Assembly: GCF_000744935.1 (NCBI RefSeq)
Contig: NZ_JQMW01000011.1
Coordinates: 1,240,001 to 1,304,000 of the forward strand
DNA length: 64,000 nucleotides
Reading direction: 5' to 3'
From: Clostridium sp. KNHs214
Lineage (GTDB): Bacteria; Bacillota; Clostridia; Clostridiales; Clostridiaceae
Shown here: positions 1 to 64,000 of the stretch, piece after piece
How the letters are laid out: every line of letters begins with the position of its first letter
How positions within the stretch are numbered: the stretch's first letter is position 1
Notes under the pieces: model-generated
What the model saw: only the letters and a program-made list of their open reading frames with translations
Database searches by the model: none
What the model was told of the DNA's origin: nothing
Translations under genes and position numbers: made by a program

Positions 1-16
1 TAGTGTGGTATGTGAG

Positions 17-220
17 ATGATAAAAAATAATCTTAAAAAAATTATGAAAGAAAAGGGAATTAAACAAAAATATATAGCTAACAAAATAAGAGTTAAAGAT
101 AATTATTTTTCTATGATTGTGAACGGCAAACATATACCAAGCGTAGAAATAGCATTAAAGTTAGCTAAAATACTTAATGTATCAGTAGAAAAAATTTTTT
201 ACTTAGATTATGACAAATAA
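17..220 (+). CDS. XRE-family HTH regulator
   Basis: Small protein of 67 residues that is essentially one Cro/C1-type helix-turn-helix: helix 2-3 spans about residues 19-40 (KQKYIANKIRVKDNYFSMIV) followed by the typical tail 'PSVEIALKLAKILNVSVEKIF'. It should bind DNA as a dimer. The ATG at 17 is preferred over the GTG at 5 because family members begin with M-I-K-N-N-L. It lies 32 bp upstream of the restriction-modification remnant in the same direction, so a role as a controller gene of that system is plausible but is inference. Its upstream region is cut by the window edge. Confidence 0.85.
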   Translation: MIKNNLKKIMKEKGIKQKYIANKIRVKDNYFSMIVNGKHIPSVEIALKLAKILNVSVEKIFYLDYDK

Positions 221-252
221 GTTATTAACTAGTAAGATGGGGAGAGCGTATA

Positions 253-1125
253 ATGAATAAGTTAGATAAATTAATACAAGACAAATTAGAGGGAAGAAGG
301 TTTAAAGCTGTTGAAATTGACATGAAAACTAATTTTATAAAATATAACGAACAAATATATGAGCACAATGGAAAAAAATCTGTTTTAAATTTAGAGGAAA
401 AAACAACAGCTTATTTAATTGATAAATTAGTTAATGAACTAAATTATGATTTAAAATCTATAGAATTAGAATTTCCTTGTCCTGTTGGAGGAAGTACAAA
501 ATTAGAAGATAAAAGGATTGATGTTATAGTAAAAGATACAAAGAACAAAGATATTCTATTTTTTATTGAAGTAAAACCATTTAAAGAATATGATAATAAA
601 AAGGAATGGTCTATAGAAAATCAATTATTTATTTTAGCCAATAATATTCAAAGTAATCAAGATATAAATATAAGATATTTAGTATATTATACATGTGAAC
701 TCATGGGCAATGATGTAGTAGACAAATTAATAATAATTGATCATCAAAAGTATAAAAATTATAAAATGTGGATTAATGGTGGAAGAAAGAGTATTAGTGA
801 TATTTTACCTCCCAAAGGTGAAAAACCACATATATTCCCTTTTGTTAAAAAGGGAAGAAATGATTTGAGAAGAGAAATATCTGTTGAAAACACAAAAAAA
901 TTAAAAGAAGAACTTCATAACAAATTATGGGGAAGTGGAGCGGTAAATGATAATGAAATTTTTGCCACACTAGTTAATTTGATATTAGCAAAAATACATG
1001 ATGAAAATGATACGGAAGATTATAAAGAGTATAGATTTCAAATATTTAGCACTGAATCAAATGGAGAAGAAAAAGAAGAATCTCCTAAAGAATATTTAAT
1101 AGCTTTAAATGAGCAAATCTCATAA
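253..1125 (+). pseudogene. Truncated restriction-modification methylase, N-terminal part only
   Basis: The first ~130 residues look like a type I restriction N-terminal (HSDR_N-like) nuclease-fold domain, with 'KRIDVIVKD' and 'ILFFIEVK' giving the D...ExK arrangement. Residues ~215-270 resemble the helical bundle that precedes the SAM domain in N6-adenine methylases (HsdM/type IIG). No SAM-binding motif or NPPY box follows: native sequence stops at codon 283, where an insertion sequence begins at 1103, and the last seven residues and stop codon come from the IS inverted repeat. No continuation was found after the IS. SD GGGGAGAG precedes the ATG. The domain assignment is recognition by eye; the truncation itself is visible directly. 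Confidence 0.7.
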
Positions 1126-2488
1126 CAAATTATGGAATAAAAATAGACATTCATAATATCCTAGTGTATTATATTTCTGTCAGAAAACATAAACAAAGGA
1201 TGAATATAAATGTCTACAGAAAATAATATACCATATAATAAAGAGATTAACAATTTCATAATTAAACTTGGATTATCATTATATTTAACACTGCCTCAAT
1301 TAAAACATGTTTGTGAATTTATCTTTGCAGCCGTAGGTCGTGGGTATGATGGCAAAGTTATTCATATAGCTGAAAGTTGCTATCAGAGTACTTATAGAAC
1401 ATCCATAGGTCAATTTTTATCCAAAAGCCCATGGAATGAAGATTATATTTTGAGAGCATTACAAAAGTTCGCAGTTAACAAAATTTGGCAGTTATCTCGT
1501 GATACAGGAAAGCCTATTTATGTGATTATTGATGATACTATCTGTAAGAAGACAAAGCCTTCGTCACGGGCTAAAAATCCTATAGAAAAGTGTCAATTCC
1601 ATCAATCACATTTAGAAAATAAAAAAGTCTATGGACACCAAGTTGTAGGTGCTTTACTACAATGTGGCGATGTTACAATTCCTTATCAGCTAACGCTTTA
1701 TGATAAGACTAAAGTCGATAAAGACAATAAAAAATTTACTAAGATTAATATTGCTGTAAATATAATATCTTCATTACCCGAACCACCTATCCAAGGTTTC
1801 GTCTTAGGGGATAGTTGGTATAGTGCTGAAATAATTATAAAAACAGCAAAGGCAAAAGGCTTTGAATATATAGGAGCGTTAAAAACTAATAGAATTATAT
1901 ACCAAAATGCTCGCGCATGAATCATAAAATTAATGGTTTTGTCAAAACTATAAACAAGGAAGACTTTCACCTTGTAACAGTGAATAAGCACTCTTACTAT
2001 GTTTATAGATATGAGGGCAAAATCAATGGTTTTAAAAATGTTGTAATTCTTATTAGTTATCCTAAAGAAGCTCTCTATAATGAAAAAGCATTAAAATCTT
2101 TTATATCAACAGATATAAATCTCACAACAGAAGAAATACTTTTTCAATACCGTGAACGTTGGACAATTGAAGTATTTTTCGGTCAAAATAAGATGGAATT
2201 AGGTTTTGACAATTATCAACTTCGTAGTGAAAAAGCCATAAAGAGATTTTGGATTTTAACTCAATTGACTTATATTTATTGTACTTGTGGCATAAGTACA
2301 GATTGTTCTAAATTTGGAGAAGGTTTAAAAATAGCTCGTAAACAATCCCAACAAGAAGTAATTGCTTGGGTGTATTCTCAATATAAAAAAGGAGTTAGTT
2401 TAAATGCTATTTTTGATGTTCTTAAATTATCACACAATAAGTGTGCTTAAGTAATGTAAAATAATGTAAGCGATTTGCTCATTTAAAG
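1103..2488 (+). mobile_element. Insertion sequence with DDE transposase (IS4/IS701-like)
   Basis: A 17-bp perfect inverted repeat bounds the element: 1103-1119 (CTTTAAATGAGCAAATC) and 2472-2488 (its reverse complement). Between them is one transposase gene in two reading frames. Element length is about 1,386 bp. I could not identify a convincing target-site duplication, so a deletion on one side after insertion is possible; this would also explain why the rest of the interrupted methylase is missing. Confidence 0.85.
1210..2450 (+). pseudogene. DDE transposase, frameshifted
   Basis: The first part (1210-1920) carries 'YVIIDDTICKK' with the first catalytic Asp and 'VLGDSWYS' with the second. 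The second part (from 1917, -1 frame) carries 'YRERWTIEVFFGQNK', the YREK-type signature with the catalytic Glu. The two frames meet at an ATGA overlap, and together they make one transposase of the usual ~410 residues. There is no A6/A7 or T7 slippery run at the junction (only CAAAATG nearby), so a disabling frameshift is more likely than programmed frameshifting. IS4/IS701 grouping is by motif only. Confidence 0.8.
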
Positions 2489-2732
2489 TAAAGAACTGAT
2501 TTTTGGATAAATTATTCAATTTTTAACAAAGAAATTTACGGACATTCTATGCATTATTCAATTGGTAAATTAATCTTAAATATCAATATTAATGAAGTAA
2601 TTTAAATTAGCACAACGAGTTAAATTTAAAAAAATATAAAAATAAATTCAAAAAACTGTATTATAATGGATAAGTTTTCTATGAAACAAAGTTGCCCACT
2701 GGAACTTGACACAAACATTAGTAAATTATGTA
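2489..2732. other. Gap without gene
   Basis: A/T-rich sequence downstream of the insertion sequence. No open frame continues the methylase gene and no structured signal stands out until the promoter at 2733. Confidence 0.5.
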
Positions 2733-2782
2733 TTGACTTTTTGGATATCCGATAATACAATATATTTATGGATATCCAAAAA
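2733..2782 (+). promoter_or_regulatory. Promoter overlapped by paired operator half-sites
   Basis: TTGACT (2733-2738), 17-bp spacer, TACAAT (2756-2761) make a near-consensus sigma-A promoter. Two copies of the palindrome GGATATCC lie on either side of the -10 within a larger 13-bp inverted repeat (2738-2750 TTTTTGGATATCC; 2770-2782 its reverse complement). The gene 25 bp downstream encodes a ribbon-helix-helix protein, the class that binds such paired sites, so autorepression is the likely use (inference). Confidence 0.75.
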
Positions 2783-2806
2783 TAAAAAATGAAAGAAGTG
2801 ATTTTA

Positions 2807-3352
2807 ATGGTAGGAAGACCACCAAAAGATGATAGCAGGGATAAGCAGTACAGAGTAAGACTTAATGATGTAGAAGATGACATGCTTAGTTTTTGCAGTA
2901 AAGAAACTGGAGAGGCGAAATCTGAGATTTTTAGAAATGCATTAAAGTCATATTATGAGAATGCAAAATTATTTAAAAATGTGTTAAAAGATAAGAAAAG
3001 CCAGTCTGAAATAGAATATACAAGCGAAAAGAAATGCGAACAGAAATTACAATGTGATTATAATAATAACTATGTAGAGGATGAATTTGAAATGGATCAT
3101 ATTTCTTTAAGACGTGCAATTACATGTCCCTATTGCGGAACTGAGAATAACATGAATTTCGCAGATGACTGTAATTCATCATATGAGGAAAGACAAATGG
3201 GACCAGAAAAAGAATATTCTTTTGATTGGCAAGAATGCAAATGCGAAAACTGTGAGAAAGATTTCAGAGTGTTTGGTAGCATTTGGGAATATCCGATGGG
3301 GGCGTACAACTGCGAAGATATTAATGTCGAAGCATTGGTTGATGAGAATTGA
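2807..3352 (+). CDS. Ribbon-helix-helix regulator with C-terminal zinc ribbon
   Basis: Residues 1-50 ('GRPPKDDSRDKQYRVRLND...LSFCSKETGEAKSEIFRNAL') are a MetJ/Arc-type ribbon-helix-helix DNA-binding domain. Residues ~105-165 contain CPYCG and CENC pairs, a zinc-ribbon arrangement. The ATG at 2807 has GAAAGAAGTG as ribosome site; an ATG at 2789 in the same frame lies too close to the operator and has no ribosome site. The middle (~residues 50-100) is charged linker. Function beyond autoregulation is unknown. RHH proteins are often antitoxins, but no toxin partner is adjacent. Confidence 0.7.
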   Translation: MVGRPPKDDSRDKQYRVRLNDVEDDMLSFCSKETGEAKSEIFRNALKSYYENAKLFKNVLKDKKSQSEIEYTSEKKCEQKLQCDYNNNYVEDEFEMDHISLRRAITCPYCGTENNMNFADDCNSSYEERQMGPEKEYSFDWQECKCENCEKDFRVFGSIWEYPMGAYNCEDINVEALVDEN

Positions 3353-3558
3353 GACGAGAGTAGAAATTATGAAGTAATAGTATAATCTGGTGTTGGTTAT
3401 CATGAAGCTAATCTTGTAAATTTGATTAAAGAGCCATACGTTTATAGTAAAAGAAAAGCTGTAAGTTATATTTTTTAATGAGTAATACCTTTGCTGATAA
3501 CTTTTTATAAATATATTGTAGAAAATATTTGTATTTATTCTTAACTAAGTTTACATAA

Positions 3559-3633
3559 AAGTACCCTTCCTGGTAGAATTTGAACTGCACCCTGTCAAGT
3601 AGACAGGAGGCAGTTCAAGGTTTCTAGGTACTT
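3559..3633. repeat. Nested inverted repeats, possible MITE or IS-end remnant
   Basis: Three nested arms: AAGTACC (3559-3565)/GGTACTT (3627-3633), TTGAACTGC (3580-3588)/GCAGTTCAA (3610-3618) and CCTGTC (3591-3596)/GACAGG (3602-3607) around a 5-nt loop. The symmetry is too elaborate for a simple terminator and there is no long T-run directly after it. GAACTGC-type ends resemble ends of some IS3-like elements (recollection, not verified). Confidence 0.55.
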
Positions 3634-3655
3634 AAATTTTTACGCTTATAATACC

Positions 3656-3671
3656 CAAACTTTTTTACAAA
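3656..3671. repeat. Upstream copy of the retron-flanking direct repeat
   Basis: CAAACTTTTTTACAAA, identical over 16 bp to 6036-6051 right after the reverse transcriptase stop codon. The pair brackets the whole retron (2,380 bp apart). The downstream copy is the first member of a degenerate array. Confidence 0.75.
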
Positions 3672-3707
3672 CCTGTATGATAATGCAATAAAGATTGAAA
3701 AACGTAT

Positions 3708-3736
3708 TTACCAAAAATAGAATAAGTTGTTATAAT
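3708..3736 (+). promoter_or_regulatory. Putative retron promoter
   Basis: TTACCA (3708-3713), 17-bp spacer, TATAAT (3731-3736), 32 bp before the effector start codon. The -10 is perfect and the -35 matches 4 of 6. It would drive effector, msr-msd and reverse transcriptase as one transcript. Confidence 0.6.
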
Positions 3737-3768
3737 AGAAACTAGAACAGTAGTTAAAGGAGATTATA

Positions 3769-4665
3769 ATGGGTGTTAGTGAAATTTACTTAGATTCAAT
3801 TGATAAAATTTATACAGATATATACAAGAAAATAAATAGAGAATATACAGATGTATTCTTATGTGGGGGAGTAAGCACTAATGAAAATTGCCTAAGAGAT
3901 TGGGTTAGAATAGAACTTGAGAAAAATAAAATAAGAGTATTATATCCAGAAGATTTATTTATGGATATATTGAATAAGGATAAGAAAATGGATTTGTTAA
4001 GTTTAGAAAATTTTCTAGCAGAAAATAGCGACATAATATGTGTGATGCCAGAAAGTTCAGGATCGTTAGTTGAATTGGGTGCCTTTACGAATAATGAAAA
4101 AACATTGGAAAAGTTATTTGTTATTATGGATAAATATTACAAAAAACAAAAAAGTTTTATCATGATGGGACCAATTAAATATATATCAAATCAAAGGGAA
4201 AAGGATCGGATAATTTTCTATGATAGAGACAAATTAGATTCGCTCATTAAATTTATATTGGACAAGTTTAAAAAGTTCAGTAGAGAATTTGTAAAAAAGG
4301 ATATAGAAATAAATACAATAATAGGACAATATTATTATATTCCTTTGCTAGTCTACTTTGTAAAAAGTATTTCTATGGTAAATATAGAGAAAATAATGAA
4401 GAGATTATATAAGAAAGATAATTATGAGACTGAAAATTTAAATATGATATTATATACAGCAATCAAATTACTGTATAAAAATAAACTTGTTCATAAGAAT
4501 ATTAGGAATGGAGAAATATCATTAACAAAAAAAGGCAACGTGTATATTCAAGGAGTGTTGAATAATTTACCGATAAGTAATAGTATAAAATTGTATGATT
4601 TCATAAGGTATGGTATAATGTTAACAGAATTAACTGGAAACACCCCTTTAGAGAGCACTATATAA
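3769..4665 (+). CDS. Retron effector, nucleoside deoxyribosyltransferase-like
   Basis: 298 residues. Residues ~27-140 have the nucleoside 2-deoxyribosyltransferase-like fold: 'DVFLCGGVST' as the first strand and loop, 'ENSDIICVMPE' and 'SSGSLVELGAF', where E102 is the expected catalytic Glu. Residues ~185-290 look like a winged-helix DNA-binding domain. This two-domain plan is that of the retron Ec86/St85 effector family (type II-A), which in the Ec86 system acts with the msDNA-RT complex in abortive anti-phage defence. AAAGGAG lies before the ATG. The last codons overlap the a1 arm of the msr-msd RNA. The family call rests on the motif, the length and the neighbouring retron RT. Confidence 0.85.
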   Translation: MGVSEIYLDSIDKIYTDIYKKINREYTDVFLCGGVSTNENCLRDWVRIELEKNKIRVLYPEDLFMDILNKDKKMDLLSLENFLAENSDIICVMPESSGSLVELGAFTNNEKTLEKLFVIMDKYYKKQKSFIMMGPIKYISNQREKDRIIFYDRDKLDSLIKFILDKFKKFSREFVKKDIEINTIIGQYYYIPLLVYFVKSISMVNIEKIMKRLYKKDNYETENLNMILYTAIKLLYKNKLVHKNIRNGEISLTKKGNVYIQGVLNNLPISNSIKLYDFIRYGIMLTELTGNTPLESTI

Positions 4666-4828
4666 TAGTATTGCGCATGAGAGTACTTCTATTTGTAGTT
4701 GGAGATGATTCGTCTCCGTCAGTTTTATTTTTAATCTGGGAGTATTTTAATTAAATCTTCCGATTCATCCACGACAGTGGATAAATCAAAAGATTTAATC
4801 AAAAAGAATTTATGGTAAAGGGGTGTTT
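4638..4828 (+). ncRNA. Retron msr-msd RNA
   Basis: Bounded by a 13-bp perfect inverted repeat: a1 at 4638-4650 (AAACACCCCTTTA, inside the end of the effector gene) and a2 at 4816-4828 (TAAAGGGGTGTTT, over the RT ribosome site). An AGC at 4654-4656 just after a1 is the expected place of the branching guanosine (G4655). The msr part has a hairpin at 4701-4717 (GGAGATG/CGTCTCC). The msd part is one long hairpin: ATTAAATCTT (4750-4759)/AAGATTTAAT (4790-4799) outside, GATT/AATC, then ATCCAC (4767-4772)/GTGGAT (4777-4782) with a GACA loop. The exact DNA ends cannot be read from sequence. Confidence 0.85.
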
Positions 4829-6031
4829 GCAATTAAAAAGGTTAAATATAAAAACTTAATTATTCTTGAAACTTTAAACTTGCCTAAAATATTTGATATA
4901 GAGTCATTTAGCCTATCTATAGGACTTAGTACTACAATTTTATATTTATTGTCTAAACAAACGCAGCGATATTACACTAGCAAAGAAATACCTAAAAAAA
5001 GAGGAGGAACTAGGCAATTGGATATACCAAGTTTCTCTTTGAAATTAGTTCAGAAGTGGATAAAAGTCAATATATTGGACAAGATATCTATTTCAGACTG
5101 TTCTATGGGGTTTAGAGTAGGATCAGGATATGGAATAAGGCAAAATGCTGAATTTCATAGATTTAATTCATACATTCTAAAAATAGATTTACAAGACTTT
5201 TTTCATAATATACACAGAGAAAAAGTTTTCTTCTTTTATTATAGCTTGGGCTATAATAAATTGGTATCTAATATTCTTAGCAATATTTGCACATATAATG
5301 ATGTTTTACCACAAGGAGCGGTGACTTCACCAAGCTTATCAAATTTAATATGTAGAAAGATGGATTCTAGATTAGAGGGAGTATCAAGTAAAAGAGGTAT
5401 AGTATATACTAGGTATGCAGATGATTTGATTTTTTCATGTAATGATGAAATTTTATTAAGGAAAACACAAAAGATGATATATGATATCATAAAAGATGAA
5501 GGTTTTAAAGTGAATAATAAAAAAGTAAAATTTATGGGACCAGCTACTAGAAAATCTATTACTGGTTTATTAATCGTAGATAGTAAAGTAATAGTACCTA
5601 GGGAACTTAAACGTAAAGTAAGAGCAATGATTCATTACATAATTTGTACTTCTGATTACTCAAAACTTGATGTTGTCAAGGGATACATTTCTTATATCTC
5701 TAGTATAGAAAAGAATTATTTAGCAAGAATTAAGAAATATATAAATGAAATGACGCAAAAGGAGCAATATAAAGTTTTTGATGATATTGTAGAAGAGTTT
5801 AATCGGAATAAGATTTTAGGATGTAATGAGATGAAATTTATCCCATTTGAAGCATGTAATACAGATATAGATTGCGTGGGTACCTCTTATGAAGAATTAT
5901 ATGTAGGAGAAAGAATAGATTTTTTTTTGAAACATAATATAGGCAGTCGATTAAGTACGGTTGGAATCAAGTATGAACAGTCTGATGCAGCAGTTACTAA
6001 CTCTGTAGATATTGATGATATATTTAAATAA
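4823..6031 (+). CDS. Retron reverse transcriptase
   Basis: 402-residue RT. Catalytic YADD at 198-201, first Asp in 'LKIDLQDFF' (~122), 'LPQGAVTSPSLSNL' at 162-175. Retron-specific signatures are present: NAxxH (NAEFH, 108-112) and the VTG-type motif as ITGLL (246-250). It primes cDNA synthesis from the msr branch G and copies msd. Residues past ~300 form a C-terminal extension about 80 longer than the ~320-residue Ec86 RT, with no motif I recognise. The start is uncertain: the GTG at 4823 lies inside a2 and abuts AAAGGGG; an ATT at 4832 would be better spaced. Pairing of a1 with a2 would hide this ribosome site, suggesting a feedback between ncRNA folding and RT translation (inference). Confidence 0.92.
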   Translation: MFAIKKVKYKNLIILETLNLPKIFDIESFSLSIGLSTTILYLLSKQTQRYYTSKEIPKKRGGTRQLDIPSFSLKLVQKWIKVNILDKISISDCSMGFRVGSGYGIRQNAEFHRFNSYILKIDLQDFFHNIHREKVFFFYYSLGYNKLVSNILSNICTYNDVLPQGAVTSPSLSNLICRKMDSRLEGVSSKRGIVYTRYADDLIFSCNDEILLRKTQKMIYDIIKDEGFKVNNKKVKFMGPATRKSITGLLIVDSKVIVPRELKRKVRAMIHYIICTSDYSKLDVVKGYISYISSIEKNYLARIKKYINEMTQKEQYKVFDDIVEEFNRNKILGCNEMKFIPFEACNTDIDCVGTSYEELYVGERIDFFLKHNIGSRLSTVGIKYEQSDAAVTNSVDIDDIFK

Positions 6032-6032
6032 T

Positions 6033-6411
6033 GATCAAACTTTTTTACAAAAATAATTCAACCTAAAATAATAAAGAACTAACTTTTGATCAAACTTTTT
6101 TCAAAATTAGTTCTTTTAATTTACGTAAAATCAACCTTTGTAAGGTACGTTTTGATCAATCTTTTTTACAAATCTACATCAAAATTAAAGGTTAAAACTG
6201 ATATAAAAGGTTAAAACTGATATAAATGGCTTAACATCGTAATAAAAGTAAAGTTTTGATTAAACTTTTTTTAAAAAATTTATCATGAATTATCATGAAA
6301 TGGATGCTGTTTTATATATTTTGCTCAAACTTTATTTTAAAATCAAATTTTCACTGCATGTATTTAAGCTATTCATATAGAAGGTTTTGATCAAACTTTT
6401 TTTAAAACCTA
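6033..6411. repeat. Degenerate palindrome-centred repeat array after the retron
   Basis: Six copies of a core close to TTTTGATCAAACTTTTTT, with GATCAA (or variant) at 6033, 6088, 6154, 6258, 6323 and 6389; spacings 55, 66, 104, 65 and 66 bp. TTTGATCAAA is itself palindromic. Several copies sit between complementary arms of different sequence: AAAGAACTAA/TTAGTTCTTT (6073-6082/6107-6116), TTTGTAA/TTACAAA (6137-6143/6166-6172), AGGTTTT/AAAACCT around the last copy. A seventh partial copy is at 3656, before the retron. Not a CRISPR: the repeats are degenerate and spacers irregular. Confidence 0.7.
6187..6224. repeat. 19-bp perfect tandem duplication
   Basis: AAAGGTTAAAACTGATATA occurs twice head to tail (6187-6205 and 6206-6224) in the widest interval of the repeat array, which partly explains the 104-bp spacing there. 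Confidence 0.9.
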
Positions 6412-6595
6412 CAACAGGAATAAATGTAATAATAAAACTTTAAAGTAAAATTAATAAATTTGTTTTATAAAGCATGAAGGTTATAGAGAAATGACTATAG
6501 CCTTTGTGCTTTTTTAAAGAATAAAATATAAGTATATTGAAAAAAAAACCATTTATGTTATAATTAAGCCAAAAGTTATTTTGGGAGGAAGCTGA

Positions 6596-6874
6596 ATGAA
6601 TGCTCCATTTATGTCTCTAATAATAATAATATTAAGTACAATACTATGCGTATTGGTAAACAAAGGTAAAAAGCTTAAATTAATTTTCACTATTGATTTT
6701 ATAACTATATTGTCTTTATTAGTTTTATTTATTATGTTTTGGTTTAATCTAAACAATGTTAATGAACCTAAATTTGTGACATTTTGGTCATGTACCTTGA
6801 TTGTAGCTTTAATAATAAATATACTAATAAAACTAAAGATATCTATAAACTTCATTAAGCAATTAAAAGATTAA
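6596..6874 (+). CDS. Small membrane protein, paralogue of the 19924 gene
   Basis: 92 residues with three hydrophobic stretches (~6-20, ~30-52, ~62-82) and a short basic C-terminus, so a small integral membrane protein. Near-identical over its length to the protein at 19924-20202: 'NNVNEP(K/R)FVTFWSCTLIVALIINILIK' is shared. GGGAGG precedes the ATG, and ATGTTATAATTA about 35 bp upstream, also seen before the paralogue, is a likely -10. Function unknown; I do not recognise the family. Confidence 0.75.
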   Translation: MNAPFMSLIIIILSTILCVLVNKGKKLKLIFTIDFITILSLLVLFIMFWFNLNNVNEPKFVTFWSCTLIVALIINILIKLKISINFIKQLKD

Positions 6875-6911
6875 ATAATACTTTAAATTTAATTAGGTAC
6901 TAATAAATATA

Positions 6912-6964
6912 AAAACACATAGATAAAGTACACATCAAACCATACTTTAATCTATGTGTTTTTT
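6912..6964. terminator. Bidirectional terminator
   Basis: AAAACACATAGAT (6912-6924) pairs with ATCTATGTGTTTT (6950-6962), inner arm AAAGTA/TACTTT, flanked by A-run and T-run. It separates two convergent genes. Confidence 0.85.
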
Positions 6965-7008
6965 ACAATAATATATGTTTTAACAGAGGTTTGTCTAGAA
7001 ATTCTAAA

Positions 7009-7473
7009 TTAAAATATACTAAACATACCTACACTAGCAGCGCCCATTATAATGCCTGCTAATAATACTCCAGCCATAACAGCTACAATACTAGTTTTAA
7101 AATCCATATCTAGAAAACTAGCAGCTAAAGTACCTGTCCAAGCTCCAGTTCCAGGAAGTGGCACTCCTACAAATAGCAATAGGCCAATAAATAAGCCTTT
7201 ATTACCTGCTGTTTCTTTTAATTTTTTTCCTGCTTTTTCACCCTTTGCTAGGCACCATGTGAAGAAATTTCCGATAAAGGGTTTATCGGCTCCCCATACA
7301 AGCACCTTTCTTGCAAATAGATATATAAAAGGCACTGGTAACATATTGCCAATAATTGCAATGATATAAGATTGAAGTAAGGGTAACTGATAAAGTTGAG
7401 AATATGGTATAGCTCCACGTAATTCCACGATTGGAACCATAGACATAAAAAATACTATTGCATACTTAGTCAT
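7009..7473 (-). CDS. Small multidrug export family membrane protein
   Basis: About 154 residues with four or five membrane segments and the family's 'VELRGAIPYS' near the N-terminus, 'GNMLPVPFIYLFAR' and 'GVPLPGTGAWTGTLAA'. This matches the Sm_multidrug_ex (COG2426) family, whose transport role is weakly established. The ATG at 7473 is chosen because AGGTGG lies nine bases upstream; a TTG two codons earlier would be too close. Monocistronic, convergent with the small membrane gene. Confidence 0.8.
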   Translation of the reverse strand: MTKYAIVFFMSMVPIVELRGAIPYSQLYQLPLLQSYIIAIIGNMLPVPFIYLFARKVLVWGADKPFIGNFFTWCLAKGEKAGKKLKETAGNKGLFIGLLLFVGVPLPGTGAWTGTLAASFLDMDFKTSIVAVMAGVLLAGIIMGAASVGMFSIF

Positions 7474-7688
7474 TATCAAAATCCACCTTTTCTTTAAGTA
7501 TAATTAGATAATCAATTTTAAAAATAATATATCATAAATAGCAAATAATCACAAATTATTAAATTTTAATATCAAGCATTTATATTTAGTTTTAGCTTTT
7601 TTTACAATATTTCATCATAATATTTTAAATTATTCCTTAATAAATTACAAGTTACCACAATCAATGTATTATTTTTTATACTATAGTT

Positions 7689-7719
7689 AAAAAATTCCCA
7701 TAATATTGTGGAATTTTTT
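7689..7719. promoter_or_regulatory. Inverted repeat upstream of PTS operon
   Basis: AAAAAATTCC (7689-7698) and GGAATTTTTT (7710-7719) around an 11-nt loop, 66 bp before the EIICB start. It could be an operator, or a hairpin acting as attenuator; no RAT consensus like that of the second PTS unit is seen. Confidence 0.45.
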
Positions 7720-7784
7720 ATAATTATTATTAGAGATAAATGATTTAAAATAGAATTATACAAATTTGATTGGAGGTTATAATT

Positions 7785-9374
7785 ATGAAGGGGAAAATTC
7801 AAAAATTTTCTGGCGCAATGATGATACCGGTAATTTTATTCGTAATTGTTGGTTTTTATGTTGGAATTGCTAGTGCATTTACCAACTACATTTTAACTCC
7901 TAATACATTGCTTCATACGATATTTTCAATGTTTGAAGGCATAGGATTTATGGTAATGAGGTATTTACCTTTCTGGTTTGCAGTAGGCATTGCCTTTGGA
8001 TTATCTAAAAAGGAAAAAGGTTGGGCAGCCTTTGGTGGACTTGTAATGTTTTTTGCATTCAACACTTGCATTAAAACGTTTGCAGGGGCAGAGGGTTGGA
8101 ATGCTGGTACAACAACTGTAGACTATTTAACAAAAAGCTTAGGATATTCACTTCAAAAGGCACAAAATTTTAGTGCATTATGGACAAATATTGCTGGAAT
8201 ATTTACATTTGATATGGGTATATTTAGCGGAATTATAACAGGTATAACAACTTCATTCATACATAACAAGTGGTGTGAAAAGGAATTCAAGGGTGCATTT
8301 TCATTCTTTAGCGGCCCAAGATTTGTAATAATATTAATAACATTATTTGCAATTCCATTATCAATTGGAACTTACTATGTATGGCCATTTATTGCATCAG
8401 GATTACAGGCTTTAACAAAACTTATAACAACTTCAGGAGTTTTTGGTACATTCTTATTTGGTGCAATGGATAAAGCGCTTCTTCCATTTGGTATACATCA
8501 CTTAATAGCATTCCCAATAGAGTACACACGTGTTGGTGGTGTAATGACTATTGATGGTGTCGTTTATGAGGGAGTTAGAAATATAATGAACGGTCAAGCT
8601 GCATCAGCAGGTGCGATTGGATATATTACAAGAAACTTTACAACAGGTAGAATATTATTCCAACTTGGCGGACTTCCAGGAGCAGCTTATGCAATATATA
8701 AAACGGCAAAGCCTGAAAACAAAAAGAAGGTTGCATCTTTAGTGCTTCCAGCGGCTTTAACATTAATCTTTGTTGGTATATCTGAGCCAATTGAATATAC
8801 ATTCTTGTTTATAAGTCCAATACTTTACTTCCTTGTTCATGCACCATTAGCAGGAATTGCGTATGTTTTAACTGAATTAACAAAGGTATCAATAAATGGA
8901 CATGCATTGTTCTTTATGATTCCAAATTTATTCCAAATGCAAAAGGTACATGCTTGGTCATTGTTAATACTTGTTCCTGTATATTTTGCACTATACTATT
9001 TTATATTCAAAACATTAATATTGAAATTTAACATAAAGACACCAGGTCGTGGAGATGATGAGAACGAAATAAAACTTTACAAGAAGAGTGACTATAAAGA
9101 AAAAGTAGCTGAGAAAAAAGAAAATAAGGGAAAACTTGCTGAAAGAATAGTTGAGGCTCTTGGTGGAGCGGATAATATTGATGATGTTACAAACTGTGCA
9201 ACAAGACTAAGAGTAATAGTTAAAGATGAATCACTTGTTGCAAGTAATGAGGAATGGACATCAAATCTTGAGGCTCATGGTGTAGTTAGAAATAAAACAA
9301 GCTTCCAGATTATTTATGGACCAAGAGTAATAACGGTTGCATCTCAAGTAAAGGATGTACTTGGTTTAAACTAA
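7785..9374 (+). CDS. PTS EIICB permease, glucose/alpha-glucoside type
   Basis: About 529 residues. The EIIC domain (~1-420, about ten membrane segments) has 'KALLPFGIHHLI' and 'GISEPIEYTFLF', the GxxEP sugar-binding region of the glucose superfamily. The EIIB domain is C-terminal with phospho-cysteine C471 in 'TNCATRLRV'. It imports and phosphorylates a hexose or glucoside using phosphate from an EIIA, probably the stand-alone EIIA at 14523. It resembles MalX/AglA-type alpha-glucoside permeases, but the substrate cannot be read from sequence. TGGAGG precedes the ATG at 7785. First gene of the cluster. Confidence 0.88.
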   Translation: MKGKIQKFSGAMMIPVILFVIVGFYVGIASAFTNYILTPNTLLHTIFSMFEGIGFMVMRYLPFWFAVGIAFGLSKKEKGWAAFGGLVMFFAFNTCIKTFAGAEGWNAGTTTVDYLTKSLGYSLQKAQNFSALWTNIAGIFTFDMGIFSGIITGITTSFIHNKWCEKEFKGAFSFFSGPRFVIILITLFAIPLSIGTYYVWPFIASGLQALTKLITTSGVFGTFLFGAMDKALLPFGIHHLIAFPIEYTRVGGVMTIDGVVYEGVRNIMNGQAASAGAIGYITRNFTTGRILFQLGGLPGAAYAIYKTAKPENKKKVASLVLPAALTLIFVGISEPIEYTFLFISPILYFLVHAPLAGIAYVLTELTKVSINGHALFFMIPNLFQMQKVHAWSLLILVPVYFALYYFIFKTLILKFNIKTPGRGDDENEIKLYKKSDYKEKVAEKKENKGKLAERIVEALGGADNIDDVTNCATRLRVIVKDESLVASNEEWTSNLEAHGVVRNKTSFQIIYGPRVITVASQVKDVLGLN

Positions 9375-9425
9375 GACTATATTGTTTATTACAATTTCAT
9401 TTAAGTAAATTAGATTACATAAGAA

Positions 9426-9452
9426 GGTGTTAGTGGTATTACCGCTAACACC
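9426..9452 (+). terminator. Intra-operon hairpin
   Basis: GGTGTTAGTGG/CCGCTAACACC with a 5-nt loop, 11 pairs including one G-T, directly after the EIICB gene. No proper T-run follows, so it may be a partial terminator or a stabiliser of the upstream mRNA end. Confidence 0.6.
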
Positions 9453-9494
9453 GTATTGTGTTTAAAAAAGGATTAATATAAGAGGGTGGATTAT

Positions 9495-10934
9495 GTGGTA
9501 GAAAACAACAATAATTATAAAGTGAATATAAATTATAGAACTTCCTTTGACAAAGACTTTATAGAAAAGCTCTATGGATATAGAAATCAAATGAAAAGTG
9601 ACCTTGCTGCATTGATTAGTATTAATTCTGTGAGAGATCCGCATACTATTTATAAAGGAGCTCCATTTGGCAGAGGAATTAGAAAGTGTTTTGATAAAGT
9701 GATGGAATTTGCTATTAGGGAAGGCTTTAAAGTTAAAGATTTTGATGGATATGCAATGCATATTGAATATGGTGATGGGAAAGATACACTTGGAATATTA
9801 GGACATTTGGATACGGTTGATGCAAAACATATTGAAGGATGGAGTACAAATCCTTTTGAAATGGTAGAAAAAGATGGATTCTGGTATGGTAGAGGAGTAA
9901 ATGACGATAAGGGACCAGTTATAGGATGTTTTTATATTTTAAAGGTTTTAAAAGAACTTAATTATAAGCCAAATAAAAAAATAAGATTGATATTGGGCGG
10001 AGCAGAGGAAACTACTTGGGAGTGCATGGAATACTATGCTAAACACAACAAAATGCCTGATATGGGATTCTCACCGGATTGTGACTTCCCTATTGTTAAC
10101 TGTGAAAAGGGTATAATTAAGTGTCAGTACGAGAGAGAATTAGAAGTGCAGTTAGATGGAATTAATAATATTGTACAGATTAAATCAGAATTAAACATTG
10201 ATGCTGTGTGTTCAAATATTAAAATATATGTTAATTCAAAGGATATAGAGGGATTGACAGATTGTCTTAAAGGAGCTTCTAATATTACAAAAAAGGATAA
10301 ACTTATAGAGATAGAGTATCAGGGAAAATTTGCTCTAAGTAGGAATCCTCATAAAGGTGAAAATGCCATTTTTAAATTTGTAGATGATTTTATTAATGTA
10401 AAGGGATTAAATCTAGCAGGTAAAGGTATAATTGATGTACTTAATAGATATTTTAATAATGATATATATGGAAATAAACTAGGGCTATTTCACGAAGATG
10501 TAGAAACAGGAAAGACAACAAGTAACCTAGCATATGTACAATTTCTAAACAAAAGGCTTTTAATTGGATTCGATTTTAGATATCCTGTGGGTATAGATAA
10601 AAAATATGTATTAGGCAGATTATCCTGTATTGCTGGAGAAATTGGAATGAGTTTTAATGTGCTTAAGGACTTAGATTTGTTATATGTTCCAGGAGAGAGC
10701 CAGTTAATTGATAAATTAAGTAGAAGCTATGAAAAAGTAACAAATGAAAGGGCTCTTCTTTTTACAAAGGGAGCAGCAAGTTACGCAAGGACTATGAAAA
10801 ACTGTGTAGGTTTTGGGCCATCTTTTGAAGATGATAAACCAAACTCTCATAAGGTAAATGAATGTATAAACCTTAAGAATTTCTATAAAGCTCTCGAAAT
10901 TTATTATGAAGCGATAAAGGGGTTAACCAAGTAA
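9495..10934 (+). CDS. M20 family dipeptidase (PepV/Sapep-like)
   Basis: About 479 residues. Co-catalytic zinc-peptidase motifs in order: 'LGHLDTVDA' (metal His/Asp plus catalytic Asp), 'GRGVNDDKGP' (bridging Asp), 'GGAEETTWECMEYY' (general-base Glu and metal Glu), 'DCDFP', and C-terminal 'PNSHKVNE' with the last His. Length and motif spacing fit the Xaa-dipeptidase subgroup rather than short ~400-residue deacylases. GTG at 9495 is preferred because GAGGGTGG lies just upstream of it; the GTG at 9486 is inside that ribosome site. Cytoplasmic. Its place between a PTS permease and its regulator suggests the imported compound contains an amide or peptide part (inference). Confidence 0.85.
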   Translation: MVENNNNYKVNINYRTSFDKDFIEKLYGYRNQMKSDLAALISINSVRDPHTIYKGAPFGRGIRKCFDKVMEFAIREGFKVKDFDGYAMHIEYGDGKDTLGILGHLDTVDAKHIEGWSTNPFEMVEKDGFWYGRGVNDDKGPVIGCFYILKVLKELNYKPNKKIRLILGGAEETTWECMEYYAKHNKMPDMGFSPDCDFPIVNCEKGIIKCQYERELEVQLDGINNIVQIKSELNIDAVCSNIKIYVNSKDIEGLTDCLKGASNITKKDKLIEIEYQGKFALSRNPHKGENAIFKFVDDFINVKGLNLAGKGIIDVLNRYFNNDIYGNKLGLFHEDVETGKTTSNLAYVQFLNKRLLIGFDFRYPVGIDKKYVLGRLSCIAGEIGMSFNVLKDLDLLYVPGESQLIDKLSRSYEKVTNERALLFTKGAASYARTMKNCVGFGPSFEDDKPNSHKVNECINLKNFYKALEIYYEAIKGLTK

Positions 10935-10962
10935 TTAAACCTTAGAAAGGGGACTGACGCCA

Positions 10963-12525
10963 ATGTTGCATACTCGAACCTTACAAATAGCAAAAATATT
11001 ACTTCAATGTCAGGATAACATAACAATTGCTGATATTGCAGAAAGATTAAATGTTTCATACAAGACCATAAGGAATGATTTTGATGATGTTGATAAATTC
11101 CTTTCTGAAAGGAAGCTTGAGCTAAACAGAAAATCAGGAGTAGGAGTCTCGGTAATTGGTGATGAATCCTTAAAGCTTAAGGTAATAACAGAAATTAATG
11201 GGTTAAGACTTTTGAATAATAATTATGGTTCTAAAGATAGACAGCTGTATATAATCTATTTGCTTTTAAACAAGAGAAGGATAAAAATAAGTTCTTTAGA
11301 ATATCAGTTTTATATAAGCAGGCCCTCTGTTTATAAGGATCTTGACGAGGCTAGAAAATGGCTTCATGAAAGGGACATTGAGGTGTTAAGAAGCAAACAG
11401 AAGGGATATGTTATAGAAGGCGGAGAAAAAAGAATAAGAAAAGCTATTTTTGATTGGATACTGTTAAAGGAAAGGCAGGAGGAAAGATTTTATATGGAAG
11501 AAAATGATGTGCCTGGGAAATCCTTTGACTGTGAATTTACAAAGCATTTATTTTCTAGAAGCAGTGATTTTTTTGAAGGTGTTAGTGAACATAAGATAAG
11601 CCAGATAGTTTGTTTGATAGAACATGAATTTGGAGTTAAATTTGTGCCCCAAGATCTTAAAAGATTAAGGATAAAGTTTTCAATAAACATTATGCGAATT
11701 AAAAAGGGATATTATTGCACCATGAAGGAAAATACCCTTGATGATTTGAGAAATATGAATAATTACAAAATAATGGCAAAGATTACAGAAGCAATAGAAA
11801 GGCTCTTCCAAATTAAGCTTACAGAAGATGAAGCAGGATACCTCTTTGGAATAATAGTTGCATCTAAGACGCATAAGGAAAATAAAAAATGGAACATAGC
11901 AGATGATTTTTTAGAAATTAATAAAGAAATAACAGGGGAAATTACTAAGCTTGTTTATGAGCATTACAACATAAGGGATAAGGAAAGCTTCTATAATGGT
12001 ATATTTCATCACTTAAAATCTGTTGCAAACAAGATTAATTATGGTTTAGATTTTTATAATTCATTAGAAGATGAAGTTGAAAGAAATTTTCCAGAGATAT
12101 TTAAGCTTGCCAGTAAAGCTGTGCCTATCATAAAGAAATTTTATGATTATGATATATCAAAAGGAGAAATTGCATATATAGCTCTTCATATAGCTGCAGC
12201 TATAGAGAGGAGCAAACTTCCATTGAGAACTTATGTGATTTACAATAATAGCTATGCTGAAGTTAAGTTAATAATGGAAATACTTAAAAATAACGTAGCA
12301 CAAATAAATATAATGGAAGTGTTTCCAACATCTTTGAGTAATGATAGGAATTTTGAAGAGGTTGATTTGATTATTACTAATAGTAATCTAAAAATAAATT
12401 CAGATGTTGAAACTATTGTGCTTCCATCACTGCCTGTGGAGGAGGACATACAAAATTTTGCTAATCTCATAAGAAGTACTTTTGAAAATATGAATTTAAA
12501 GATGATAAAAAAATACCACAACTAA
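10963..12525 (+). CDS. PRD-containing transcriptional regulator (BglG/MtlR-like)
   Basis: 520 residues: N-terminal HTH ('ITIADIAERLNVSYKTIRNDFDDV', ~20-42), a second HTH ('ISSLEYQFYISRPSVYKDLDEA', ~105-130), then two PTS regulation domains with conserved His in 'DEAGYLFGIIVA' (~290) and 'GEIAYIALHIAAAI' (~405), and a C-terminal EIIB-like region (~430-515) that lacks an obvious phospho-Cys. This is a DNA-binding activator type, not an RNA-binding LicT type. It is expected to be phosphorylated by HPr/EII components and to control the surrounding PTS genes. Same-strand position 28 bp after the peptidase supports an operon. Confidence 0.85.
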   Translation: MLHTRTLQIAKILLQCQDNITIADIAERLNVSYKTIRNDFDDVDKFLSERKLELNRKSGVGVSVIGDESLKLKVITEINGLRLLNNNYGSKDRQLYIIYLLLNKRRIKISSLEYQFYISRPSVYKDLDEARKWLHERDIEVLRSKQKGYVIEGGEKRIRKAIFDWILLKERQEERFYMEENDVPGKSFDCEFTKHLFSRSSDFFEGVSEHKISQIVCLIEHEFGVKFVPQDLKRLRIKFSINIMRIKKGYYCTMKENTLDDLRNMNNYKIMAKITEAIERLFQIKLTEDEAGYLFGIIVASKTHKENKKWNIADDFLEINKEITGEITKLVYEHYNIRDKESFYNGIFHHLKSVANKINYGLDFYNSLEDEVERNFPEIFKLASKAVPIIKKFYDYDISKGEIAYIALHIAAAIERSKLPLRTYVIYNNSYAEVKLIMEILKNNVAQINIMEVFPTSLSNDRNFEEVDLIITNSNLKINSDVETIVLPSLPVEEDIQNFANLIRSTFENMNLKMIKKYHN

Positions 12526-12619
12526 AGGTAATTTTATTATAAATTACAGATATTATATCGTGCTAAAATTGAAATATAAGATAGATTATAGCTTTAATTA
12601 TGAAAGGAGATATAATATA

Positions 12620-13336
12620 ATGAAACATATTAAAATAGCAGCAGGACTTGCGCATGTTAATTATGGTAATATAGCAGGAGTTGTAAAGGAAGCAGTTGAT
12701 GCAGGAGTTGATTATATACATTCCGATGCAGCTGATATGCATAACCTTAAAAATATGCAGTTAATGGGAGGACACCAGATAATTGAAGGTATTAGACCAG
12801 TTACTGATAAACCTATAGAATGTCATATTTATACTGAAAGCTGTGACAGACTTTTTATAGAGAAGCTTGCAGCTGTGAAAACAGATATGTTAATATTACC
12901 TGCAGAAAATTTTATAGGAGCACCTTTGGCATACATCATAAATTACTGTAGAGAGTTTGGAATAAAAGTGGGATTAACAGTAGGATGTTATACACCATTA
13001 TCCTTTGTTGAAGAATCTATATACGATATAGATCGTCTTCATATTGTTATGCATGGAGTTGATGAAACTGACGGTAAGGATAATTGGGGTTGGAGAATGT
13101 CTGCAATTGATCTTTTAAAAAGAGCAAGAAAAATGATAGATGAAAAGAATCCAAAATGTGAGCTTGCAGTTGATGGAGGATTACGATACAATAACATGGA
13201 TCCTGTTGTAGAATGCAATCCTGATGTAATTATACTATCATCTGCAATATTCAAAGACCCAGATGGCATTGCAGCAGGGGTTAAAAAATGTAGACAGGCT
13301 ATTGATAGTGCTGCCGAAAAGTACAATATAGAATAA
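12620..13336 (+). CDS. Ribulose-phosphate 3-epimerase-like protein
   Basis: About 238 residues forming a TIM-barrel of the ribulose-phosphate-binding type: 'HIKIAAGLAHVNYGNI' at the start (epimerases have P-S-I-L-x-A-D there), 'DYIHSDAADMHN', 'IECHIYTES', 'LHIVMHGVDETDG' and 'ELAVDGGL' for the phosphate side. Some metal-binding positions differ from classic Rpe (SD rather than HxDVMD), so the true substrate may be an unusual sugar phosphate. Start at ATG 12620 with AAAGGAG; a longer frame upstream lacks one. Cluster context points to catabolism of the PTS substrate. Confidence 0.75.
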   Translation: MKHIKIAAGLAHVNYGNIAGVVKEAVDAGVDYIHSDAADMHNLKNMQLMGGHQIIEGIRPVTDKPIECHIYTESCDRLFIEKLAAVKTDMLILPAENFIGAPLAYIINYCREFGIKVGLTVGCYTPLSFVEESIYDIDRLHIVMHGVDETDGKDNWGWRMSAIDLLKRARKMIDEKNPKCELAVDGGLRYNNMDPVVECNPDVIILSSAIFKDPDGIAAGVKKCRQAIDSAAEKYNIE

Positions 13337-13404
13337 GGTATGTGAAAAGAAATAACAAGTTAAAGCTACTAGCATATTGACTTATTATTTATTTAAATGT
13401 GCCT
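13335..13404 (-). mobile_element. MITE-like repeat, copy A (short form)
   Basis: Ends AAGGTATGTGAAAAGAAATA and the imperfect inverse ...TTATTTATTTAAATGTGCCT. About 70 bp, lacking the internal part seen in copies at 26326, 47240 and 61767. Its left end overlaps the stop codon of the epimerase-like gene. Same orientation as copy B, opposite to C and D. Confidence 0.75.
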
Positions 13405-13435
13405 AATTAGAAGTATACAGTGATTTTATAATATA

Positions 13436-13475
13436 GGCCTGTTGTTGAATATTTTAAGCAACAGGCTATGTTTTT
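13436..13475 (+). terminator. Rho-independent terminator
   Basis: CCTGTTG...CAACAGG stem (13438-13444/13459-13465) followed, after CTATG, by a T5 run at 13471-13475. Ends the PTS-peptidase-epimerase transcript. Confidence 0.75.
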
Positions 13476-13628
13476 AGTAGTTTAAATATAAAATCCTAAG
13501 ATATAAGTGAATTTTGTTTTTTATACATCTTGGGGTTAGACTAATTTGGTAGCGATGTTATTAAGTAAGAATAGAATGGAAGAAATTTATTAGATTCTAT
13601 AGATGCCTGAGAGAGTGAGGAGATATAT

Positions 13629-14459
13629 ATGAAATACAAATTATTTGTTACAGATATGGATGGAACACTTCTTAATTCAAATAAAGAAATAACTAAAGAA
13701 AATAAAGTAGCAGTTAATAGGCTAATTGAAAATGGAATTGAGGTGGTACTTGCTTCTGGAAGGCATCCAGCTTTACTTAAGGGATATCCTAAAAAATTAG
13801 GCATTGATACACCTGTTATTGGTTGTAACGGTGGAATGATAAAAGATTTAATGTCAGAAGAAATTCTTTACATGAGCGAAATGAATATGGAGTCTGTTAT
13901 AAAAGCTATTGAAATTGCAAATAAGTTTAATGTGGATTTTTGGATTTATGAAAAGGAAAATATATTCTATAACAGGGAAAATGATAGGGTGCGTAAGCAT
14001 CTTGAAAATAACAAAAACGCTTCCCAGGATGAATTTGTGCCTATAAAAAAATTCAATAGTATTTCAGATTTGGCTGAAAATACTGCAAAAATAACAAAGG
14101 TACTATTTATACTTATTGGACGTGAGGATATGAAAGAAAAATTATTTTATGAGCTTGAAAAAATTTCTGATATTGAGCTTTGCCAATCAGATAGAGTATT
14201 AATAGATGTTATGAATAAGGGCATAACAAAGGGGAGGGCAGTGAAGCTGTATGCTGAGAAAAAAGGAATTAAAAAAGAGGAGATTATCGCAATAGGAGAT
14301 AATCACAATGATATTTCTATGATAGAATATGCAGGATTAGGAATTGCAATGGGAAATGCGGAAAAGGATGTAAAGAAGGCTTCAAAATATGTTACTGAGG
14401 ATTGTGACAGCAATGGTCTTGCTGAAGCTGTGGACAAGATTCTCAAAGGACAACTATAA
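13629..14459 (+). CDS. Cof-type HAD sugar phosphatase
   Basis: 276 residues with the HAD motifs 'TDMDGTLLNSNKE' (nucleophile Asp and acid Asp), 'LASGRHP' and 'GDNHNDISMI' (metal-binding loop), with a C2B cap between. This is the Cof/YidA-type subfamily that dephosphorylates sugar phosphates or nucleotide cofactors in the cytoplasm. GAGGAG precedes the ATG. It is followed 63 bp later by an EIIA gene in the same direction. Confidence 0.87.
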   Translation: MKYKLFVTDMDGTLLNSNKEITKENKVAVNRLIENGIEVVLASGRHPALLKGYPKKLGIDTPVIGCNGGMIKDLMSEEILYMSEMNMESVIKAIEIANKFNVDFWIYEKENIFYNRENDRVRKHLENNKNASQDEFVPIKKFNSISDLAENTAKITKVLFILIGREDMKEKLFYELEKISDIELCQSDRVLIDVMNKGITKGRAVKLYAEKKGIKKEEIIAIGDNHNDISMIEYAGLGIAMGNAEKDVKKASKYVTEDCDSNGLAEAVDKILKGQL

Positions 14460-14522
14460 ATGTATTTAATTTTTAAAAATAAGTACTATGCAGTTTATTA
14501 AATTTATTACGGGGTGAGCATT

Positions 14523-15008
14523 GTGTTTAAAAATTTATTTAAAAAGAATAAAGAGAAATATGAATTTGTTGCACCTATGAAGGGTAGATTATTAAGCATT
14601 ACAGAGGTACCAGATCCAGCCTTTTCAGGTAAAATGATGGGAGATGGATTTGCCATTGACCCTGCTAACGGAAGTGTTGTTTCACCAGTTGATGGTAAAG
14701 TACAAATGATTTTTCCAACCAAGCATGCAATTGGAATAATAGCAGATAATGGATTAGAGATATTACTTCATTTTGGTTTGGATACAGTGTCATTAAAGGG
14801 TGAGGGTTTTGAAGTACTTGTGGCTGAAAATCAGACTATAAAAAAAGGAGAGCCAATACTTAGTGTAGATGTTGATAGTGTAAAAACTAAGGTTCCTTCA
14901 ATAGTTTGTCCTGTAGTCATAACAAACTTAAATGGAAAAGAAATTGAATTGACCCAAAAAGGAAATGTTGAAATGGGTGATATAATCACTCTAGAAGTCA
15001 ATAATTAA
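14523..15008 (+). CDS. PTS EIIA, glucose type (Crr-like)
   Basis: About 161 residues with the EIIA-Glc fold: 'GDGFAIDPANG', partner His H68 in 'TKHAIGI' and phospho-accepting H83 in 'EILLHFGLDTV', then 'KGEGFEVLVAENQTIKKG'. It relays phosphate from HPr to an EIIB, most likely the EIICB at 7785, which has no EIIA of its own. The GTG at 14523 is preferred because GGGGTGAG lies just upstream. A second EIIA of the same type is at 21127. Confidence 0.9.
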   Translation: MFKNLFKKNKEKYEFVAPMKGRLLSITEVPDPAFSGKMMGDGFAIDPANGSVVSPVDGKVQMIFPTKHAIGIIADNGLEILLHFGLDTVSLKGEGFEVLVAENQTIKKGEPILSVDVDSVKTKVPSIVCPVVITNLNGKEIELTQKGNVEMGDIITLEVNN

Positions 15009-15015
15009 GCATAAG

Positions 15016-15068
15016 TGCCGTGCAGTGGAGAAAGGAGAAAAACTCTGTTAATCCATTGCACGGCATTT
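15016..15068. terminator. Bidirectional terminator
   Basis: TGCCGTGCAGTGGA (15016-15029) and TCCATTGCACGGCA (15052-15065), one G-T pair, followed by TTTT. Lies between convergent EIIA and alcohol dehydrogenase genes. Confidence 0.8.
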
Positions 15069-15081
15069 TAAATATCAATGA

Positions 15082-16236
15082 TTAAAATGATTCTTTAATT
15101 ATATTTTGTAGGTCTTCTTTTGAACCAAAAGGTAAATATCCAAGAACAGGACAATTTAAAATTGTGTTTAATTGTTCATCTGTTACTTTAAAATCTCTTA
15201 GTGTAACACGGAGATTAATAGTTTCAAGGAATTTAATTATTTCATCGTAAAGTTTTTCAGCAGCTATTTCTTCAGTTGATTCCTTTAGGCTTGGGTTAAA
15301 TATATGAGCAACCTTTGCAAACTTTTCTATATTATTTTTCCATTGTTGTTTTATGAATGCAGGGAATACAATTGCCAAGGTTTCTCCGTGTGGTATATGT
15401 GCTACTCCTCCTATTATCTCTCCAAGTGGATGAGGTGCTGCTGCTCCTGAATTAGCAAGACTTGTACCAGCTAATGTGTCTGCCATTGCAAGGCTGCTTC
15501 TATATTCCATATTCTTACCATCTAACAGAACTTTTGAAAGGTTATTACAAACAAGCTCCATAGCTTCAAGAGCTATTATTTCTGTAAATCTTGAGGCTCT
15601 AGGGTTTATATAGCTTTCAAAGGCATGGCTAAAAGCATCAAAACCAGTTGAAGCTGTAATTCTTGGAGGGAGTGTTACCATAAGCTCTGGGTCTATTATA
15701 CACTCTTTAGTAAAGTTATCTGGGTGAAATACTGTATTTTTTGCATCACCTTGAGATATAACTGCGGCTTGAGTTACTTGACTTCCTGTACCTGATGTTG
15801 TTGAAACAGCTACTAGTGGCAATCCTTTAGGTGATAGAGGAGCATAGTGTTCAAAAGGGCTTGTATAAGTTTTAAATACATACTCCCAATCTATGGTTTC
15901 AAGGCCATTTGTTAAAGCAATCATTTTTGCAGTGTCTATAGAAGAACCGCCACCAACAGCTACAACAACTTCAACATTATTTTCATTTGCAAGTTTAAAT
16001 CCCTTTTCTATGACCTCAACTGAAGGGTTTGGAACTACTTCATCAAAATGTGTTACTTCTATATCAGATTTTGACAATATATCAATTACTCTATTGAAAA
16101 GTCCGTCTAGAGGTGGTTCCATTGGCGTTGTAACTAGAAGACACCTGTTACCGTATTTTTTTACTGTGGAGCCAAGTTCATTAATTCTTCCTTCTCCAAA
16201 GTGAATTTTGCTTGGTTGATAAAAATTAAAATTCAT
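15082..16236 (-). CDS. Iron-containing alcohol dehydrogenase
   Basis: 384 residues of the Fe-ADH (group III) family. NAD(P)-binding 'VVVAVGGGSSIDTAK' near residue 92, 'SGTGSQVT' at ~150, and metal ligands in 'DAFSHAFESYI' and 'PHPLGEIIGGVAHIPHGE'. Likely reduces an aldehyde or oxidises a polyol in the cytoplasm. Transcribed against the flanking PTS and transaldolase genes; together they may handle a sugar-derived aldehyde, but that link is inference. Confidence 0.9.
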   Translation of the reverse strand: MNFNFYQPSKIHFGEGRINELGSTVKKYGNRCLLVTTPMEPPLDGLFNRVIDILSKSDIEVTHFDEVVPNPSVEVIEKGFKLANENNVEVVVAVGGGSSIDTAKMIALTNGLETIDWEYVFKTYTSPFEHYAPLSPKGLPLVAVSTTSGTGSQVTQAAVISQGDAKNTVFHPDNFTKECIIDPELMVTLPPRITASTGFDAFSHAFESYINPRASRFTEIIALEAMELVCNNLSKVLLDGKNMEYRSSLAMADTLAGTSLANSGAAAPHPLGEIIGGVAHIPHGETLAIVFPAFIKQQWKNNIEKFAKVAHIFNPSLKESTEEIAAEKLYDEIIKFLETINLRVTLRDFKVTDEQLNTILNCPVLGYLPFGSKEDLQNIIKESF

Positions 16237-16471
16237 ACTGAATTACCTCCATTGCATTATATACTTTATCTTATAAATCTATAATACATTAATTTTAATG
16301 GGGTATATAAAATAAAAATTTACACATATATGTGGTAAAAAATAAAAGGATTTCTTTATTAATTACCGTTTTAATAAGGAAATAAAACTATAAGAAAAGC
16401 ATATGTAAGGCGTTAATATTATAGATAGGGACATATTGTATATTTTGAAAATATTCTAGGAGATGATATAA

Positions 16472-17113
16472 ATGAGATTTTTAATTGATTCAGCAAATAT
16501 AGACCAAATAAATGAGGCAATAAAAATGGGGGTAGCTGGAGTTACAGCAAATCCGCCTATGTATGTTAAAGAAAAGGTCAATTTCTATTCTTTTATACAG
16601 CACATAAGAAAATGTACTGCTGGAATTGTAACTGCTGAGGTTATGGAAAATAGCATAGATAAAATGCTTAAGGATGCAGAAAGAATAACTGAAATATCTA
16701 AGGATATAGTTATTAAGGTCAATTTTTCTTCAAGGGGATTAGAATTCGTTAAAAAGCTTAATAAAATGGGTATAAAAACTGCTATGACACTTGTATTTTC
16801 AGTAAGTCAAGCAATGTTAGCAATTGAAGCAGGAGCGGACTATATATTCTTCTTTATTGGTAGAAATGAAAATATAGGAGTGGATGGCTTAAAAACTCTT
16901 AAATGTATTTGCAGCATAACAAAGGAAAAGGAATATAAGACTAAAATTGTAGCAGCAAGCATTAAAAATCCTTATCATGTAGAAGAAGCTGCTAGGTGTG
17001 GAGCTGATTATGCAGCAATCCCATATGACATGTTAAATAAGGTGTGTTATAACAGTTTGACTGAAGAAGGTGCAGCAGACTTTACTAAAGCTTGGGAAAA
17101 GCTAGAAGTATAA
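16472..17113 (+). CDS. Transaldolase/fructose-6-phosphate aldolase-like protein
   Basis: 213 residues with the short TalC/FSA-type TIM barrel. The Schiff-base lysine is in 'DIVIKVNFSS' (K82), aligning with K85 of E. coli FSA. The family signature GVTTNPS reads GVTANPP here, and the sugar-binding YVNRxD reads FIGRNE, so substrate choice probably differs from classical members. GGAGATG before the ATG. Monocistronic between two minus-strand genes. Confidence 0.85.
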   Translation: MRFLIDSANIDQINEAIKMGVAGVTANPPMYVKEKVNFYSFIQHIRKCTAGIVTAEVMENSIDKMLKDAERITEISKDIVIKVNFSSRGLEFVKKLNKMGIKTAMTLVFSVSQAMLAIEAGADYIFFFIGRNENIGVDGLKTLKCICSITKEKEYKTKIVAASIKNPYHVEEAARCGADYAAIPYDMLNKVCYNSLTEEGAADFTKAWEKLEV

Positions 17114-17219
17114 GGAAGTTCTATAATTTTGTAAGCATAAGAAGTTATATATTTTAATATTACTATGTTACCATTGCACAAAACGCTTAAAATAAAAACC
17201 CATAAGAAATTATATGTAA

Positions 17220-17327
17220 AGACGGAGCTGTGGCACTAAAAATAAATACTACAATATATTGTACTAGATTTAAATTTTTAAGACAGTATATTGTATGTAA
17301 ATTATTTAATGCGGCAGCCCCGTTTTT
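17220..17327. repeat. Long imperfect palindrome
   Basis: ACGGAGCTGTGGCA near 17222 pairs with TGCGGCAGCCCCGT near 17309-17322 (with G-T pairs), and inside it a second arm CAATATATTGTA pairs imperfectly with the AGTATATTGTATG region. T5 follows. It can serve as terminator for the aldolase and the convergent mutase, but is much longer than usual. Confidence 0.55.
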
Positions 17328-17355
17328 ATACGTTTATGGTTTACAGTTTATATAT

Positions 17356-18867
17356 TTATAAGTTTAATTTTAGTTTATTAAATCTACTTAAAAACATCTG
17401 GATTTTTTCAAATATTTTATCTGAGCCAGTTTTAAGCTTGGATTCAATATTAATTGGAAGTACAGGGTCATGAAGGGACATTCTTATAAGGCACCATCCT
17501 GATTCATCACTGTTGCTGCAATTTACACGAACTCCCTCATAACTGTTTGGAGCAATGCTCCAGCCTGAGGTATTAGTTACAAACTCTTTAAAGGCATCAA
17601 GTACTTTTGTGCCATATTCAATAAAATTATTTTCCTCTATTTTAATTCTTATTTCCTTTGAAGAAATTGGTTCTTCTAGGGAGTCTATAAGACTGTGAAG
17701 AGACTTATTTTCCTTTCTAAGTTGAGCCATAGTAATTAGAATTTTCACTATTAAATATGCTCCATCATCAAGAAAATAATTTTCTTTTAGTGCAGCATGA
17801 CCACTTGTTTCAATTGCAAGATGAGATTCCTCACCGGTCTTATTTAATCTTATTGACTCATTTATAACATTCTTGTATCCTCTTTTGAATCTATGATGGG
17901 TTCCGCCAATGGATTCAATATATAGAGATAACTCATCTGAGGTAACTGAATCTGTAACTATTGTTGTTCCTGGATATTCTTTAAGGACTATGTTAGATAT
18001 AAGTGCTATAAGCCTGTTTCTATTTATTATTTCTCCATTCGAATCAACAATAGCAGCTCTGTCCACGTCAGTATCGAATATTATACCAAGATCAGCTTTA
18101 TTATGAAGAACACACTTTTTAATTGATAGCATTGCATCCTTATCCTCTGGGTTTGGGATATGGTTTGGAAATGTTCCATCTGGATTTAAAAATTGGCTTC
18201 CAGTTACATCCGCTCCAAGAGGTACAAGTACCTTTTCAACGAAGAAACCTCCTGAGCCATTTCCAGCATCAACCACAATCTTTGTGTTAAGTAAAGGCTT
18301 CTCATCTTCTGTTGCCAATCTTATTTTTTCTACAAGTATTTTAGAATAGGCATCCATAAGGTTAACTTTACCTATAAGTGTATCACAATTTATTATTTCC
18401 CTTGATGCATATTCTGAAGTTGCATATTCCTCTGCAAGTGTCAGTATTTCTTTTACATCTTCTTTTTCAAGAGCGCCATTCTTTGTGAAAAATTTAAGAC
18501 CGTTTCTATTATATGGAAGATGTGAAGCAGTAATCATTATAGCACCATCAGCTTTGATTTCATCTATTATAGTACTCATGAACATAGCAGGTGTTGAAGC
18601 AAGTCCACAATCTAATATTGATGAGTTAGTTAAGCATATACCATCAATAATACCTCTTTTTAATGAATATGCAGACAATCTACTGTCGTTTCCAATAGCT
18701 ATATTTAACAAAGTCTTACCTGTTTTTTCTTTTAGCCAATTTACAAAGCTTAAGCCTATTAGTGTTGTATGATAGGGGGTTAAATTAATCTTTTCTCCTT
18801 CCATTCCTTCAAGGGCGATGCCTCTTACATCGTTACCGTTTTGTAGTGATAAAAAATCGCCTTTCAT
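17356..18867 (-). CDS. Phosphohexomutase (phosphomannomutase/phosphoglucomutase family)
   Basis: About 503 residues of the alpha-D-phosphohexomutase superfamily. Active-site phosphoserine loop 'MITASHLPYNRNG' (~135), metal loop 'DTDVDRAAIVD' (~265), sugar-binding 'ETSGHAALKENYFLDDGAY' (~350), and a C-terminal phosphate-binding domain. Interconverts hexose 1- and 6-phosphates. ATG at 18867 chosen: AAGAGGTG lies just upstream, with a TTG one codon earlier being too close. Confidence 0.88.
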   Translation of the reverse strand: MKGDFLSLQNGNDVRGIALEGMEGEKINLTPYHTTLIGLSFVNWLKEKTGKTLLNIAIGNDSRLSAYSLKRGIIDGICLTNSSILDCGLASTPAMFMSTIIDEIKADGAIMITASHLPYNRNGLKFFTKNGALEKEDVKEILTLAEEYATSEYASREIINCDTLIGKVNLMDAYSKILVEKIRLATEDEKPLLNTKIVVDAGNGSGGFFVEKVLVPLGADVTGSQFLNPDGTFPNHIPNPEDKDAMLSIKKCVLHNKADLGIIFDTDVDRAAIVDSNGEIINRNRLIALISNIVLKEYPGTTIVTDSVTSDELSLYIESIGGTHHRFKRGYKNVINESIRLNKTGEESHLAIETSGHAALKENYFLDDGAYLIVKILITMAQLRKENKSLHSLIDSLEEPISSKEIRIKIEENNFIEYGTKVLDAFKEFVTNTSGWSIAPNSYEGVRVNCSNSDESGWCLIRMSLHDPVLPINIESKLKTGSDKIFEKIQMFLSRFNKLKLNL

Positions 18868-19126
18868 CAAATCACCTCTTATAATTAAATATTTGGTATG
18901 ACTTTCTTAAATTATAATATTCATTCACGTGTGCAGTTATAATAATATTTCCCTATTGAAATGGTAACCTGTAACTATGGGGCTAAACTCAGTGTACTCA
19001 ACGGGTTTAGGTTGTTAAAAAACTACCACAATATAAGGGTAATTTATATACAACGTACAGCCTTGTAAAGGATATTACTAGTTATTATAATAAAAACTAT
19101 GAAAGATGCAGAAAAGGAGAATGACC

Positions 19127-19735
19127 ATGGAAAATCATATATCAAGAGACAAATCAGAAATTTTTAAGGATTATTTTTTAATAACTATAGGAGGGTTTTT
19201 AATGGCCCTTTCTGTAAATATATTTTTAAAAAGATATACATTGGCTCCAGGAGGAATAACGGGATTTTCAGTAGTAATGAATAAGCTTCTTGGAATTCCA
19301 ATAGATTTTGTTTATTTTGGAGTAAGCATACCACTTCTTGTTTTAGGAATAAAGGCTTTAGGTAAGTCATTTGGTATAAAGACATTATATGTTACTATTG
19401 TAAGTCCATTGTTTATTAGAGTAATCCCGGAGATAAATTTGTTTGATAATATAATTCTGTCAGCAATATTAGGAGGATTTCTTGTAGGGACAGGAATAGG
19501 AATTGCATTGATTAGAAACTGTACAACAGGTGGAACTGATTTAGCAGCATCTCTATTAAATAAAATGGTTCCAAGGATAAAGATACCTGTTTTTTTATTT
19601 ATGCTAGATGGACTTGTAGTAATAAGTTCGGGAATTGTAAGTCATGATTTTAAAAATGCCATTTACTCAATGATATCTCTATTAGTAATAATAAAGACCA
19701 TTGATTTTATGTTAAAGAAGTTTTCAAGAAAGTAG
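19127..19735 (+). CDS. YitT family membrane protein, short form
   Basis: About 202 residues with five or six membrane segments and YitT-type motifs: 'APGGITGFSVVMNKLLGIPIDF' near the start and 'RNCTTGGTDLAASLLNK' in the centre. The C-terminal DUF2179 domain present in full-length YitT proteins (~280 residues) is missing. AAAAGGAGA precedes the ATG at 19127; two in-frame upstream ATGs overlap that ribosome site. Function of the family is not settled. Confidence 0.8.
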   Translation: MENHISRDKSEIFKDYFLITIGGFLMALSVNIFLKRYTLAPGGITGFSVVMNKLLGIPIDFVYFGVSIPLLVLGIKALGKSFGIKTLYVTIVSPLFIRVIPEINLFDNIILSAILGGFLVGTGIGIALIRNCTTGGTDLAASLLNKMVPRIKIPVFLFMLDGLVVISSGIVSHDFKNAIYSMISLLVIIKTIDFMLKKFSRK

Positions 19736-19747
19736 TTTTTTGGCATT

Positions 19748-19777
19748 AACGCACTTTATGGTAGAGGTGCGTTTTTA
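19748..19777 (+). terminator. Rho-independent terminator
   Basis: AACGCAC...GTGCGTT stem followed by T-rich run, 12 bp after the YitT-family stop codon. Confidence 0.75.
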
Positions 19778-19923
19778 TTTTTTTGACTTTTTGTTTTTAG
19801 GCTTAGGAGTGAGAAATTTTTCTGTTATTACTAATTTGTTAAAGATATTTCTTCTATTTACATTATTAAAAAAAATACATTAATGTTATAATTATACTAA
19901 TAATTATTTTAGGGGGAATTTCA

Positions 19924-20202
19924 ATGAGTAGTGCATTTATGTGGCTAATAATATTATTGTTAAGTACAATACTATATGTATTGGTAAATAAGGGGAAAAA
20001 GCTTAAAATCATTTTTTTTACTGATTGCATAACTATATTTGCCTTATTAGCTTTATTTATCACCCTTTGGTTTAATTTAAATAATGTTAATGAACCTAGA
20101 TTTGTGACATTTTGGTCATGTACTTTAATTGTAGCTTTAATAATAAATATACTGATAAAAATAAAGATATCTATAAACTTGATTAAACAAGCAAAGGATT
20201 AG
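19924..20202 (+). CDS. Small membrane protein, paralogue of the 6596 gene
   Basis: 92 residues with the same three-membrane-segment plan and roughly 80% identity to the 6596 gene product. Upstream sequences also correspond (ATGTTATAATTA, then AGGGGGAA before ATG), so the duplication included the promoter. Copies are 13 kb apart in the same orientation. Unknown function. Confidence 0.75.
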   Translation: MSSAFMWLIILLLSTILYVLVNKGKKLKIIFFTDCITIFALLALFITLWFNLNNVNEPRFVTFWSCTLIVALIINILIKIKISINLIKQAKD

Positions 20203-20325
20203 AAACGATGGACTTTATTAGATGAATAAAGAGGTTTTATCATTCATTTTCAATTTTAAATTGTAATTTTATAATTGCGAAGGTTAAAATTATAATTATA
20301 AAAAAGTATTGAAGGGGTGATTTAT

Positions 20326-20688
20326 ATGGAACTAAATTTTACGTTGAATTCATTATATATTTGTGTTAAAGACATGAATAGAGCAATTGATTTTTATGAG
20401 AAATTACTAGAGCAATCTGTTGAAAAAAGGGATGAAATATTTAGTATTTTTAATATTGATGGTTTTAGATTTTGCCTATTTAATAATAGCAAAGTACAAG
20501 AAAAAGTTAATTGGGGAGATAATTGCTTGCCAAGTTTTGAGGTTAATGATATGAGTAAACTAATGGATAGGTTAGAGACACTAAATGCAAAAATTGTTTT
20601 TCCTCTAACAAAAATTAATGATAATTTAGTGTTAGAGTTTAAGGATACTGAAGGAAATGACATAGAAGTTTATTGTAGAATTTCATAA
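20326..20688 (+). CDS. VOC family (glyoxalase/bleomycin-resistance fold) protein
   Basis: About 120 residues with the paired beta-alpha-beta-beta-beta modules of the vicinal oxygen chelate family: 'LYICVKDMNRAIDFYEKLL' at the N-terminus and 'LEFKDTEGNDIEVYCRI' at the C-terminus with the expected metal-ligand Glu. The usual N-terminal His ligand is not evident, so enzymatic activity is doubtful. GGGGTGA lies before the ATG at 20326. Confidence 0.8.
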   Translation: MELNFTLNSLYICVKDMNRAIDFYEKLLEQSVEKRDEIFSIFNIDGFRFCLFNNSKVQEKVNWGDNCLPSFEVNDMSKLMDRLETLNAKIVFPLTKINDNLVLEFKDTEGNDIEVYCRIS

Positions 20689-20704
20689 GAAAACCTTATA
20701 TGCA

Positions 20705-20830
20705 TTTTATCTAAGTAGAGATTCTATACTTTTTAAACAATCTATTGATAAAATTAGTAGTTTGAAAGAAATAACAAAGATATTACCAGCACATAATGAT
20801 TTAGATATACAAGTGAATTTAATTAAGTAA
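20705..20830 (+). pseudogene. Fragment resembling the C-terminus of an MBL-fold hydrolase
   Basis: 42 codons read 'FYLSRDSILFKQSIDKISSL' then 'KILPAHNDLDIQVNLIK'. LPxHN(D) followed by a helix is the tail seen in metallo-beta-lactamase-fold hydrolases. No N-terminal part or start signal is present upstream, so this looks like a deletion remnant. Confidence 0.45.
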
Positions 20831-20901
20831 AATTAAGAATGAAAACATTGAATAATTATGGCACATTCAATTGTGGAATAAGATAAATGCAATAAAACAA
20901 A

Positions 20902-20952
20902 ACCACATAGCTAAAGAGGCATATACTTTAATATATGTGGTCTGTTGTTTTT
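20902..20952. terminator. Terminator-like hairpin
   Basis: ACCACATA...TATGTGGT with an inner partly paired stretch (CTAAAG/CTTTAA), followed by CTGTTGTTTTT. The rest of the gap up to 21126 holds nothing else I can support. Confidence 0.6.
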
Positions 20953-21126
20953 ATCTAAAGTTTCATTAGCACTGCCTCTACTCTTATGTTTAAGTAGCTT
21001 TTCCACTTGGAGCTATTGGCAAAAACTACTTTGATAACTTTTTAAATTATAAAAGATGTTTTATAGTAAGGCATTTACCTTAAATTTGCGTACATCAAAA
21101 ATGAGATAGAACGTCTCAAATTTTAA

Positions 21127-21600
21127 TTATTTATAAAGAATGATAGTATCTTCGTTTGACCGTACATCGTTATCAATATTATTAAAAGAAAGTGTCATTT
21201 CGTTTGAATTTGTAATAATAATTGGGGTAATTAAATTAATACCTTTTTGTTGCATGAAATTTCTGTCTATTTTTAAAATAGGTGTTCCAGCAGTAACCTT
21301 TTGTCCAGCAGTAACTAATGAAGTAAATCCTTCACCTTTCAAATTCACAGTATCTAATCCAACGTGAATCAATATTTCCATACCATCATCTGTTTTAAAA
21401 CCAATTGCATGTTTTGTTTCTGCAACTAATTCGATTAATGCATTTGTTGGAGTATATAATGTTTCACCGGTGGGTACTATAGCTACACCATCGCCCATTA
21501 ATTTTTTTGAAAATACTTCATCAGGCACATTTTCTAGAGAAACTACTTTACCACTAATTGGTGATTTTATTTCTTTTGACTTTTTAAACAAGTTAAACAT
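21127..21600 (-). CDS. PTS EIIA, glucose type
   Basis: 157 residues with EIIA-Glc motifs: 'GDGVAIVPTGE', partner His H64 in 'TKHAIGF', phospho-accepting H79 in 'EILIHVGLDTVNLKGEGF'. About 45% like the EIIA at 14523 by eye. Preceded on its own strand by a RAT plus terminator, so its expression should need the LicT-type protein encoded divergently at 21891. It probably feeds the EIICB at 22832. Confidence 0.9.
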   Translation of the reverse strand: MFNLFKKSKEIKSPISGKVVSLENVPDEVFSKKLMGDGVAIVPTGETLYTPTNALIELVAETKHAIGFKTDDGMEILIHVGLDTVNLKGEGFTSLVTAGQKVTAGTPILKIDRNFMQQKGINLITPIIITNSNEMTLSFNNIDNDVRSNEDTIILYK

Positions 21601-21617
21601 GATTTTTCCTCCTAATC

Positions 21618-21676
21618 AAAAAAGGCATGAGTATGTAAAAACTCATGCCTACTGAAAGTAACACGTTACAAGTATT
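21618..21676 (-). promoter_or_regulatory. RAT/terminator attenuator before the EIIA gene
   Basis: Read on the minus strand: a RAT-like element with GTGTTACTTTCAGTAGGCA overlaps the left arm of a terminator, AGGCATGAGT...ACTCATGCCT followed by T6. This is the layout of BglG/LicT ribonucleic antiterminator control: the bound protein folds the RAT and prevents the terminator. It lies between the EIIA start and its promoter region. Confidence 0.75.
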
Positions 21677-21890
21677 TTATATTGTAAATCTTCAAATGTC
21701 AACACAAAAAAGTGTATTTTTTGTAAATAAAATAATAAAAAATATGTCATTTAAACGTTGACAAAAAAGAAAAACATAAATATAATGAGAAATATAATAC
21801 AAAATGCTACAAAATATTACTAGTTGTTTAGAAACATATGTAAAAAATAAGTGATAAGTTATATTAGCTTTTCATTTATGGAGGGTCAAT

Positions 21891-22715
21891 ATGAAAATTA
21901 TTAAAGTTTTTAATAATAATATTGTGGCTACTGTTACTAAAGATAAGACCGAAATGGTTGTAACAGGTTCAGGTATTGGGTTTCAAAAGAGAGCTGGAGA
22001 TGCTATTGATGAAAAGAAGATTGAAAAAAAGTATATCATTGACACTTCCGATAAATATAAGAAAAATCCAATGTTACAAAAGATTTCGTTAGAATATTTA
22101 GAAATTTCTCATAAAATCTATGAGAAAGCTTTAAAAGTTGTAGGACCCAAATTAGGAAGTCAGATGGTTATTGCATTAACTGACCATATCTCATTTGCTA
22201 TTGAGAGAGAGAAGAAAAATATAAAAATTCCTAATTTATTGCTTCCAGAAATACAAACCCTTTATAAACAAGAATATGAAATAGGGTTATGGGCCATTGA
22301 TTATATTGAGGAAAAAACTGGAGTGAAATTTTCCAAAGATGAAGCAGGATATATTGCAATGCATATTGTAAATTCATCCACTGAAGGAAATAATGGGGTA
22401 GCTGAAGAAATTATTAATATAACTAAGGGAATTTTAAATATAATTGAAACAAGTTTTGTACTATCTTTTAACAAAGATGATTATATACGTTTAAATACCC
22501 ATTTGAAGTACTTAGCAAAACGAATTATAAGTAATGAGTTAATTAAAGACATTTCTATAGATGAAAAATTCTATGAATTTGCTTTACACAAAAATAAAAA
22601 TATGAAACAATGTATAGAAAGAATAAAAAATTTCATATTTGATAATTATGGATATGAATTGTCTAAACAAGAAATATTTTATGTAATGATTCATATCATA
22701 AAAGTTATCGCTTAG
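21891..22715 (+). CDS. LicT/BglG-type transcription antiterminator
   Basis: 274 residues. N-terminal RNA-binding CAT domain ('MKIIKVFNNNIVATVTKDKTEMVVTGSGIGFQKRAGD' region, ~1-55), then PRD1 with 'ALTDHISFAIER' and 'DEAGYIAMHIVNS' and PRD2 with 'LNTHLKYLAKR' and 'EIFYVMIHI', which carry the regulatory histidines. It binds RAT hairpins in nascent mRNA when its PTS is idle. Its targets here are the RATs before the EIIA (minus strand) and before the EIICB; the second RAT begins at its own stop codon. GGAGG precedes the ATG. Confidence 0.93.
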   Translation: MKIIKVFNNNIVATVTKDKTEMVVTGSGIGFQKRAGDAIDEKKIEKKYIIDTSDKYKKNPMLQKISLEYLEISHKIYEKALKVVGPKLGSQMVIALTDHISFAIEREKKNIKIPNLLLPEIQTLYKQEYEIGLWAIDYIEEKTGVKFSKDEAGYIAMHIVNSSTEGNNGVAEEIINITKGILNIIETSFVLSFNKDDYIRLNTHLKYLAKRIISNELIKDISIDEKFYEFALHKNKNMKQCIERIKNFIFDNYGYELSKQEIFYVMIHIIKVIA

Positions 22716-22790
22716 GATTGTTACTGAAGAAGGCAAGACCTAGATCAAATGGTATAAGCATACCATTTCGATTTAGGTCTTTATTTTTTA
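22715..22790 (+). promoter_or_regulatory. RAT/terminator attenuator before the EIICB gene
   Basis: GGATTGTTACTGAAGAAGGC then AAGACC (22715-22740) is a very good match to the LicT/BglG RAT consensus, starting on the last base of the antiterminator stop codon. Overlapping it is a terminator: AAGACCTAGATCAAATGGTA pairs with TACCATTTCGATTTAGGTCT, followed by TTATTTTTTA. Confidence 0.9.
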
Positions 22791-22831
22791 AAAATATATT
22801 TTATTTTTTTAAACAAGAAAGGAGAAAAAAT

Positions 22832-24391
22832 ATGAAAAACAAAGGTAAAAGAACAGGTTGGCAATTCTTCCAGATGCTAGGTAAAACCTTTATGTTCCCA
22901 ATAGCATTATTAAGTGTTTCAGGTATGATGCTAGGTTTGGGAGCGGGGCTAACTGATGCTAAAATGATTGAAATGGTTCCATTTTTAGGTAACCCAGTAG
23001 TGAATACTTTCTTTAAGTTTTTATTAAGTATGGGTGCTTTTGCATTTAATAATTTAGGTATGATGTTTGCAATGGCTATACCTCTAGGATTATTAAAAGA
23101 AGAAAAAGAATTTGGTGCATTTTCTGGTTTTGTCGGATTCATGGCAATGCATTTAGGTACTAATTTTTATTTAACCATAGCAGGAAAACTAGCACCAGTA
23201 GATAAAATGCAAGAATTTGGTCAAGCAACTATTTTGGGAATTCAGACTTATAACACTAGTGTATTAGGAGGTATCATCACAGGACTAATCGTATATGCTT
23301 TATATCATAAAATTAGTAATTTAAAACTTCCTGAATCATTAGGATTCTATAGTGGTCCCCGTTTAGTACCTATTGCAATGTTATTTGTTATGGGCGGAGT
23401 TGGTTTAATAGTACCATTTGTATGGCCTCCATTCTTCTATGCTATAAAAACTTTAGGTCAATGGATATCATCTTCAGGACCAATTGGATATTTTCTATAT
23501 GCAGCAGCAGAACGTTTAACAATACCATTTGGACTAAATCACTTAGTAACATCAACATTTAGGTTTACTCCTGTAGGTGGTACAGCAATTATTAACGGTC
23601 AAGAGTACTACGGAACATTAAATATGTTTATGGCTTATGTAGCAAATAACGAGGTTATTCCTTTAGATCTTGCAGGTAAAATGGAGCAAGGTAAATTAAT
23701 GATACAGTATGGTTTAGTTGGTGCAGCATTAGCAATGTATCGTTGTGCAAAACCAGAAAGACGTAAGGCAATAAAAGGATTACTTATCTCTGGTGCATTG
23801 ACTATAGTAGTTGGTGGAATAAGTGAACCATTAGAATTCTTATTTTTATTCGCCTGCTGGCCATTATTCTTAGTACACACATTCTTAAATGGTTTTGCAA
23901 ATATGGTTCTTCCTTATTTAGGTGTACGTATGGGATTCACAGGAGATATAATTCAGTTCTTTAGCTTTGGAGTATTAAGAGGTGTTAGAACAGGATGGCC
24001 TATTGCAGTACTATTTGCAGCATTCTATATGGCGCTTTACTATTTCTTATTCAAATGGGCAATAGTTAAATTTAATATTAAAACTCCAGGTAGAGAAGAT
24101 GAACCAGTTAGTGTAGAAGAAAATGGATCAAACGATTTGAAAAACCTATCAACCTATAAAGGACAGCAAATGCTTGAAGCTTTAGGTGGAAAAGAAAATA
24201 TTATCTCTATGGATAACTGTGTAACTAGATTAAGATTAGAATTGAAGGACGTGTCATTAGTCAATGAAGATAAAGTTAAGGCAGCTGGCGGAATAGCAGT
24301 GGTTCATCTTGATGAACATTCAATTCAAGTTATTATAGGAACTCAAGTTTACGCACTAAGGAAACAAATTAGTAAAGCAATGGAGATGTAG
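22832..24391 (+). CDS. PTS EIICB permease, glucose superfamily (MalX-like)
   Basis: About 519 residues. EIIC (~1-415) has 'ERLTIPFGLNHLV' and 'GGISEPLEFLFLFACWPLF' typical of the glucose/maltose EIIC group; EIIB follows with C463 in 'MDNCVTRLRLEL'. Start at ATG 22832 with AAAGGAGA; the frame is open upstream but that stretch is the RAT/terminator leader. It is followed by a MalY-like gene, the same order as malX-malY in E. coli, so a MalX-like role is a fair inference. The substrate is unknown. Confidence 0.9.
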   Translation: MKNKGKRTGWQFFQMLGKTFMFPIALLSVSGMMLGLGAGLTDAKMIEMVPFLGNPVVNTFFKFLLSMGAFAFNNLGMMFAMAIPLGLLKEEKEFGAFSGFVGFMAMHLGTNFYLTIAGKLAPVDKMQEFGQATILGIQTYNTSVLGGIITGLIVYALYHKISNLKLPESLGFYSGPRLVPIAMLFVMGGVGLIVPFVWPPFFYAIKTLGQWISSSGPIGYFLYAAAERLTIPFGLNHLVTSTFRFTPVGGTAIINGQEYYGTLNMFMAYVANNEVIPLDLAGKMEQGKLMIQYGLVGAALAMYRCAKPERRKAIKGLLISGALTIVVGGISEPLEFLFLFACWPLFLVHTFLNGFANMVLPYLGVRMGFTGDIIQFFSFGVLRGVRTGWPIAVLFAAFYMALYYFLFKWAIVKFNIKTPGREDEPVSVEENGSNDLKNLSTYKGQQMLEALGGKENIISMDNCVTRLRLELKDVSLVNEDKVKAAGGIAVVHLDEHSIQVIIGTQVYALRKQISKAMEM

Positions 24392-24427
24392 AAAATATTT
24401 ATTATTGACAATGAATGGGGTGTAAGT

Positions 24428-25609
24428 ATGGTTGATTTTAATAAAAAATTAGATAGGACAAATACCTATTGTACTCAATGGGATTATGTTGAAGATAGGT
24501 TTAATGAAAAGCATTTACTTCCATTCACAATTTCTGATATGGACTTGGAATACCCAGAGGAGATTTCAAAATCATTAACAAAGCGTTTGGAGCATAGGGT
24601 TTTGGGATACAGCAGATGGAAACATGAGGACTTCAGAGGCTCTATCTGTGGATGGTATCATCGTAGATTCGAAACTGAAATAAATTCTCAGTGGATTTAC
24701 TATAGTCCAAGTGTAATTTATTCTGTAAGTAAGTGCTTAGAGTTATTTAGTGAGGAAGGCGATGGAGTATTGTTATTGACACCTTCATATAATGCTTTTT
24801 TCGATGTTGTTAAAAATAACAATCGTAAATTAGTTCTATCTTCACTAATAAATAATGATTCATCATATTCAATAGATTTTAAAGATTTTGAGAATAAGTG
24901 TAAGGAATCAAAAGTTTTTATATTATGTAATCCACACAATCCGGTTGGAAAAGTATGGAGCGAAAATGATTTAGTAAAGATGGTAGATATTTGTAGAAAA
25001 TATAATGTGCATATAATATCTGATGATATACACATGGATATTGACTATCATAAAAAAATGACACCTATTTTAAAGATAACAGATACAAAAGATATTCATA
25101 TTGTAATTTGTAGTTCGCCATCTAAGACGTTTAATACTGCAGCGTTAACTGGATCGTATATAATCATACCAGAAGAAGATATACAACAAAAATTTGAGAC
25201 TATCACACGATATAGAGATTTCGTGAATTCCCCAGCTATTTTAAGTGTGTTAGCTACAATTACAGCTTATGACGAATGTGAATATTGGGTAGATGAGCTT
25301 CTAGAACATCTATATAGAAATTTAAAATTTGTAAAGGAATATTTAGAAAAAAATATACCTGAATTGACTATGAAAATGCCAGATGGCTGTTATTTTGCAT
25401 GGATAGATTTTAAAAAGCTAAATGTAAGTAGTAAAGAATTTCAAGATGCTTTAATTCATGTTGGAAAAGTAGCAATTATGCCAGGAAGTACTTATGGGGA
25501 AGACGGAGAATATTACTTAAGATTCAATGTGGGTTCATCACTTGATAAGGTAAGGGACGGATTGGACAGAGTTTACAAAACAATTCAATATCTAAAAAAT
25601 ACAAGATAG
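24428..25609 (+). CDS. MalY/PatB family aminotransferase (C-S lyase)
   Basis: 393-residue fold-type I PLP enzyme. 'LPFTISDMDLEYPEEI' at the start is the MalY/PatB hallmark, 'CNPHNPVGKVW' positions the cofactor ring, 'ISDDIHMDI' carries the PLP-contacting Asp, and the Schiff-base Lys is in 'SPSKTFNTAAL'. Such enzymes cleave C-S bonds of cystathionine-like compounds; E. coli MalY also represses the maltose regulator. Directly downstream of the EIICB gene with GGGGTG before the ATG. Confidence 0.88.
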   Translation: MVDFNKKLDRTNTYCTQWDYVEDRFNEKHLLPFTISDMDLEYPEEISKSLTKRLEHRVLGYSRWKHEDFRGSICGWYHRRFETEINSQWIYYSPSVIYSVSKCLELFSEEGDGVLLLTPSYNAFFDVVKNNNRKLVLSSLINNDSSYSIDFKDFENKCKESKVFILCNPHNPVGKVWSENDLVKMVDICRKYNVHIISDDIHMDIDYHKKMTPILKITDTKDIHIVICSSPSKTFNTAALTGSYIIIPEEDIQQKFETITRYRDFVNSPAILSVLATITAYDECEYWVDELLEHLYRNLKFVKEYLEKNIPELTMKMPDGCYFAWIDFKKLNVSSKEFQDALIHVGKVAIMPGSTYGEDGEYYLRFNVGSSLDKVRDGLDRVYKTIQYLKNTR

Positions 25610-25620
25610 GAGATGAATTT

Positions 25621-26217
25621 ATGGATTTTAAGCAAAATATAATAAAAACAATGAAACGTGAGTCTGAGGCAATCGAAAATTTGATATGTAATTTTAAAGA
25701 AGAATATAATGAAGTAGCAGAAATAATTTTTAACTGTAGAGGAAAAGTGATATTCCTAGGGGTTGGGAAGTCTGGACATATTGGAAAAAAGTTAGCAGCG
25801 TCTTTTGCTAGTTTAGGAATTCCAAGTTTCTTTGTACATGCTACAGAAAGTGTACATGGAGACTTAGGAATGATAGAAGAAAGAGATATTTTAATTTTAA
25901 TATCTAATAGTGGAAATACAAGTGAAGTTGTTAATGTAATTCCTTATGTTCGTAAAATAGGTAGTAAAACGATTGCATTCACAGGAAATAAAGATTCTAT
26001 ATTAGCAAAAGAATGTGATTATAAATTAATATACGATAAACCAATTGAGGCTGACGGAAATAATTTAGCTCCAACATCTTCAACCACAGTAGCATTAGTA
26101 ATTGGTGATGCTATAGCGTGTGCAGTTTCAGAAGCTAAAAACTTTACAAAAGATGATTTTCATAAGTTCCACCCAGGTGGAAGTTTGGGCAAGTCTTTGG
26201 AAAATAAAGGAATGTAG
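25621..26217 (+). CDS. KpsF/GutQ-type sugar isomerase (SIS domain only)
   Basis: 198 residues forming one SIS domain: 'GKVIFLGVGKSGHIGKKLAASFASLGIPSFFVHATESVHGDLGMI' region and 'LISNSGNTSEVV' are typical of arabinose-5-phosphate isomerases (KpsF/GutQ/KdsD). The two CBS domains of full-length members are absent, as in some stand-alone GutQ relatives. Twelve bases after the MalY-like gene, AGGAGATG before ATG. Likely isomerises the imported sugar phosphate. Confidence 0.88.
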   Translation: MDFKQNIIKTMKRESEAIENLICNFKEEYNEVAEIIFNCRGKVIFLGVGKSGHIGKKLAASFASLGIPSFFVHATESVHGDLGMIEERDILILISNSGNTSEVVNVIPYVRKIGSKTIAFTGNKDSILAKECDYKLIYDKPIEADGNNLAPTSSTTVALVIGDAIACAVSEAKNFTKDDFHKFHPGGSLGKSLENKGM

Positions 26218-26261
26218 ATTGATTTCAGTATTTAATCTTTAGAGTAGAAAAACATAAGTAA

Positions 26262-26305
26262 AGGGATTCACACAAAATCATGGATTTTATGTGAATCCCT
26301 TTTAT
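26262..26305 (+). terminator. Rho-independent terminator
   Basis: AGGGATTCACACAAAATC (26262-26279) pairs with GATTTTATGTGAATCCCT (26283-26300), then TTTT. Ends the second PTS operon. Confidence 0.85.
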
Positions 26306-26325
26306 GTAGTTATTTTTAGATTAAT

Positions 26326-26486
26326 AAGGTATATAAAAAGAAATAACAAGTCAAAGATGCGGGTATATTTTGTTTCAGACAAAGAATTAGGTTAAGTGGA
26401 TAGCAGGACTATCGGTGGGTTTTGTTGAACAGGTATGATGCAAAATAAAATAGCATACTTACTTGTTATTTATGTTCATGTACCTT
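26326..26486 (-). mobile_element. MITE-like repeat, copy B
   Basis: Left end AAGGTATATAAAAAGAAATA then ACAAGTCAAAGATGC; right end GCATACTTACTTGTTATTTA then TGTTCATGTACCTT. The ends are imperfect inverse complements. Middle ~90 bp non-coding, partly shared with copy D (CAGGACTATCGGTGGGTTTT region is the reverse of the tract in D). Confidence 0.75.
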
Positions 26487-26564
26487 ATAGAAAATTTTAA
26501 AAAACTCCGTTGCTTATATGGGTGGTAGTTCATATATAGTGATTTTAAATATATAGAAAAAAGT

Positions 26565-27266
26565 TTAAAAATCCCATAAAGGTCTATTCACTTCCTTAAA
26601 ATCATCAAGAGAATTTAAATATTCAACTAGAGGCTTGTAGTTTTTCTTAGAACATTTTGAAAGAGCATTCCTGTACAAGTCTTCTGTATCCCAGGATATT
26701 ATAAATAAAGGTAAATTGTTTTCAAGTAATTGCTTTAATATTAAAAACCGCTCTACTCTTCCGTTGCCATCTTGGAATGGATGAATGGTTTCAAATATAA
26801 AGTGGAATTTTGCTATGATATCTAAATTTATTTCGTTATTTTCATAATACCATGATATAAGATTTTCTAATTTATACTCAACTTCATAAGGTGGGGCTAA
26901 CTTCAGATTGGTACCCAAAATAGTATTAGGTATTTTTTTGAATACACCGGAGAAACCTCGTTCATAATCTGTTGTATTGTGCTTTAGCATGCTATGTAAA
27001 TATTTTATGTATTTCATATCAAGTTTTTTACCAATAGTTTCTATAATGTAATCAAACACGTAGGAAGAGTTTACTGTTTCTTGAATATCATCTAGGGTAT
27101 GCTTTCCTTCAACTACGTTTTTATCAAGTAAAAGTGCAAGGGATTCTGTAGTAAAGGTACTTCCTTCTATTTTATTTGAATGATATAAGAACTCATGTCT
27201 AAGTTTATAGTAAATTGAGTTTTTTACATCCTTGAATGCTTTTATATTCTTTATAAATTTATCCAA
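26565..27266 (-). CDS. Fic family protein (AMPylase-type)
   Basis: Fic core motif 'HPFQDGNGRVERF' with catalytic His, and an N-terminal 'SNKIEGS', which fits the (S/T)xxxE(G/N) autoinhibitory helix of class II Fic enzymes. Such proteins transfer AMP or related groups from nucleotides to target side chains. The TTG at 27266 is my preferred start: GGGAGTGG lies upstream, giving 'LDKFIKNIKAF' as N-terminus. A longer frame begins at 27329 without a ribosome site. Stands alone between the MITE and the arsenate reductase, no antitoxin partner seen. Confidence 0.82.
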   Translation of the reverse strand: MDKFIKNIKAFKDVKNSIYYKLRHEFLYHSNKIEGSTFTTESLALLLDKNVVEGKHTLDDIQETVNSSYVFDYIIETIGKKLDMKYIKYLHSMLKHNTTDYERGFSGVFKKIPNTILGTNLKLAPPYEVEYKLENLISWYYENNEINLDIIAKFHFIFETIHPFQDGNGRVERFLILKQLLENNLPLFIISWDTEDLYRNALSKCSKKNYKPLVEYLNSLDDFKEVNRPLWDF

Positions 27267-27563
27267 TTTAATCCACTCCCTATATTTATTATATATATTA
27301 TATATCACTACATATAATACTTCCAACATTATTCAATAGTTATCATTTACCATATTGTCTTATTAATTCAATAAATATTATTTTAGCATTACACTGAAAT
27401 GTTATGTAAGTTTAACTTAAATAATAAAGTTGTGATATATAAAAAATATGGTATAGTATAAATGAAAAAAAAGAAAAAATAGCATAAGACCATAAGTGGA
27501 TAAAGCATATGTATGTAATAACATTAGAATTGATACAAATAATATAAAGGGAGATGAATTATT

Positions 27564-27980
27564 ATGAAACCAAAAGTAGCTTTTATATGTGTTCACAATT
27601 CTTGCAGATCTCAAATAGCAGAGGCATTAGGAAAGTTATTTGCTTCGGATGTTTTTCAGTCGTATTCTGCAGGTACAGAAACAAAACCCTTAATTAATCA
27701 GGACGCTGTAAGAATAATAAAAAAACTATACGGAATAGATATGAATCAAACTCAATTTTCAAAACTACTTACGGACATACCATCAGTTGATATTGCTATA
27801 AAAATGGGATGTAATGTTGTTTGTCCATTTTTACCAGCAAAACATACAGAGGATTGGGGATTAGAGGATCCAACGGGTAAGAGTGATGAAGAGTTCATTA
27901 AAACGGCAAAAATTATTGAAGAAAAAATTAAGGATTTAGCAAATAGAATTAAAAATGATGAAATAAAGCAGTGGCTATAG
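27564..27980 (+). CDS. arsC: Arsenate reductase-type protein (LMW phosphatase fold)
   Basis: 138 residues with P-loop 'CVHNSCRS' (CX5R) at ~10-17 and 'EDPTGKSDEEF' with the Asp acid, the layout of the thioredoxin-linked ArsC family derived from low-molecular-weight tyrosine phosphatases. 'GCNVVCPFLP' supplies the further Cys residues used in the disulfide relay. Reduces arsenate to arsenite. GGGAGATG precedes the ATG. Followed by a permease and an ArsR regulator on the same strand. Confidence 0.88.
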   Translation: MKPKVAFICVHNSCRSQIAEALGKLFASDVFQSYSAGTETKPLINQDAVRIIKKLYGIDMNQTQFSKLLTDIPSVDIAIKMGCNVVCPFLPAKHTEDWGLEDPTGKSDEEFIKTAKIIEEKIKDLANRIKNDEIKQWL

Positions 27981-28205
27981 CATTGTTTGGATTAAATAAA
28001 AATATTATTATTAAAAATCGATAAAGTATTGACAGAAAACTAACTTAGAAGTATTATAACTATATAAGTATTTAGTTATATAGTTATGTGATTATATATT
28101 TATACAAATGAAATTTACGATTCAAATCAGAATGAAGAATTCTATATGTGTAGGTCTAAAAATATTATAAGGAGCATGTTTTTATGCTAAAAAGGAGGTT
28201 TTTTT

Positions 28206-29222
28206 ATGGGAATAATAGGTCAAATATTTAGTTTTCTTAACGCTCAACTTTTGAAAATGACTTGGCTTTATGAGCTTGTAAGATTGCTTGTGGAGAAGGT
28301 ATTTGGATTGTCAATTAAGGAAAGACTAGGTGGCAGCATACACTTTTTTATATATGATACCATAAAAATTTTCATACTGCTTTCGGTTTTAATATTTATA
28401 ATATCTTATATCCAAAGTTATTTTCCACCAGAGAGAACAAAGAAAATATTGGGGAATATTAAAGGAATCAAGGGAAATATATTGGGAGCGCTTCTTGGAA
28501 CTATAACCCCATTTTGTAGCTGCTCTAGTATACCTATATTTATAGGTTTTACATCGGCAGGGCTCCCTCTTGGAATAACTTTTTCATTTTTAATATCGTC
28601 ACCATTAGTGGATTTAGGGTCATTTATGATACTTATGTCATTCTTTGGAGCTAAAATAGCCATAGCATATGTAGTGGTGGGACTTGTACTTGCAGTGGTT
28701 GGTGGAACAATTATTGATAAATTAGGGATGGAAGAGTATATAGAGGGTTATGTTAAAGAAATAGGGAATGTAGATGCTGAAGTAGTTGAATTAAACCGCA
28801 AAGAAAGAATATCTTATGCTAAAGGGCAAGTTTCGGATATAATTCATAAAGTTTGGTTATATGTTTTTATAGGGGTAGGTATTGGAGCTGCAATTCACAA
28901 CTGGATACCTCAATCTGTAATAGAAAATGTAGTTGGTAGTAAAAATCCATTCGCAGTAATACTTGCCACAGTGGTTGGAATTCCAATGTATGCAGATATA
29001 TTTGGAACTATTCCAATAGCAGAAGCATTGTTTGCCAAAGGCGTAGGTATAGGAACTATATTATCATTTATGATGGCTGTAACAGCACTTTCTCTACCAT
29101 CAATGATTATGCTTAGCAAAGTTGTAAAGCGCAAGTTATTGTATGTGTTTGTAACAATAGTTGCCATAGGAATAATAATAATAGGATATTCATTTAATAT
29201 ATACTCATATATTTTTGTGTAA
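28206..29222 (+). CDS. YraQ/ArsP-like permease
   Basis: 338 residues, about eight to ten membrane segments. 'GTITPFCSCSSIPIFIGF' near residue 100 is the conserved cysteine-containing motif of the DUF318/YraQ group that includes ArsP organoarsenical efflux permeases. Its position between arsC and an ArsR-type gene supports arsenic or organoarsenic efflux. It is not ArsB or Acr3. Start at ATG after AAAGGAGG. Confidence 0.82.
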   Translation: MGIIGQIFSFLNAQLLKMTWLYELVRLLVEKVFGLSIKERLGGSIHFFIYDTIKIFILLSVLIFIISYIQSYFPPERTKKILGNIKGIKGNILGALLGTITPFCSCSSIPIFIGFTSAGLPLGITFSFLISSPLVDLGSFMILMSFFGAKIAIAYVVVGLVLAVVGGTIIDKLGMEEYIEGYVKEIGNVDAEVVELNRKERISYAKGQVSDIIHKVWLYVFIGVGIGAAIHNWIPQSVIENVVGSKNPFAVILATVVGIPMYADIFGTIPIAEALFAKGVGIGTILSFMMAVTALSLPSMIMLSKVVKRKLLYVFVTIVAIGIIIIGYSFNIYSYIFV

Positions 29223-29270
29223 ATAATGGAGTTCCATCAGCAGAAGAAATAAAAATATTTGTAATTTTAA

Positions 29271-29296
29271 TGGGGCCTACTAAGGGTCCTTTTTTC
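29271..29296 (+). terminator. Short terminator
   Basis: GGGCCT/GGGTCC-type hairpin with G-T pairs and a T6 run, 50 bp after the permease stop codon. Confidence 0.55.
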
Positions 29297-29412
29297 ATCA
29301 ATAAGAATTTCAAATAAAATCCATATTGAAATGATATAGTAAGTGGCCTATACTAAATACAAAACTTAATTTTATGCTGATTTTGAAAGGATTTTAAAAG
29401 GAGGATATAGAT

Positions 29413-29709
29413 TTGAATTTTGATGATTTTACAATAAATGTGCTTAAAGCTATGGCACATCCAGTTAGATATAAAATAATAAAATTTCTTTATAAGGGTC
29501 CTAAATGTGTTTGCAAACTAAATGAGGAATTTGATTTTAGCCAAGCAAATCTTTCCCAGCATCTTAGGATTTTAAAAGATGCGGGAATATTAAAAAGTGA
29601 AAAGGTTGGGCTGGAGACGCATTATAGTTTGTACAGCGACGATATAAAGGATATATTACAAAGTGTGGAGAAATACGTTCAAAAGCTTTTAGATAATGCA
29701 ACTAAGTAG
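29413..29709 (+). CDS. ArsR-family metalloregulator
   Basis: 98-residue winged-helix protein: 'KAMAHPVRYKIIKFLY' opening, 'KCVCKLNEEF' with the CxC of the arsenic/metal site in helix 3, and recognition helix 'FSQANLSQHLRILKDAGIL'. Expected to repress the arsC/permease genes and release on metal binding. TTG start at 29413 with AGGAGG eight bases upstream. Downstream of the genes it probably controls and 29 bp before aroA. Confidence 0.87.
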   Translation: MNFDDFTINVLKAMAHPVRYKIIKFLYKGPKCVCKLNEEFDFSQANLSQHLRILKDAGILKSEKVGLETHYSLYSDDIKDILQSVEKYVQKLLDNATK

Positions 29710-29738
29710 TAAATAATGAGTTGGTAAAGGATGATGTT

Positions 29739-31367
29739 ATGTCTAGTGTTAAAATTATCCCTAAAAAGTTAAAAGGAACTATAGAAATCCCGCCTTCTAA
29801 AAGCCTAGCACATAGAGCTATAATAGCTGCAGGGCTTGCATATGGGGAAAGTATTATAGAGAACATAGAGTATTCCAAAGATATATTGGCAACCATAGAA
29901 GGAATGGAGAATTTTGGAGTTAAGATAGAAGAGATAAATAATGAAATTGAAACCAAAAATGCAAATAATAAAGTGAATACAGAGAAGATAAATAATAAAA
30001 ATGAAGTGGAAAAGATAGATAGTAAAATTGAATTAAAAGAAATAAATAATAAAAATGAAGTTCAATATGTAAATAGCGATGTTGAAAAGGAAAATATAAG
30101 CAAAGAAGTTTCAATGGAATATATAAATGATGCGAGAAAAGTAACTTTAAAAATAAAAGGAACTAGCAATATAAAAATACAAAATGAAATTATAGATTGT
30201 ATAGAATCTGGGTCTACTCTTAGATTTTTAACCCCAATAGCTTTGCTTCAAGGGGAAGATGAAGTTACTTTCATTGGAAGAGGAAAACTTCCAGAAAGAC
30301 CTTTAGATGAGTACTACAGTATTTTTAATAAGCAAAATATATTTTATAAAAACAATAATGGAAAACTGCCCTTAAGTATAAAAGGAAAGCTAAGATCTGG
30401 AGATTTTTACGTTAAAGGAAATATAAGCTCTCAGTTTATTACAGGTTTAATGTTTGCACTTCCACTGTTAGATAGAGATTCAAAAATAATCATAACATCT
30501 AATTTAGAATCCAAGCCTTATGTGGATTTGACCATAGACATGTTAAAAAAGTTTGGGATAGAAATAGATAACAATGGTTACAAGGAATTTTATATAAAGG
30601 GAAATCAGAAGTATAAAAGTAGAAAATACAAAGTAGAAGGTGACTTTTCTCAAGCTGCTTTTTGGCTTATAGGAGGCCTACTGGGAGAAGGTATTAAATG
30701 CGAAAATTTAGATATAAATTCTCTTCAGGGAGATAAAGAAATATTGAATGTTATAAGAAAGATGGGCGGGAATTTAACTATAAATGAAAGCTTTATTCAG
30801 TCCACTTTAAAATTAATTAATAAAAAAAATGGGATTTTTAATGATGAAACAGATTTAAAATTAATTAATGAAAAAAACAAAACTTTTGATGATGAAACAG
30901 ATTTTATTAGAAATAATTTTTCAAAATTAATCAAAGAAACATTTGAAAATACTTCACAAAGGGATACTATGACTATAGACGCATCCCAAATACCAGATTT
31001 AGTGCCTATTCTTGCAGTAGCCGGCACCGCAAAATATGGAGTTACAAAAATTATAAATGCCCAAAGAGTTAGAATAAAGGAATGCGACAGATTACATGCT
31101 ATAGCTTGTGAATTAAATAAAATTGGAGGAGACATTAAAGAGCTTCAGGATGGCTTGATTATAAACGGAGGCAGTAAATTAAAAGGCGGAGAAGTTGAAA
31201 GTTGGAACGATCACAGAATAGCTATGGCTTTAGGCATAGCATCTAGCCTTTGTCAGGAGCCTTTAATAATAAAAAATAGTGAAGTTGTGGAAAAATCCTA
31301 TCCAGATTTTTGGGAGGATTTTAAAAAATTAGGTGGTGATGTACTTGAGTGGAATATGGGGAAATAA
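29739..31367 (+). CDS. aroA: EPSP synthase with two repeat-rich insertions
   Basis: 5-enolpyruvylshikimate-3-phosphate synthase, sixth step of the shikimate pathway. Core motifs: 'PPSKSLAHRAIIAAGLA' (PEP/S3P site), 'SGSTLRFLTPIALL', 'LPERPLDEY', 'GNISSQFITGLMFALPLL', 'ECDRLHAIACEL' and 'WNDHRIAMALGIASSL'. At ~542 residues it is over 100 longer than the usual ~430. The excess sits in two low-complexity blocks, about residues 66-129 and 356-404, each built from in-frame DNA duplications. ATG at 29739 follows AAAGGATG. The stop overlaps the aroC start. Confidence 0.93.
   Translation: MSSVKIIPKKLKGTIEIPPSKSLAHRAIIAAGLAYGESIIENIEYSKDILATIEGMENFGVKIEEINNEIETKNANNKVNTEKINNKNEVEKIDSKIELKEINNKNEVQYVNSDVEKENISKEVSMEYINDARKVTLKIKGTSNIKIQNEIIDCIESGSTLRFLTPIALLQGEDEVTFIGRGKLPERPLDEYYSIFNKQNIFYKNNNGKLPLSIKGKLRSGDFYVKGNISSQFITGLMFALPLLDRDSKIIITSNLESKPYVDLTIDMLKKFGIEIDNNGYKEFYIKGNQKYKSRKYKVEGDFSQAAFWLIGGLLGEGIKCENLDINSLQGDKEILNVIRKMGGNLTINESFIQSTLKLINKKNGIFNDETDLKLINEKNKTFDDETDFIRNNFSKLIKETFENTSQRDTMTIDASQIPDLVPILAVAGTAKYGVTKIINAQRVRIKECDRLHAIACELNKIGGDIKELQDGLIINGGSKLKGGEVESWNDHRIAMALGIASSLCQEPLIIKNSEVVEKSYPDFWEDFKKLGGDVLEWNMGK
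29991..30061. repeat. In-frame repeats in aroA, first insertion
   Basis: AATAATAAAAATGAAGT occurs at 29991-30007 and 30045-30061, 54 bp (18 codons) apart, within a stretch coding Asn/Lys/Glu/Ile-rich sequence ('EKINNKNEVEKI', 'KEINNKNEVQYV'). Confidence 0.85.
30807..30902. repeat. 48-bp tandem repeat in aroA, second insertion
   Basis: Two 48-bp units (30807-30854, 30855-30902) encode LKLINKKNGIFNDETD and LKLINEKNKTFDDETD. In frame, so the protein stays open. Confidence 0.9.
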
Positions 31368-32424
31368 AATAAAGTATTCTATATTTGGAGAATCCCATGG
31401 AGAGGGCATTGGCATGGTTATAGATGGATTGGAGCCAGGTATAGAATTGGATTTGGATTTTATAGAAGGGGAAATGACAAGGAGAGCTCCAGGCAAAGAT
31501 AAGCTTTCTACCACAAGAAAAGAAGGAGATTGTTTTAAAATACTAAGTGGATATTTCAAGGGAAAAACCACAGGCACTCCTTTGTGTGTATTTATAGAAA
31601 ATACCAATAAAAAGAGCAAGGATTATGATAAAATTAAAGAAATAATAAGGCCTTCTCATGCTGATTACACGGGAAAAATAAGATATAATGGTTTTAATGA
31701 TTACAGAGGGGGAGGACATTTTTCTGGAAGATTAACGGCACCGCTGGTTTTTGCAGGAGCAATAGCAAAGCAGATTCTTAAAAGACAAAATATAATAATT
31801 GGCAGTCACATAAAAAGCATAAAAAATATTGAAGATGACTATTTTAATGAGGATAATTTAAATAAAGCAACCATAGAAAGTCTTTTAGCTCAAAGGTTTC
31901 CCCTAATAGATATAAATAAAAAACAAATCATGGAAGAAGAAATATTAAAGGCTAGGGCAGAAAAAGATTCTCTAGGTGGAGTAATAGAATGTGCTATTTT
32001 AAATGTTAAGGCTGGAGTTGGGGAGCCTTTTTTTAACTCTGTGGAAAGCACTCTATCACAGCTTTTGTTTTCAATTCCCGCTATAAAGGGAGTTGAATTT
32101 GGATTGGGTTTTGAAATCACTAAGCTAAAGGCATCAGAGGTAAATGATGAGGTTTATGTAGAAGAAAATACTATTAAAACTTACAGCAATAATAACGGGG
32201 GGATACTTGGCGGAATAACAAACGGCATGCCAATTGTATTTAGGGTAGCAGTGAAGCCAACCCCATCCATAGGCAAGCCTCAAAGAACGGTGGATATTTC
32301 TAAAATGGAAAACACCCTTTTAGAGATAGAAGGAAGACACGACCCATGTATTGTTAAGAGAGCTGTGCCAGTAATAGAAGCTGTAGCGGCTATGGCTATA
32401 CTAGAATTGATAAAAGAGGGGTAA
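31345..32424 (+). CDS. aroC: Chorismate synthase
   Basis: About 359 residues. 'GESHGEGIGMVIDGLEPG' near the start, 'RPSHADYTGKIRYNG' and 'GGGHFSGRLTAPLVFAGAIAK' are chorismate synthase signatures for FMN and EPSP binding. Last step of the shikimate pathway, acting on the product of the upstream aroA. The TTG at 31345 gives the family-typical (M)SGIWGNKIKYS N-terminus and has AGGTGGTG upstream; it lies inside the end of aroA, so the two are translationally coupled. Confidence 0.95.
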   Translation: MSGIWGNKIKYSIFGESHGEGIGMVIDGLEPGIELDLDFIEGEMTRRAPGKDKLSTTRKEGDCFKILSGYFKGKTTGTPLCVFIENTNKKSKDYDKIKEIIRPSHADYTGKIRYNGFNDYRGGGHFSGRLTAPLVFAGAIAKQILKRQNIIIGSHIKSIKNIEDDYFNEDNLNKATIESLLAQRFPLIDINKKQIMEEEILKARAEKDSLGGVIECAILNVKAGVGEPFFNSVESTLSQLLFSIPAIKGVEFGLGFEITKLKASEVNDEVYVEENTIKTYSNNNGGILGGITNGMPIVFRVAVKPTPSIGKPQRTVDISKMENTLLEIEGRHDPCIVKRAVPVIEAVAAMAILELIKEG

Positions 32425-32428
32425 AATT

Positions 32429-32902
32429 ATGATTAAGTTAGATATACCAGGATATAAAAAACTGAAGATTAAAAATGTAGTGTTTGATTTTAACGGAACC
32501 ATAGCAAAAGATGGAGTTTTAGTAGAGGGAATAAGGGAAAGAATTCATGCCTTGAAGGATTTAGGACTAGATGTATATGTGTTAACGGCTGATACTAATG
32601 GTTCTGTGGCACAGCAGTGCAGAGATCTTCCAGTTAATATAGAGATTTTCGCAAAGGGAGATGCGCTAGAGGAAAAAAAGAATGTAGTTGAAAGATTAGG
32701 GGCAGATAACACTATAGCTGTAGGTAATGGCAGAAACGATATAGATATGTTTAAAAGTAGCGAATTATCTATTGCCATACTTGGCAGTGAGGGATGTTAT
32801 TCAAAAACATTACTAGAGGCAGATATAGTAGTAAATAGTTCAGTAGATGCTGTAGAGCTTTTATTGAACCCAAACAGAATTAAAGCTACGCTGAGAATAT
32901 AA
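32429..32902 (+). CDS. HAD-like protein related to soluble P-type ATPase domains
   Basis: 157 residues with 'VVFDFNGTIAKDG' as nucleophile motif, 'VLTADTNGS' as motif II and 'VGNGRNDIDMFK' as motif IV. It resembles COG4087 'soluble P-type ATPase' phosphatases that correspond to the P-domain without membrane parts. Four bases after aroC, so probably cotranscribed. Substrate unknown. Confidence 0.8.
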   Translation: MIKLDIPGYKKLKIKNVVFDFNGTIAKDGVLVEGIRERIHALKDLGLDVYVLTADTNGSVAQQCRDLPVNIEIFAKGDALEEKKNVVERLGADNTIAVGNGRNDIDMFKSSELSIAILGSEGCYSKTLLEADIVVNSSVDAVELLLNPNRIKATLRI

Positions 32903-32987
32903 AATTTAAGTAGAAATAGATTGATGATATCTGAGAAACCGTATATTTTATTGGTATTTAGAGAAGATAAAAATGGAGGGTGTAGCT

Positions 32988-33735
32988 GTGAAGCATAGTG
33001 ATAATAAGGTTTTTTTTATTGCAGTGAAAAATATAAAAGAAAGTTTATCTGTAATTAAAAATTTATATGATGTTTTAAGAATAGTAGATCCTAAGGGAAA
33101 AAAGACCTTATACGTAGAAGGCGAAAATGAGGTTTCAAAAGGCCAAAATTGTTATGAGTTTTGGAGAAGTGGAAAGTATTGTGAAAACTGCATTTCTATG
33201 AGGGCATATAATGAAGAAGATACGTTTTTTAAAGTTGAATACAATAAAGAAAAGGTATTTTTAATAACTGCAGCTCCAGTAATTGTAGACTCTAAAAAAT
33301 ATGTAGTTGAAATATTAAAAAATATAACGGAAAAAGGTTTTTTCTCAGAAGATAGGGAAAAGAGCATAACAAAATTTAAAAATATAATAAGAGATATAAA
33401 TGAGCTGGCTATAATAGATGAATTGACAGGAATATATAATAGAAGATATATAAATGAAAGAATGCCTGTGGATGTGAGTAATAATATACTAGAAAATAAA
33501 CCAATATCAATAATAATGGCAGATATAGATTTTTTTAAAAATATTAACGACACATATGGTCATTCCATAGGTGATAAGATTATAAAGGATGTAGCCAATA
33601 TTTTAAAAGAAAATATTAGACGCAGCAGCGATTGGGTGGCTAGATATGGTGGAGAAGAATTTTTTATTGTATTGAACGATACTACAGGACAAGGTGCTTA
33701 TACAGTGGCTGAAAAAATAAGAAAAATCATAGAAG
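32988..33735 (+). pseudogene. Diguanylate cyclase, 5' part interrupted by transposon
   Basis: Encodes a PAS-like sensor part (~1-120, with paired cysteines 'CYEFWRSGKYCENC') and most of a GGDEF domain: 'DELTGIYNRRYINERM', 'IIMADIDFFKNINDTYGHSIGD' and the active-site 'RYGGEEFFIVL'. It runs into the transposon left end, adding a short foreign tail before a stop at 33764. The missing last ~55 residues are at 36888-37057. GGAGGG fits a GTG start at 32988 better than the ATG at 32973. Without the end of the domain cyclase activity is doubtful. Confidence 0.88.
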
Positions 33736-33863
33736 TGTTAAACGTCAAATTTCTCCTAATTTAAACGTCAGTTTATTTCTATAATTATAGTACAATTTAC
33801 GTCAAATTATTTCTACAAAATCACTTTATTTTTAATGAAAAATCATTTTGCACCTAAAAGAAA

Positions 33864-33881
33864 AAGGAGCTAGCGCTCCTT
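33864..33881 (-). terminator. Terminator of the transposon operon
   Basis: AAGGAGC/GCTCCTT stem with a TAGC loop, followed on the minus strand by TTTTTCTTTT, seven bases beyond the ATPase stop codon. Confidence 0.75.
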
Positions 33882-33887
33882 GTGATT

Positions 33888-34691
33888 TTAATGCAGTGAT
33901 ATTTCATTGGCGGCAGCCATTATTATATCAGTATCGATTACGTTTTTTTCGTGCTGCGCACCTATTATTAAAGCCTTAGTTAATATCATATTTAAGCGTC
34001 TTATAGAGCCAGCACAGCTTCTATATGCAGCCAAAACAGCATTATTATCAAATATTTCTGGCGAAGCCCCTGCTAATGATAATCTAGAATTAATATATTC
34101 TAAAGCTTCAATTTCAGAAAATCCTTCAAAATTATAATTTATTATTATTCTTTGTTTTAATGCCTCGTGTATCTGCTTTTCTAAGATATTATTTAACACA
34201 GGTTGTCCTATCAAAACTAAGGAAAAGCAATCTTTTGAGTCCATAGAGAAGTTCATAAGTAGCTTTAAATCCTTTAAAATATCATTATTTAGATATTGTG
34301 CTTCATCCCAAACTAATATATAATGCACACGTTTATCTGTACTCATACTTTCCATATAGTCTTTTATGCTCTTAAACATGTCAGATTTACGAGAAGAAGG
34401 TTCAATTCCTAAGGAGATGCAAAATTGCCTATAGAACTCAGTAGTAGTTACAGTGGTAAAGCAAAGATATATAACCTTTGTTAAATTAGGGTTTACTTTT
34501 TTAGCAAAGCACCTTAAGGCAAAGGTTTTTCCACTACCTGGTGAAGCTGTAAATAAGCCGATTCCCCTAGCTTCATTAAGATACTCAAGTCTTGATATCA
34601 TCTCTTTTAGATCATTTGACATATAGGCATCTTTTTCTTTTATGCCTTTTTCAAATGGATTCATTGTCATACCATAAAATTGTTTAAACAT
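33888..34691 (-). CDS. Transposon AAA ATPase (TniB/ExeA-like)
   Basis: About 267 residues. Walker A 'TASPGSGKT' (~45-53), Walker B 'YILVWDEAQYL' (~130), sensor region 'SLVLIGQP' and arginine-finger region 'EALKQRI'. This is the ATPase class that partners Mu/Tn7-like DD(35)E transposases as target selector (MuB/TnsC/TniB/IstB type). The ATG at 34691 overlaps the end of the transposase gene, so translation is coupled; a possible ATG lies four codons earlier. Confidence 0.87.
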   Translation of the reverse strand: MFKQFYGMTMNPFEKGIKEKDAYMSNDLKEMISRLEYLNEARGIGLFTASPGSGKTFALRCFAKKVNPNLTKVIYLCFTTVTTTEFYRQFCISLGIEPSSRKSDMFKSIKDYMESMSTDKRVHYILVWDEAQYLNNDILKDLKLLMNFSMDSKDCFSLVLIGQPVLNNILEKQIHEALKQRIIINYNFEGFSEIEALEYINSRLSLAGASPEIFDNNAVLAAYRSCAGSIRRLNMILTKALIIGAQHEKNVIDTDIIMAAANEISLH

Positions 34692-35943
34692 TTTTAACAC
34701 CATCCTTTGAATAGTCTATAGTAAATGCATTCCTGCGTTTGGTTTTACCATTTTCAATCTTATTTGTTTTTCTAATGCTGTATTTAGCATTTTCATAATA
34801 TACATATGCATTATCCATATCATCAGGTAAATATCTTACTTCAACTTTCTGTCCTATAAATTGCATAGGTACATCATAAGATATTTTATCAATGCTTATG
34901 GTTGAGTCATTATTAACTCTTCGTTGTATGCGATTCATAAAGCAATTATCCAGCCACTCACTATCAGTAGCTACCTTAACATGAGCTAAATCGCTTTTAT
35001 ATCTATCGATCGGACGTTGAGATGTAGCTGAATGTACTGTTACATTATGCTTGTTTATATATGCGAATAGCTCATCATTTAGCTCCGCTAAGGAGGATAT
35101 AGATTCTACATCTAGAGTGTTTAGCCATCTACTTTTTAATGTTCTAAAATTTCTTTCTACTTTTCCTTTGGATGCTCCATCCCTTACCATAGTGTGCAGT
35201 TCTACTATTCCAAGAGATCCACAGATAAGACTTAATTGCTCATTTTTATAAGGAGAACCGTTGTCCAAGTAAAGTTTATTAGGTATGCCATATCTAGCGA
35301 TAGCTTCTTTAAGTACCTTTTGAAAATTATAAGAGTTATCATTGTAAAAGAATCTTCCGCCAACGATAAGTCTTGATTTATCATCAATTAGCATAATTAG
35401 ATATGTTCTTTTACGTATGCCATTTTCAGTAATATACGGGCCATAGCATGTATCACCTTGGTACATGCCAGTTGCAAACTCTTCTTCAAAGGCTTTTCTA
35501 TCTTTCATATTTATGCATCTAGCAGATTTAAGATCATTATTTTTTATAAATCTTTGAACTGTAGATAATGATATATTTTTTTCATTGATAAAGCCATCTT
35601 CGATAAGTTTATGATATATAAGAGTAGCATTAATTTTAGGAAATGCATTTTTTAGCATATATATCTGTTCTATAGCTACATCATTTAACTTTCTGGTTTT
35701 CCCTATGTCGCTACGCGTCTTCGGTAGAAGGGCATCAAAACCAAACCTATTATAATCTGATTCCCAATTAGATAGTGTTCCAGGACTATATAAAACTGAC
35801 TTACCGTTAGGTAATTTTACAGGAGTAGCAGCAACACGTCTATAGTAAGCAATTTTCGAGCTTTCAGTATAAGTATTATTTATAGCTGGAGCTATTAGTG
35901 CTAGTCTAATAGAAGCTATTTCAATCATTTCTTTGTTATTCAT
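34684..35943 (-). CDS. Mu/TniA-type DD(35)E transposase
   Basis: 419 residues. N-terminal HTH part (~45-135, 'YSPGTLSNWESDYNRFGFDAL'), integrase core with D164 ('YQGDTCYG'), D227 ('YLDNGSPY') and E263 ('GKVERNF'), the last two 35 residues apart, then a Mu-transposase C-terminal beta-barrel (~345-395, 'ISYDVPMQFIGQKVEVRY'). Catalyses DNA breakage and joining. All three acidic residues are intact, so it may be active. Ends overlap the ATPase gene. Confidence 0.9.
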   Translation of the reverse strand: MNNKEMIEIASIRLALIAPAINNTYTESSKIAYYRRVAATPVKLPNGKSVLYSPGTLSNWESDYNRFGFDALLPKTRSDIGKTRKLNDVAIEQIYMLKNAFPKINATLIYHKLIEDGFINEKNISLSTVQRFIKNNDLKSARCINMKDRKAFEEEFATGMYQGDTCYGPYITENGIRKRTYLIMLIDDKSRLIVGGRFFYNDNSYNFQKVLKEAIARYGIPNKLYLDNGSPYKNEQLSLICGSLGIVELHTMVRDGASKGKVERNFRTLKSRWLNTLDVESISSLAELNDELFAYINKHNVTVHSATSQRPIDRYKSDLAHVKVATDSEWLDNCFMNRIQRRVNNDSTISIDKISYDVPMQFIGQKVEVRYLPDDMDNAYVYYENAKYSIRKTNKIENGKTKRRNAFTIDYSKDGVKNV

Positions 35944-36050
35944 TTCAACATCACCTCTATAAAAATGCTATCATGGGGAAATTATAATATCCATTATCGT
36001 ATTAAGTGGTATATATAAAATAAAATAAAAAGTATATAGCTATAGCTTAA

Positions 36051-36626
36051 TTATGATGTTCCTTGAAAAAAGGATAAGCCGTTTCTATTAAAAAAGTTTG
36101 TTATAAAGGTTTCAATTTCAATAAAGGTACTATTTATAACACGCTGTATAAAACTTAGATTAGAAATAAGCTTGTCTTGTAGAAGTCCAAGCCATAGTTG
36201 TTTATGTTTTTTGAACTTATTTAAAATTCGATAGAATGTGGATATTGCTATACAATAATGTTCACACATAGCTTCTACAGAGGTAAATTTATGTACAAGA
36301 TAATCATGAATAATAGACACAGTAAATTTAAAGCTAAATGACATGTAGGGCACAATTACCGAAGGTAGGATAGCATGAGTATGTCCACATGACGGGCAAA
36401 TATATCTATTGATAGTTATTATATTATCGTGAACTTCATTATTATCATAAGTCACAAGATGGCGTTTATAAGAGGCAAATAGGGATAGATCGTGTTTAGA
36501 TCCGCAGACTGGACATACCAAAGCCTCTGAATTAACCGTTTTCATATACTCTTCAAAAATATTTATCTCATTTTCAAAAGAAATTTGTTTAAAACACTTG
36601 CATAGTTGTGAAAATAATCTTATCAT
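36051..36626 (-). CDS. DUF6431-like zinc-ribbon/HTH protein of the transposon
   Basis: 191 residues with CPVCG and CPSCGHTH pairs (~39 and ~75) forming a zinc-binding module, then a helical region with an HTH-like 'TSVEAMCEHYCIAISTFYRILNKF' (~118-140). It matches my memory of the DUF6431 proteins that accompany this transposase-ATPase pair. It probably binds the transposon ends or the target, analogous to TniQ-type proteins, but that is inference. First gene of the element. Confidence 0.7.
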   Translation of the reverse strand: MIRLFSQLCKCFKQISFENEINIFEEYMKTVNSEALVCPVCGSKHDLSLFASYKRHLVTYDNNEVHDNIITINRYICPSCGHTHAILPSVIVPYMSFSFKFTVSIIHDYLVHKFTSVEAMCEHYCIAISTFYRILNKFKKHKQLWLGLLQDKLISNLSFIQRVINSTFIEIETFITNFFNRNGLSFFQGTS

Positions 36627-36735
36627 AATAATAGGTTGTAAGAGCTTACGCTCTTATTTTTAGGGAAGAACCTTCGCTTTGCACGGCTTGGGGTTCTTCC
36701 CTTTCCTTTCTCTAGTTTTTATAATAAGCTTAAAA
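36627..36735. other. Hairpin-rich leader of the transposon operon
   Basis: Contains GTAAGAGC/GCTCTTA (TTACG loop region at ~36639-36655) and GGGAAGAACC...GGTTCTTCCC (~36663-36702). These lie directly upstream of the DUF6431-like start and may be attenuators or relics. Confidence 0.5.
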
Positions 36736-36736
36736 T

Positions 36737-36771
36737 AACCTCCAAATGATGTCAAGTCATTAGGAGGTTTT
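36737..36771. terminator. Hairpin near the transposon right end
   Basis: AACCTCCAAATGAT pairs with GTCATTAGGAGGTTT with A/T-rich flanks on both sides, likely insulating the element from host transcription. Confidence 0.65.
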
Positions 36772-36887
36772 ATTTAGCAATAATATGATTATTTAAAATG
36801 CATTTAATTACTGGATAGTTATTGGAGTTATAGTTATAATTTGACTTAGAAATGCAGTTTTCAAAAGCTATATTTTGACGCACTACA

Positions 36888-37057
36888 TAGAAGAAAAGGA
36901 GTTTACATATAATTCCTTAAAAATTAAATTAACATTAAGCTTTGGGGTACATACCATTGATAAAGAAAAGAGTGGAATTGAAAATTTCATTGAAGAAGCA
37001 GATAAAAGTTTATATGAAGCTAAAAATAGTGGAAGAAATAAAACTGTTGTGAGGTAA
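36888..37057 (+). pseudogene. Diguanylate cyclase, 3' part
   Basis: After the duplicated TAGAAG the frame reads '(E)EKEFTYNSLKIKLTLSFGV...IEEADKSLYEAKNSGRNKTV', the standard end of a GGDEF domain. Joining 33735 to 36894 gives 'IRKIIEEKEFTY' without any frame change. It has no start codon of its own; the apparent ORF from 36875 starts inside the transposon end. Confidence 0.9.
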
Positions 37058-37302
37058 AAGAGTAATTCTAGGGGATTACTCTTTTTATTTTAATTAAATA
37101 CTGAAAGTATGGTTTTTACTATGCGTTTTCTACGCATTCATAAATTATTAAAAAACATTTGTTATAATTAGATAAAATTTCATTGAAGATTTTACTAGGT
37201 AGAAGTTAGTAAATTTATATGTTGAGTTTTATAGTTAATAGTAATTTTATAAAAAACATTAATGTATAATGTAATACCGTAGAGATTTAAAGGAGTGATA
37301 AA

Positions 37303-38835
37303 ATGGCATTGCAGATGTTTGAATTCATAGATGAAGTTGTAGAGATTTTAGATAAATGGAGAGATGATTTAGAACATGCAGCAAATTATATAGAAAAATA
37401 CTTGGAACAGATTATATTAGATGATAGCGAAGGGTATTTAAATATAAGTTCAAGGGTGAAATCTTCAGCAAGTTTAAAAGAAAAGATACTTAGAAATAGC
37501 TATTACAAAAAATATAGTTATCCAGAAGAATTATTTGAACATCTATCAGATTTAATAGGGGTTAGAATTGAATGCAGGTTTATAGAAGATGAAAATAAAA
37601 TGTATAAGAGCATAAAGAAAAACTTTAATATGGTTCATGGGGATGGACTTTATTACAATGTTTCAAATCCTAATATAAGATTAGATTTAAGAGGAAAACA
37701 GCCTCAGACGCAAAAAAATGGGTGTGAAATATATAGAATAGACGGTATATATGAAGTTGAAAACGCAAAGATCAACTTCGAACTTCAAATAAAATCATTG
37801 GTAGATATATTTTGGGGTGAAATAGAACATAAAATTATATATAAAAATTATAATTACATGTTAGCAGATAAGTTTATGAAAGAAATGATGGATTCTATAA
37901 GAAAAAATCTTTCAATGATAGATAATCAGCTTCTTATACTATATAATCAGTTTAATAAAGCAAATTCTGTAGATGCTGCTGTTCGGAAACATCAAATGGA
38001 AATGATGCTTTCCAAAATAATTTATGATATTTTCTCATCTAAAATTAAAAAGGATATTGGTTTTATAATGGATTTTAGAAAATCCTGCGATATAATAATG
38101 GAATATATATTTAGAACAAATAATGCTGAACATTTAGATGATTACAATGAAACATTGCTAAAAACATTAAATAGATTAAATGATATTAGCAAGGATGGAA
38201 TAGACTTTAATAGCAAAATAACTTTTGAAAGGGAAGTAGAATTTAAGGATGAATTTTCAAGTATACTAGGAGAGGCTATATTAGGTAATATAAATTCTGA
38301 TTTTAATTGGAATTTATTTTTTAGAATGCTATTTCAAATTGAATTAGGAAACAACGCAGAGGACTTTGAAAACTTTATAAATTTCCTAAAAGATAGGTTT
38401 GGAAATAAGAAAGTGTTTATGGAGCTATACAATTCTTTTAAAGAAGAAGAGGCTGATAATATAAGACAAAGAGTGATTATGGAAATAGCAAGTAGTTTTA
38501 AAGAAATAAATTCTATAGAATTTATATATGAAGAAAAAATAGAGAACGTAAATAAAATAACAACGTATATGGTAAAAGTAATATGTAAAAATATAAACTC
38601 CTATGAGCAATGGGAAAAAACAGAAGAAGTATTTATGAAACTTTTAAGATTGAAGATATTTGGTGAATTTGGTTATGAAATAGAAATAAAAGATATTTGG
38701 AGATTAATCGATAAATTTAAAGAATGCTGCAATAATATAAAAGCAAGTAAAGAACTTTTAAGTTATGTAAATGAATTGGAAAAGTCTAGTGAAATAAAAA
38801 AAGAAGAAGTTCTAAATGTTATTCAATCATTATAA
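37303..38835 (+). CDS. RelA/SpoT nucleotidyltransferase-domain protein with long C-terminal extension
   Basis: 510 residues. Residues ~30-230 match the small alarmone synthetase domain: 'SSRVKSSASLKEKILRN' (50-64), 'LSDLIGVRIECRF' (81-93), 'FELQIKSLVDIFWGEIEHKI' (159-178) with the catalytic Glu in ELQI. The NGYxSxH motif that stacks the acceptor nucleotide is altered to NGCEIYR (139-145), lacking Tyr and His. Residues ~230-510 are helical, Glu/Lys/Asn-rich and unrecognised; stand-alone synthetases are normally 200-260 residues. Alarmone synthesis is possible but a modified acceptor or loss of activity should be considered. AAAGGAGTG before the ATG. Confidence 0.78.
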   Translation: MALQMFEFIDEVVEILDKWRDDLEHAANYIEKYLEQIILDDSEGYLNISSRVKSSASLKEKILRNSYYKKYSYPEELFEHLSDLIGVRIECRFIEDENKMYKSIKKNFNMVHGDGLYYNVSNPNIRLDLRGKQPQTQKNGCEIYRIDGIYEVENAKINFELQIKSLVDIFWGEIEHKIIYKNYNYMLADKFMKEMMDSIRKNLSMIDNQLLILYNQFNKANSVDAAVRKHQMEMMLSKIIYDIFSSKIKKDIGFIMDFRKSCDIIMEYIFRTNNAEHLDDYNETLLKTLNRLNDISKDGIDFNSKITFEREVEFKDEFSSILGEAILGNINSDFNWNLFFRMLFQIELGNNAEDFENFINFLKDRFGNKKVFMELYNSFKEEEADNIRQRVIMEIASSFKEINSIEFIYEEKIENVNKITTYMVKVICKNINSYEQWEKTEEVFMKLLRLKIFGEFGYEIEIKDIWRLIDKFKECCNNIKASKELLSYVNELEKSSEIKKEEVLNVIQSL

Positions 38836-38880
38836 AATGTATATTGTAAAGCTTAAATAAGAATTAATAAAATTTATAGC

Positions 38881-38925
38881 CAACAATAATAATTATTATT
38901 TTACAATTATTATTGTTGACATTTT
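38881..38925 (+). terminator. Perfect A/T hairpin terminator
   Basis: CAACAATAATAATT (38881-38894) and AATTATTATTGTTG (38905-38918), 14 perfect pairs, then ACATTTTT. Lies 45 bp after the RelA/SpoT-like gene. Confidence 0.75.
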
Positions 38926-39107
38926 TATTGTAAAGTAGTATATTAAAACTGTACTAAATAAGTATACATTAAAAGTAGTTTAATAAGATTAATAAAATTA
39001 AAAACGAATCTAATGAGAAGGTAAATATAAATTATTGTATGACTAATAAAACTTTTAATTAAAACAATATTATACCAAAAAGGTTTAAATTATAAGGAGG
39101 GTATGTT

Positions 39108-40994
39108 ATGTCATCATGTGGAAATTGTAAAACTTGTGCATCAGCAGATAAGGTATTGGAAGGATTTATATCAAAAATGGATTTGGAGACTTCACACCAC
39201 AGGGTAGAAACTCAAAAAATTAAGTGTGGATTTGGACAACAAGGAGTTTGCTGTAGATTATGTGCTAATGGACCTTGTAGGGTTACACCGAAATCACCAA
39301 GAGGAGTGTGTGGAGCCAATGCAGACACTATAGTAGCTAGAAACTTTTTAAGAGCAGTGGCAGCTGGAGCTGGATGTTATCTTCATATAGTAGAAAACAC
39401 TGCAAGAAATTTAAAAGCTTTAGGTGAATCTAAAGGGAAAATAAAAGGAGAAGCAGCCTTAAATAGATTAGCTGAAATGTTCCAGATAAATGAAAATGAC
39501 ATGCATAAAAAAGCTATTTTGGTTGGAGAAGCAGTTTTAAGAGATTTATACAAGCCAAGATATGAAAAAATGGAGATAGTAGAAAAGATGGCTTATAAGC
39601 CAAGGTTTCAAAACTGGAAGAAGCTTAATATACTTCCTGGAGGAGCAAAATCAGAGGTATTCGATGCAGTAGTAAAGACTTCTACAAACTTAAACAGCGA
39701 CCCAGTAGAAATGCTTTTACATTGTTTAAACTTAGGCATATCTACTGGACTTTACGGGCTTACACTTACTAATCTTTTAAATGATGTTATGCTTGGAGAG
39801 CCAGTTATAAGACCGGCCAAGGTTGGATTTAAGGTGATAGATAAGGATTATATAAATATAATGATAACAGGTCATCAACACTCAATAATATCTCATCTTC
39901 AAGATAGATTAATAGAAGAAGATGTGGTGGATATGGCTAAAAAAGTAGGAGCTAAGGGCTTTAGATTAGTAGGATGTACTTGTGTAGGACAGGATTTACA
40001 GTTAAGAGGAGAACATTATAAAGAAGTATTCTCAGGTCATGCAGGAAATAATTTTACTAGTGAAGCATTAATAGCTACTGGTGCCATAGATGTTGTAGTG
40101 TCAGAGTTTAATTGTACACTTCCAGGTATTGAGCCTATATGTGAAGAGCTAAAGGTTAAAAATATTTGTTTGGATGATGTAGCTAAGAAAGCTAATGCAG
40201 AATATGTAGAGTATTCCTTTGAAGAAAGAGAGAAAATCAGCGAATATATCATAGAAGAATCTATGAAAAGTTATAAAGAAAGATGTGGAAAAGTTAAAAT
40301 AAATATACCAATGAATCATGGATGCGATGATGTTATAACAGGGGTAAGTGAGATTTCTCTTAAAAATTTCTTAGGTGGAACATGGAAGCCACTACTAGAC
40401 TTAATAGCTTCTGGCAAAATCAAGGGGGTAGCTGGAGTAGTTGGATGTTCTAACTTAACAGCCATGGGGCATGATGTGTTTACAGTAGAGCTAACTAAGG
40501 AACTTATAAAGAGAGATATTATAGTGCTTTCAGCAGGATGTTCTAGCGGAGGACTTGAAAATGTAGGACTTATGTCACCATCAGCTTCAAAACTTGCTGG
40601 AGATAATTTGAGAGAAGTATGTGAAAGTTTAGGAATTCCACCAGTTTTGAATTTTGGGCCATGTCTTGCTATAGGAAGACTTGAAATTGTAGCTACAGAG
40701 CTTGCTAAGGAATTAGGAATAGACATTCCACAGCTTCCATTAGTATTATCAGCACCACAGTGGTTAGAAGAACAAGCTTTAGCAGATGGAGCTTTTGGTT
40801 TAGCACTTGGCTTGCCACTACATCTTGCTATATCACCATTTATAGGAGGAAGTAAGGTGGTAACTAAGGTATTAACAGAAGAACTTAAAAAATTAACAGG
40901 AGGACAATTAATCATAGAGGATGATGTTAAAGCAGCTGCAGATAAATTAGAAGCTATAGTTATTGATAGAAGAAAAAAATTAGGGCTTAAATAA
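39108..40994 (+). CDS. cooS: Anaerobic carbon monoxide dehydrogenase catalytic subunit
   Basis: 628 residues, the usual CooS length. N-terminal cysteines 'CGNCKTCASADKV' and 'CGFGQQGVCCRLCANGPCR' hold the D- and B-clusters; 'GVCGANADTIVARN' follows. Further family motifs are 'ITGHQHS', 'VGCTCVGQDL' and 'GCSSGGLENVG' around the C-cluster. Oxidises CO to CO2 with transfer of electrons to the ferredoxin-like protein encoded next. No acetyl-CoA synthase, CooC or hydrogenase genes are in the window, so a monofunctional redox or CO-detoxifying role is likely. Confidence 0.96.
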   Translation: MSSCGNCKTCASADKVLEGFISKMDLETSHHRVETQKIKCGFGQQGVCCRLCANGPCRVTPKSPRGVCGANADTIVARNFLRAVAAGAGCYLHIVENTARNLKALGESKGKIKGEAALNRLAEMFQINENDMHKKAILVGEAVLRDLYKPRYEKMEIVEKMAYKPRFQNWKKLNILPGGAKSEVFDAVVKTSTNLNSDPVEMLLHCLNLGISTGLYGLTLTNLLNDVMLGEPVIRPAKVGFKVIDKDYINIMITGHQHSIISHLQDRLIEEDVVDMAKKVGAKGFRLVGCTCVGQDLQLRGEHYKEVFSGHAGNNFTSEALIATGAIDVVVSEFNCTLPGIEPICEELKVKNICLDDVAKKANAEYVEYSFEEREKISEYIIEESMKSYKERCGKVKINIPMNHGCDDVITGVSEISLKNFLGGTWKPLLDLIASGKIKGVAGVVGCSNLTAMGHDVFTVELTKELIKRDIIVLSAGCSSGGLENVGLMSPSASKLAGDNLREVCESLGIPPVLNFGPCLAIGRLEIVATELAKELGIDIPQLPLVLSAPQWLEEQALADGAFGLALGLPLHLAISPFIGGSKVVTKVLTEELKKLTGGQLIIEDDVKAAADKLEAIVIDRRKKLGLK

Positions 40995-41029
40995 ATTACT
41001 GTATTTATATAGGTCAGGGGGAAGTATTT

Positions 41030-41476
41030 ATGAGAAGGATAATGATAAATAAGGATTTGTGTGAAGGGTGTCTAAATTGTGTTCTTGCTTGTATGGCAGA
41101 ACATAATTTAGAAGATAAATCCATAGTAAAATTAGATCTTGAAAATACAGAAAGTGAAAGCAGAAATCATATAGAAATAGATATGTATGGTAAAAAAGCT
41201 CCAATATTTTGTAGACATTGTGATAACCCAGAGTGTGTAAATACATGTACTACTGGAGCAATGACAAAAGACCTTGAAACAGGAATAGTTTCTTACAATG
41301 AGGATAAATGTGCATCTTGCTTTATGTGTGTTATGAGTTGTCCTTATGGAGTTCTAAAGCCAAGTAATAATGATAAAAAAGTTATAATAAAATGTGATTT
41401 ATGTAGTGAAAGGGAAACACCTAGATGTGTTGAAAATTGTCCTACTGGAGCTATTTATATAGAGGAGGTTCAGTAG
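41030..41476 (+). CDS. cooF: CooF-like four-cluster ferredoxin
   Basis: 148 residues with four [4Fe-4S] cysteine sets: 'CEGCLNCVLAC', 'CRHCDNPECVNTC', 'CASCFMCVMSCP' and 'CDLCSERETPRCVENCP'. This DmsB/HycB-like layout is that of CooF, the electron acceptor of CooS. GGGGGAAG precedes the ATG, 35 bp after cooS. Passes electrons to the flavoprotein encoded downstream, with which it shares tight spacing (1 bp). Confidence 0.92.
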   Translation: MRRIMINKDLCEGCLNCVLACMAEHNLEDKSIVKLDLENTESESRNHIEIDMYGKKAPIFCRHCDNPECVNTCTTGAMTKDLETGIVSYNEDKCASCFMCVMSCPYGVLKPSNNDKKVIIKCDLCSERETPRCVENCPTGAIYIEEVQ

Positions 41477-41477
41477 T

Positions 41478-42701
41478 ATGAAGTATGTAATAATAGGAGC
41501 TAGTGCAGCTGCACTTTCTGCAGCTAAAACCTTGAGGGAACTGGATAAATATAGTCAAATAGTTATACTATCTAAAGATCAAAATATTTATTCCAGATGT
41601 TTACTTCATCATTATATAGGTGGAGAGAGAAGTTTAGAAGAATTATCTTTTGTGGAAGAAGATTTTATGGAAAGATACAACATAAGATGGATAAAGGGTA
41701 TCAATGTTAGGAATATAGATATAAAGAACAAGTGTGTAGAATTACAAGGGTGGTATAAGGAGTTTTATGACAAACTTTTGATAGCTTCAGGTTCTTATGC
41801 AGCTATTCCTCCTATTAAAAATTTAAAGGAAGGAAAAGGTGTTTATACCTTAAGAAATATAGAAGATGCAAAAGCTATAAAGGAGCAGTCAAAGAATATA
41901 AAAAAAGCCTTAGTAATAGGAGCAGGACTTGTGGGAATAGATGCCACCATGGGTTTAATAGAAAATGGTGTAGAGGTAGAACTAGTGGAAATGGGCGAGA
42001 GGATTCTTCCTTTGCAGTTAGATAAAAGAGCAGCTAAAACTTATGAAGATTTATTAAGGAGCCATAATGTTAGAATTTCAACAGGTATAGGGGTTGGAGA
42101 AGCAATACTAAATAGAGAGGGTAGTATAAAGGGAGCTAAACTTACTAATGGAGAGGAAATAGAATGTGACATAATAGTTGTAGCAGCAGGAGTAAGACCT
42201 AATGTAGACTTTATAAATAGTGAGGAAATAAAGATAGAAAGAGGTATAGTTATAAATAACAGATGTGAAACATCAGTAAAAGATATATATTCAGCTGGAG
42301 ATGTTACTTTTACAGCACCTATTTGGCCAATAGCCGTTAAACAGGGAAAGGTTGCAGCTTATAATATGGCAGGTGAAGAAAAATATTTAGAAGATAATTT
42401 TGGATTAAAGAATTCTATGAGCTTTTTCAGTGTGCCTACAGTATCTTTAGGAATGGTAGAACCAGAAAATAGTAGTTATATGGTAGAGGTAGTTGATAAA
42501 AATCATTTATACAAAAAAATCATACACAAAGACGGGATAATATATGGTGCAATATTTCAAGGTGATATTTCATATTGTGGAGTATTTACAGAGCTAATAA
42601 AAAATAAGATAAATATTAGTAGCATAAAAAAGGATATATTTGAACTAAATTTTTCGGATTTTTTCCATATTAAGGATAATGGTGAATTTACCTATAATTA
42701 A
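41478..42701 (+). CDS. FAD-dependent NAD(P)H oxidoreductase of the CODH operon
   Basis: 407 residues with two Rossmann motifs: 'YVIIGASAAALSAAKTL' (FAD) and 'ALVIGAGLVGIDATMGL' (NAD(P)H), plus 'DIYSAGDVTF', the second FAD motif. NADH oxidase/nitrite-reductase-like pyridine nucleotide oxidoreductase. As the third gene of cooS-cooF-oxidoreductase it likely links CO-derived electrons to NAD(P)+ or uses NADH with the ferredoxin (inference). AGGAGG within the end of cooF supplies the ribosome site. Confidence 0.88.
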   Translation: MKYVIIGASAAALSAAKTLRELDKYSQIVILSKDQNIYSRCLLHHYIGGERSLEELSFVEEDFMERYNIRWIKGINVRNIDIKNKCVELQGWYKEFYDKLLIASGSYAAIPPIKNLKEGKGVYTLRNIEDAKAIKEQSKNIKKALVIGAGLVGIDATMGLIENGVEVELVEMGERILPLQLDKRAAKTYEDLLRSHNVRISTGIGVGEAILNREGSIKGAKLTNGEEIECDIIVVAAGVRPNVDFINSEEIKIERGIVINNRCETSVKDIYSAGDVTFTAPIWPIAVKQGKVAAYNMAGEEKYLEDNFGLKNSMSFFSVPTVSLGMVEPENSSYMVEVVDKNHLYKKIIHKDGIIYGAIFQGDISYCGVFTELIKNKINISSIKKDIFELNFSDFFHIKDNGEFTYN

Positions 42702-42770
42702 TAATTGTGATAAATAATGTACAACAAATAGTAAATAATCAATAAAAAATAATATAATCCATGATAGTAG

Positions 42771-42808
42771 GCTATCTCAAAGTAGTAATATTTGAGATAG
42801 CTTTTTTT
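42771..42808 (+). terminator. Rho-independent terminator of the CODH operon
   Basis: GCTATCTCAAA (42771-42781) and TTTGAGATAGC (42791-42801), 11 perfect pairs, followed by T7. Confidence 0.92.
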
Positions 42809-42941
42809 ATATAAATTTAAATAAACTAGATAAAAAGTAATAAAATTTGGAATTTACGCTAATGAAAAAGGTCAAATTTACGATATTATTAGAGATTAAT
42901 AAAAACTAATAGAATATATAATCTAATTTTAGGAGGAAAAG

Positions 42942-44999
42942 ATGAATAAACAGGGTATATTAGGAAAAGTATTAGCTATTATTTTACCATTAGTTGTGGT
43001 ATCTATGGCTACAATAACTGCTGTTAGTTACATAAGTAGTAAGAAAATAATAAATGCACAAATAAAAGAAAGCATGACAAATAATTTAAATAGTAAGGTG
43101 GAGAGTACTGAAAAAATACTATTGAAACATGCTAAAATTCCTGAAATGTTGGCAAAAAGTGTAGAAACATCACATAAAATATATAAAAAAGGTGAATATG
43201 AAGAAATATTAAAAAAGGCTGCTGGCTTAAATAAGGAAACTTATGGTAGCGGAATATGGTTTGAACCTTATAAGTTTGATGCTAAAATAAAAAGCTTTGG
43301 GCCTTATGCATATAAGAAAAGTGAACAAACAGTATATACTGATGATTACAATAATGACCAATACGATTATTTTAATCAAGAATGGTATAAAAACGCGTTA
43401 AATACTTCAGAAAAAATAGTCTGGTCACCAGCATATTATGATGAGGTAAGTAAAGTTGCAATGGTGACAACATCAGCTCCTTTTTTAGATAAAGATAAAA
43501 AGCCTTTAGGAGTAACTACTGCGGATATAGATATAAGTGTTATACAGAACATGATTGGAAATATAAAAATAGGTAAGACTGGAAGAGCACTTCTTATAGA
43601 GAGCAGTGGAACATATATTGCAGGTGTAGATGAGAGCAAAATACTAAAAACTAAGATTCAAGAAGAAAAAAACAGCAGTTTAGCTAAAGTCAGTAAGAAT
43701 ATATTATCCTCTAAAAATGGTGAAGAGTACTTTGAAAAAGATGGTGAAAAGTATAGAATATACTATAAATCAATTCCAACTACTAACTGGATAATAGGAA
43801 TATATATGGCGGAAAGCGAACTTTACGCTCCTGTAAAGAGCCTTCTTATTAGATCTATAATAATAATGATAATTGCAGGAATAGTGACATTACTATGTAT
43901 ATATTTAGTCATAAACAAAATAGTAAATTCTATAAAAAAAGCAGTAAATCATTTAGATGTAATTTCTAATGGTAATTTAACTATGGATGTGCCAGAAGAA
44001 TTTTTAGATCTTAAAGATGAAATAGGACAAATAGCTAATGCTCTTTCTAAAATGCAAACATCTTTGAGGGAATTGATTTTGGGTGTGAAAAATGTAGCAG
44101 AAAACATAAGTAATGAATCAGAAAGCTTATCAAATATATCAGAGGGCATGTCATCAGCATCAACTAATGTTTCTGTAGCTATACAGGATGTGGCTAAGGG
44201 AACAGGCAACCAAGCAGAGGATTTAATAAAGATAACAGGTAATCTTAGTGACTTTGATCACTTACTTAGTAAAACTATTGAAGCTATAAAAGATATAAAT
44301 AGTATTTCAAAGAAAATAAACTTTTTAGCAAAAGATAGTAATGATGCAATGGAAGAATATGTTGGTATAACTGAGAAGTTTGAAAAGTCTTTTGAAGAGT
44401 TAGCAGAGTATATAGAAGGATTTTCTAAGAGTGTAAAGGACATAAATGAAATAACAAATCTTATAAATAATATATCTGATCAAACAAATCTTTTAGCCCT
44501 AAATGCTGCTATAGAAGCTGCAAGAGCAGGAGAAAAAGGTCAAGGGTTTGCAGTGGTAGCAGAAGAAATAAGAAAACTTGCTGAACAAAGCAAAAATTCA
44601 GCAGGAGAAATAAATGTTAGAATAGATGATATACTTAAAAAGACAGATACAGTTTCAGAAATGACATCTACTATGGATAAAGACATAGAAACTCAAATAG
44701 GTATATTGAGTAAAACATTAAGTGCCTTTAAAAATATAATGAATGGAATAGAAGAAGTTATGCCTAAAATACAAGGTGTAAATGATATGACTGGTGAAGT
44801 AAATAGTAAAAAAGATGATATACTGCAAAAGGTAGAAGGAGTATCATCTGTAGCGGAAGAGGTTTCTGCATCCTCAGAGGAGATAGCTGCTGCGGCAGAG
44901 GAAATGAACGCATCTTCAGAAGAAGTGTCTGCCACTGCTAATGTATTAAATAACATGACAAAGGATATGGTGAATTCCGTAAATAAATTTAAACTATAG
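42942..44999 (+). CDS. Methyl-accepting chemotaxis protein with Cache sensor
   Basis: 685 residues: N-terminal membrane segment (~8-30), extracellular dCache-type region (~40-285, '[21 protein letters not shown]' and '[16 protein letters not shown]'), second membrane segment (~303-325), HAMP linker, then a cytoplasmic MCP domain with the tip '[20 protein letters not shown]' (~513-530) that binds CheA/CheW. Senses a small ligand outside the cell. AGGAGGAA before ATG. Single gene with its own terminator. Confidence 0.93.
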
Positions 45000-45090
45000 A
45001 TAAAAGTCATTAAATCAGTGTAATATACTTGCCCTTTTGTTTATATAAATAAAACTAGTGTAGATATAAGTACCAATTCAATGTAATGTA

Positions 45091-45122
45091 CCTCAAAGGT
45101 TAGTTTTGTTTAATCTTTGAGG
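45091..45122 (+). terminator. Terminator-like hairpin
   Basis: CCTCAAAGGTTA (45091-45102) with TAATCTTTGAGG (45111-45122), surrounded by a second outer imperfect pairing AATGTA/GCATTGTATT. T-run follows about 20 bases later. Confidence 0.65.
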
Positions 45123-45350
45123 CATTGTATTGTTGGTATTTTTTTATGAATTTTTGCACATGAAATCCTAATTTTAACTCCAATAATTAGATATAAGGTT
45201 AGCTGAAAATGGTAAAGGGTATAAAACAATAGGTATAGAGGTATAGAAATTTAAAATAGAAAATTTAATATATATTTAAATTTTCTATTTGTATAAGGGA
45301 TGAGATTTCAGTAAAATAAGCATAAATGATATACATAGGAGGGGTATTTT

Positions 45351-45818
45351 ATGGATAACAAGGAATTTTTAGAAAAGGTAAGAAAAACAGCAGAAGGATA
45401 TTTTGACAGAGGAGAGTTTTTCTGCTCAGAGGCAGTAGTTAAAACTATTAATGAGCTATTAGACAAGCCTTATGAAGAAACCGTTACAAAATTAGCTTCA
45501 GGTTTTCCAGTAGGCGTTGGAAAATCAGGATGTCTTTGTGGAGCTGTCAGTGGTGGTGTAATGGCATTAGGAATGGTTTATGGTAGAGTGCATGGGGATA
45601 AAATGAATGAAAGAATGTTTCCAGTAGCAGCTTCATTACATGATCATATAAAAAAACTATATGGAAGTACTTGTTGTAGAGTTATGACTAGAAATTTTGA
45701 ATTTGCTTCACCAGATAGAAAATGTCACTGTGTAAAAATAACTGGAGAAGTTGCAGCTTTTGTAGCAGAGAAATTTTTAGAAGATGAAGAAATAGCTAAA
45801 ACTATAAAGAAGGACTAG
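45351..45818 (+). CDS. C_GCAxxG_C_C family protein
   Basis: 155 residues with the family's cysteine spacing: 'FFCSEAVVK', 'GKSGCLCGAVSGGVMALG' and 'STCCRVMT', then 'CHCVKITG'. The family is thought to be redox or metal related and is often next to membrane transport genes, but its activity is unsettled. AGGAGGGG precedes the ATG. Nine bases separate its stop from the symporter start, so the two form an operon. Confidence 0.85.
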   Translation: MDNKEFLEKVRKTAEGYFDRGEFFCSEAVVKTINELLDKPYEETVTKLASGFPVGVGKSGCLCGAVSGGVMALGMVYGRVHGDKMNERMFPVAASLHDHIKKLYGSTCCRVMTRNFEFASPDRKCHCVKITGEVAAFVAEKFLEDEEIAKTIKKD

Positions 45819-45827
45819 GTGATTAAA

Positions 45828-46955
45828 ATGGAATTTAACTGGATTCAGACTTTAACTTTTCTTGTAGCTTTTTTAATCATAGGGTATGGAATTAAGAAAA
45901 GGGTGCCTGTATTTAGTAAGTATTATATTCCAGCTCCTTTAATAGGGGGATTAGTATTTGCTTTAATTATTATGCTTATAAGTAAATCTTATACTATTAA
46001 ATTTACATACAGTTTTTTACCTGTTTTTGTGGCAGGGTTCTTTGCTTCTATTGGAATGAGGTTTGATTTAACCACTATATTAAAAAAGGGAATAAAGTCT
46101 CAAATGTTATACTTTGTAATAACCATCATTATAGCATTTTTTCAAAATATTGTAGCAGTGCTTATTGGAAAAGTATTTGGAAGATCTTTTGCAGAAAGTT
46201 TAGTGGTGGGCTCTATTAGTTTAATGGGGGATCACACTTTAGTAAAGACAGCTCCAAATTATTTAAAAGCAGGCAAAGCATATTTACCTCAAATACAGGG
46301 TATATCGATACTTACATTGTATATAGCTACTATTGTAGGAGTAGTTCTATTTTATAAAATGAAGTCAAAGGTAGATATGTCTAAGACAGTAAAAATACCT
46401 GCTCCTAGCTTAAGCCCCATGGAATTTTTAAAATATATGTTTTTATTTTTAATATGTATAACTTTAGGTTTATTACCAACTCAATTAGGAATAGGTAACT
46501 ACATAAATCCTGCAGGAGGCGGGTTTCTTGCAGGCGTTTTTGTTAGACAATTTATAGATGGCACTAAGATTTCAAAAGTAGAGGTGCCGCCGGTAAATAT
46601 TTTAGGAAACTTCTGCCTTTCAATGTTATTGGTGACTAATTTTGCCATGTTTAATTTAACTTTAATAAAGAATGTTTCAGTATTTAGTTTAGTGGTGCTT
46701 TTGATTCAATTTATAATTTTAATTCTATTTGTTTATTACGTAGTTTTTCGTATGTATAAAAAAGATGTACTAGCACTTTATGCTTCTGTAGGCTTAATAG
46801 GATTTAGTTTGGGTATGCCAGCTAGCACTATGTCTTCAATTCAAGTTTTCACTGAAAAGGATGGGGCAGTTCCATTGGCATTATTTACAGTTCCGCCAGT
46901 AGGAGCATGGCTTATTACAGTAGTTAATCCATTTATAATAAATTTATTTTTATAG
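45828..46955 (+). CDS. GltS-type sodium/glutamate symporter family protein
   Basis: About 375 residues with ~10-11 membrane segments. 'YYIPAPLIGGLVFALI' and 'PAGGGFLAGVFVRQFIDG' and the repeated 'GFSLGMPASTMSSI' agree with the glutamate:Na+ symporter superfamily. ATG at 45828 has AGGTGATT upstream, an in-frame GTG at 45819 lies inside that site. Pairing with a C_GCAxxG_C_C protein raises the possibility of a sulfur-containing or other anion substrate (inference). Confidence 0.85.
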   Translation: MEFNWIQTLTFLVAFLIIGYGIKKRVPVFSKYYIPAPLIGGLVFALIIMLISKSYTIKFTYSFLPVFVAGFFASIGMRFDLTTILKKGIKSQMLYFVITIIIAFFQNIVAVLIGKVFGRSFAESLVVGSISLMGDHTLVKTAPNYLKAGKAYLPQIQGISILTLYIATIVGVVLFYKMKSKVDMSKTVKIPAPSLSPMEFLKYMFLFLICITLGLLPTQLGIGNYINPAGGGFLAGVFVRQFIDGTKISKVEVPPVNILGNFCLSMLLVTNFAMFNLTLIKNVSVFSLVVLLIQFIILILFVYYVVFRMYKKDVLALYASVGLIGFSLGMPASTMSSIQVFTEKDGAVPLALFTVPPVGAWLITVVNPFIINLFL

Positions 46956-47108
46956 GAATTTTCAACTGTTGGTATAAAAAATAAACAAAGAAATTATATA
47001 TAAAAAATATGATATTATTATTCTAAGTAAAACATTAAGAAAACGTATATAAAACGAAAAAATATACAAATACGTATATAGTGATATATAGATTATAGTA
47101 CTAAAAAT

Positions 47109-47156
47109 AGAAGCTGTGTATGAAATAAATTTTCACATACATGGCTTCTTTTTTGT
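47109..47156 (+). terminator. Rho-independent terminator
   Basis: AGAAGCTGTGTATG pairs with CATACATGGCTTCT, then T6, 150 bp after the symporter gene. Confidence 0.8.
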
Positions 47157-47239
47157 ATTATTTATGATATAAAATTTTTATAACTATTTTCAAGTTTGTT
47201 AAAGGAAATCGCTTATATATATAGAAGATTTAATGATAT

Positions 47240-47372
47240 AAGGCACATTCAAATAAATAATAAGTCACAATAAGTCAATTGAGTATGCTAGTCTATTTTG
47301 GGTCATACTGAGTCAGCGGAACCAGCTTCCTTATACTAACATTTTTGACTTGTTATTTCCTTTCATGTACCT
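47240..47372 (+). mobile_element. MITE-like repeat, copy C
   Basis: Left end AAGGCACATTCAAATAAATA, right end TTGACTTGTTATTTCCTTTC then ATGTACCT. Contains GTATGCTAGTCTATTTTG and GTCATACTG like copy D. Lies 32 bp upstream of the transglutaminase-like gene. Confidence 0.8.
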
Positions 47373-47404
47373 AAATTAAAATATAGGGATAAAGGGTGGT
47401 AAAT

Positions 47405-48769
47405 ATGGATATTTTAAAATCTTTAGTTGTAGATTTGCCAGAGGATGTTAAGAAATATGTAATGTACGGGGATTTTACTAGAGCAAATAAGTTAATAGAT
47501 ATATACGAAAAAAGAAATATATCCGATTTGTTAAAGCAAAGATTAAATTACCAAAGGCACGTTATGAATATTATAAAAGAAGAGTATATATATTCTTCTG
47601 AAGAAGCTCTAAAAATGTGCTGTGAAAAAATAAAAGATTTTTCTATGGAAGAGCTAGAAAACTTAAAAGATGAGAGATTTGCTGATTGGGTATATATAGA
47701 TGGCAAGGTTATGTTTCACAAAAGATTTTTAAATACAATTTTAGGCGTTTGTCCTGAAATGGCTAATAGAACATTAAAGAAGGACAAAAAAGACCAAAAT
47801 GATGAAAAAAAGCAACAGTTACTAGACAAAGTGGTAAATGAAATAATAGAAAAGGGACATAAAAGTTATTTTATACATATCAAAACAGGTATAAAGCTCA
47901 ATAAAGAGGCTGTAAGAAAAGGTGAAAAAATAAGAGTTCATTTGCCTATTCCTAAGCCTTGTAAACAGATAAAAAATATTAATATAATATCCACTAATCC
48001 AAATGGTGGTTTTATAGCTCCGGAAGATTGTCAACAAAGAACAGTATATTTTGAAAAAAACGTTCAAGGGGAAGAAGAATTTACTGTAGAATACTCCTAT
48101 GAAAATTCTATGGAATACAATAATTTAGATGCTTCTAGAGTTTTTAAAAATCAGCCAGATTTTTATACAGGTGAATTATCTCCTCATATAGTTTTTACAC
48201 CTTTTTTAAAGGATTTAGCAAAGAAGATAGTTGGAGAAGAGGTAAATCCTTTAATAAAAGCTAGGAAAATATATGATTATATAACTACCAATGTTCAATA
48301 TTCTTATGTAAGACCTTATGCAGGCATTATTAATATACCAGAATATGCTGCTTATAATTTAAAAGGCGATTGTGGAGTGCAGGCACTTTTATTTATAACT
48401 TTATGTAGAATATCCGGAATTCCTGCAAGATGGCAATCAGGCCTTTATGTAAATCCACATTTTATTGGCTGTCATGATTGGGCTCAATTTTACATACAAC
48501 CTTATGGATGGATTTTTGGGGATTTGTCCTTTGGAGGCAGTTCCCATAGGAAAGGAAACACAAAAAGGTGGAATTTCTATTTCGGAAATTTAGATCCTTT
48601 CAGAATGGTTGCCAATTCAGATTTTCAAGGTGAATTTGTGCCAAGTAAGAATTTTTTTAGAATAGATCCTTATGACAATCAAGTGGGAGAAGCGGAATAT
48701 TTGGATAGGGGACTTTCTTCTAAAGACTTTAGTAGCATAATGGAAATAATAGATGTACATGAAATATAA
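47405..48769 (+). CDS. Transglutaminase-like cysteine peptidase-fold protein
   Basis: About 454 residues. The core has the papain-like triad: Cys in 'LKGDCGVQALLFITLCRISGIPARW' (~330), His in 'GCHDWAQFYI' (~360) and Asp in 'FGDLSFGG' (~380). The first ~160 residues are helical and charged, and a beta domain lies at ~165-240. No signal peptide, so cytoplasmic. Bacterial members are often peptidases of unknown substrate. ATG at 47405 follows AAAGGGTGG. Confidence 0.85.
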   Translation: MDILKSLVVDLPEDVKKYVMYGDFTRANKLIDIYEKRNISDLLKQRLNYQRHVMNIIKEEYIYSSEEALKMCCEKIKDFSMEELENLKDERFADWVYIDGKVMFHKRFLNTILGVCPEMANRTLKKDKKDQNDEKKQQLLDKVVNEIIEKGHKSYFIHIKTGIKLNKEAVRKGEKIRVHLPIPKPCKQIKNINIISTNPNGGFIAPEDCQQRTVYFEKNVQGEEEFTVEYSYENSMEYNNLDASRVFKNQPDFYTGELSPHIVFTPFLKDLAKKIVGEEVNPLIKARKIYDYITTNVQYSYVRPYAGIINIPEYAAYNLKGDCGVQALLFITLCRISGIPARWQSGLYVNPHFIGCHDWAQFYIQPYGWIFGDLSFGGSSHRKGNTKRWNFYFGNLDPFRMVANSDFQGEFVPSKNFFRIDPYDNQVGEAEYLDRGLSSKDFSSIMEIIDVHEI

Positions 48770-48771
48770 CA

Positions 48772-49107
48772 ATATTGTGAAGCAAGTGCCGTAAGAAAAA
48801 TCACACTTTAAGTCCGTGAAACAATTGTAATTTGGGACTAATCACAATACGCTAAGAACTTCTACATGTTTGCAGATTTCAATTCCCTAAAACCTTAACT
48901 CGCTCCTTGCGTCCCTCAAACAAGAAGGTTTCTTAACGGGAATTGAAATCTGCAAACATAAGAAGTTCTAAAGCTAGTTCCATAGTCCCAAATTCCAATT
49001 CTTTCACTCCCTTAAAGTGTGATTTTTCGGTTTATGCATAAGCTATCTATGGGGGAATACAGCTAACTAAAGGATGATTTTCCTCCACTACGTTATGGAA
49101 AATCTTT
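48772..49107 (+). repeat. Palindromic unit L of the kilobase element
   Basis: Self-complementary: AAAAATCACACTTTAAG (48796-48812) with 49011-49027, 17/17; AATTGTAATTTGGGACT (48823-48839) with 48984-49000, 16/17; TGTTTGCAGATTTCAATTCC (within 48854-48887) with 48938-48969, about 21 perfect pairs plus flanks; AAACCTT/AAGGTTT at the tip. Then GATTTTTCGGTTTATGC and a second hairpin GATTTTCC/GGAAAATC (49076-49104). Confidence 0.9.
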
Positions 49108-49448
49108 TATTGGCGGCAGCCAGCCTAAATACGTAGGCATGATTAGGATTTATATAAATCAATGCCTCACGGCGAAATATATTAGGTCTTATTTAGTACT
49201 TTATTTTGACAAGCAATTATTTGTTAGTCAGAAGTTTAACACTTAAAAGTTTTTTTGGCGTGAGCCTGTTGATTTATAATGAATGATCGGCATATAGGTT
49301 AAGAAACATAAATATGTATTATAACAATAAATTCCAACATCTAGAAACTATAACCTAGTACCTAGTATTAAAAAACATTTGATGACTAGGGACTAAACGA
49401 AAGGCTCCGCCTAAAAAAATATTATGAGCGCTTTCCCATTTATAAATT

Positions 49449-49783
49449 AAAGATTTTCAGTAGCGCAGCGGAGGAAAATCATCCTTTAGGAGGCCTTCTC
49501 CTCTAGAAGCAATGTACGCATGAACCGAAAAATCTGTCTTTAAGGTAACAATAAATATATTTTTTTACACTATTGAGCTAGCTTTAGAAATTCTTTGCTT
49601 TCAAATTTCAATACCCGTTAAGAAGCTTTCATGTTTGAGCGCCGTTAGAAGCGAGTTTGAAAGCTTTAGGGTATTGAAATTTGAAAACATTAGAATTTAT
49701 TGGCGTATTGCGAACAGTCTTAAAAAATATATTTATTGTGGACTTAAAGACAGATTTTTCTTATGACATTTGCTTCACAATAT
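49449..49783 (-). repeat. Palindromic unit R of the kilobase element
   Basis: The same architecture on the minus strand: AAAAATCTGTCTTTAAG (49528-49544) with 49743-49759, 17/17. Compared with unit L the middle CACAC has become CTGTC, with matching changes on the other arm. The second and third stems also differ in sequence but keep pairing. Loop sequence is conserved with L: CCCTAAA, ACTCGCT, CTCAAACA and TTCTTAACGGG occur in the same order. Confidence 0.9.
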
Positions 49784-49786
49784 ATT

Positions 49787-51898
49787 CTAAGTGAATAATT
49801 TATAGATTCCCGTAGTGAGCATACACACTACTATAGCAATTCCCGTAGGAATTAAAGCAGAAGCCCAGGTCCACTTTGAGCTGCCAGTTTCCTTTTTGAT
49901 GGTCATTAAAGTGGTAGCACATGGCCAGTGTAAAAGACTAAATAGCATCACATTTATAGCCGTAAGATAGTTCCAGCCGTTGTTTAATAGAATTTGTCTT
50001 AAAGATTCGATACTTTCAAAATCTATCATGGAACCAGTAGAAAGATAACACATAAGAAGTATAGGCAATACTATTTCATTAGCAGGGAGACCTAATATAA
50101 AGGCCATAAGTATAAATCCATCTAGCCCCATAAGTTTTGCAAAGGGGTCAAAGAAGGAAGCCAAATGGTTTATAATACTTAAGTCACCTATATATATATT
50201 TCCTAGTATCCACGTAAATGCTCCAGCAGGAGCAGCAATTAAAATAGCTCTCATTAAAACAAATATAGTTCTGTCTATTAAGGATGTATATAATATTCTT
50301 CCTACTTGAGGTTTTCTGTAAGGAGGAAGTTCAAGTGTAAAACTGGAGGGAACTCCTTTTAATAAGGTTTTTGAAAGAATATAGGATACAAGCAAAGTAA
50401 CCATAACACCAACTATAACCATGAGAGTTATAAAAATAGCAGGAATTATCTTTCCAGAGGATTTCATGGTTGCGGCGAAGAAAACAGAAGAAATAGCTAT
50501 TAATGTTGGAAATCTTCCATTGCATGGCACAAAGTTATTAGTTATTATAGCTACTAATCTTTCACGTGGAGACTCTATAATTCTACAGCCTATAATTCCA
50601 GCAGCGTTGCAACCTAACCCCATGCACATAGTTAAGCATTGCTTACCATGAGCGCATGCTTTTTTAAATAGATGATCTAGATTAAAGGCCACCCTTGGTA
50701 AATAGCCCAAGTCTTCAAGTAATGTAAATAAAGGGAAAAATATAGCCATAGGGGGAAGCATTACAGACACTACCCAAGCTAATGTCCTGTAGAGGCCTAA
50801 TACTAGAACACCATGGAGCCATACAGGAGCATTAATTTTAGTAAACCACTTTGTTAGCATATGTTCAAAGCCAAAAAGAGCTTTAGCAAGAAGTTGTGAT
50901 GGCACATTGGCGCCTTCAATGGTAATCCAAAAAATCAATGCTAAAACTAATAGCATAATTGGAATTCCAAATTTCTTGGAAGTTATGATATCATCGATCT
51001 TTGCATCTCTAGAGAATTTCTTATGGTCCTGCTTTACATATTTATTTTTTATATATTCAGCTGATTTATAGTTTTCTTCTGTTATATATTCTCTAATTTT
51101 TTCCTTGTCTATATTTGAAATGATTTTTTTAGATTCTATAGTAAGCTTTTCTAAAGAATTCTTATCTATATATTGGCTCATGGAGTTAAAAAAGCTTTTA
51201 TCTCCATCTATAAGTCTGAGTGATAACCATCTGGAATTGATAAAGGGTACATTTTCTTGGCATATAGGCTCTAAGGTTTCCACTAAATTTTCTATAGAAT
51301 CCACGTAGCTAATCTTTTTTTTATTAGAGTTTATACTTTTTTCTGGTAAATTGTATAAAGTCTCTTTTAAATCTTCTATACCTACATTATTTCTAGCTGC
51401 AGTTAGAACTACAGGTATTCCCAGTTCATTTTCTATTTCATTAGCATCTATTTTTATGTTTTTCTTTTTTGCCTCGTCTATTAAATTTATGCACAAAACT
51501 ACATTATCTGTCAGCTCCATCACCTGAAATACTAAATTTAAGTTTCTTTCAAGGCAGGTAGCATCCACAACTACAACTACTGCATCAGGTTCTCCAAAGC
51601 ATATAAAATCTCTAGCCACTGTTTCTTCAACAGAGGACGCAAATAATGAGTAGGTGCCAGGTAAATCCACAAGTATAAACTCTTTTTCCTTATATGAAAA
51701 TTCTCCTCTGGCATTGGTCACGGTCTTTCCTGGCCAGTTACCTGTATGTTGATGGAGTCCTGTTAAAGAGTTAAAAACAGTGCTTTTTCCTGTGTTTGGG
51801 TTGCCAGCTAGGGCAATTATATATTTGTTTTTCTCTCTTTCAACTTTAAACATATCTTTCATAGAATTTTTACCGGTAGATTGAAAAGTAAGACCCAT
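49787..51898 (-). CDS. feoB: Ferrous iron transporter FeoB
   Basis: About 703 residues. N-terminal G domain with G1 'AGNPNTGKS' (~31-39), G3 'DLPGTYS' and G4 'NLID' motifs, then helical spacer and about eight membrane segments with two Gate-like repeats ('GCNAAGIIGCRII', 'LGLPANEIVLPI'). Imports Fe2+ across the cytoplasmic membrane. The start is taken at ATG 51898, with AAGGAG upstream; an open extension to 51982 has none. Its stop codon abuts the kilobase inverted repeat. Confidence 0.95.
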   Translation of the reverse strand: MGLTFQSTGKNSMKDMFKVEREKNKYIIALAGNPNTGKSTVFNSLTGLHQHTGNWPGKTVTNARGEFSYKEKEFILVDLPGTYSLFASSVEETVARDFICFGEPDAVVVVVDATCLERNLNLVFQVMELTDNVVLCINLIDEAKKKNIKIDANEIENELGIPVVLTAARNNVGIEDLKETLYNLPEKSINSNKKKISYVDSIENLVETLEPICQENVPFINSRWLSLRLIDGDKSFFNSMSQYIDKNSLEKLTIESKKIISNIDKEKIREYITEENYKSAEYIKNKYVKQDHKKFSRDAKIDDIITSKKFGIPIMLLVLALIFWITIEGANVPSQLLAKALFGFEHMLTKWFTKINAPVWLHGVLVLGLYRTLAWVVSVMLPPMAIFFPLFTLLEDLGYLPRVAFNLDHLFKKACAHGKQCLTMCMGLGCNAAGIIGCRIIESPRERLVAIITNNFVPCNGRFPTLIAISSVFFAATMKSSGKIIPAIFITLMVIVGVMVTLLVSYILSKTLLKGVPSSFTLELPPYRKPQVGRILYTSLIDRTIFVLMRAILIAAPAGAFTWILGNIYIGDLSIINHLASFFDPFAKLMGLDGFILMAFILGLPANEIVLPILLMCYLSTGSMIDFESIESLRQILLNNGWNYLTAINVMLFSLLHWPCATTLMTIKKETGSSKWTWASALIPTGIAIVVCMLTTGIYKLFT

Positions 51899-52081
51899 AT
51901 AAAAACTCCTTTTTACATTAATAATAAATAGAAGATTTTTTATTGCGAAAATCAACTTAGTATTAATTTTAAAAAATAGCATTGATTTGGTAAAGTCAGC
52001 ATTAATTTAGCAAACACAGTATTGATTTGACAAATTTAGCATATAAATTTTATTTTGTTATAAATCTAAATAATGCTTAAC

Positions 52082-52303
52082 TTACTTTACATATATAAGC
52101 GAAGCCTCTTCTTTTCTTAAAGCTATCATAGCCCCTCTTATATCATATACAGTAAGATTGTCTGCAGGACCTTTTCGTATGACTTTTACCAATGCCCCAT
52201 TAGTTAAACCAAGAGCTAACATTCTTTCCCTTATAAGACCTTTAGAACATAAGCATTTTACTTCAGCTACACATCCTTCTGAAACATTATAAAGCACGTT
52301 CAT
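52082..52303 (-). CDS. feoA: FeoA-type SH3-like protein
   Basis: 73 residues with FeoA features: 'VKCLCSKGLIRERMLALGLTNGALVKVI' and 'NLTVYDIRGAMIALRKEEASLIYV'. Small cytoplasmic SH3-fold partner needed for FeoB activity. Same strand, 180 bp before feoB, probably one transcript. No FeoC gene is seen. Confidence 0.93.
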   Translation of the reverse strand: MNVLYNVSEGCVAEVKCLCSKGLIRERMLALGLTNGALVKVIRKGPADNLTVYDIRGAMIALRKEEASLIYVK

Positions 52304-52385
52304 TGATTATTACCTCCATTTATATAAAGTTTGGGAAACCCTTAAAGGGCTGTGTCAGTGGTGGTTAATTTAATCAAGTCTAATT

Positions 52386-52405
52386 AAGTTAACCTAAACT
52401 AACTT
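52386..52405. promoter_or_regulatory. Candidate DtxR/iron box
   Basis: AAGTTA-ACCTAAAC-TAACTT, an inverted repeat with 6-bp arms and the core TTAACCTAAACTAA resembling DtxR-type boxes. It lies between the feoA start and the divergent DtxR/MntR-like gene, a natural place for iron control of both. Match is by eye. Confidence 0.55.
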
Positions 52406-52757
52406 TCACAATATATATTATGGAATGGCCTTTAAAGGTGTTACTAGATATAGTATATAAATAAAATGATATCATTAAGGGATTATTTTCATATCAGATT
52501 GTTTAAAATTAGGATTTATAATTGGCCAGTTATAAATAATTATTAATGAGTGACAAGCGATAAGTTATAAATAATAAGTTGAAAATTTTAGGTGATTAGT
52601 TGAAAGTGGCAAGTGGTGGGTTTCAGATAATAAGTTAAGGGCTACCATAGGCAACATTAATATTTGATATTTGAACTTGTATATTTTTTTACATGTAGTT
52701 ATATGTTTGGAAATTTTGTCATAGGATTAAGTGATATCTTTAGAGGGAAGTGATTAA
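52406..52757. other. Divergent intergenic region with short A/T repeats
   Basis: Besides possible promoters it contains repeated GATAAGTTATAAATAATAAG-like phrases (52555-52640), the kind of slipped simple sequence common in clostridia. No gene or structured RNA recognised. Confidence 0.45.
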
Positions 52758-53210
52758 ATGGCTAAAGAGGAATTTTTCACCTTTAGGCAATATATGCAAA
52801 AGGAAGGCAATGCATTAACGGCTTCTGCGGAGGATTATTTAGAGATGGTGTACAGATTGTCCTTTGGAAATGGTTACACAAGAATTGGAGATTTAGCAGA
52901 AGCATTAAATGTTCAGCCTCCATCTGTGACAAAAATGATTCAAAAGCTTGCTGAAATTGATTTAGTTAAATATGAAAAGTACGGGATAGTTGTTTTAAGT
53001 GATAAGGGCAAAACCATAGGAAAGTTTTTGTTAGATAGACATAATACTATTGAGAGATTCTTAAGTTTGCTACAGGTTTCAGAAGTTTTAGATGAAACGG
53101 AAAAAATAGAGCATACCATAGACGATGAAACGCTTTTAGGAATAAAAAAACTAGTTAAATTTTTTGAGGACAATGAGGAGATAAAAACAAAATTCATATC
53201 TAAATTTTAA
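52758..53210 (+). CDS. DtxR/MntR-family metalloregulator
   Basis: 150 residues. Winged helix 'LTASAEDYLEMVYRLSFGNGYTRIGDLAEALNVQPPSVTKMIQKLAEIDLV' region is typical of MntR/IdeR, followed by the dimerisation domain with 'DRHNTIERFLSLL' and 'ETEKIEHTIDDETL', which carry His and Glu metal ligands. No C-terminal SH3 domain, so of the short MntR/TroR class. Probably represses feoAB when metal is plentiful. GAGGGAAG before ATG. Confidence 0.9.
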   Translation: MAKEEFFTFRQYMQKEGNALTASAEDYLEMVYRLSFGNGYTRIGDLAEALNVQPPSVTKMIQKLAEIDLVKYEKYGIVVLSDKGKTIGKFLLDRHNTIERFLSLLQVSEVLDETEKIEHTIDDETLLGIKKLVKFFEDNEEIKTKFISKF

Positions 53211-53251
53211 TTTTCAAGTTATGGTGTTGAGCCTAAAAAATAACTTAAAAA

Positions 53252-53284
53252 AAGCGCTAGTGCTTACCACTAGCGTTTCTTTTA
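53252..53284. terminator. Bidirectional terminator
   Basis: AAGCGCTAGTG...CACTAGCGTTT with a short loop, A-rich left side and TTTCTTTT on the right, between convergent genes. Confidence 0.85.
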
Positions 53285-53334
53285 AAATTTATACCTCAGT
53301 ATTATTGTAAGCAATTAGCTACAATAACTTTTTC

Positions 53335-54039
53335 TTATTTATCTTGCACATTTTGCAAGGCTGTAGCTATTGCGTCTACAGTTTTATTTAGTTCACTATC
53401 ATTAGATTGATTATTGCCAATCGCAAGCGATATACTTTGATTAGATAAATCTTGATTTAAAGAATTATTATTTCCACCATAGTAATTTATACGTACTCTT
53501 TGCCCTAATTTATTGAATTGTTCTACTAGAGAATCAGCAAACTTCTTATTTTCTGCATAATGTGGGTTGTTTTTTACAAGTGCAATTACTATATCTTCTT
53601 CAGGAAAATCATTACGACGTATATTTAAAAGGATACTATTGTTATAATCTTTAACATTTTGTGTTACAAATTTGCGTACAACACCATGATAACTAATATA
53701 TTTCTTATTAGGTTCTAGAGCTTCTTTAGTAATTTTATTATTTATAAAATCACTATTCATACCTTTTTCATTAAGTTTACTACTTAATAAGTTCCCTATA
53801 TCAGTTGTTTTTTTGCCAGTTACATATTTCTCATCTGGTTGTGATGTATAAATTAGTACATTAGATGATTTAGCTGATTTTGATATCCTATTACTAGCTA
53901 AATTTTTATTGTCAATCTTAGTAGGTTCATATTTTGTAGCTGCAGCTGACTTCTTACTATCTATTGTTGAATATGCAAATCCGGCAATTAAAGTGAATGC
54001 TGAAGTAAGAATCGCTATGTTTTTATAAATCTTTTTCAT
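53335..54039 (-). CDS. SpoIIP-like secreted protein lacking catalytic motifs
   Basis: 234 residues: signal peptide ('KKIYKNIAILTSAFTLIAGFAYS', ~2-24), linker, then a region laid out like the SpoIIP amidase/endopeptidase domain: 'VLIYTSQPDEKYVTG' where SpoIIP has VLIYHTHTTESY, 'ISYHGVVRKFVTQNVKDYNNSILLNIRRND' where SpoIIP has YN.SY and DIHRD, and 'ENKKFADSLVEQFNK'. The zinc-binding His residues of both motifs are replaced, so it is probably not a peptidoglycan hydrolase. AAAGGAAG before ATG. A decoy or binding role is speculation. Confidence 0.65.
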   Translation of the reverse strand: MKKIYKNIAILTSAFTLIAGFAYSTIDSKKSAAATKYEPTKIDNKNLASNRISKSAKSSNVLIYTSQPDEKYVTGKKTTDIGNLLSSKLNEKGMNSDFINNKITKEALEPNKKYISYHGVVRKFVTQNVKDYNNSILLNIRRNDFPEEDIVIALVKNNPHYAENKKFADSLVEQFNKLGQRVRINYYGGNNNSLNQDLSNQSISLAIGNNQSNDSELNKTVDAIATALQNVQDK

Positions 54040-54350
54040 TTACATACTTCCTTTCATATTTGATTATAGTTTAATTTAAGTTATTGAAAGTCGATACTTC
54101 TATTTTAAAATATTATGCATATGTTATTTATATTATTCCGTAACTTTAGTTGAGAAAATTTCATAACATATATTTACAGTTGAAAAATTTATAAAAAAAT
54201 AGAGACAAACTTTACATTTTGTTGTATAAATTAATTTGCAGAAAAACTTTAACAACAAGAGTGAAGCATATATCTCATAAAAGTATTTTATAAAAAAAAT
54301 TGCCAATAAGACAATTTTTATTTAACATTAGATTCTTCTTATACTTCTAA
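54040..54350. other. Gap without gene
   Basis: A/T-rich promoter side of the SpoIIP-like gene. One small hairpin (AAATTG...CAATTTTT near 54298-54319) is the only signal seen. Confidence 0.4.
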
Positions 54351-54497
54351 AAACCGGTATTAAAGCATGTTGCAGAATTTATAAAAGGTTCTACTAAAAA
54401 GGGTTACAAAGGAACAATAACTGATATTGTCTTACTGAGTTTTGCTAATTGTCATAGAACAATTTTGGGAAAAGTTCACATTATAAATTTTAAATGA
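54351..54497 (+). pseudogene. Transposase fragment (N-terminal part)
   Basis: 48 codons reading 'KPVLKHVAEFIKGSTKKGYKGTI' and 'DIVLLSFANCHRTILGK'. They line up with 'LPQLKHVCEFIFAAVGRGYDGKVIHIAESCYQSTYRTSIGQF' region of the transposase at 1210, so this is a remnant of a related IS4/IS701-like element. Stops on both sides, no inverted repeats found. Confidence 0.6.
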
Positions 54498-54764
54498 AGA
54501 ACGGTTATTCATCTAATGCCGAACTTAAAATTTATATACCAAAGTTGAACTTAAATATATACAAATTATCATTGCGAATGGTAACAAATAACATTTAATA
54601 TAGAATCTCGTTATCAATTGAGAGCAATTATAAGTTAATTTAAACTTGAAATGTCTGAATAATAGTGATATATTAAAAATAATGTTATTATCAATTGAAA
54701 CAAAAATGATAAACATGCATACAATATTATATAAGATCTATATAATTAAAAGTGAGGTATAAAA
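54498..54764. other. Gap without gene
   Basis: A/T-rich region upstream of the P-type ATPase gene. No gene, hairpin or repeat that I can support, apart from AGTGAGGT near the ATG as ribosome site. Confidence 0.4.
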
Positions 54765-57341
54765 ATGGAAAGGAATATTATTAAGGGATTAAGCTCCAGT
54801 GAAGTTAAAAGTATCCAACAAAGATATGGGCTAAATGAGCTTGTAAAAGAGAAAAAATCAAATGCCATAAAGAAATTTCTTGGTGTATTTAAAGAGCCTA
54901 TGTTTTTATTATTAGTAGGTACAGCCATATTGTATTTATTATTAGGAGATGCTCAAGAAGCTTGCATAATGTTAGTGTTTGTAGTGTTTGTGGCTTCCAT
55001 TACCTTTATACAGGAGTGGAAGACAGAAAAAACTTTAAATGCCCTAAAGGAATTAACAACTCCAGAAGTTATAGTACTTCGTGATGGAAAGAAAAAGACT
55101 ATAAAAAGCTTTGAACTTGTACCAGGTGATATAGTATATTTAAAGGAAGGTGAAAGAATACCTGCTGACTGTGATGTTTTGGAAGTATCTAATTTTTCTG
55201 TAGATGAATCTATTTTAACTGGTGAAGCAGAGCCAGTTTTTAAAGTTGTTAAAGAGGAAGAGAAGTTAGAAAATAGTTCTTCTGAATATTGGAGAAAAGA
55301 TAGGGTTTATGCAGGTACGTTAAGTATATTTGGTACGTGTACTGCTAGGGTTGTGAATACAGGGTTTAATTCAGAATACGGAAAGATAAGTAAGGCAGTT
55401 AGTGAAGCTAAAGAAGAGCTATCACCGCTTCAAAAGAAAACACAGCATTTAGTAAAATCACTTGCTATAGCCGGATTTTGCTTATGTTTATTGGTTATAG
55501 GATTAACGTATGTATATAATCACAACATTATACAAAGCATTCTCTCAGGTATAACTTTAGCCATGGCAATAATTCCTGAAGAATTTCCTGTAGTTTTAAC
55601 TGTATTTTTATCCTTAGGAGCCTTTAGATTGGCTAAAAATAATACTCTCATGAGAAAAATTTCTGCAGTGGAGACCTTGGGAGCTGCTACAGTTTTAGCT
55701 GTAGATAAAACTGGAACCATAACTAAAAACTCCATGGAAGTTAAAAAAGTGCTTTATAAGAACAATATAATTAATATAGAGGATCTAAATGATAAGGAAC
55801 TTAGCAATTTAATGATAAGATCTTGCCAGCAGGATCCATATGACCCTATGGAAAAAGCTATAGTAAATAGTGCAAAAAAGTGTATAAATAGTATGAAAGA
55901 ATTGGAGGAAAATACAAAAGATTATATTGATAATATGGCAAAATCTACAGATAGTAAGGATTTTGGTTGTCATATAGAAATAGTTAACAAAATACCATTT
56001 GATCCTAAAACAAAAAGAATGGCTAATATATATAAAGAAGATGAAGATAACTTCTATGTAGCGGCTAAGGGCTCACCAGGGACAATATTACCTTTGTGCA
56101 ATCTTAGTAGGGAAGAAGAAAAAAAAGTAGAGAAACATGTAGATAAAATGGCTGAAAAAGGCTTAAGGGTACTAGCTTTTGCAGATGGACATAGTATAGG
56201 AGTTAAAGACGATTTAGAAGAATACACTTTAGAGTTTAAGGGTTTAGTAGGACTTCAAGATCCTCCAAAAGAAGGGGTAAAAGAGGCCATAAATTTATGT
56301 AGAGAAGCTGGCATTAGAGTAATAATGATAACAGGAGATTATAGTAAAACTGCTATGGCTATAGGAAATGAAATAGGGCTTTCATTCAATAATTGTGCTA
56401 TAACTGGAGAAGCAATGGATGGCATGACAGATGATGAACTATGTGAAGCTGTAAAGGGATGCGATGTATTTTCACGTGTGGTTCCAGAGCATAAAATGAG
56501 AATAATAAAGGCTTTAAAGAAAAATGGAGATATTGTAGCTATGACAGGAGATGGCGTAAATGACGCACCAGCCCTTAAGAGTGCAGACATTGGAGTTGCT
56601 ATGGGTAAAAGAGGAACGGATGTAGCTAAGGAAGCTGCACATATGGTATTAATGGATGACAATTTTACTACTATAGTTAAGTCAGTTAAAGATGGAAGAA
56701 GAATTTATGATAACATAAGAAAAGCTATGGTTTATATAATGATAATTCACATTCCAATTGTTGCATTAGCATTATTTTCACCTGTTTTTAATTTACCTCA
56801 AGTGCTTTTGCCTGTGCACATAGTACTTTTAGAGCTTATAATTGATCCTACTTGTTCATTGGTATTTGAAGGAGAAGAGGCAGAACGAGATATAATGCAA
56901 AAACCCCCAAGGTCTCCAAAGGAACCTTTAGTTACAGCAGGTATGTTATCTAAAGTTTTATCTCAAGGGATAATAATGTTTTTAGCAGCATTTCTTCCAT
57001 TTCACTACTTAGTAGATAATGGAGTTCATGTAGATGCAGCTAGAAGTTTCTCGCTAATTACATTAGTTATGTCCAATGTAATCATGGTTTTGGTAAATAG
57101 ATCTAACACTGAATATTTGATTCATATATTTAAGGAAAAACAAAATACTGCTAGATTAGTTGTGAATGCTCTTGCATTAGTGATGGTTTTAGTTATAGTG
57201 TATGTTCCTATATTTCATACTATATTTAACACTAGAAGTTTAAATTTTAATATGTTTTTGTTATCTTCTTTAACGGGAATATTAGCAGGCATATGGTGGG
57301 AAATAGTAAAATTTATAAAAAATAAAAAGGCAGAAAAATAA
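54765..57341 (+). CDS. P2-type cation-transporting ATPase (calcium-type)
   Basis: 858 residues: N-terminal cation ATPase domain, actuator with 'DESILTGEAEPV' (~147), M4 'AIIPEEFPVVLTVFLSLGA', phosphorylation site 'VDKTGTITKN' (D314), nucleotide domain with 'AKGSPGTI', hinge 'MTGDGVNDAPALKSADIGVAMG', and a C-terminal six-helix membrane part ('HIVLLELIIDPTCSLVFE'). This fits P2A/P2B ion pumps, most likely Ca2+ efflux, but the PEEFP variant of PEGL leaves the ion open. Single gene. Confidence 0.9.
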   Translation: MERNIIKGLSSSEVKSIQQRYGLNELVKEKKSNAIKKFLGVFKEPMFLLLVGTAILYLLLGDAQEACIMLVFVVFVASITFIQEWKTEKTLNALKELTTPEVIVLRDGKKKTIKSFELVPGDIVYLKEGERIPADCDVLEVSNFSVDESILTGEAEPVFKVVKEEEKLENSSSEYWRKDRVYAGTLSIFGTCTARVVNTGFNSEYGKISKAVSEAKEELSPLQKKTQHLVKSLAIAGFCLCLLVIGLTYVYNHNIIQSILSGITLAMAIIPEEFPVVLTVFLSLGAFRLAKNNTLMRKISAVETLGAATVLAVDKTGTITKNSMEVKKVLYKNNIINIEDLNDKELSNLMIRSCQQDPYDPMEKAIVNSAKKCINSMKELEENTKDYIDNMAKSTDSKDFGCHIEIVNKIPFDPKTKRMANIYKEDEDNFYVAAKGSPGTILPLCNLSREEEKKVEKHVDKMAEKGLRVLAFADGHSIGVKDDLEEYTLEFKGLVGLQDPPKEGVKEAINLCREAGIRVIMITGDYSKTAMAIGNEIGLSFNNCAITGEAMDGMTDDELCEAVKGCDVFSRVVPEHKMRIIKALKKNGDIVAMTGDGVNDAPALKSADIGVAMGKRGTDVAKEAAHMVLMDDNFTTIVKSVKDGRRIYDNIRKAMVYIMIIHIPIVALALFSPVFNLPQVLLPVHIVLLELIIDPTCSLVFEGEEAERDIMQKPPRSPKEPLVTAGMLSKVLSQGIIMFLAAFLPFHYLVDNGVHVDAARSFSLITLVMSNVIMVLVNRSNTEYLIHIFKEKQNTARLVVNALALVMVLVIVYVPIFHTIFNTRSLNFNMFLLSSLTGILAGIWWEIVKFIKNKKAEK

Positions 57342-57657
57342 ATTGAAGTAAAATTTGGAGTTCCTTTTGGTGTTAGGATAGGTTATTAAAACTTAAAACG
57401 CTATACAAAAAGGAGCTCTTATTAAAATATAAATTAAAGAAATTCTTTAGGAATTTCAACCTTTTACTATAACAACCATTATATTTATCAAAATAAAATT
57501 AATGACTAGGGATTATTCTATAAGTGCGTCTATTTTTATATGTTATCCTCTAGTGAATTTATTGCTGGGCAAATTTACAGATTATAGAAGAAGTTAATGT
57601 CTAATTGACAAAGAATATAAAGTGTAATAGAATAGTAAAGAAATGATAATTATATAT
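57342..57657. other. Gap with weak hairpin
   Basis: GAGTTCCTTTT (57359-) can pair with AAAAGGAGCTC (57409-57418), a possible weak terminator of the ATPase gene. Otherwise nothing recognisable until the tRNA. Confidence 0.4.
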
Positions 57658-57734
57658 GTGCTCGTAGCTCAGTAGGATAGAGCAGCGGTTTCCTAAACCG
57701 CGTGCCGGAGGTTCGATTCCTCTCGGGCACACCA
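57658..57734 (+). tRNA. tRNA-Arg (anticodon CCT)
   Basis: Cloverleaf reads GTGCTCG/CGGGCAC acceptor, GCTC...GAGC D-arm, GCGGT-TTCCTAA-ACCGC anticodon arm with CCT anticodon, GGAGG-TTCGATT-CCTCT T-arm, and encoded CCA. Its last 48 bases are repeated at 58905-58952, so it is the attachment site of a small integrated element. Confidence 0.96.
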
Positions 57735-57738
57735 AGAT

Positions 57739-57774
57739 AAAGCCTGTAACATTAATCTGTTACAGGCTTTAAAA
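57739..57774 (+). terminator. Rho-independent terminator
   Basis: AAAGCCTGTAAC pairs with GTTACAGGCTTT right after the tRNA; the following tract is A/T-rich. Confidence 0.85.
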
Positions 57775-57917
57775 TTACTTTTAATATAAACAATAAGTGT
57801 AAACCATTTACTGAAATTATTTCCAAATTAATATGAATATATTTTAAAGTAGATAAATAAAGGTTATAATATATATAAGATAAAGAATAAAAATGAGTAT
57901 TTTCGGAGGTGTATGGA

Positions 57918-58133
57918 GTGAATGAGAGAAAATTAGAGTTTACTATTTTTTGTGTTGAAAGCTTGGCAGAAAGCCTGGGGATAAATGCTAAAAAAGTATA
58001 TAAACTAATTAAAGATACAAATGTCTTAGATGACTATATCATACCATGTTACGAACCATTACACTCTCAAAGTAAACACTATATAGTACAGGATTTAATT
58101 GAGGTATTGAAGGAAAGGGGAGCATTGAGTTGA
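57918..58133 (+). CDS. DUF3791-like protein
   Basis: 71 residues, all-helical with 'LEFTIFCVESLAESLGINAKKVYKLIKDTNVLDDYI' and 'CYEPLHSQSKHYIVQDLIEVL', the two-part pattern of DUF3791. GTG at 57918 sits seven bases after GGAGGT. Its stop overlaps the start of the DUF3990 gene by TTGA, indicating translational coupling. Such pairs are usually encoded next to DUF3990 and behave like toxin-antitoxin modules, though I know of no proof for this one. Confidence 0.72.
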   Translation: MNERKLEFTIFCVESLAESLGINAKKVYKLIKDTNVLDDYIIPCYEPLHSQSKHYIVQDLIEVLKERGALS

Positions 58134-58609
58134 TAGTATATCATGGTTCTTACTGTATTGTAGACAATCCTCATGTATCTTTTTCAAGGGATGCTTTAGA
58201 TTTTGGTAAAGGTTTTTACGTAACGAGAATTAAAGAACAGGCAATTAATTGGACAAATAAATTTAAAAGAAGAGGAAAGAATGGATACTTAAATATATAT
58301 AAATTAGATATAGATAAAGTTAAAGAAATATATAAGGTTAGAGAGTTTTTAAGTTATGATATAGAATGGCTAGATTTTATATTAGGATGTAGAGCAGGAA
58401 GTAATATTTATTTACAATACCACATGGTAGTAGGTGGGATAGCTGATGATCGAGTATATAATACAATAGAACTCTATCAGGATAATTTAATATAAAAAGA
58501 TGAAGCGTTGAAGAGACTACAATATTATAAACCTAATCAACAAATTTGTATTATTAATCAAGAAATTATTGATAGGTATTTAAAGTATGAAGAAAGTAAG
58601 GAAGTGTAG
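58130..58609 (+). pseudogene. DUF3990 protein with premature stop (ADP-ribosyltransferase-like)
   Basis: Reads from TTG 58130: 'IVYHGSYCIVDNPHVSFSRD', 'LDFGKGFYVTRIKEQAINW', a pattern like the His and Tyr motifs of the ADP-ribosyltransferase/PARP fold. A TAA at 58493 stops it after 121 residues, but the same frame continues through 'KDEALKRLQYYKPNQQICIINQEIIDRYLKY' to TAG at 58607, which is the usual C-terminus of the family. So a single nonsense change truncates an otherwise full-length gene. Confidence 0.75.
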
Positions 58610-58612
58610 AAT

Positions 58613-58855
58613 ATGTTAGCAAACAAAACATTACTGCAATCTTTATATAAGAATATAATTTTAGAATTCTCCAAGAAAACAGGTAAGGATTTAGAGGAAA
58701 GTATGGATTATTTCTATAAATCACAAACTTATGAATTAATAAGTGAGGGAGTGGGAGATTTGCATTGTAAAGGCGTTAAATACCTAACAGATGAATTAAT
58801 GCTAGAGTATGGTATTAAAAGTCATAAAAGCTATCCTAATGACTTAATTCACTAA
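58613..58855 (+). CDS. DUF3791-like helical protein
   Basis: 80 residues, 'LLQSLYKNIILEFSKKTGKDLEESMDYFYKSQTYELISEGVGDLHCKGVKYLTDEL'-type region, similar in plan to DUF3791. AAGGAAGTG before the ATG lies within the end of the DUF3990 frame, so the three genes form one unit. A candidate antitoxin or accessory subunit (inference). Confidence 0.65.
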   Translation: MLANKTLLQSLYKNIILEFSKKTGKDLEESMDYFYKSQTYELISEGVGDLHCKGVKYLTDELMLEYGIKSHKSYPNDLIH

Positions 58856-58904
58856 CACTAATCGAAAAAATTAATGTTGTATTATATGTTAAATATAGAG
58901 AATT

Positions 58905-58952
58905 GGTTTCCTAAACCGCGTGCCGGAGGTTCGATTCCTCTCGGGCACACCA
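58905..58952 (+). repeat. Duplicated tRNA-Arg 3' part (att site)
   Basis: 48-bp exact copy of 57687-57734 starting in the anticodon stem. It has no 5' half and cannot be a functional tRNA. Confidence 0.95.
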
Positions 58953-58990
58953 GTTTACTGTAAATATAAGAGTAATGCTTGCAAGGATTA

Positions 58991-59026
58991 AAAGAGTTAG
59001 TAAGTTTTTTACTAGCTCTTTTTATT
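58991..59026 (+). terminator. Terminator
   Basis: AAGAGTTAGTAAG...TACTAGCTCTT stem with a T-rich tail, following the islet. Confidence 0.7.
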
Positions 59027-59139
59027 TTTTTGAATGCTTAATATGTTGATATTATAGTCCGTAATACTATAAGGAAATATAATTGAAATAATAAATGAAA
59101 TATTTTACAAGTAAGTCTTTACAGAGTAAAAAAACGATG

Positions 59140-59188
59140 TTAAAATAATCTTAACGTTAAAATGTTTTTGACGTTAAGATTATTTTAA
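59140..59188. promoter_or_regulatory. 18-bp perfect inverted repeat upstream of MFS gene
   Basis: TTAAAATAATCTTAACGT (59140-59157) and ACGTTAAGATTATTTTAA (59171-59188) with a 13-nt spacer, 22 bp before the transporter start. No T-run follows, so an operator is more likely than a terminator. The ArsR-type regulator encoded after the transporter is the natural candidate ligand. Confidence 0.65.
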
Positions 59189-59210
59189 TGATAAGTAGGG
59201 GGAATTTATC

Positions 59211-60479
59211 ATGGAGATAAGTACTATAAAAGACAAAAAACTTATTAGTCAGCTATTTTTATGTAAAAACTACACGGTTCTATTAATAGCTAATTTTGTT
59301 TCGAGATTTGGAGATTCTGTAGATAGTATAGCTTACGGATGGATGGTTTACATGCTTACAGGGTCAAAGATTTTACTAGGAAGTATCTTTGCAGTAAATG
59401 CCATACCCAACATAGTTTTTGGGCCTTTTGCAGGTGTATTGGCAGACAGATTGGACAAAAGAAAATTAGTAATAATGAGCTATATAGGAAGAGGGTTAAT
59501 TGTATCTGTAACGGCACTGTTATTTTTAATGGGAAAACTTCATGTATGGCATTTATTTTTATTTACCACATTAAATTCTACATTGGAAACTCTTATGTCT
59601 CCAGCCGTAATGTCTATAATGCCATTGATATTACAGAAGGACCAATTTCTTTCAGCAAATTCTTTTGCTACTTCTGCATATAAATTTGCAGAACTTATAG
59701 GTACTGCTTTAGCTGGAGCAATTATTGCCTTATTTGGCATATCAGGAGCAATTTTTATAGATGCAGGAACATTTTTCTTTGCAGGTTTTTTAATGATTTT
59801 TATGAATTTGCCTAAGGATGAAGTGAAAGCAGAGAAAATGAATATTAAAAATTATGTTGAAGACTTAAAAGTTGGCTTTATATATGTTAAAGAAAATAAA
59901 CTGATAAGAAATGTATTAATTTTATTTGCCATAATTAATTTTGGTTTGTCACCTATTTCAGTATTGCTACCGGTGTTTACAAAAGACATACTAAAAGGTG
60001 GCGCGGAAACATTAAGTTATATTGGTGTGGCTATTTCCTTAGGAACCATATTAGGTGGATTAATTATAGGGAAGTTTGGTTCCAAGGTTAAAATGACTTT
60101 ATTAATAATAATAGGATTTTTCGTAATGGGTATAACTTACGCATTGATGTACTTACCTGGTAATATAGTGGGAATTGGGCAGTCAGCTACCATATTAACT
60201 ATATCATGCTTTTTCGTATTTGGATTTGTAATGCCGGTAGTATCAGCTCCTATTCAATCATACTTTATGATGAATACTGAAAAACAGATAATAGGCCGCG
60301 TAAGCTCTTTTATGGTAATGATAACTTATGCTACAATTCCTTTAGGTAATGCATTAACGGGAGTAGTAACTGAATATGTATCTATGTCGTTGTTATTTCT
60401 GATTATGGGGATCTTTATATGTTTAGTATCAATATCCTTAAAGGTTTTTAAAATTTTGGAAACTGACAAAGCTGTTTAA
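59211..60479 (+). CDS. MFS transporter (drug/macrolide efflux-like)
   Basis: 422 residues, twelve membrane segments. 'NFVSRFGDSVDSIAYGWMVY' in the first segment and 'GPFAGVLADRLDKRKLVI' in the loop 2-3 are typical of the EntS/MefA-like MFS_3 group of exporters. AGGGGGAA before the ATG. Cotranscribed with the regulator that follows 63 bp later. Confidence 0.9.
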   Translation: MEISTIKDKKLISQLFLCKNYTVLLIANFVSRFGDSVDSIAYGWMVYMLTGSKILLGSIFAVNAIPNIVFGPFAGVLADRLDKRKLVIMSYIGRGLIVSVTALLFLMGKLHVWHLFLFTTLNSTLETLMSPAVMSIMPLILQKDQFLSANSFATSAYKFAELIGTALAGAIIALFGISGAIFIDAGTFFFAGFLMIFMNLPKDEVKAEKMNIKNYVEDLKVGFIYVKENKLIRNVLILFAIINFGLSPISVLLPVFTKDILKGGAETLSYIGVAISLGTILGGLIIGKFGSKVKMTLLIIIGFFVMGITYALMYLPGNIVGIGQSATILTISCFFVFGFVMPVVSAPIQSYFMMNTEKQIIGRVSSFMVMITYATIPLGNALTGVVTEYVSMSLLFLIMGIFICLVSISLKVFKILETDKAV

Positions 60480-60542
60480 TGATTGTACAATATAGATATA
60501 ATTAATTAAATTAATGTATAATAGGGTAAGAGGTGATAGTAA

Positions 60543-61118
60543 ATGTCTGATAAAAAGGTTCGTACCCTAACTACTATGGAAGAAATAAAGGCTATTTCAG
60601 ATCCATATAGATATAGAATTTTAAAATGTTTTTCAGATATAAAAAATCCAGCTACAGTAAAGCAAATAGCAGATACATTAGGCGAAGTTCCAGCTAAGGT
60701 ATATTATCATGTAAAAAAACTAGAGAAGGTGGGAATATTAAGACTTTCTCATACTGAGGAGATAAATGGAATTATAGCTAAGTATTATGAGTTGGTAGCT
60801 GATAGTTTTGATATAAAGAGTACTAAAGAGGTGGAGGAACCTATAAAGAAACTTATGTTATCTGAGAGCCAAAAAATAATAGCGGAAGTCTTTGATAATG
60901 CAAAGGCAGAATTTTTAAATCAAATAGATAAATACTCCAATGTAACTACTAAGGGTGAGGGAGACGTTAGGGCTGCTAGTATATATTGCAGTGATGATGA
61001 ACTTTTAGAGTTCAATAATTATATAAATAAATTTATTGATAAACACCAAAAGGCGGGGGAAGATAAGGAAATTAAAAAATATAATGTATTTTTTAATTTA
61101 TACAGAACAGTGGACTAA
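60543..61118 (+). CDS. ArsR-type winged-helix regulator
   Basis: 191 residues. 'AISDPYRYRILKCFSDIKNPATVKQIADTLGEVPAKVYYHVKKLEKVGIL' region (~15-65) is a HTH_20-type winged helix; the rest is a helical ligand/dimer part without metal-binding cysteines. Often paired with MFS exporters, so it probably regulates the gene before it. AGAGGTGA before ATG. Confidence 0.87.
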   Translation: MSDKKVRTLTTMEEIKAISDPYRYRILKCFSDIKNPATVKQIADTLGEVPAKVYYHVKKLEKVGILRLSHTEEINGIIAKYYELVADSFDIKSTKEVEEPIKKLMLSESQKIIAEVFDNAKAEFLNQIDKYSNVTTKGEGDVRAASIYCSDDELLEFNNYINKFIDKHQKAGEDKEIKKYNVFFNLYRTVD

Positions 61119-61141
61119 GTAAAGAAAAAATAATTAAAAAG

Positions 61142-61190
61142 GACTATGTAGTTGAAGTAAATTATATATTCAATTACATAGTCTTTTATT
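61142..61190 (+). terminator. Terminator after the MFS-regulator operon
   Basis: GACTATGTAGTTGAA pairs with TTCAATTACATAGTC, followed by TTTTATTTT. Confidence 0.85.
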
Positions 61191-61201
61191 TTGCAATTAA
61201 T

Positions 61202-61246
61202 CCTCTAAAAATGTATTTAAAAATACTTTTAGAGGGTTCTTTTTTA
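61202..61246 (+). terminator. Second terminator
   Basis: CCTCTAAAA/TTTTAGAGG with inner GTATTT/AAATAC and a T6 run, just after the previous one. Confidence 0.8.
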
Positions 61247-61433
61247 TAACAAAATATCTTACTTAAATACATCTTACATGTCGACTTTTGATATAATATT
61301 ACATATATGATAATATTTTGAAAAAATAGAATAATTTACAAAAAGGCGAAAAGATGCTATAATTATGTTAAAAGGTATGATAAAAGAATAGAAAATATGA
61401 TAAGGATTTAAATTTGTTTTAGGGGGAGAGCCA

Positions 61434-61592
61434 ATGTTAGAAGATGGCAGAAAGAATTTAACAAAACAAATAGAGGAGGTGAGAGGTTTATTAAATAATT
61501 TAGTATGTAAAAGAGATAAAATAGGACTTGATGAACAAATACTTAGGGTAAGTAGGCAGTTAGATGATTTAATTGCCACCTATATGGGTTAG
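61434..61592 (+). CDS. Spo0E-like aspartyl-phosphate phosphatase
   Basis: 52 residues: 'LTKQIEEVRGLLNNLV' then 'LDEQILRVSRQLDDLIATY'. This fits the Spo0E pattern of two antiparallel helices with SQxLDxLIxxY; the active-site Asp lies in (S)RQLDDLI. Such proteins dephosphorylate Spo0A~P and delay sporulation. AGGGGGAG lies upstream of the ATG. Very short, easily missed by gene finders. Confidence 0.85.
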   Translation: MLEDGRKNLTKQIEEVRGLLNNLVCKRDKIGLDEQILRVSRQLDDLIATYMG

Positions 61593-61766
61593 TTAATTTA
61601 ATATAAGTTTTTCTAAGAATGGCGTTACTATTAAGAAAATTTTTGTTGAGTTTGAGAGTAAATTAATAAATATTTTTATTAAAATTAGTAGCAAAATATG
61701 ATAAGATTCAGAATAACTTAATAAGTTTATGACTATAAATTATAAAAAGTGTAATATTAAACTACT

Positions 61767-61926
61767 AAGGCACATTCAAATAAATAACAAGTCAGTATGC
61801 TAGTCTATTTTGCGTCATACTGCGTTAGCAGAACCTGGTGATAGTCCTACCAAAGGTGGAACCTGCTTCCTTGTCTTATACAAAATATACTAGCATCTTT
61901 GACTTGTTATTTCTTTTCATGTACCT
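61767..61926 (+). mobile_element. MITE-like repeat, copy D
   Basis: AAGGCACATTCAAATAAATA...TTATTTCTTTTCATGTACCT ends, 160 bp. Internal GTATGCTAGTCTATTTTG pairs with CAAAATATACTAGCAT, and a further GAACCTGGTGATAG/CCTACCAAAGGTGG tract may fold. No coding capacity. Same orientation as copy C. The stretch 61593-61766 before it is empty. Confidence 0.85.
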
Positions 61927-61973
61927 AATATATATAAATAATAATTAATACATACTTTAAGGAGAAAAATTCT

Positions 61974-62423
61974 ATGCAAAATTATTTTATGTATGAAGCA
62001 TTGATGGAAGCAAAGAAAGCATTAGAACTAGATGAGGTTCCTGTTGGAGCCATAATAGTTAAAGATAAGAATATAATAGCCAGAGCACATAATTTGAGGG
62101 AAACATTAAATGACCCCACTGCCCATGCAGAGATTTTAGCCATAAGGAAGGCTAGTGAAATTTTAAAGTCTTGGAGATTAAATGGATGTGAAATGTATGT
62201 AACTCTAGAACCATGTCCTATGTGTGCAGGAGCCATAACTGCTAGTAGAATCAAAAGAATACATATAGGTACTTTTGATCCTACTTTAGGGGCTTGCGGT
62301 TCTGTTATAAATATAGTTCAAAATCCACACTTGCATACCATGATAGATGTAAGTTGGATATATAGTGAAGAATGTAGTGATTTACTTAAGGATTTTTTTA
62401 AGAAAAAGAGAAATTGTATATAA
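61974..62423 (+). CDS. tadA: tRNA-specific adenosine deaminase
   Basis: 149 residues. Zinc-site motifs 'DPTAHAEILAIRKASE' (HAE) and 'TLEPCPMCAGAI' (PCxxC) are those of TadA, which converts A34 to inosine in tRNA-Arg(ACG). AAGGAGAA precedes the ATG. Stands alone with its own terminator. Confidence 0.93.
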   Translation: MQNYFMYEALMEAKKALELDEVPVGAIIVKDKNIIARAHNLRETLNDPTAHAEILAIRKASEILKSWRLNGCEMYVTLEPCPMCAGAITASRIKRIHIGTFDPTLGACGSVINIVQNPHLHTMIDVSWIYSEECSDLLKDFFKKKRNCI

Positions 62424-62481
62424 TTCCACCGCATTGTACCTTTTTAAGGTTTAATCATATTAACCTCATATTTTATTTTGT

Positions 62482-62513
62482 AAATGCTAGCTTTAAAGTT
62501 AGCATTTATATTT
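62482..62513 (+). terminator. Rho-independent terminator
   Basis: AAATGCTAGCT/AGTTAGCATTT stem followed by TATATTTTT, 60 bp after tadA. Confidence 0.75.
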
Positions 62514-62653
62514 TTGATAGAACAGGGAAGAATATTTACGAACAACAGAAATATTTAACAGTTGGTAACAGGTGTTACGGATTAAATCAGTGTTAAATAG
62601 TAAAATAAAGTTGAGTTAAATACTCGAAATTTTATTTGTGGGAGGTAAATATT

Positions 62654-62998
62654 ATGAACAAACATTTTATAAAAAACATAGATTTTGCAAAACCGTTAGA
62701 AATGGAAGCACTTGTGGATTATCAAGAAGGAAGAGTTATAAGTAGAACTTTAGCACAGGGAAGACCTTTAAGTGTTACATTATTTGCTTTTGATAAAGGC
62801 GAGGAAATAAGTTCCCATTCAGCTGGTGGAGATGCTATGGTTTACATATTAGATGGTGAAGCTGAAATAACTATAGGAGAAGAAAAGTTCAATGTTAAAA
62901 AGGGAGAAACTATAGTCATGCCTGCTCAAGTACCACATGCATTGTTAGCCACAGAAAGATTTAAGATGCTTTTGACTGTGGTATTTAGCTTAGAGTAA
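62654..62998 (+). CDS. Cupin-domain protein
   Basis: About 114 residues, single cupin barrel. 'SHSAGGDAMVYILDGEAEITI' and 'KGETIVMPAQVPHALLA' are cupin motifs 1 and 2, with the metal-ligand His and a final His retained. Small one-domain cupins of this kind have varied or unknown activity. GGGAGGTA lies before the ATG at 62654. Confidence 0.87.
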   Translation: MNKHFIKNIDFAKPLEMEALVDYQEGRVISRTLAQGRPLSVTLFAFDKGEEISSHSAGGDAMVYILDGEAEITIGEEKFNVKKGETIVMPAQVPHALLATERFKMLLTVVFSLE

Positions 62999-63354
62999 AT
63001 AATTAATATATTCCTAGTATATCTTTTTCACAAACACTGTATTTATGTCAAATCCATTTATTTTTCATTTATCGTAAAAGCTTCACTTAAAGAGTTATAC
63101 CATCTCTTTTGAGTGTACTTAAATTTAATATTAACACTTTACTGCCAGATTACAAAAATTTGAAAGTAGGGTGTTTTTTATTTTATAAGACCATAGGAAA
63201 TATGTATACATTTTGATAATTTAATATATTGATGGAAATTAAGGTAATAAAGAACCGTTAACCTTCCATTTGAAAATTGAGTTAAAAATTAAAGTGGCTA
63301 GATAAAGGCAACCGTTTGTGATAAAATTAAACTGAATATTAGAGTAATAATTTT
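62999..63354. other. Gap without gene
   Basis: A/T-rich tract between the cupin gene and the tRNA region; I see no gene or structured element. Confidence 0.45.
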
Positions 63355-63410
63355 GGAGAGTTGTCCGAGAGGTCGAAGGTGCATCACTTGAAATCCACTC
63401 GGTCACTTGC
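63355..63410 (+). pseudogene. Degenerate tRNA-Ser
   Basis: GGAGAGTTGTCCGAGAGGTC is the start of a tRNA-Ser, followed by a CTTGAAA anticodon loop (anticodon TGA). The anticodon stem does not pair, and no T-arm or 3' acceptor follows, so it is a broken copy directly upstream of the intact tRNA-Ser. Confidence 0.7.
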
Positions 63411-63450
63411 TTTAACTTCTACGCTGGCTTGGTGCATTAAAATAAAATAT

Positions 63451-63541
63451 GGAGGCGTATCGAAGTGGCCATAACGAGCCTGACTCGAAATCAGGTTGTC
63501 GAGCAATCGGCACGTGAGTTCGAATCTCACCGCCTCTGCCA
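63451..63541 (+). tRNA. tRNA-Ser (anticodon CGA)
   Basis: GGAGGCG/CGCCTCT acceptor (one G-T), anticodon arm CCTGA-CTCGAAA-TCAGG with anticodon CGA, long variable arm (TGTCGAGCAATCGGCA region) as in class II tRNAs, T-arm GTGAG-TTCGAAT-CTCAC, encoded CCA. Confidence 0.95.
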
Positions 63542-63542
63542 T

Positions 63543-63580
63543 GAGCCTGTTTGCGGTTAATGTCTGCAACAGGTTTTTCC
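63543..63580 (+). terminator. Terminator after tRNA-Ser
   Basis: GAGCCTGTTTGC...GCAACAGGTTTTT, imperfect stem with T5 tail. Confidence 0.65.
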
Positions 63581-63671
63581 TTTTTTTCAGCCTTCTACGC
63601 TCTCTTTGGAGGGCGTTAATGTCGCTGCAACAATACACAGCGGTGTGAACTGTATAGACTAACACATAAGA

Positions 63672-63708
63672 AAACCCTCCAAACTTCACGGGTTTGGAGG
63701 GTTTCTTC
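63672..63708. terminator. Strong terminator hairpin
   Basis: AAACCCTCCAAAC pairs with GTTTGGAGGGTTT, loop TTCACGG, T-rich on the right and A-rich on the left. Could end the minus-strand gene at 63801 as well as rightward transcripts. Confidence 0.8.
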
Positions 63709-63800
63709 AAATAGTTTAGGCATAGGGAAAGAACCGCTAAAGTGTCGTTTTTTCTTTGGCAGGTGAGTTTTACCGCAATCACTGATTGACATCGAAAACA

Positions 63801-64000
63801 CTAATCATTTAGGGTTTTATTTTTTTCATAATTTTGCTTTCCGATCAAAGCGGCACCTATAGCTCCATTAAATTGAGGATAATTTGCTTCATGGATATCA
63901 CACAATAATTCATCCTCCAAAGCTAAACGCAGGGCTTCATTTTTAGCACCGCCCCCGGTCATCAAAATATCTCCGTTGGATTTATATTTTCTGGCAAGTT
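63801..64000 (-). CDS. CoA-enzyme activase-like ATPase (BadF/BadG/HgdC type), partial
   Basis: Only the last 66 residues are in the window: 'DILMTGGGAKNEALRLALEDEL' region and 'YPQFNGAIGAALIGKQ', the GG-A-N...GAxGAA pattern that ends the ASKHA domain of 2-hydroxyacyl-CoA dehydratase activators and relatives. It would couple ATP hydrolysis to activation of an iron-sulfur dehydratase or reductase. The sequence is visibly richer in G/C and uses codons such as CTG and GCC more than its neighbours, hinting at transfer. The 5' end lies beyond the window. Confidence 0.75.
   Translation of the reverse strand, partial: LARKYKSNGDILMTGGGAKNEALRLALEDELLCDIHEANYPQFNGAIGAALIGKQNYEKNKTLND

Follow-up and report, generated by a model that had tools for sequence, protein, structure and literature searches.

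The window, the whole stretch of 64,000 nucleotides analysed here, contains a 1-kb non-coding element (48772–49783) that occupies the gap, from stop codon to stop codon, between two convergent ORFs (47396–48769 on the + strand and 49787–51982 on the − strand). The FeoB protein encoded downstream is 90% identical to that of Haloimpatiens lingqiaonensis P8956, and on this identity the genome of the window is assigned to a Haloimpatiens species related to H. lingqiaonensis. Three genomes are labelled below: that of the window (G000), a relative taken as H. lingqiaonensis (G001), and a third species of the same genus (G002). The features of the locus are as follows.

47396–48769, + strand: upstream convergent gene (ORF), 457 aa, putatively transglutaminase-like from a sequence motif; its G002 ortholog has its C-terminus at almost the same residue.
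48767–48790, + strand: left terminus, TAACAATATTGTGAAGCAAGTGCC (sequence, and comparison of the termini of all copies); the upstream gene stops at the TAA of 48767–48769.
48772–49039, + strand: left arm, an L-type unit forming a stepped hairpin of ~265 nt with the base AAAAATC...GATTTTT (repeats, alignment and fold).
49076–49104, + strand: small hairpin module (GATTTTCCTCCACTACGTTATGGAAAATC, then TTTTATT) that by eye resembles a terminator; the terminator scan did not call it.
49112–49444, no strand: variable interior, differing in length and content from copy to copy (comparison of copies).
49226–49279, + strand: remnant of an IS end, AGTCAGAAGTTTAACACTTAAAAG...GTTGATTTATAA; the same end adjoins an IS4-type transposase gene in G002.
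49452–49480, − strand: the small hairpin module again, as a mirror copy on the opposite strand (sequence comparison).
49516–49783, − strand: right arm, an R-type unit with a hairpin of ~265 nt, inverted relative to the left arm and 75% identical to it (repeats, alignment and fold).
49775–49789, − strand: right terminus, TAGAATATATTGTGA; TAG at 49787–49789 is the stop codon of feoB.
49787–51982, − strand: downstream convergent gene (ORF), FeoB-like iron transporter, 731 aa; the C-terminus matches that of the G002 ortholog.

The element is built of two inverted, near-perfect hairpins of ~265 nt each, or ~340 nt with flank. Its outer inverted repeat pair (48772–48864/49691–49783) is 74% identical and its inner pair (48897–48958/49596–49657) 81% identical; the hairpin of the left unit itself pairs 48795–48840 with 48983–49028 (89%) and that of the right unit 49527–49574 with 49713–49760 (88%). 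Folding energies were −110.9 kcal/mol for one unit and −94.3 kcal/mol for the other, with z-scores of −15.4 and −13.1 against shuffles. A sequence-only reading of the locus had described two inverted units of ~336 nt, each a long stepped hairpin; the repeats and folds bear this out, except that the near-perfect hairpin covers ~265 nt and the rest is flank. The same reading had stated that the element exactly fills the convergent gap, which holds, with the stop codons of both ORFs at its ends, and is its most telling part. It had recognised no known RNA class or transposon, and none was matched: the element has no counterpart among Rfam families, whose sole matches in the window are two tRNAs. 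The ORF list gives no long ORF inside 48772–49783, and a consensus terminator scan called nothing in the element.

Two points were added to that reading, namely the IS-end remnant in the interior and the multicopy nature of the element. Copies varying in number and location, for which it had proposed a check, do exist: ~37 elements, a few of them partial, were resolved from 170 BLAST matches in the window's genome, and G001 has many as well. Complete copies have two inverted arms each. Three arm subtypes (L, R, and S) are distinguished, and nearly every copy pairs one R arm with an L or S arm. Arms of the same type are mostly 92–98% identical across loci (copies of the L type elsewhere mostly 95–98%, of the R type 92–97%), and the two arms within one element ~75%. 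The interiors harbor nested sequences: a full IS4-type IS in L083, a shortened one in L085, IS1634 remnants in L064 and L067, and, in the window copy, the end of another IS4-type IS, distinct from that of L083 and L085. An autonomous parent inside the long copies was considered and rejected, the IS4-type transposase of L083 and L085 being that of a nested IS that is also found free of units in L113; IS1634 was likewise rejected as parent, its pieces in L064 and L067 interrupting the interior.

Placement relative to genes was counted for 37 copies, leaving out the window's own, with ORF-based gene calls: 18 lie between convergent genes, 16 between tandem genes (14 "−−" and 2 "++"), and 3 between divergent genes. 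Every element end facing the 3′ end of a gene was then considered, window copy included. At 43 of these 51 ends the stop codon ends 3–12 nt before the conserved terminal ATTGTGA; the distance is 13–30 nt at five and >30 nt at one, and at the remaining two the reading frame of the gene runs on for a few codons inside the element. Copies in G001 follow the same trend. The element ends read TAAGAATATATTGTGA. Wherever G002 orthologs were readable, the C-termini are native or a few residues from native; therefore, the genes are not truncated, and the element starts where the gene ends. Members of the family as a rule abut a stop codon. Inspection by eye showed no target-site duplication around the elements, the flanks being stop codons and the native spacer gone. 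At the element-free site L168 of G001, and at L165 and L169, where a second repeat is found, hairpins can likewise start at or near a stop codon. This second, shorter repeat (L165:479–720 and L169:304–560) consists of GAATGTTGCGACGCAACATTC followed by tandem units TTGACAATTGACA; it occurs in G001 only, at ~11 sites, and starts at the stop codon of a gene at both sites read.

Copies in G001 lie mostly at sites orthologous to those in G000 (feoB, pepT, and others), and no arms were found in G002. Most of the 17 convergent gene pairs tested by protein are adjacent and convergent in G002, and in the ten G002 pairs that were read the stops are ~20–90 nt apart, mostly with a terminator-like inverted repeat (by eye). 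Inside the copies no locus-specific remnant of an old spacer or native terminator was found; in the window's genome the interval from stop to stop is wholly element. We infer that the element replaced the terminator interval in the lineage leading to G000 and G001; a loss from G002 would be a less parsimonious account. When clustered, arms fall together according to species and subfamily and not according to locus, and arm type, read by hand, agrees at only ~3 of 13 comparable orthologous ends between G000 and G001, so that sites persist and occupants turn over. A few relics of G001-type arms are retained in G000 (L084:3821 and L042:7717). Behind this turnover may lie recurrent insertion, the replacement of entire elements, or ectopic conversion, all of which fit the data alike.

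For covariation, 33 arms from both species (G000 and G001) were aligned over 80 pairs. Pairing is kept in 97.9% of cases, as compared with 83.9% in shuffles and at most 54.5% when the alignment is slid by one column; the slid controls and the effect size put the reality of the hairpin beyond doubt. The sequence-only reading had pointed out a stem contrast (CACAC/GTGTG against CTGTC/GACAG) and conserved tip motifs; both are visible in this alignment, in which the unpaired tips are conserved and the A-tract/T-tract at the hairpin base is invariant. The structure-preserving covariation reported there from two units extends to 33 units from two species, with changes on both sides in 37 of the 80 pairs, a type of count that kinship of the sequences inflates. 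Nearly every double change is of the Watson-Crick type and symmetric between strands. Within subfamilies such changes are few, and most stem changes are single-sided and uncorrected, with G-T and A-C about equally represented (29 and 39 distinct states, respectively). Under selection, an RNA would be expected to accept G-U on its own strand but not A-C; the observed pattern therefore points to constraint on DNA palindromy, or on both strands, rather than on one RNA strand. The earlier proposal of selection for structure, in RNA or in folded single-stranded DNA, thus stands as to preserved pairing and is narrowed to DNA palindromy or both strands, and templated (template-switch) repair of quasi-palindromes could be a second, non-selective source of paired changes. 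Since individual copies mostly drift uncompensated, the constraint seems to act on propagating copies and not on every locus. Together, these features fit a palindrome in DNA that is maintained in master copies as they propagate, rather than an RNA gene of the host.

As to clostridial homologues, also envisaged in that reading, full units were found among 207 Clostridiaceae genomes in G000 and G001 only; beyond these there is one weak partial arm match, in G093. Searches of plasmids, phages, and viral contigs gave no matches to the units. RAYT-like Y1 proteins are present in all three genomes, including the element-free G002, and one of them matches the RAYT model below the model's cut-off. 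No mobiliser was identified. In G001, L192:1163–2095 encodes a RAYT-like Y1 protein with a match to a DnaA-type C-terminal domain; the gene sits between the same two genes that flank element L045:1720–2744 in the window's genome.

Several known systems share features with the element. REP, BIME, and REPIN sequences with their RAYT transposases (PMC3733652, PMC8049555) are likewise multicopy, intergenic, palindromic units in opposite orientation, placed between convergent and tandem genes, and their termini can supply the TAG stop codon of a flanking gene (PMC3733652). However, their units are 20–40 nt long, those of the element being ~265–340 nt, or ~10 times larger; they carry a GTAG or CGTC tag at the unit end, whereas the ends TAAGAATATATTGTGA have none; and they flank a RAYT gene, whereas no units were found beside Y1 genes in the 12 Y1 stretches examined, a set that leaves aside further Y1 genes of IS200-like size. 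The element also differs in not favoring G-T pairs and in having only dozens of copies. It would work like REP/REPIN and is filed as a non-member because of its size, the missing tag, and the lack of a linked transposase. MITEs and other non-autonomous IS derivatives resemble the element in their inverted ends, lack of an own gene, and multiple copies. Unlike these, the element has a full hairpin in each arm and takes the place of the stop-to-stop interval, and no target duplication was seen by eye; no related IS ends were found in the genome, of which IS families other than the IS4 type, whose free copy L113 lacks the units, were partly covered. Intrinsic bidirectional terminators of convergent clostridial genes occupy the same place, and an A-tract and T-tract flank their stem on both strands as in the element, but they measure ~40 nt against ~1 kb, and the element is homologous from locus to locus, with a loop far beyond the size suited to canonical terminators. 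In Firmicutes, stem-loop repeat families such as Clop-1 and Clot-1 are also interspersed and intergenic; they differ in that the clostridial ones tabulated in one survey have 31–93 nt and 19–44 copies (PMC2267715).

The reading towards which we lean takes the element as a copy of a palindromic DNA repeat that is multicopy and non-autonomous, similar to an oversized REP dimer (REPIN/BIME-like). Folded DNA would be the spreading form, only copies able to form the hairpin would propagate, and the element would enter or replace the terminator interval directly behind stop codons. It would be tolerated there because its arms could end transcription of both neighbors and leave a hairpin at the 3′ ends of the mRNAs, a role suggested by the A-tract/T-tract at the arm base on both strands. 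A bolder version, possible but rather unlikely, is a new class of mobile hairpin DNA spreading by exchange of terminator hairpins, in which some machinery would recognise the hairpin interval behind stop codons and swap the stop-to-stop stretch for the kilobase double hairpin, and later for another subfamily, so that sites persist and occupants turn over. Against the REP-like reading stand the Y1 genes of all three genomes, which have no units beside them in the 12 stretches examined, the lack of a target-site duplication visible by eye, and the consensus terminator scan, which called nothing in the element; the shared sites, moreover, could instead stem from old vertical inheritance combined with gene conversion.

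Were the arms functional 3′-UTR or terminator RNAs, under selection at every locus and kept alike through gene conversion, their placement behind genes and between convergent genes, the invariant A-tract/T-tract at the hairpin base, the sites kept in two species, and the strongly preserved pairing would all be expected. We regard this as unlikely, given that G-T is no commoner than A-C where RNA selection should favor G-U, that uncompensated changes accumulate in the copies, that the corresponding gene pairs of G002 manage without the element, and that Rfam gives no match. Covariation might also arise with zero selection for structure if template switching or arm-to-arm conversion perfected the quasi-palindromes. 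The almost exclusively Watson-Crick, strand-symmetric double changes agree with this, as does the L arm of L083, whose reversed match to the reference (85.6%) is near the forward one (88.4%), as arm-to-arm exchange would give; yet correction is not fast, because stem changes within subfamilies are mostly single-sided and uncorrected, and the tips are conserved though unpaired, which leaves this explanation quite improbable.

An ordinary MITE of a DDE insertion sequence present in the genome (IS4 or IS1634 family) would account for the inverted terminal sequences, the multiple copies, and the IS4 or IS1634 genes within some of them. This origin is very improbable: the IS4-type IS is nested in the element and also occurs in the unit-free region L113, the IS1634 remnants break into the interior at a single point, with an overlap of ~6 bp, and target duplications were not seen by eye. 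Host sites structuring the chromosome through gyrase or nucleoid-protein binding, as proposed for BIMEs, would be consistent with the many copies over the chromosome at conserved sites, but the sister species G002 lacks the arms, and we give this proposal hardly any weight.

On the preferred reading of a palindromic DNA repeat, the family bears on several questions. In bacteria, double hairpins of a kilobase would be expected to be unstable, yet dozens persist in this case, and their two arms have almost always diverged. With two species having the element and one lacking it, terminator replacement, palindrome maintenance, and occupant turnover at fixed sites are directly traceable. The copies also form a large natural data set for separating RNA-level from DNA-level covariation, and palindromic repeats mistaken for structured RNAs are a recurring problem.

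Some individual copies are unusual. The L arm at L083:4578–4887 matches the reference at 85.6% reversed and 88.4% forward (BLAST) and its tip reads inverted, which suggests that the hairpin's two sides have exchanged sequence. At L084:3821–6504 the arms enclose ~1.7 kb with ORFs, one of them NUDIX hydrolase-like, which may be captured genes or the space between two half elements. One G001 element (L120:1548–4695) brings together genes that in the window's genome (L060) lie beside two separate elements, as expected from recombination between copies. The small hairpin GATTTTCCTCCGCT..GCT.YGGAAAATC (49076–49104 and 49452–49480 in the window) is present in 18 of the 207 Clostridiaceae genomes; in one of them, G165, the module occurs >100 times, and in the cases read it often lies beside short tandem repeats.
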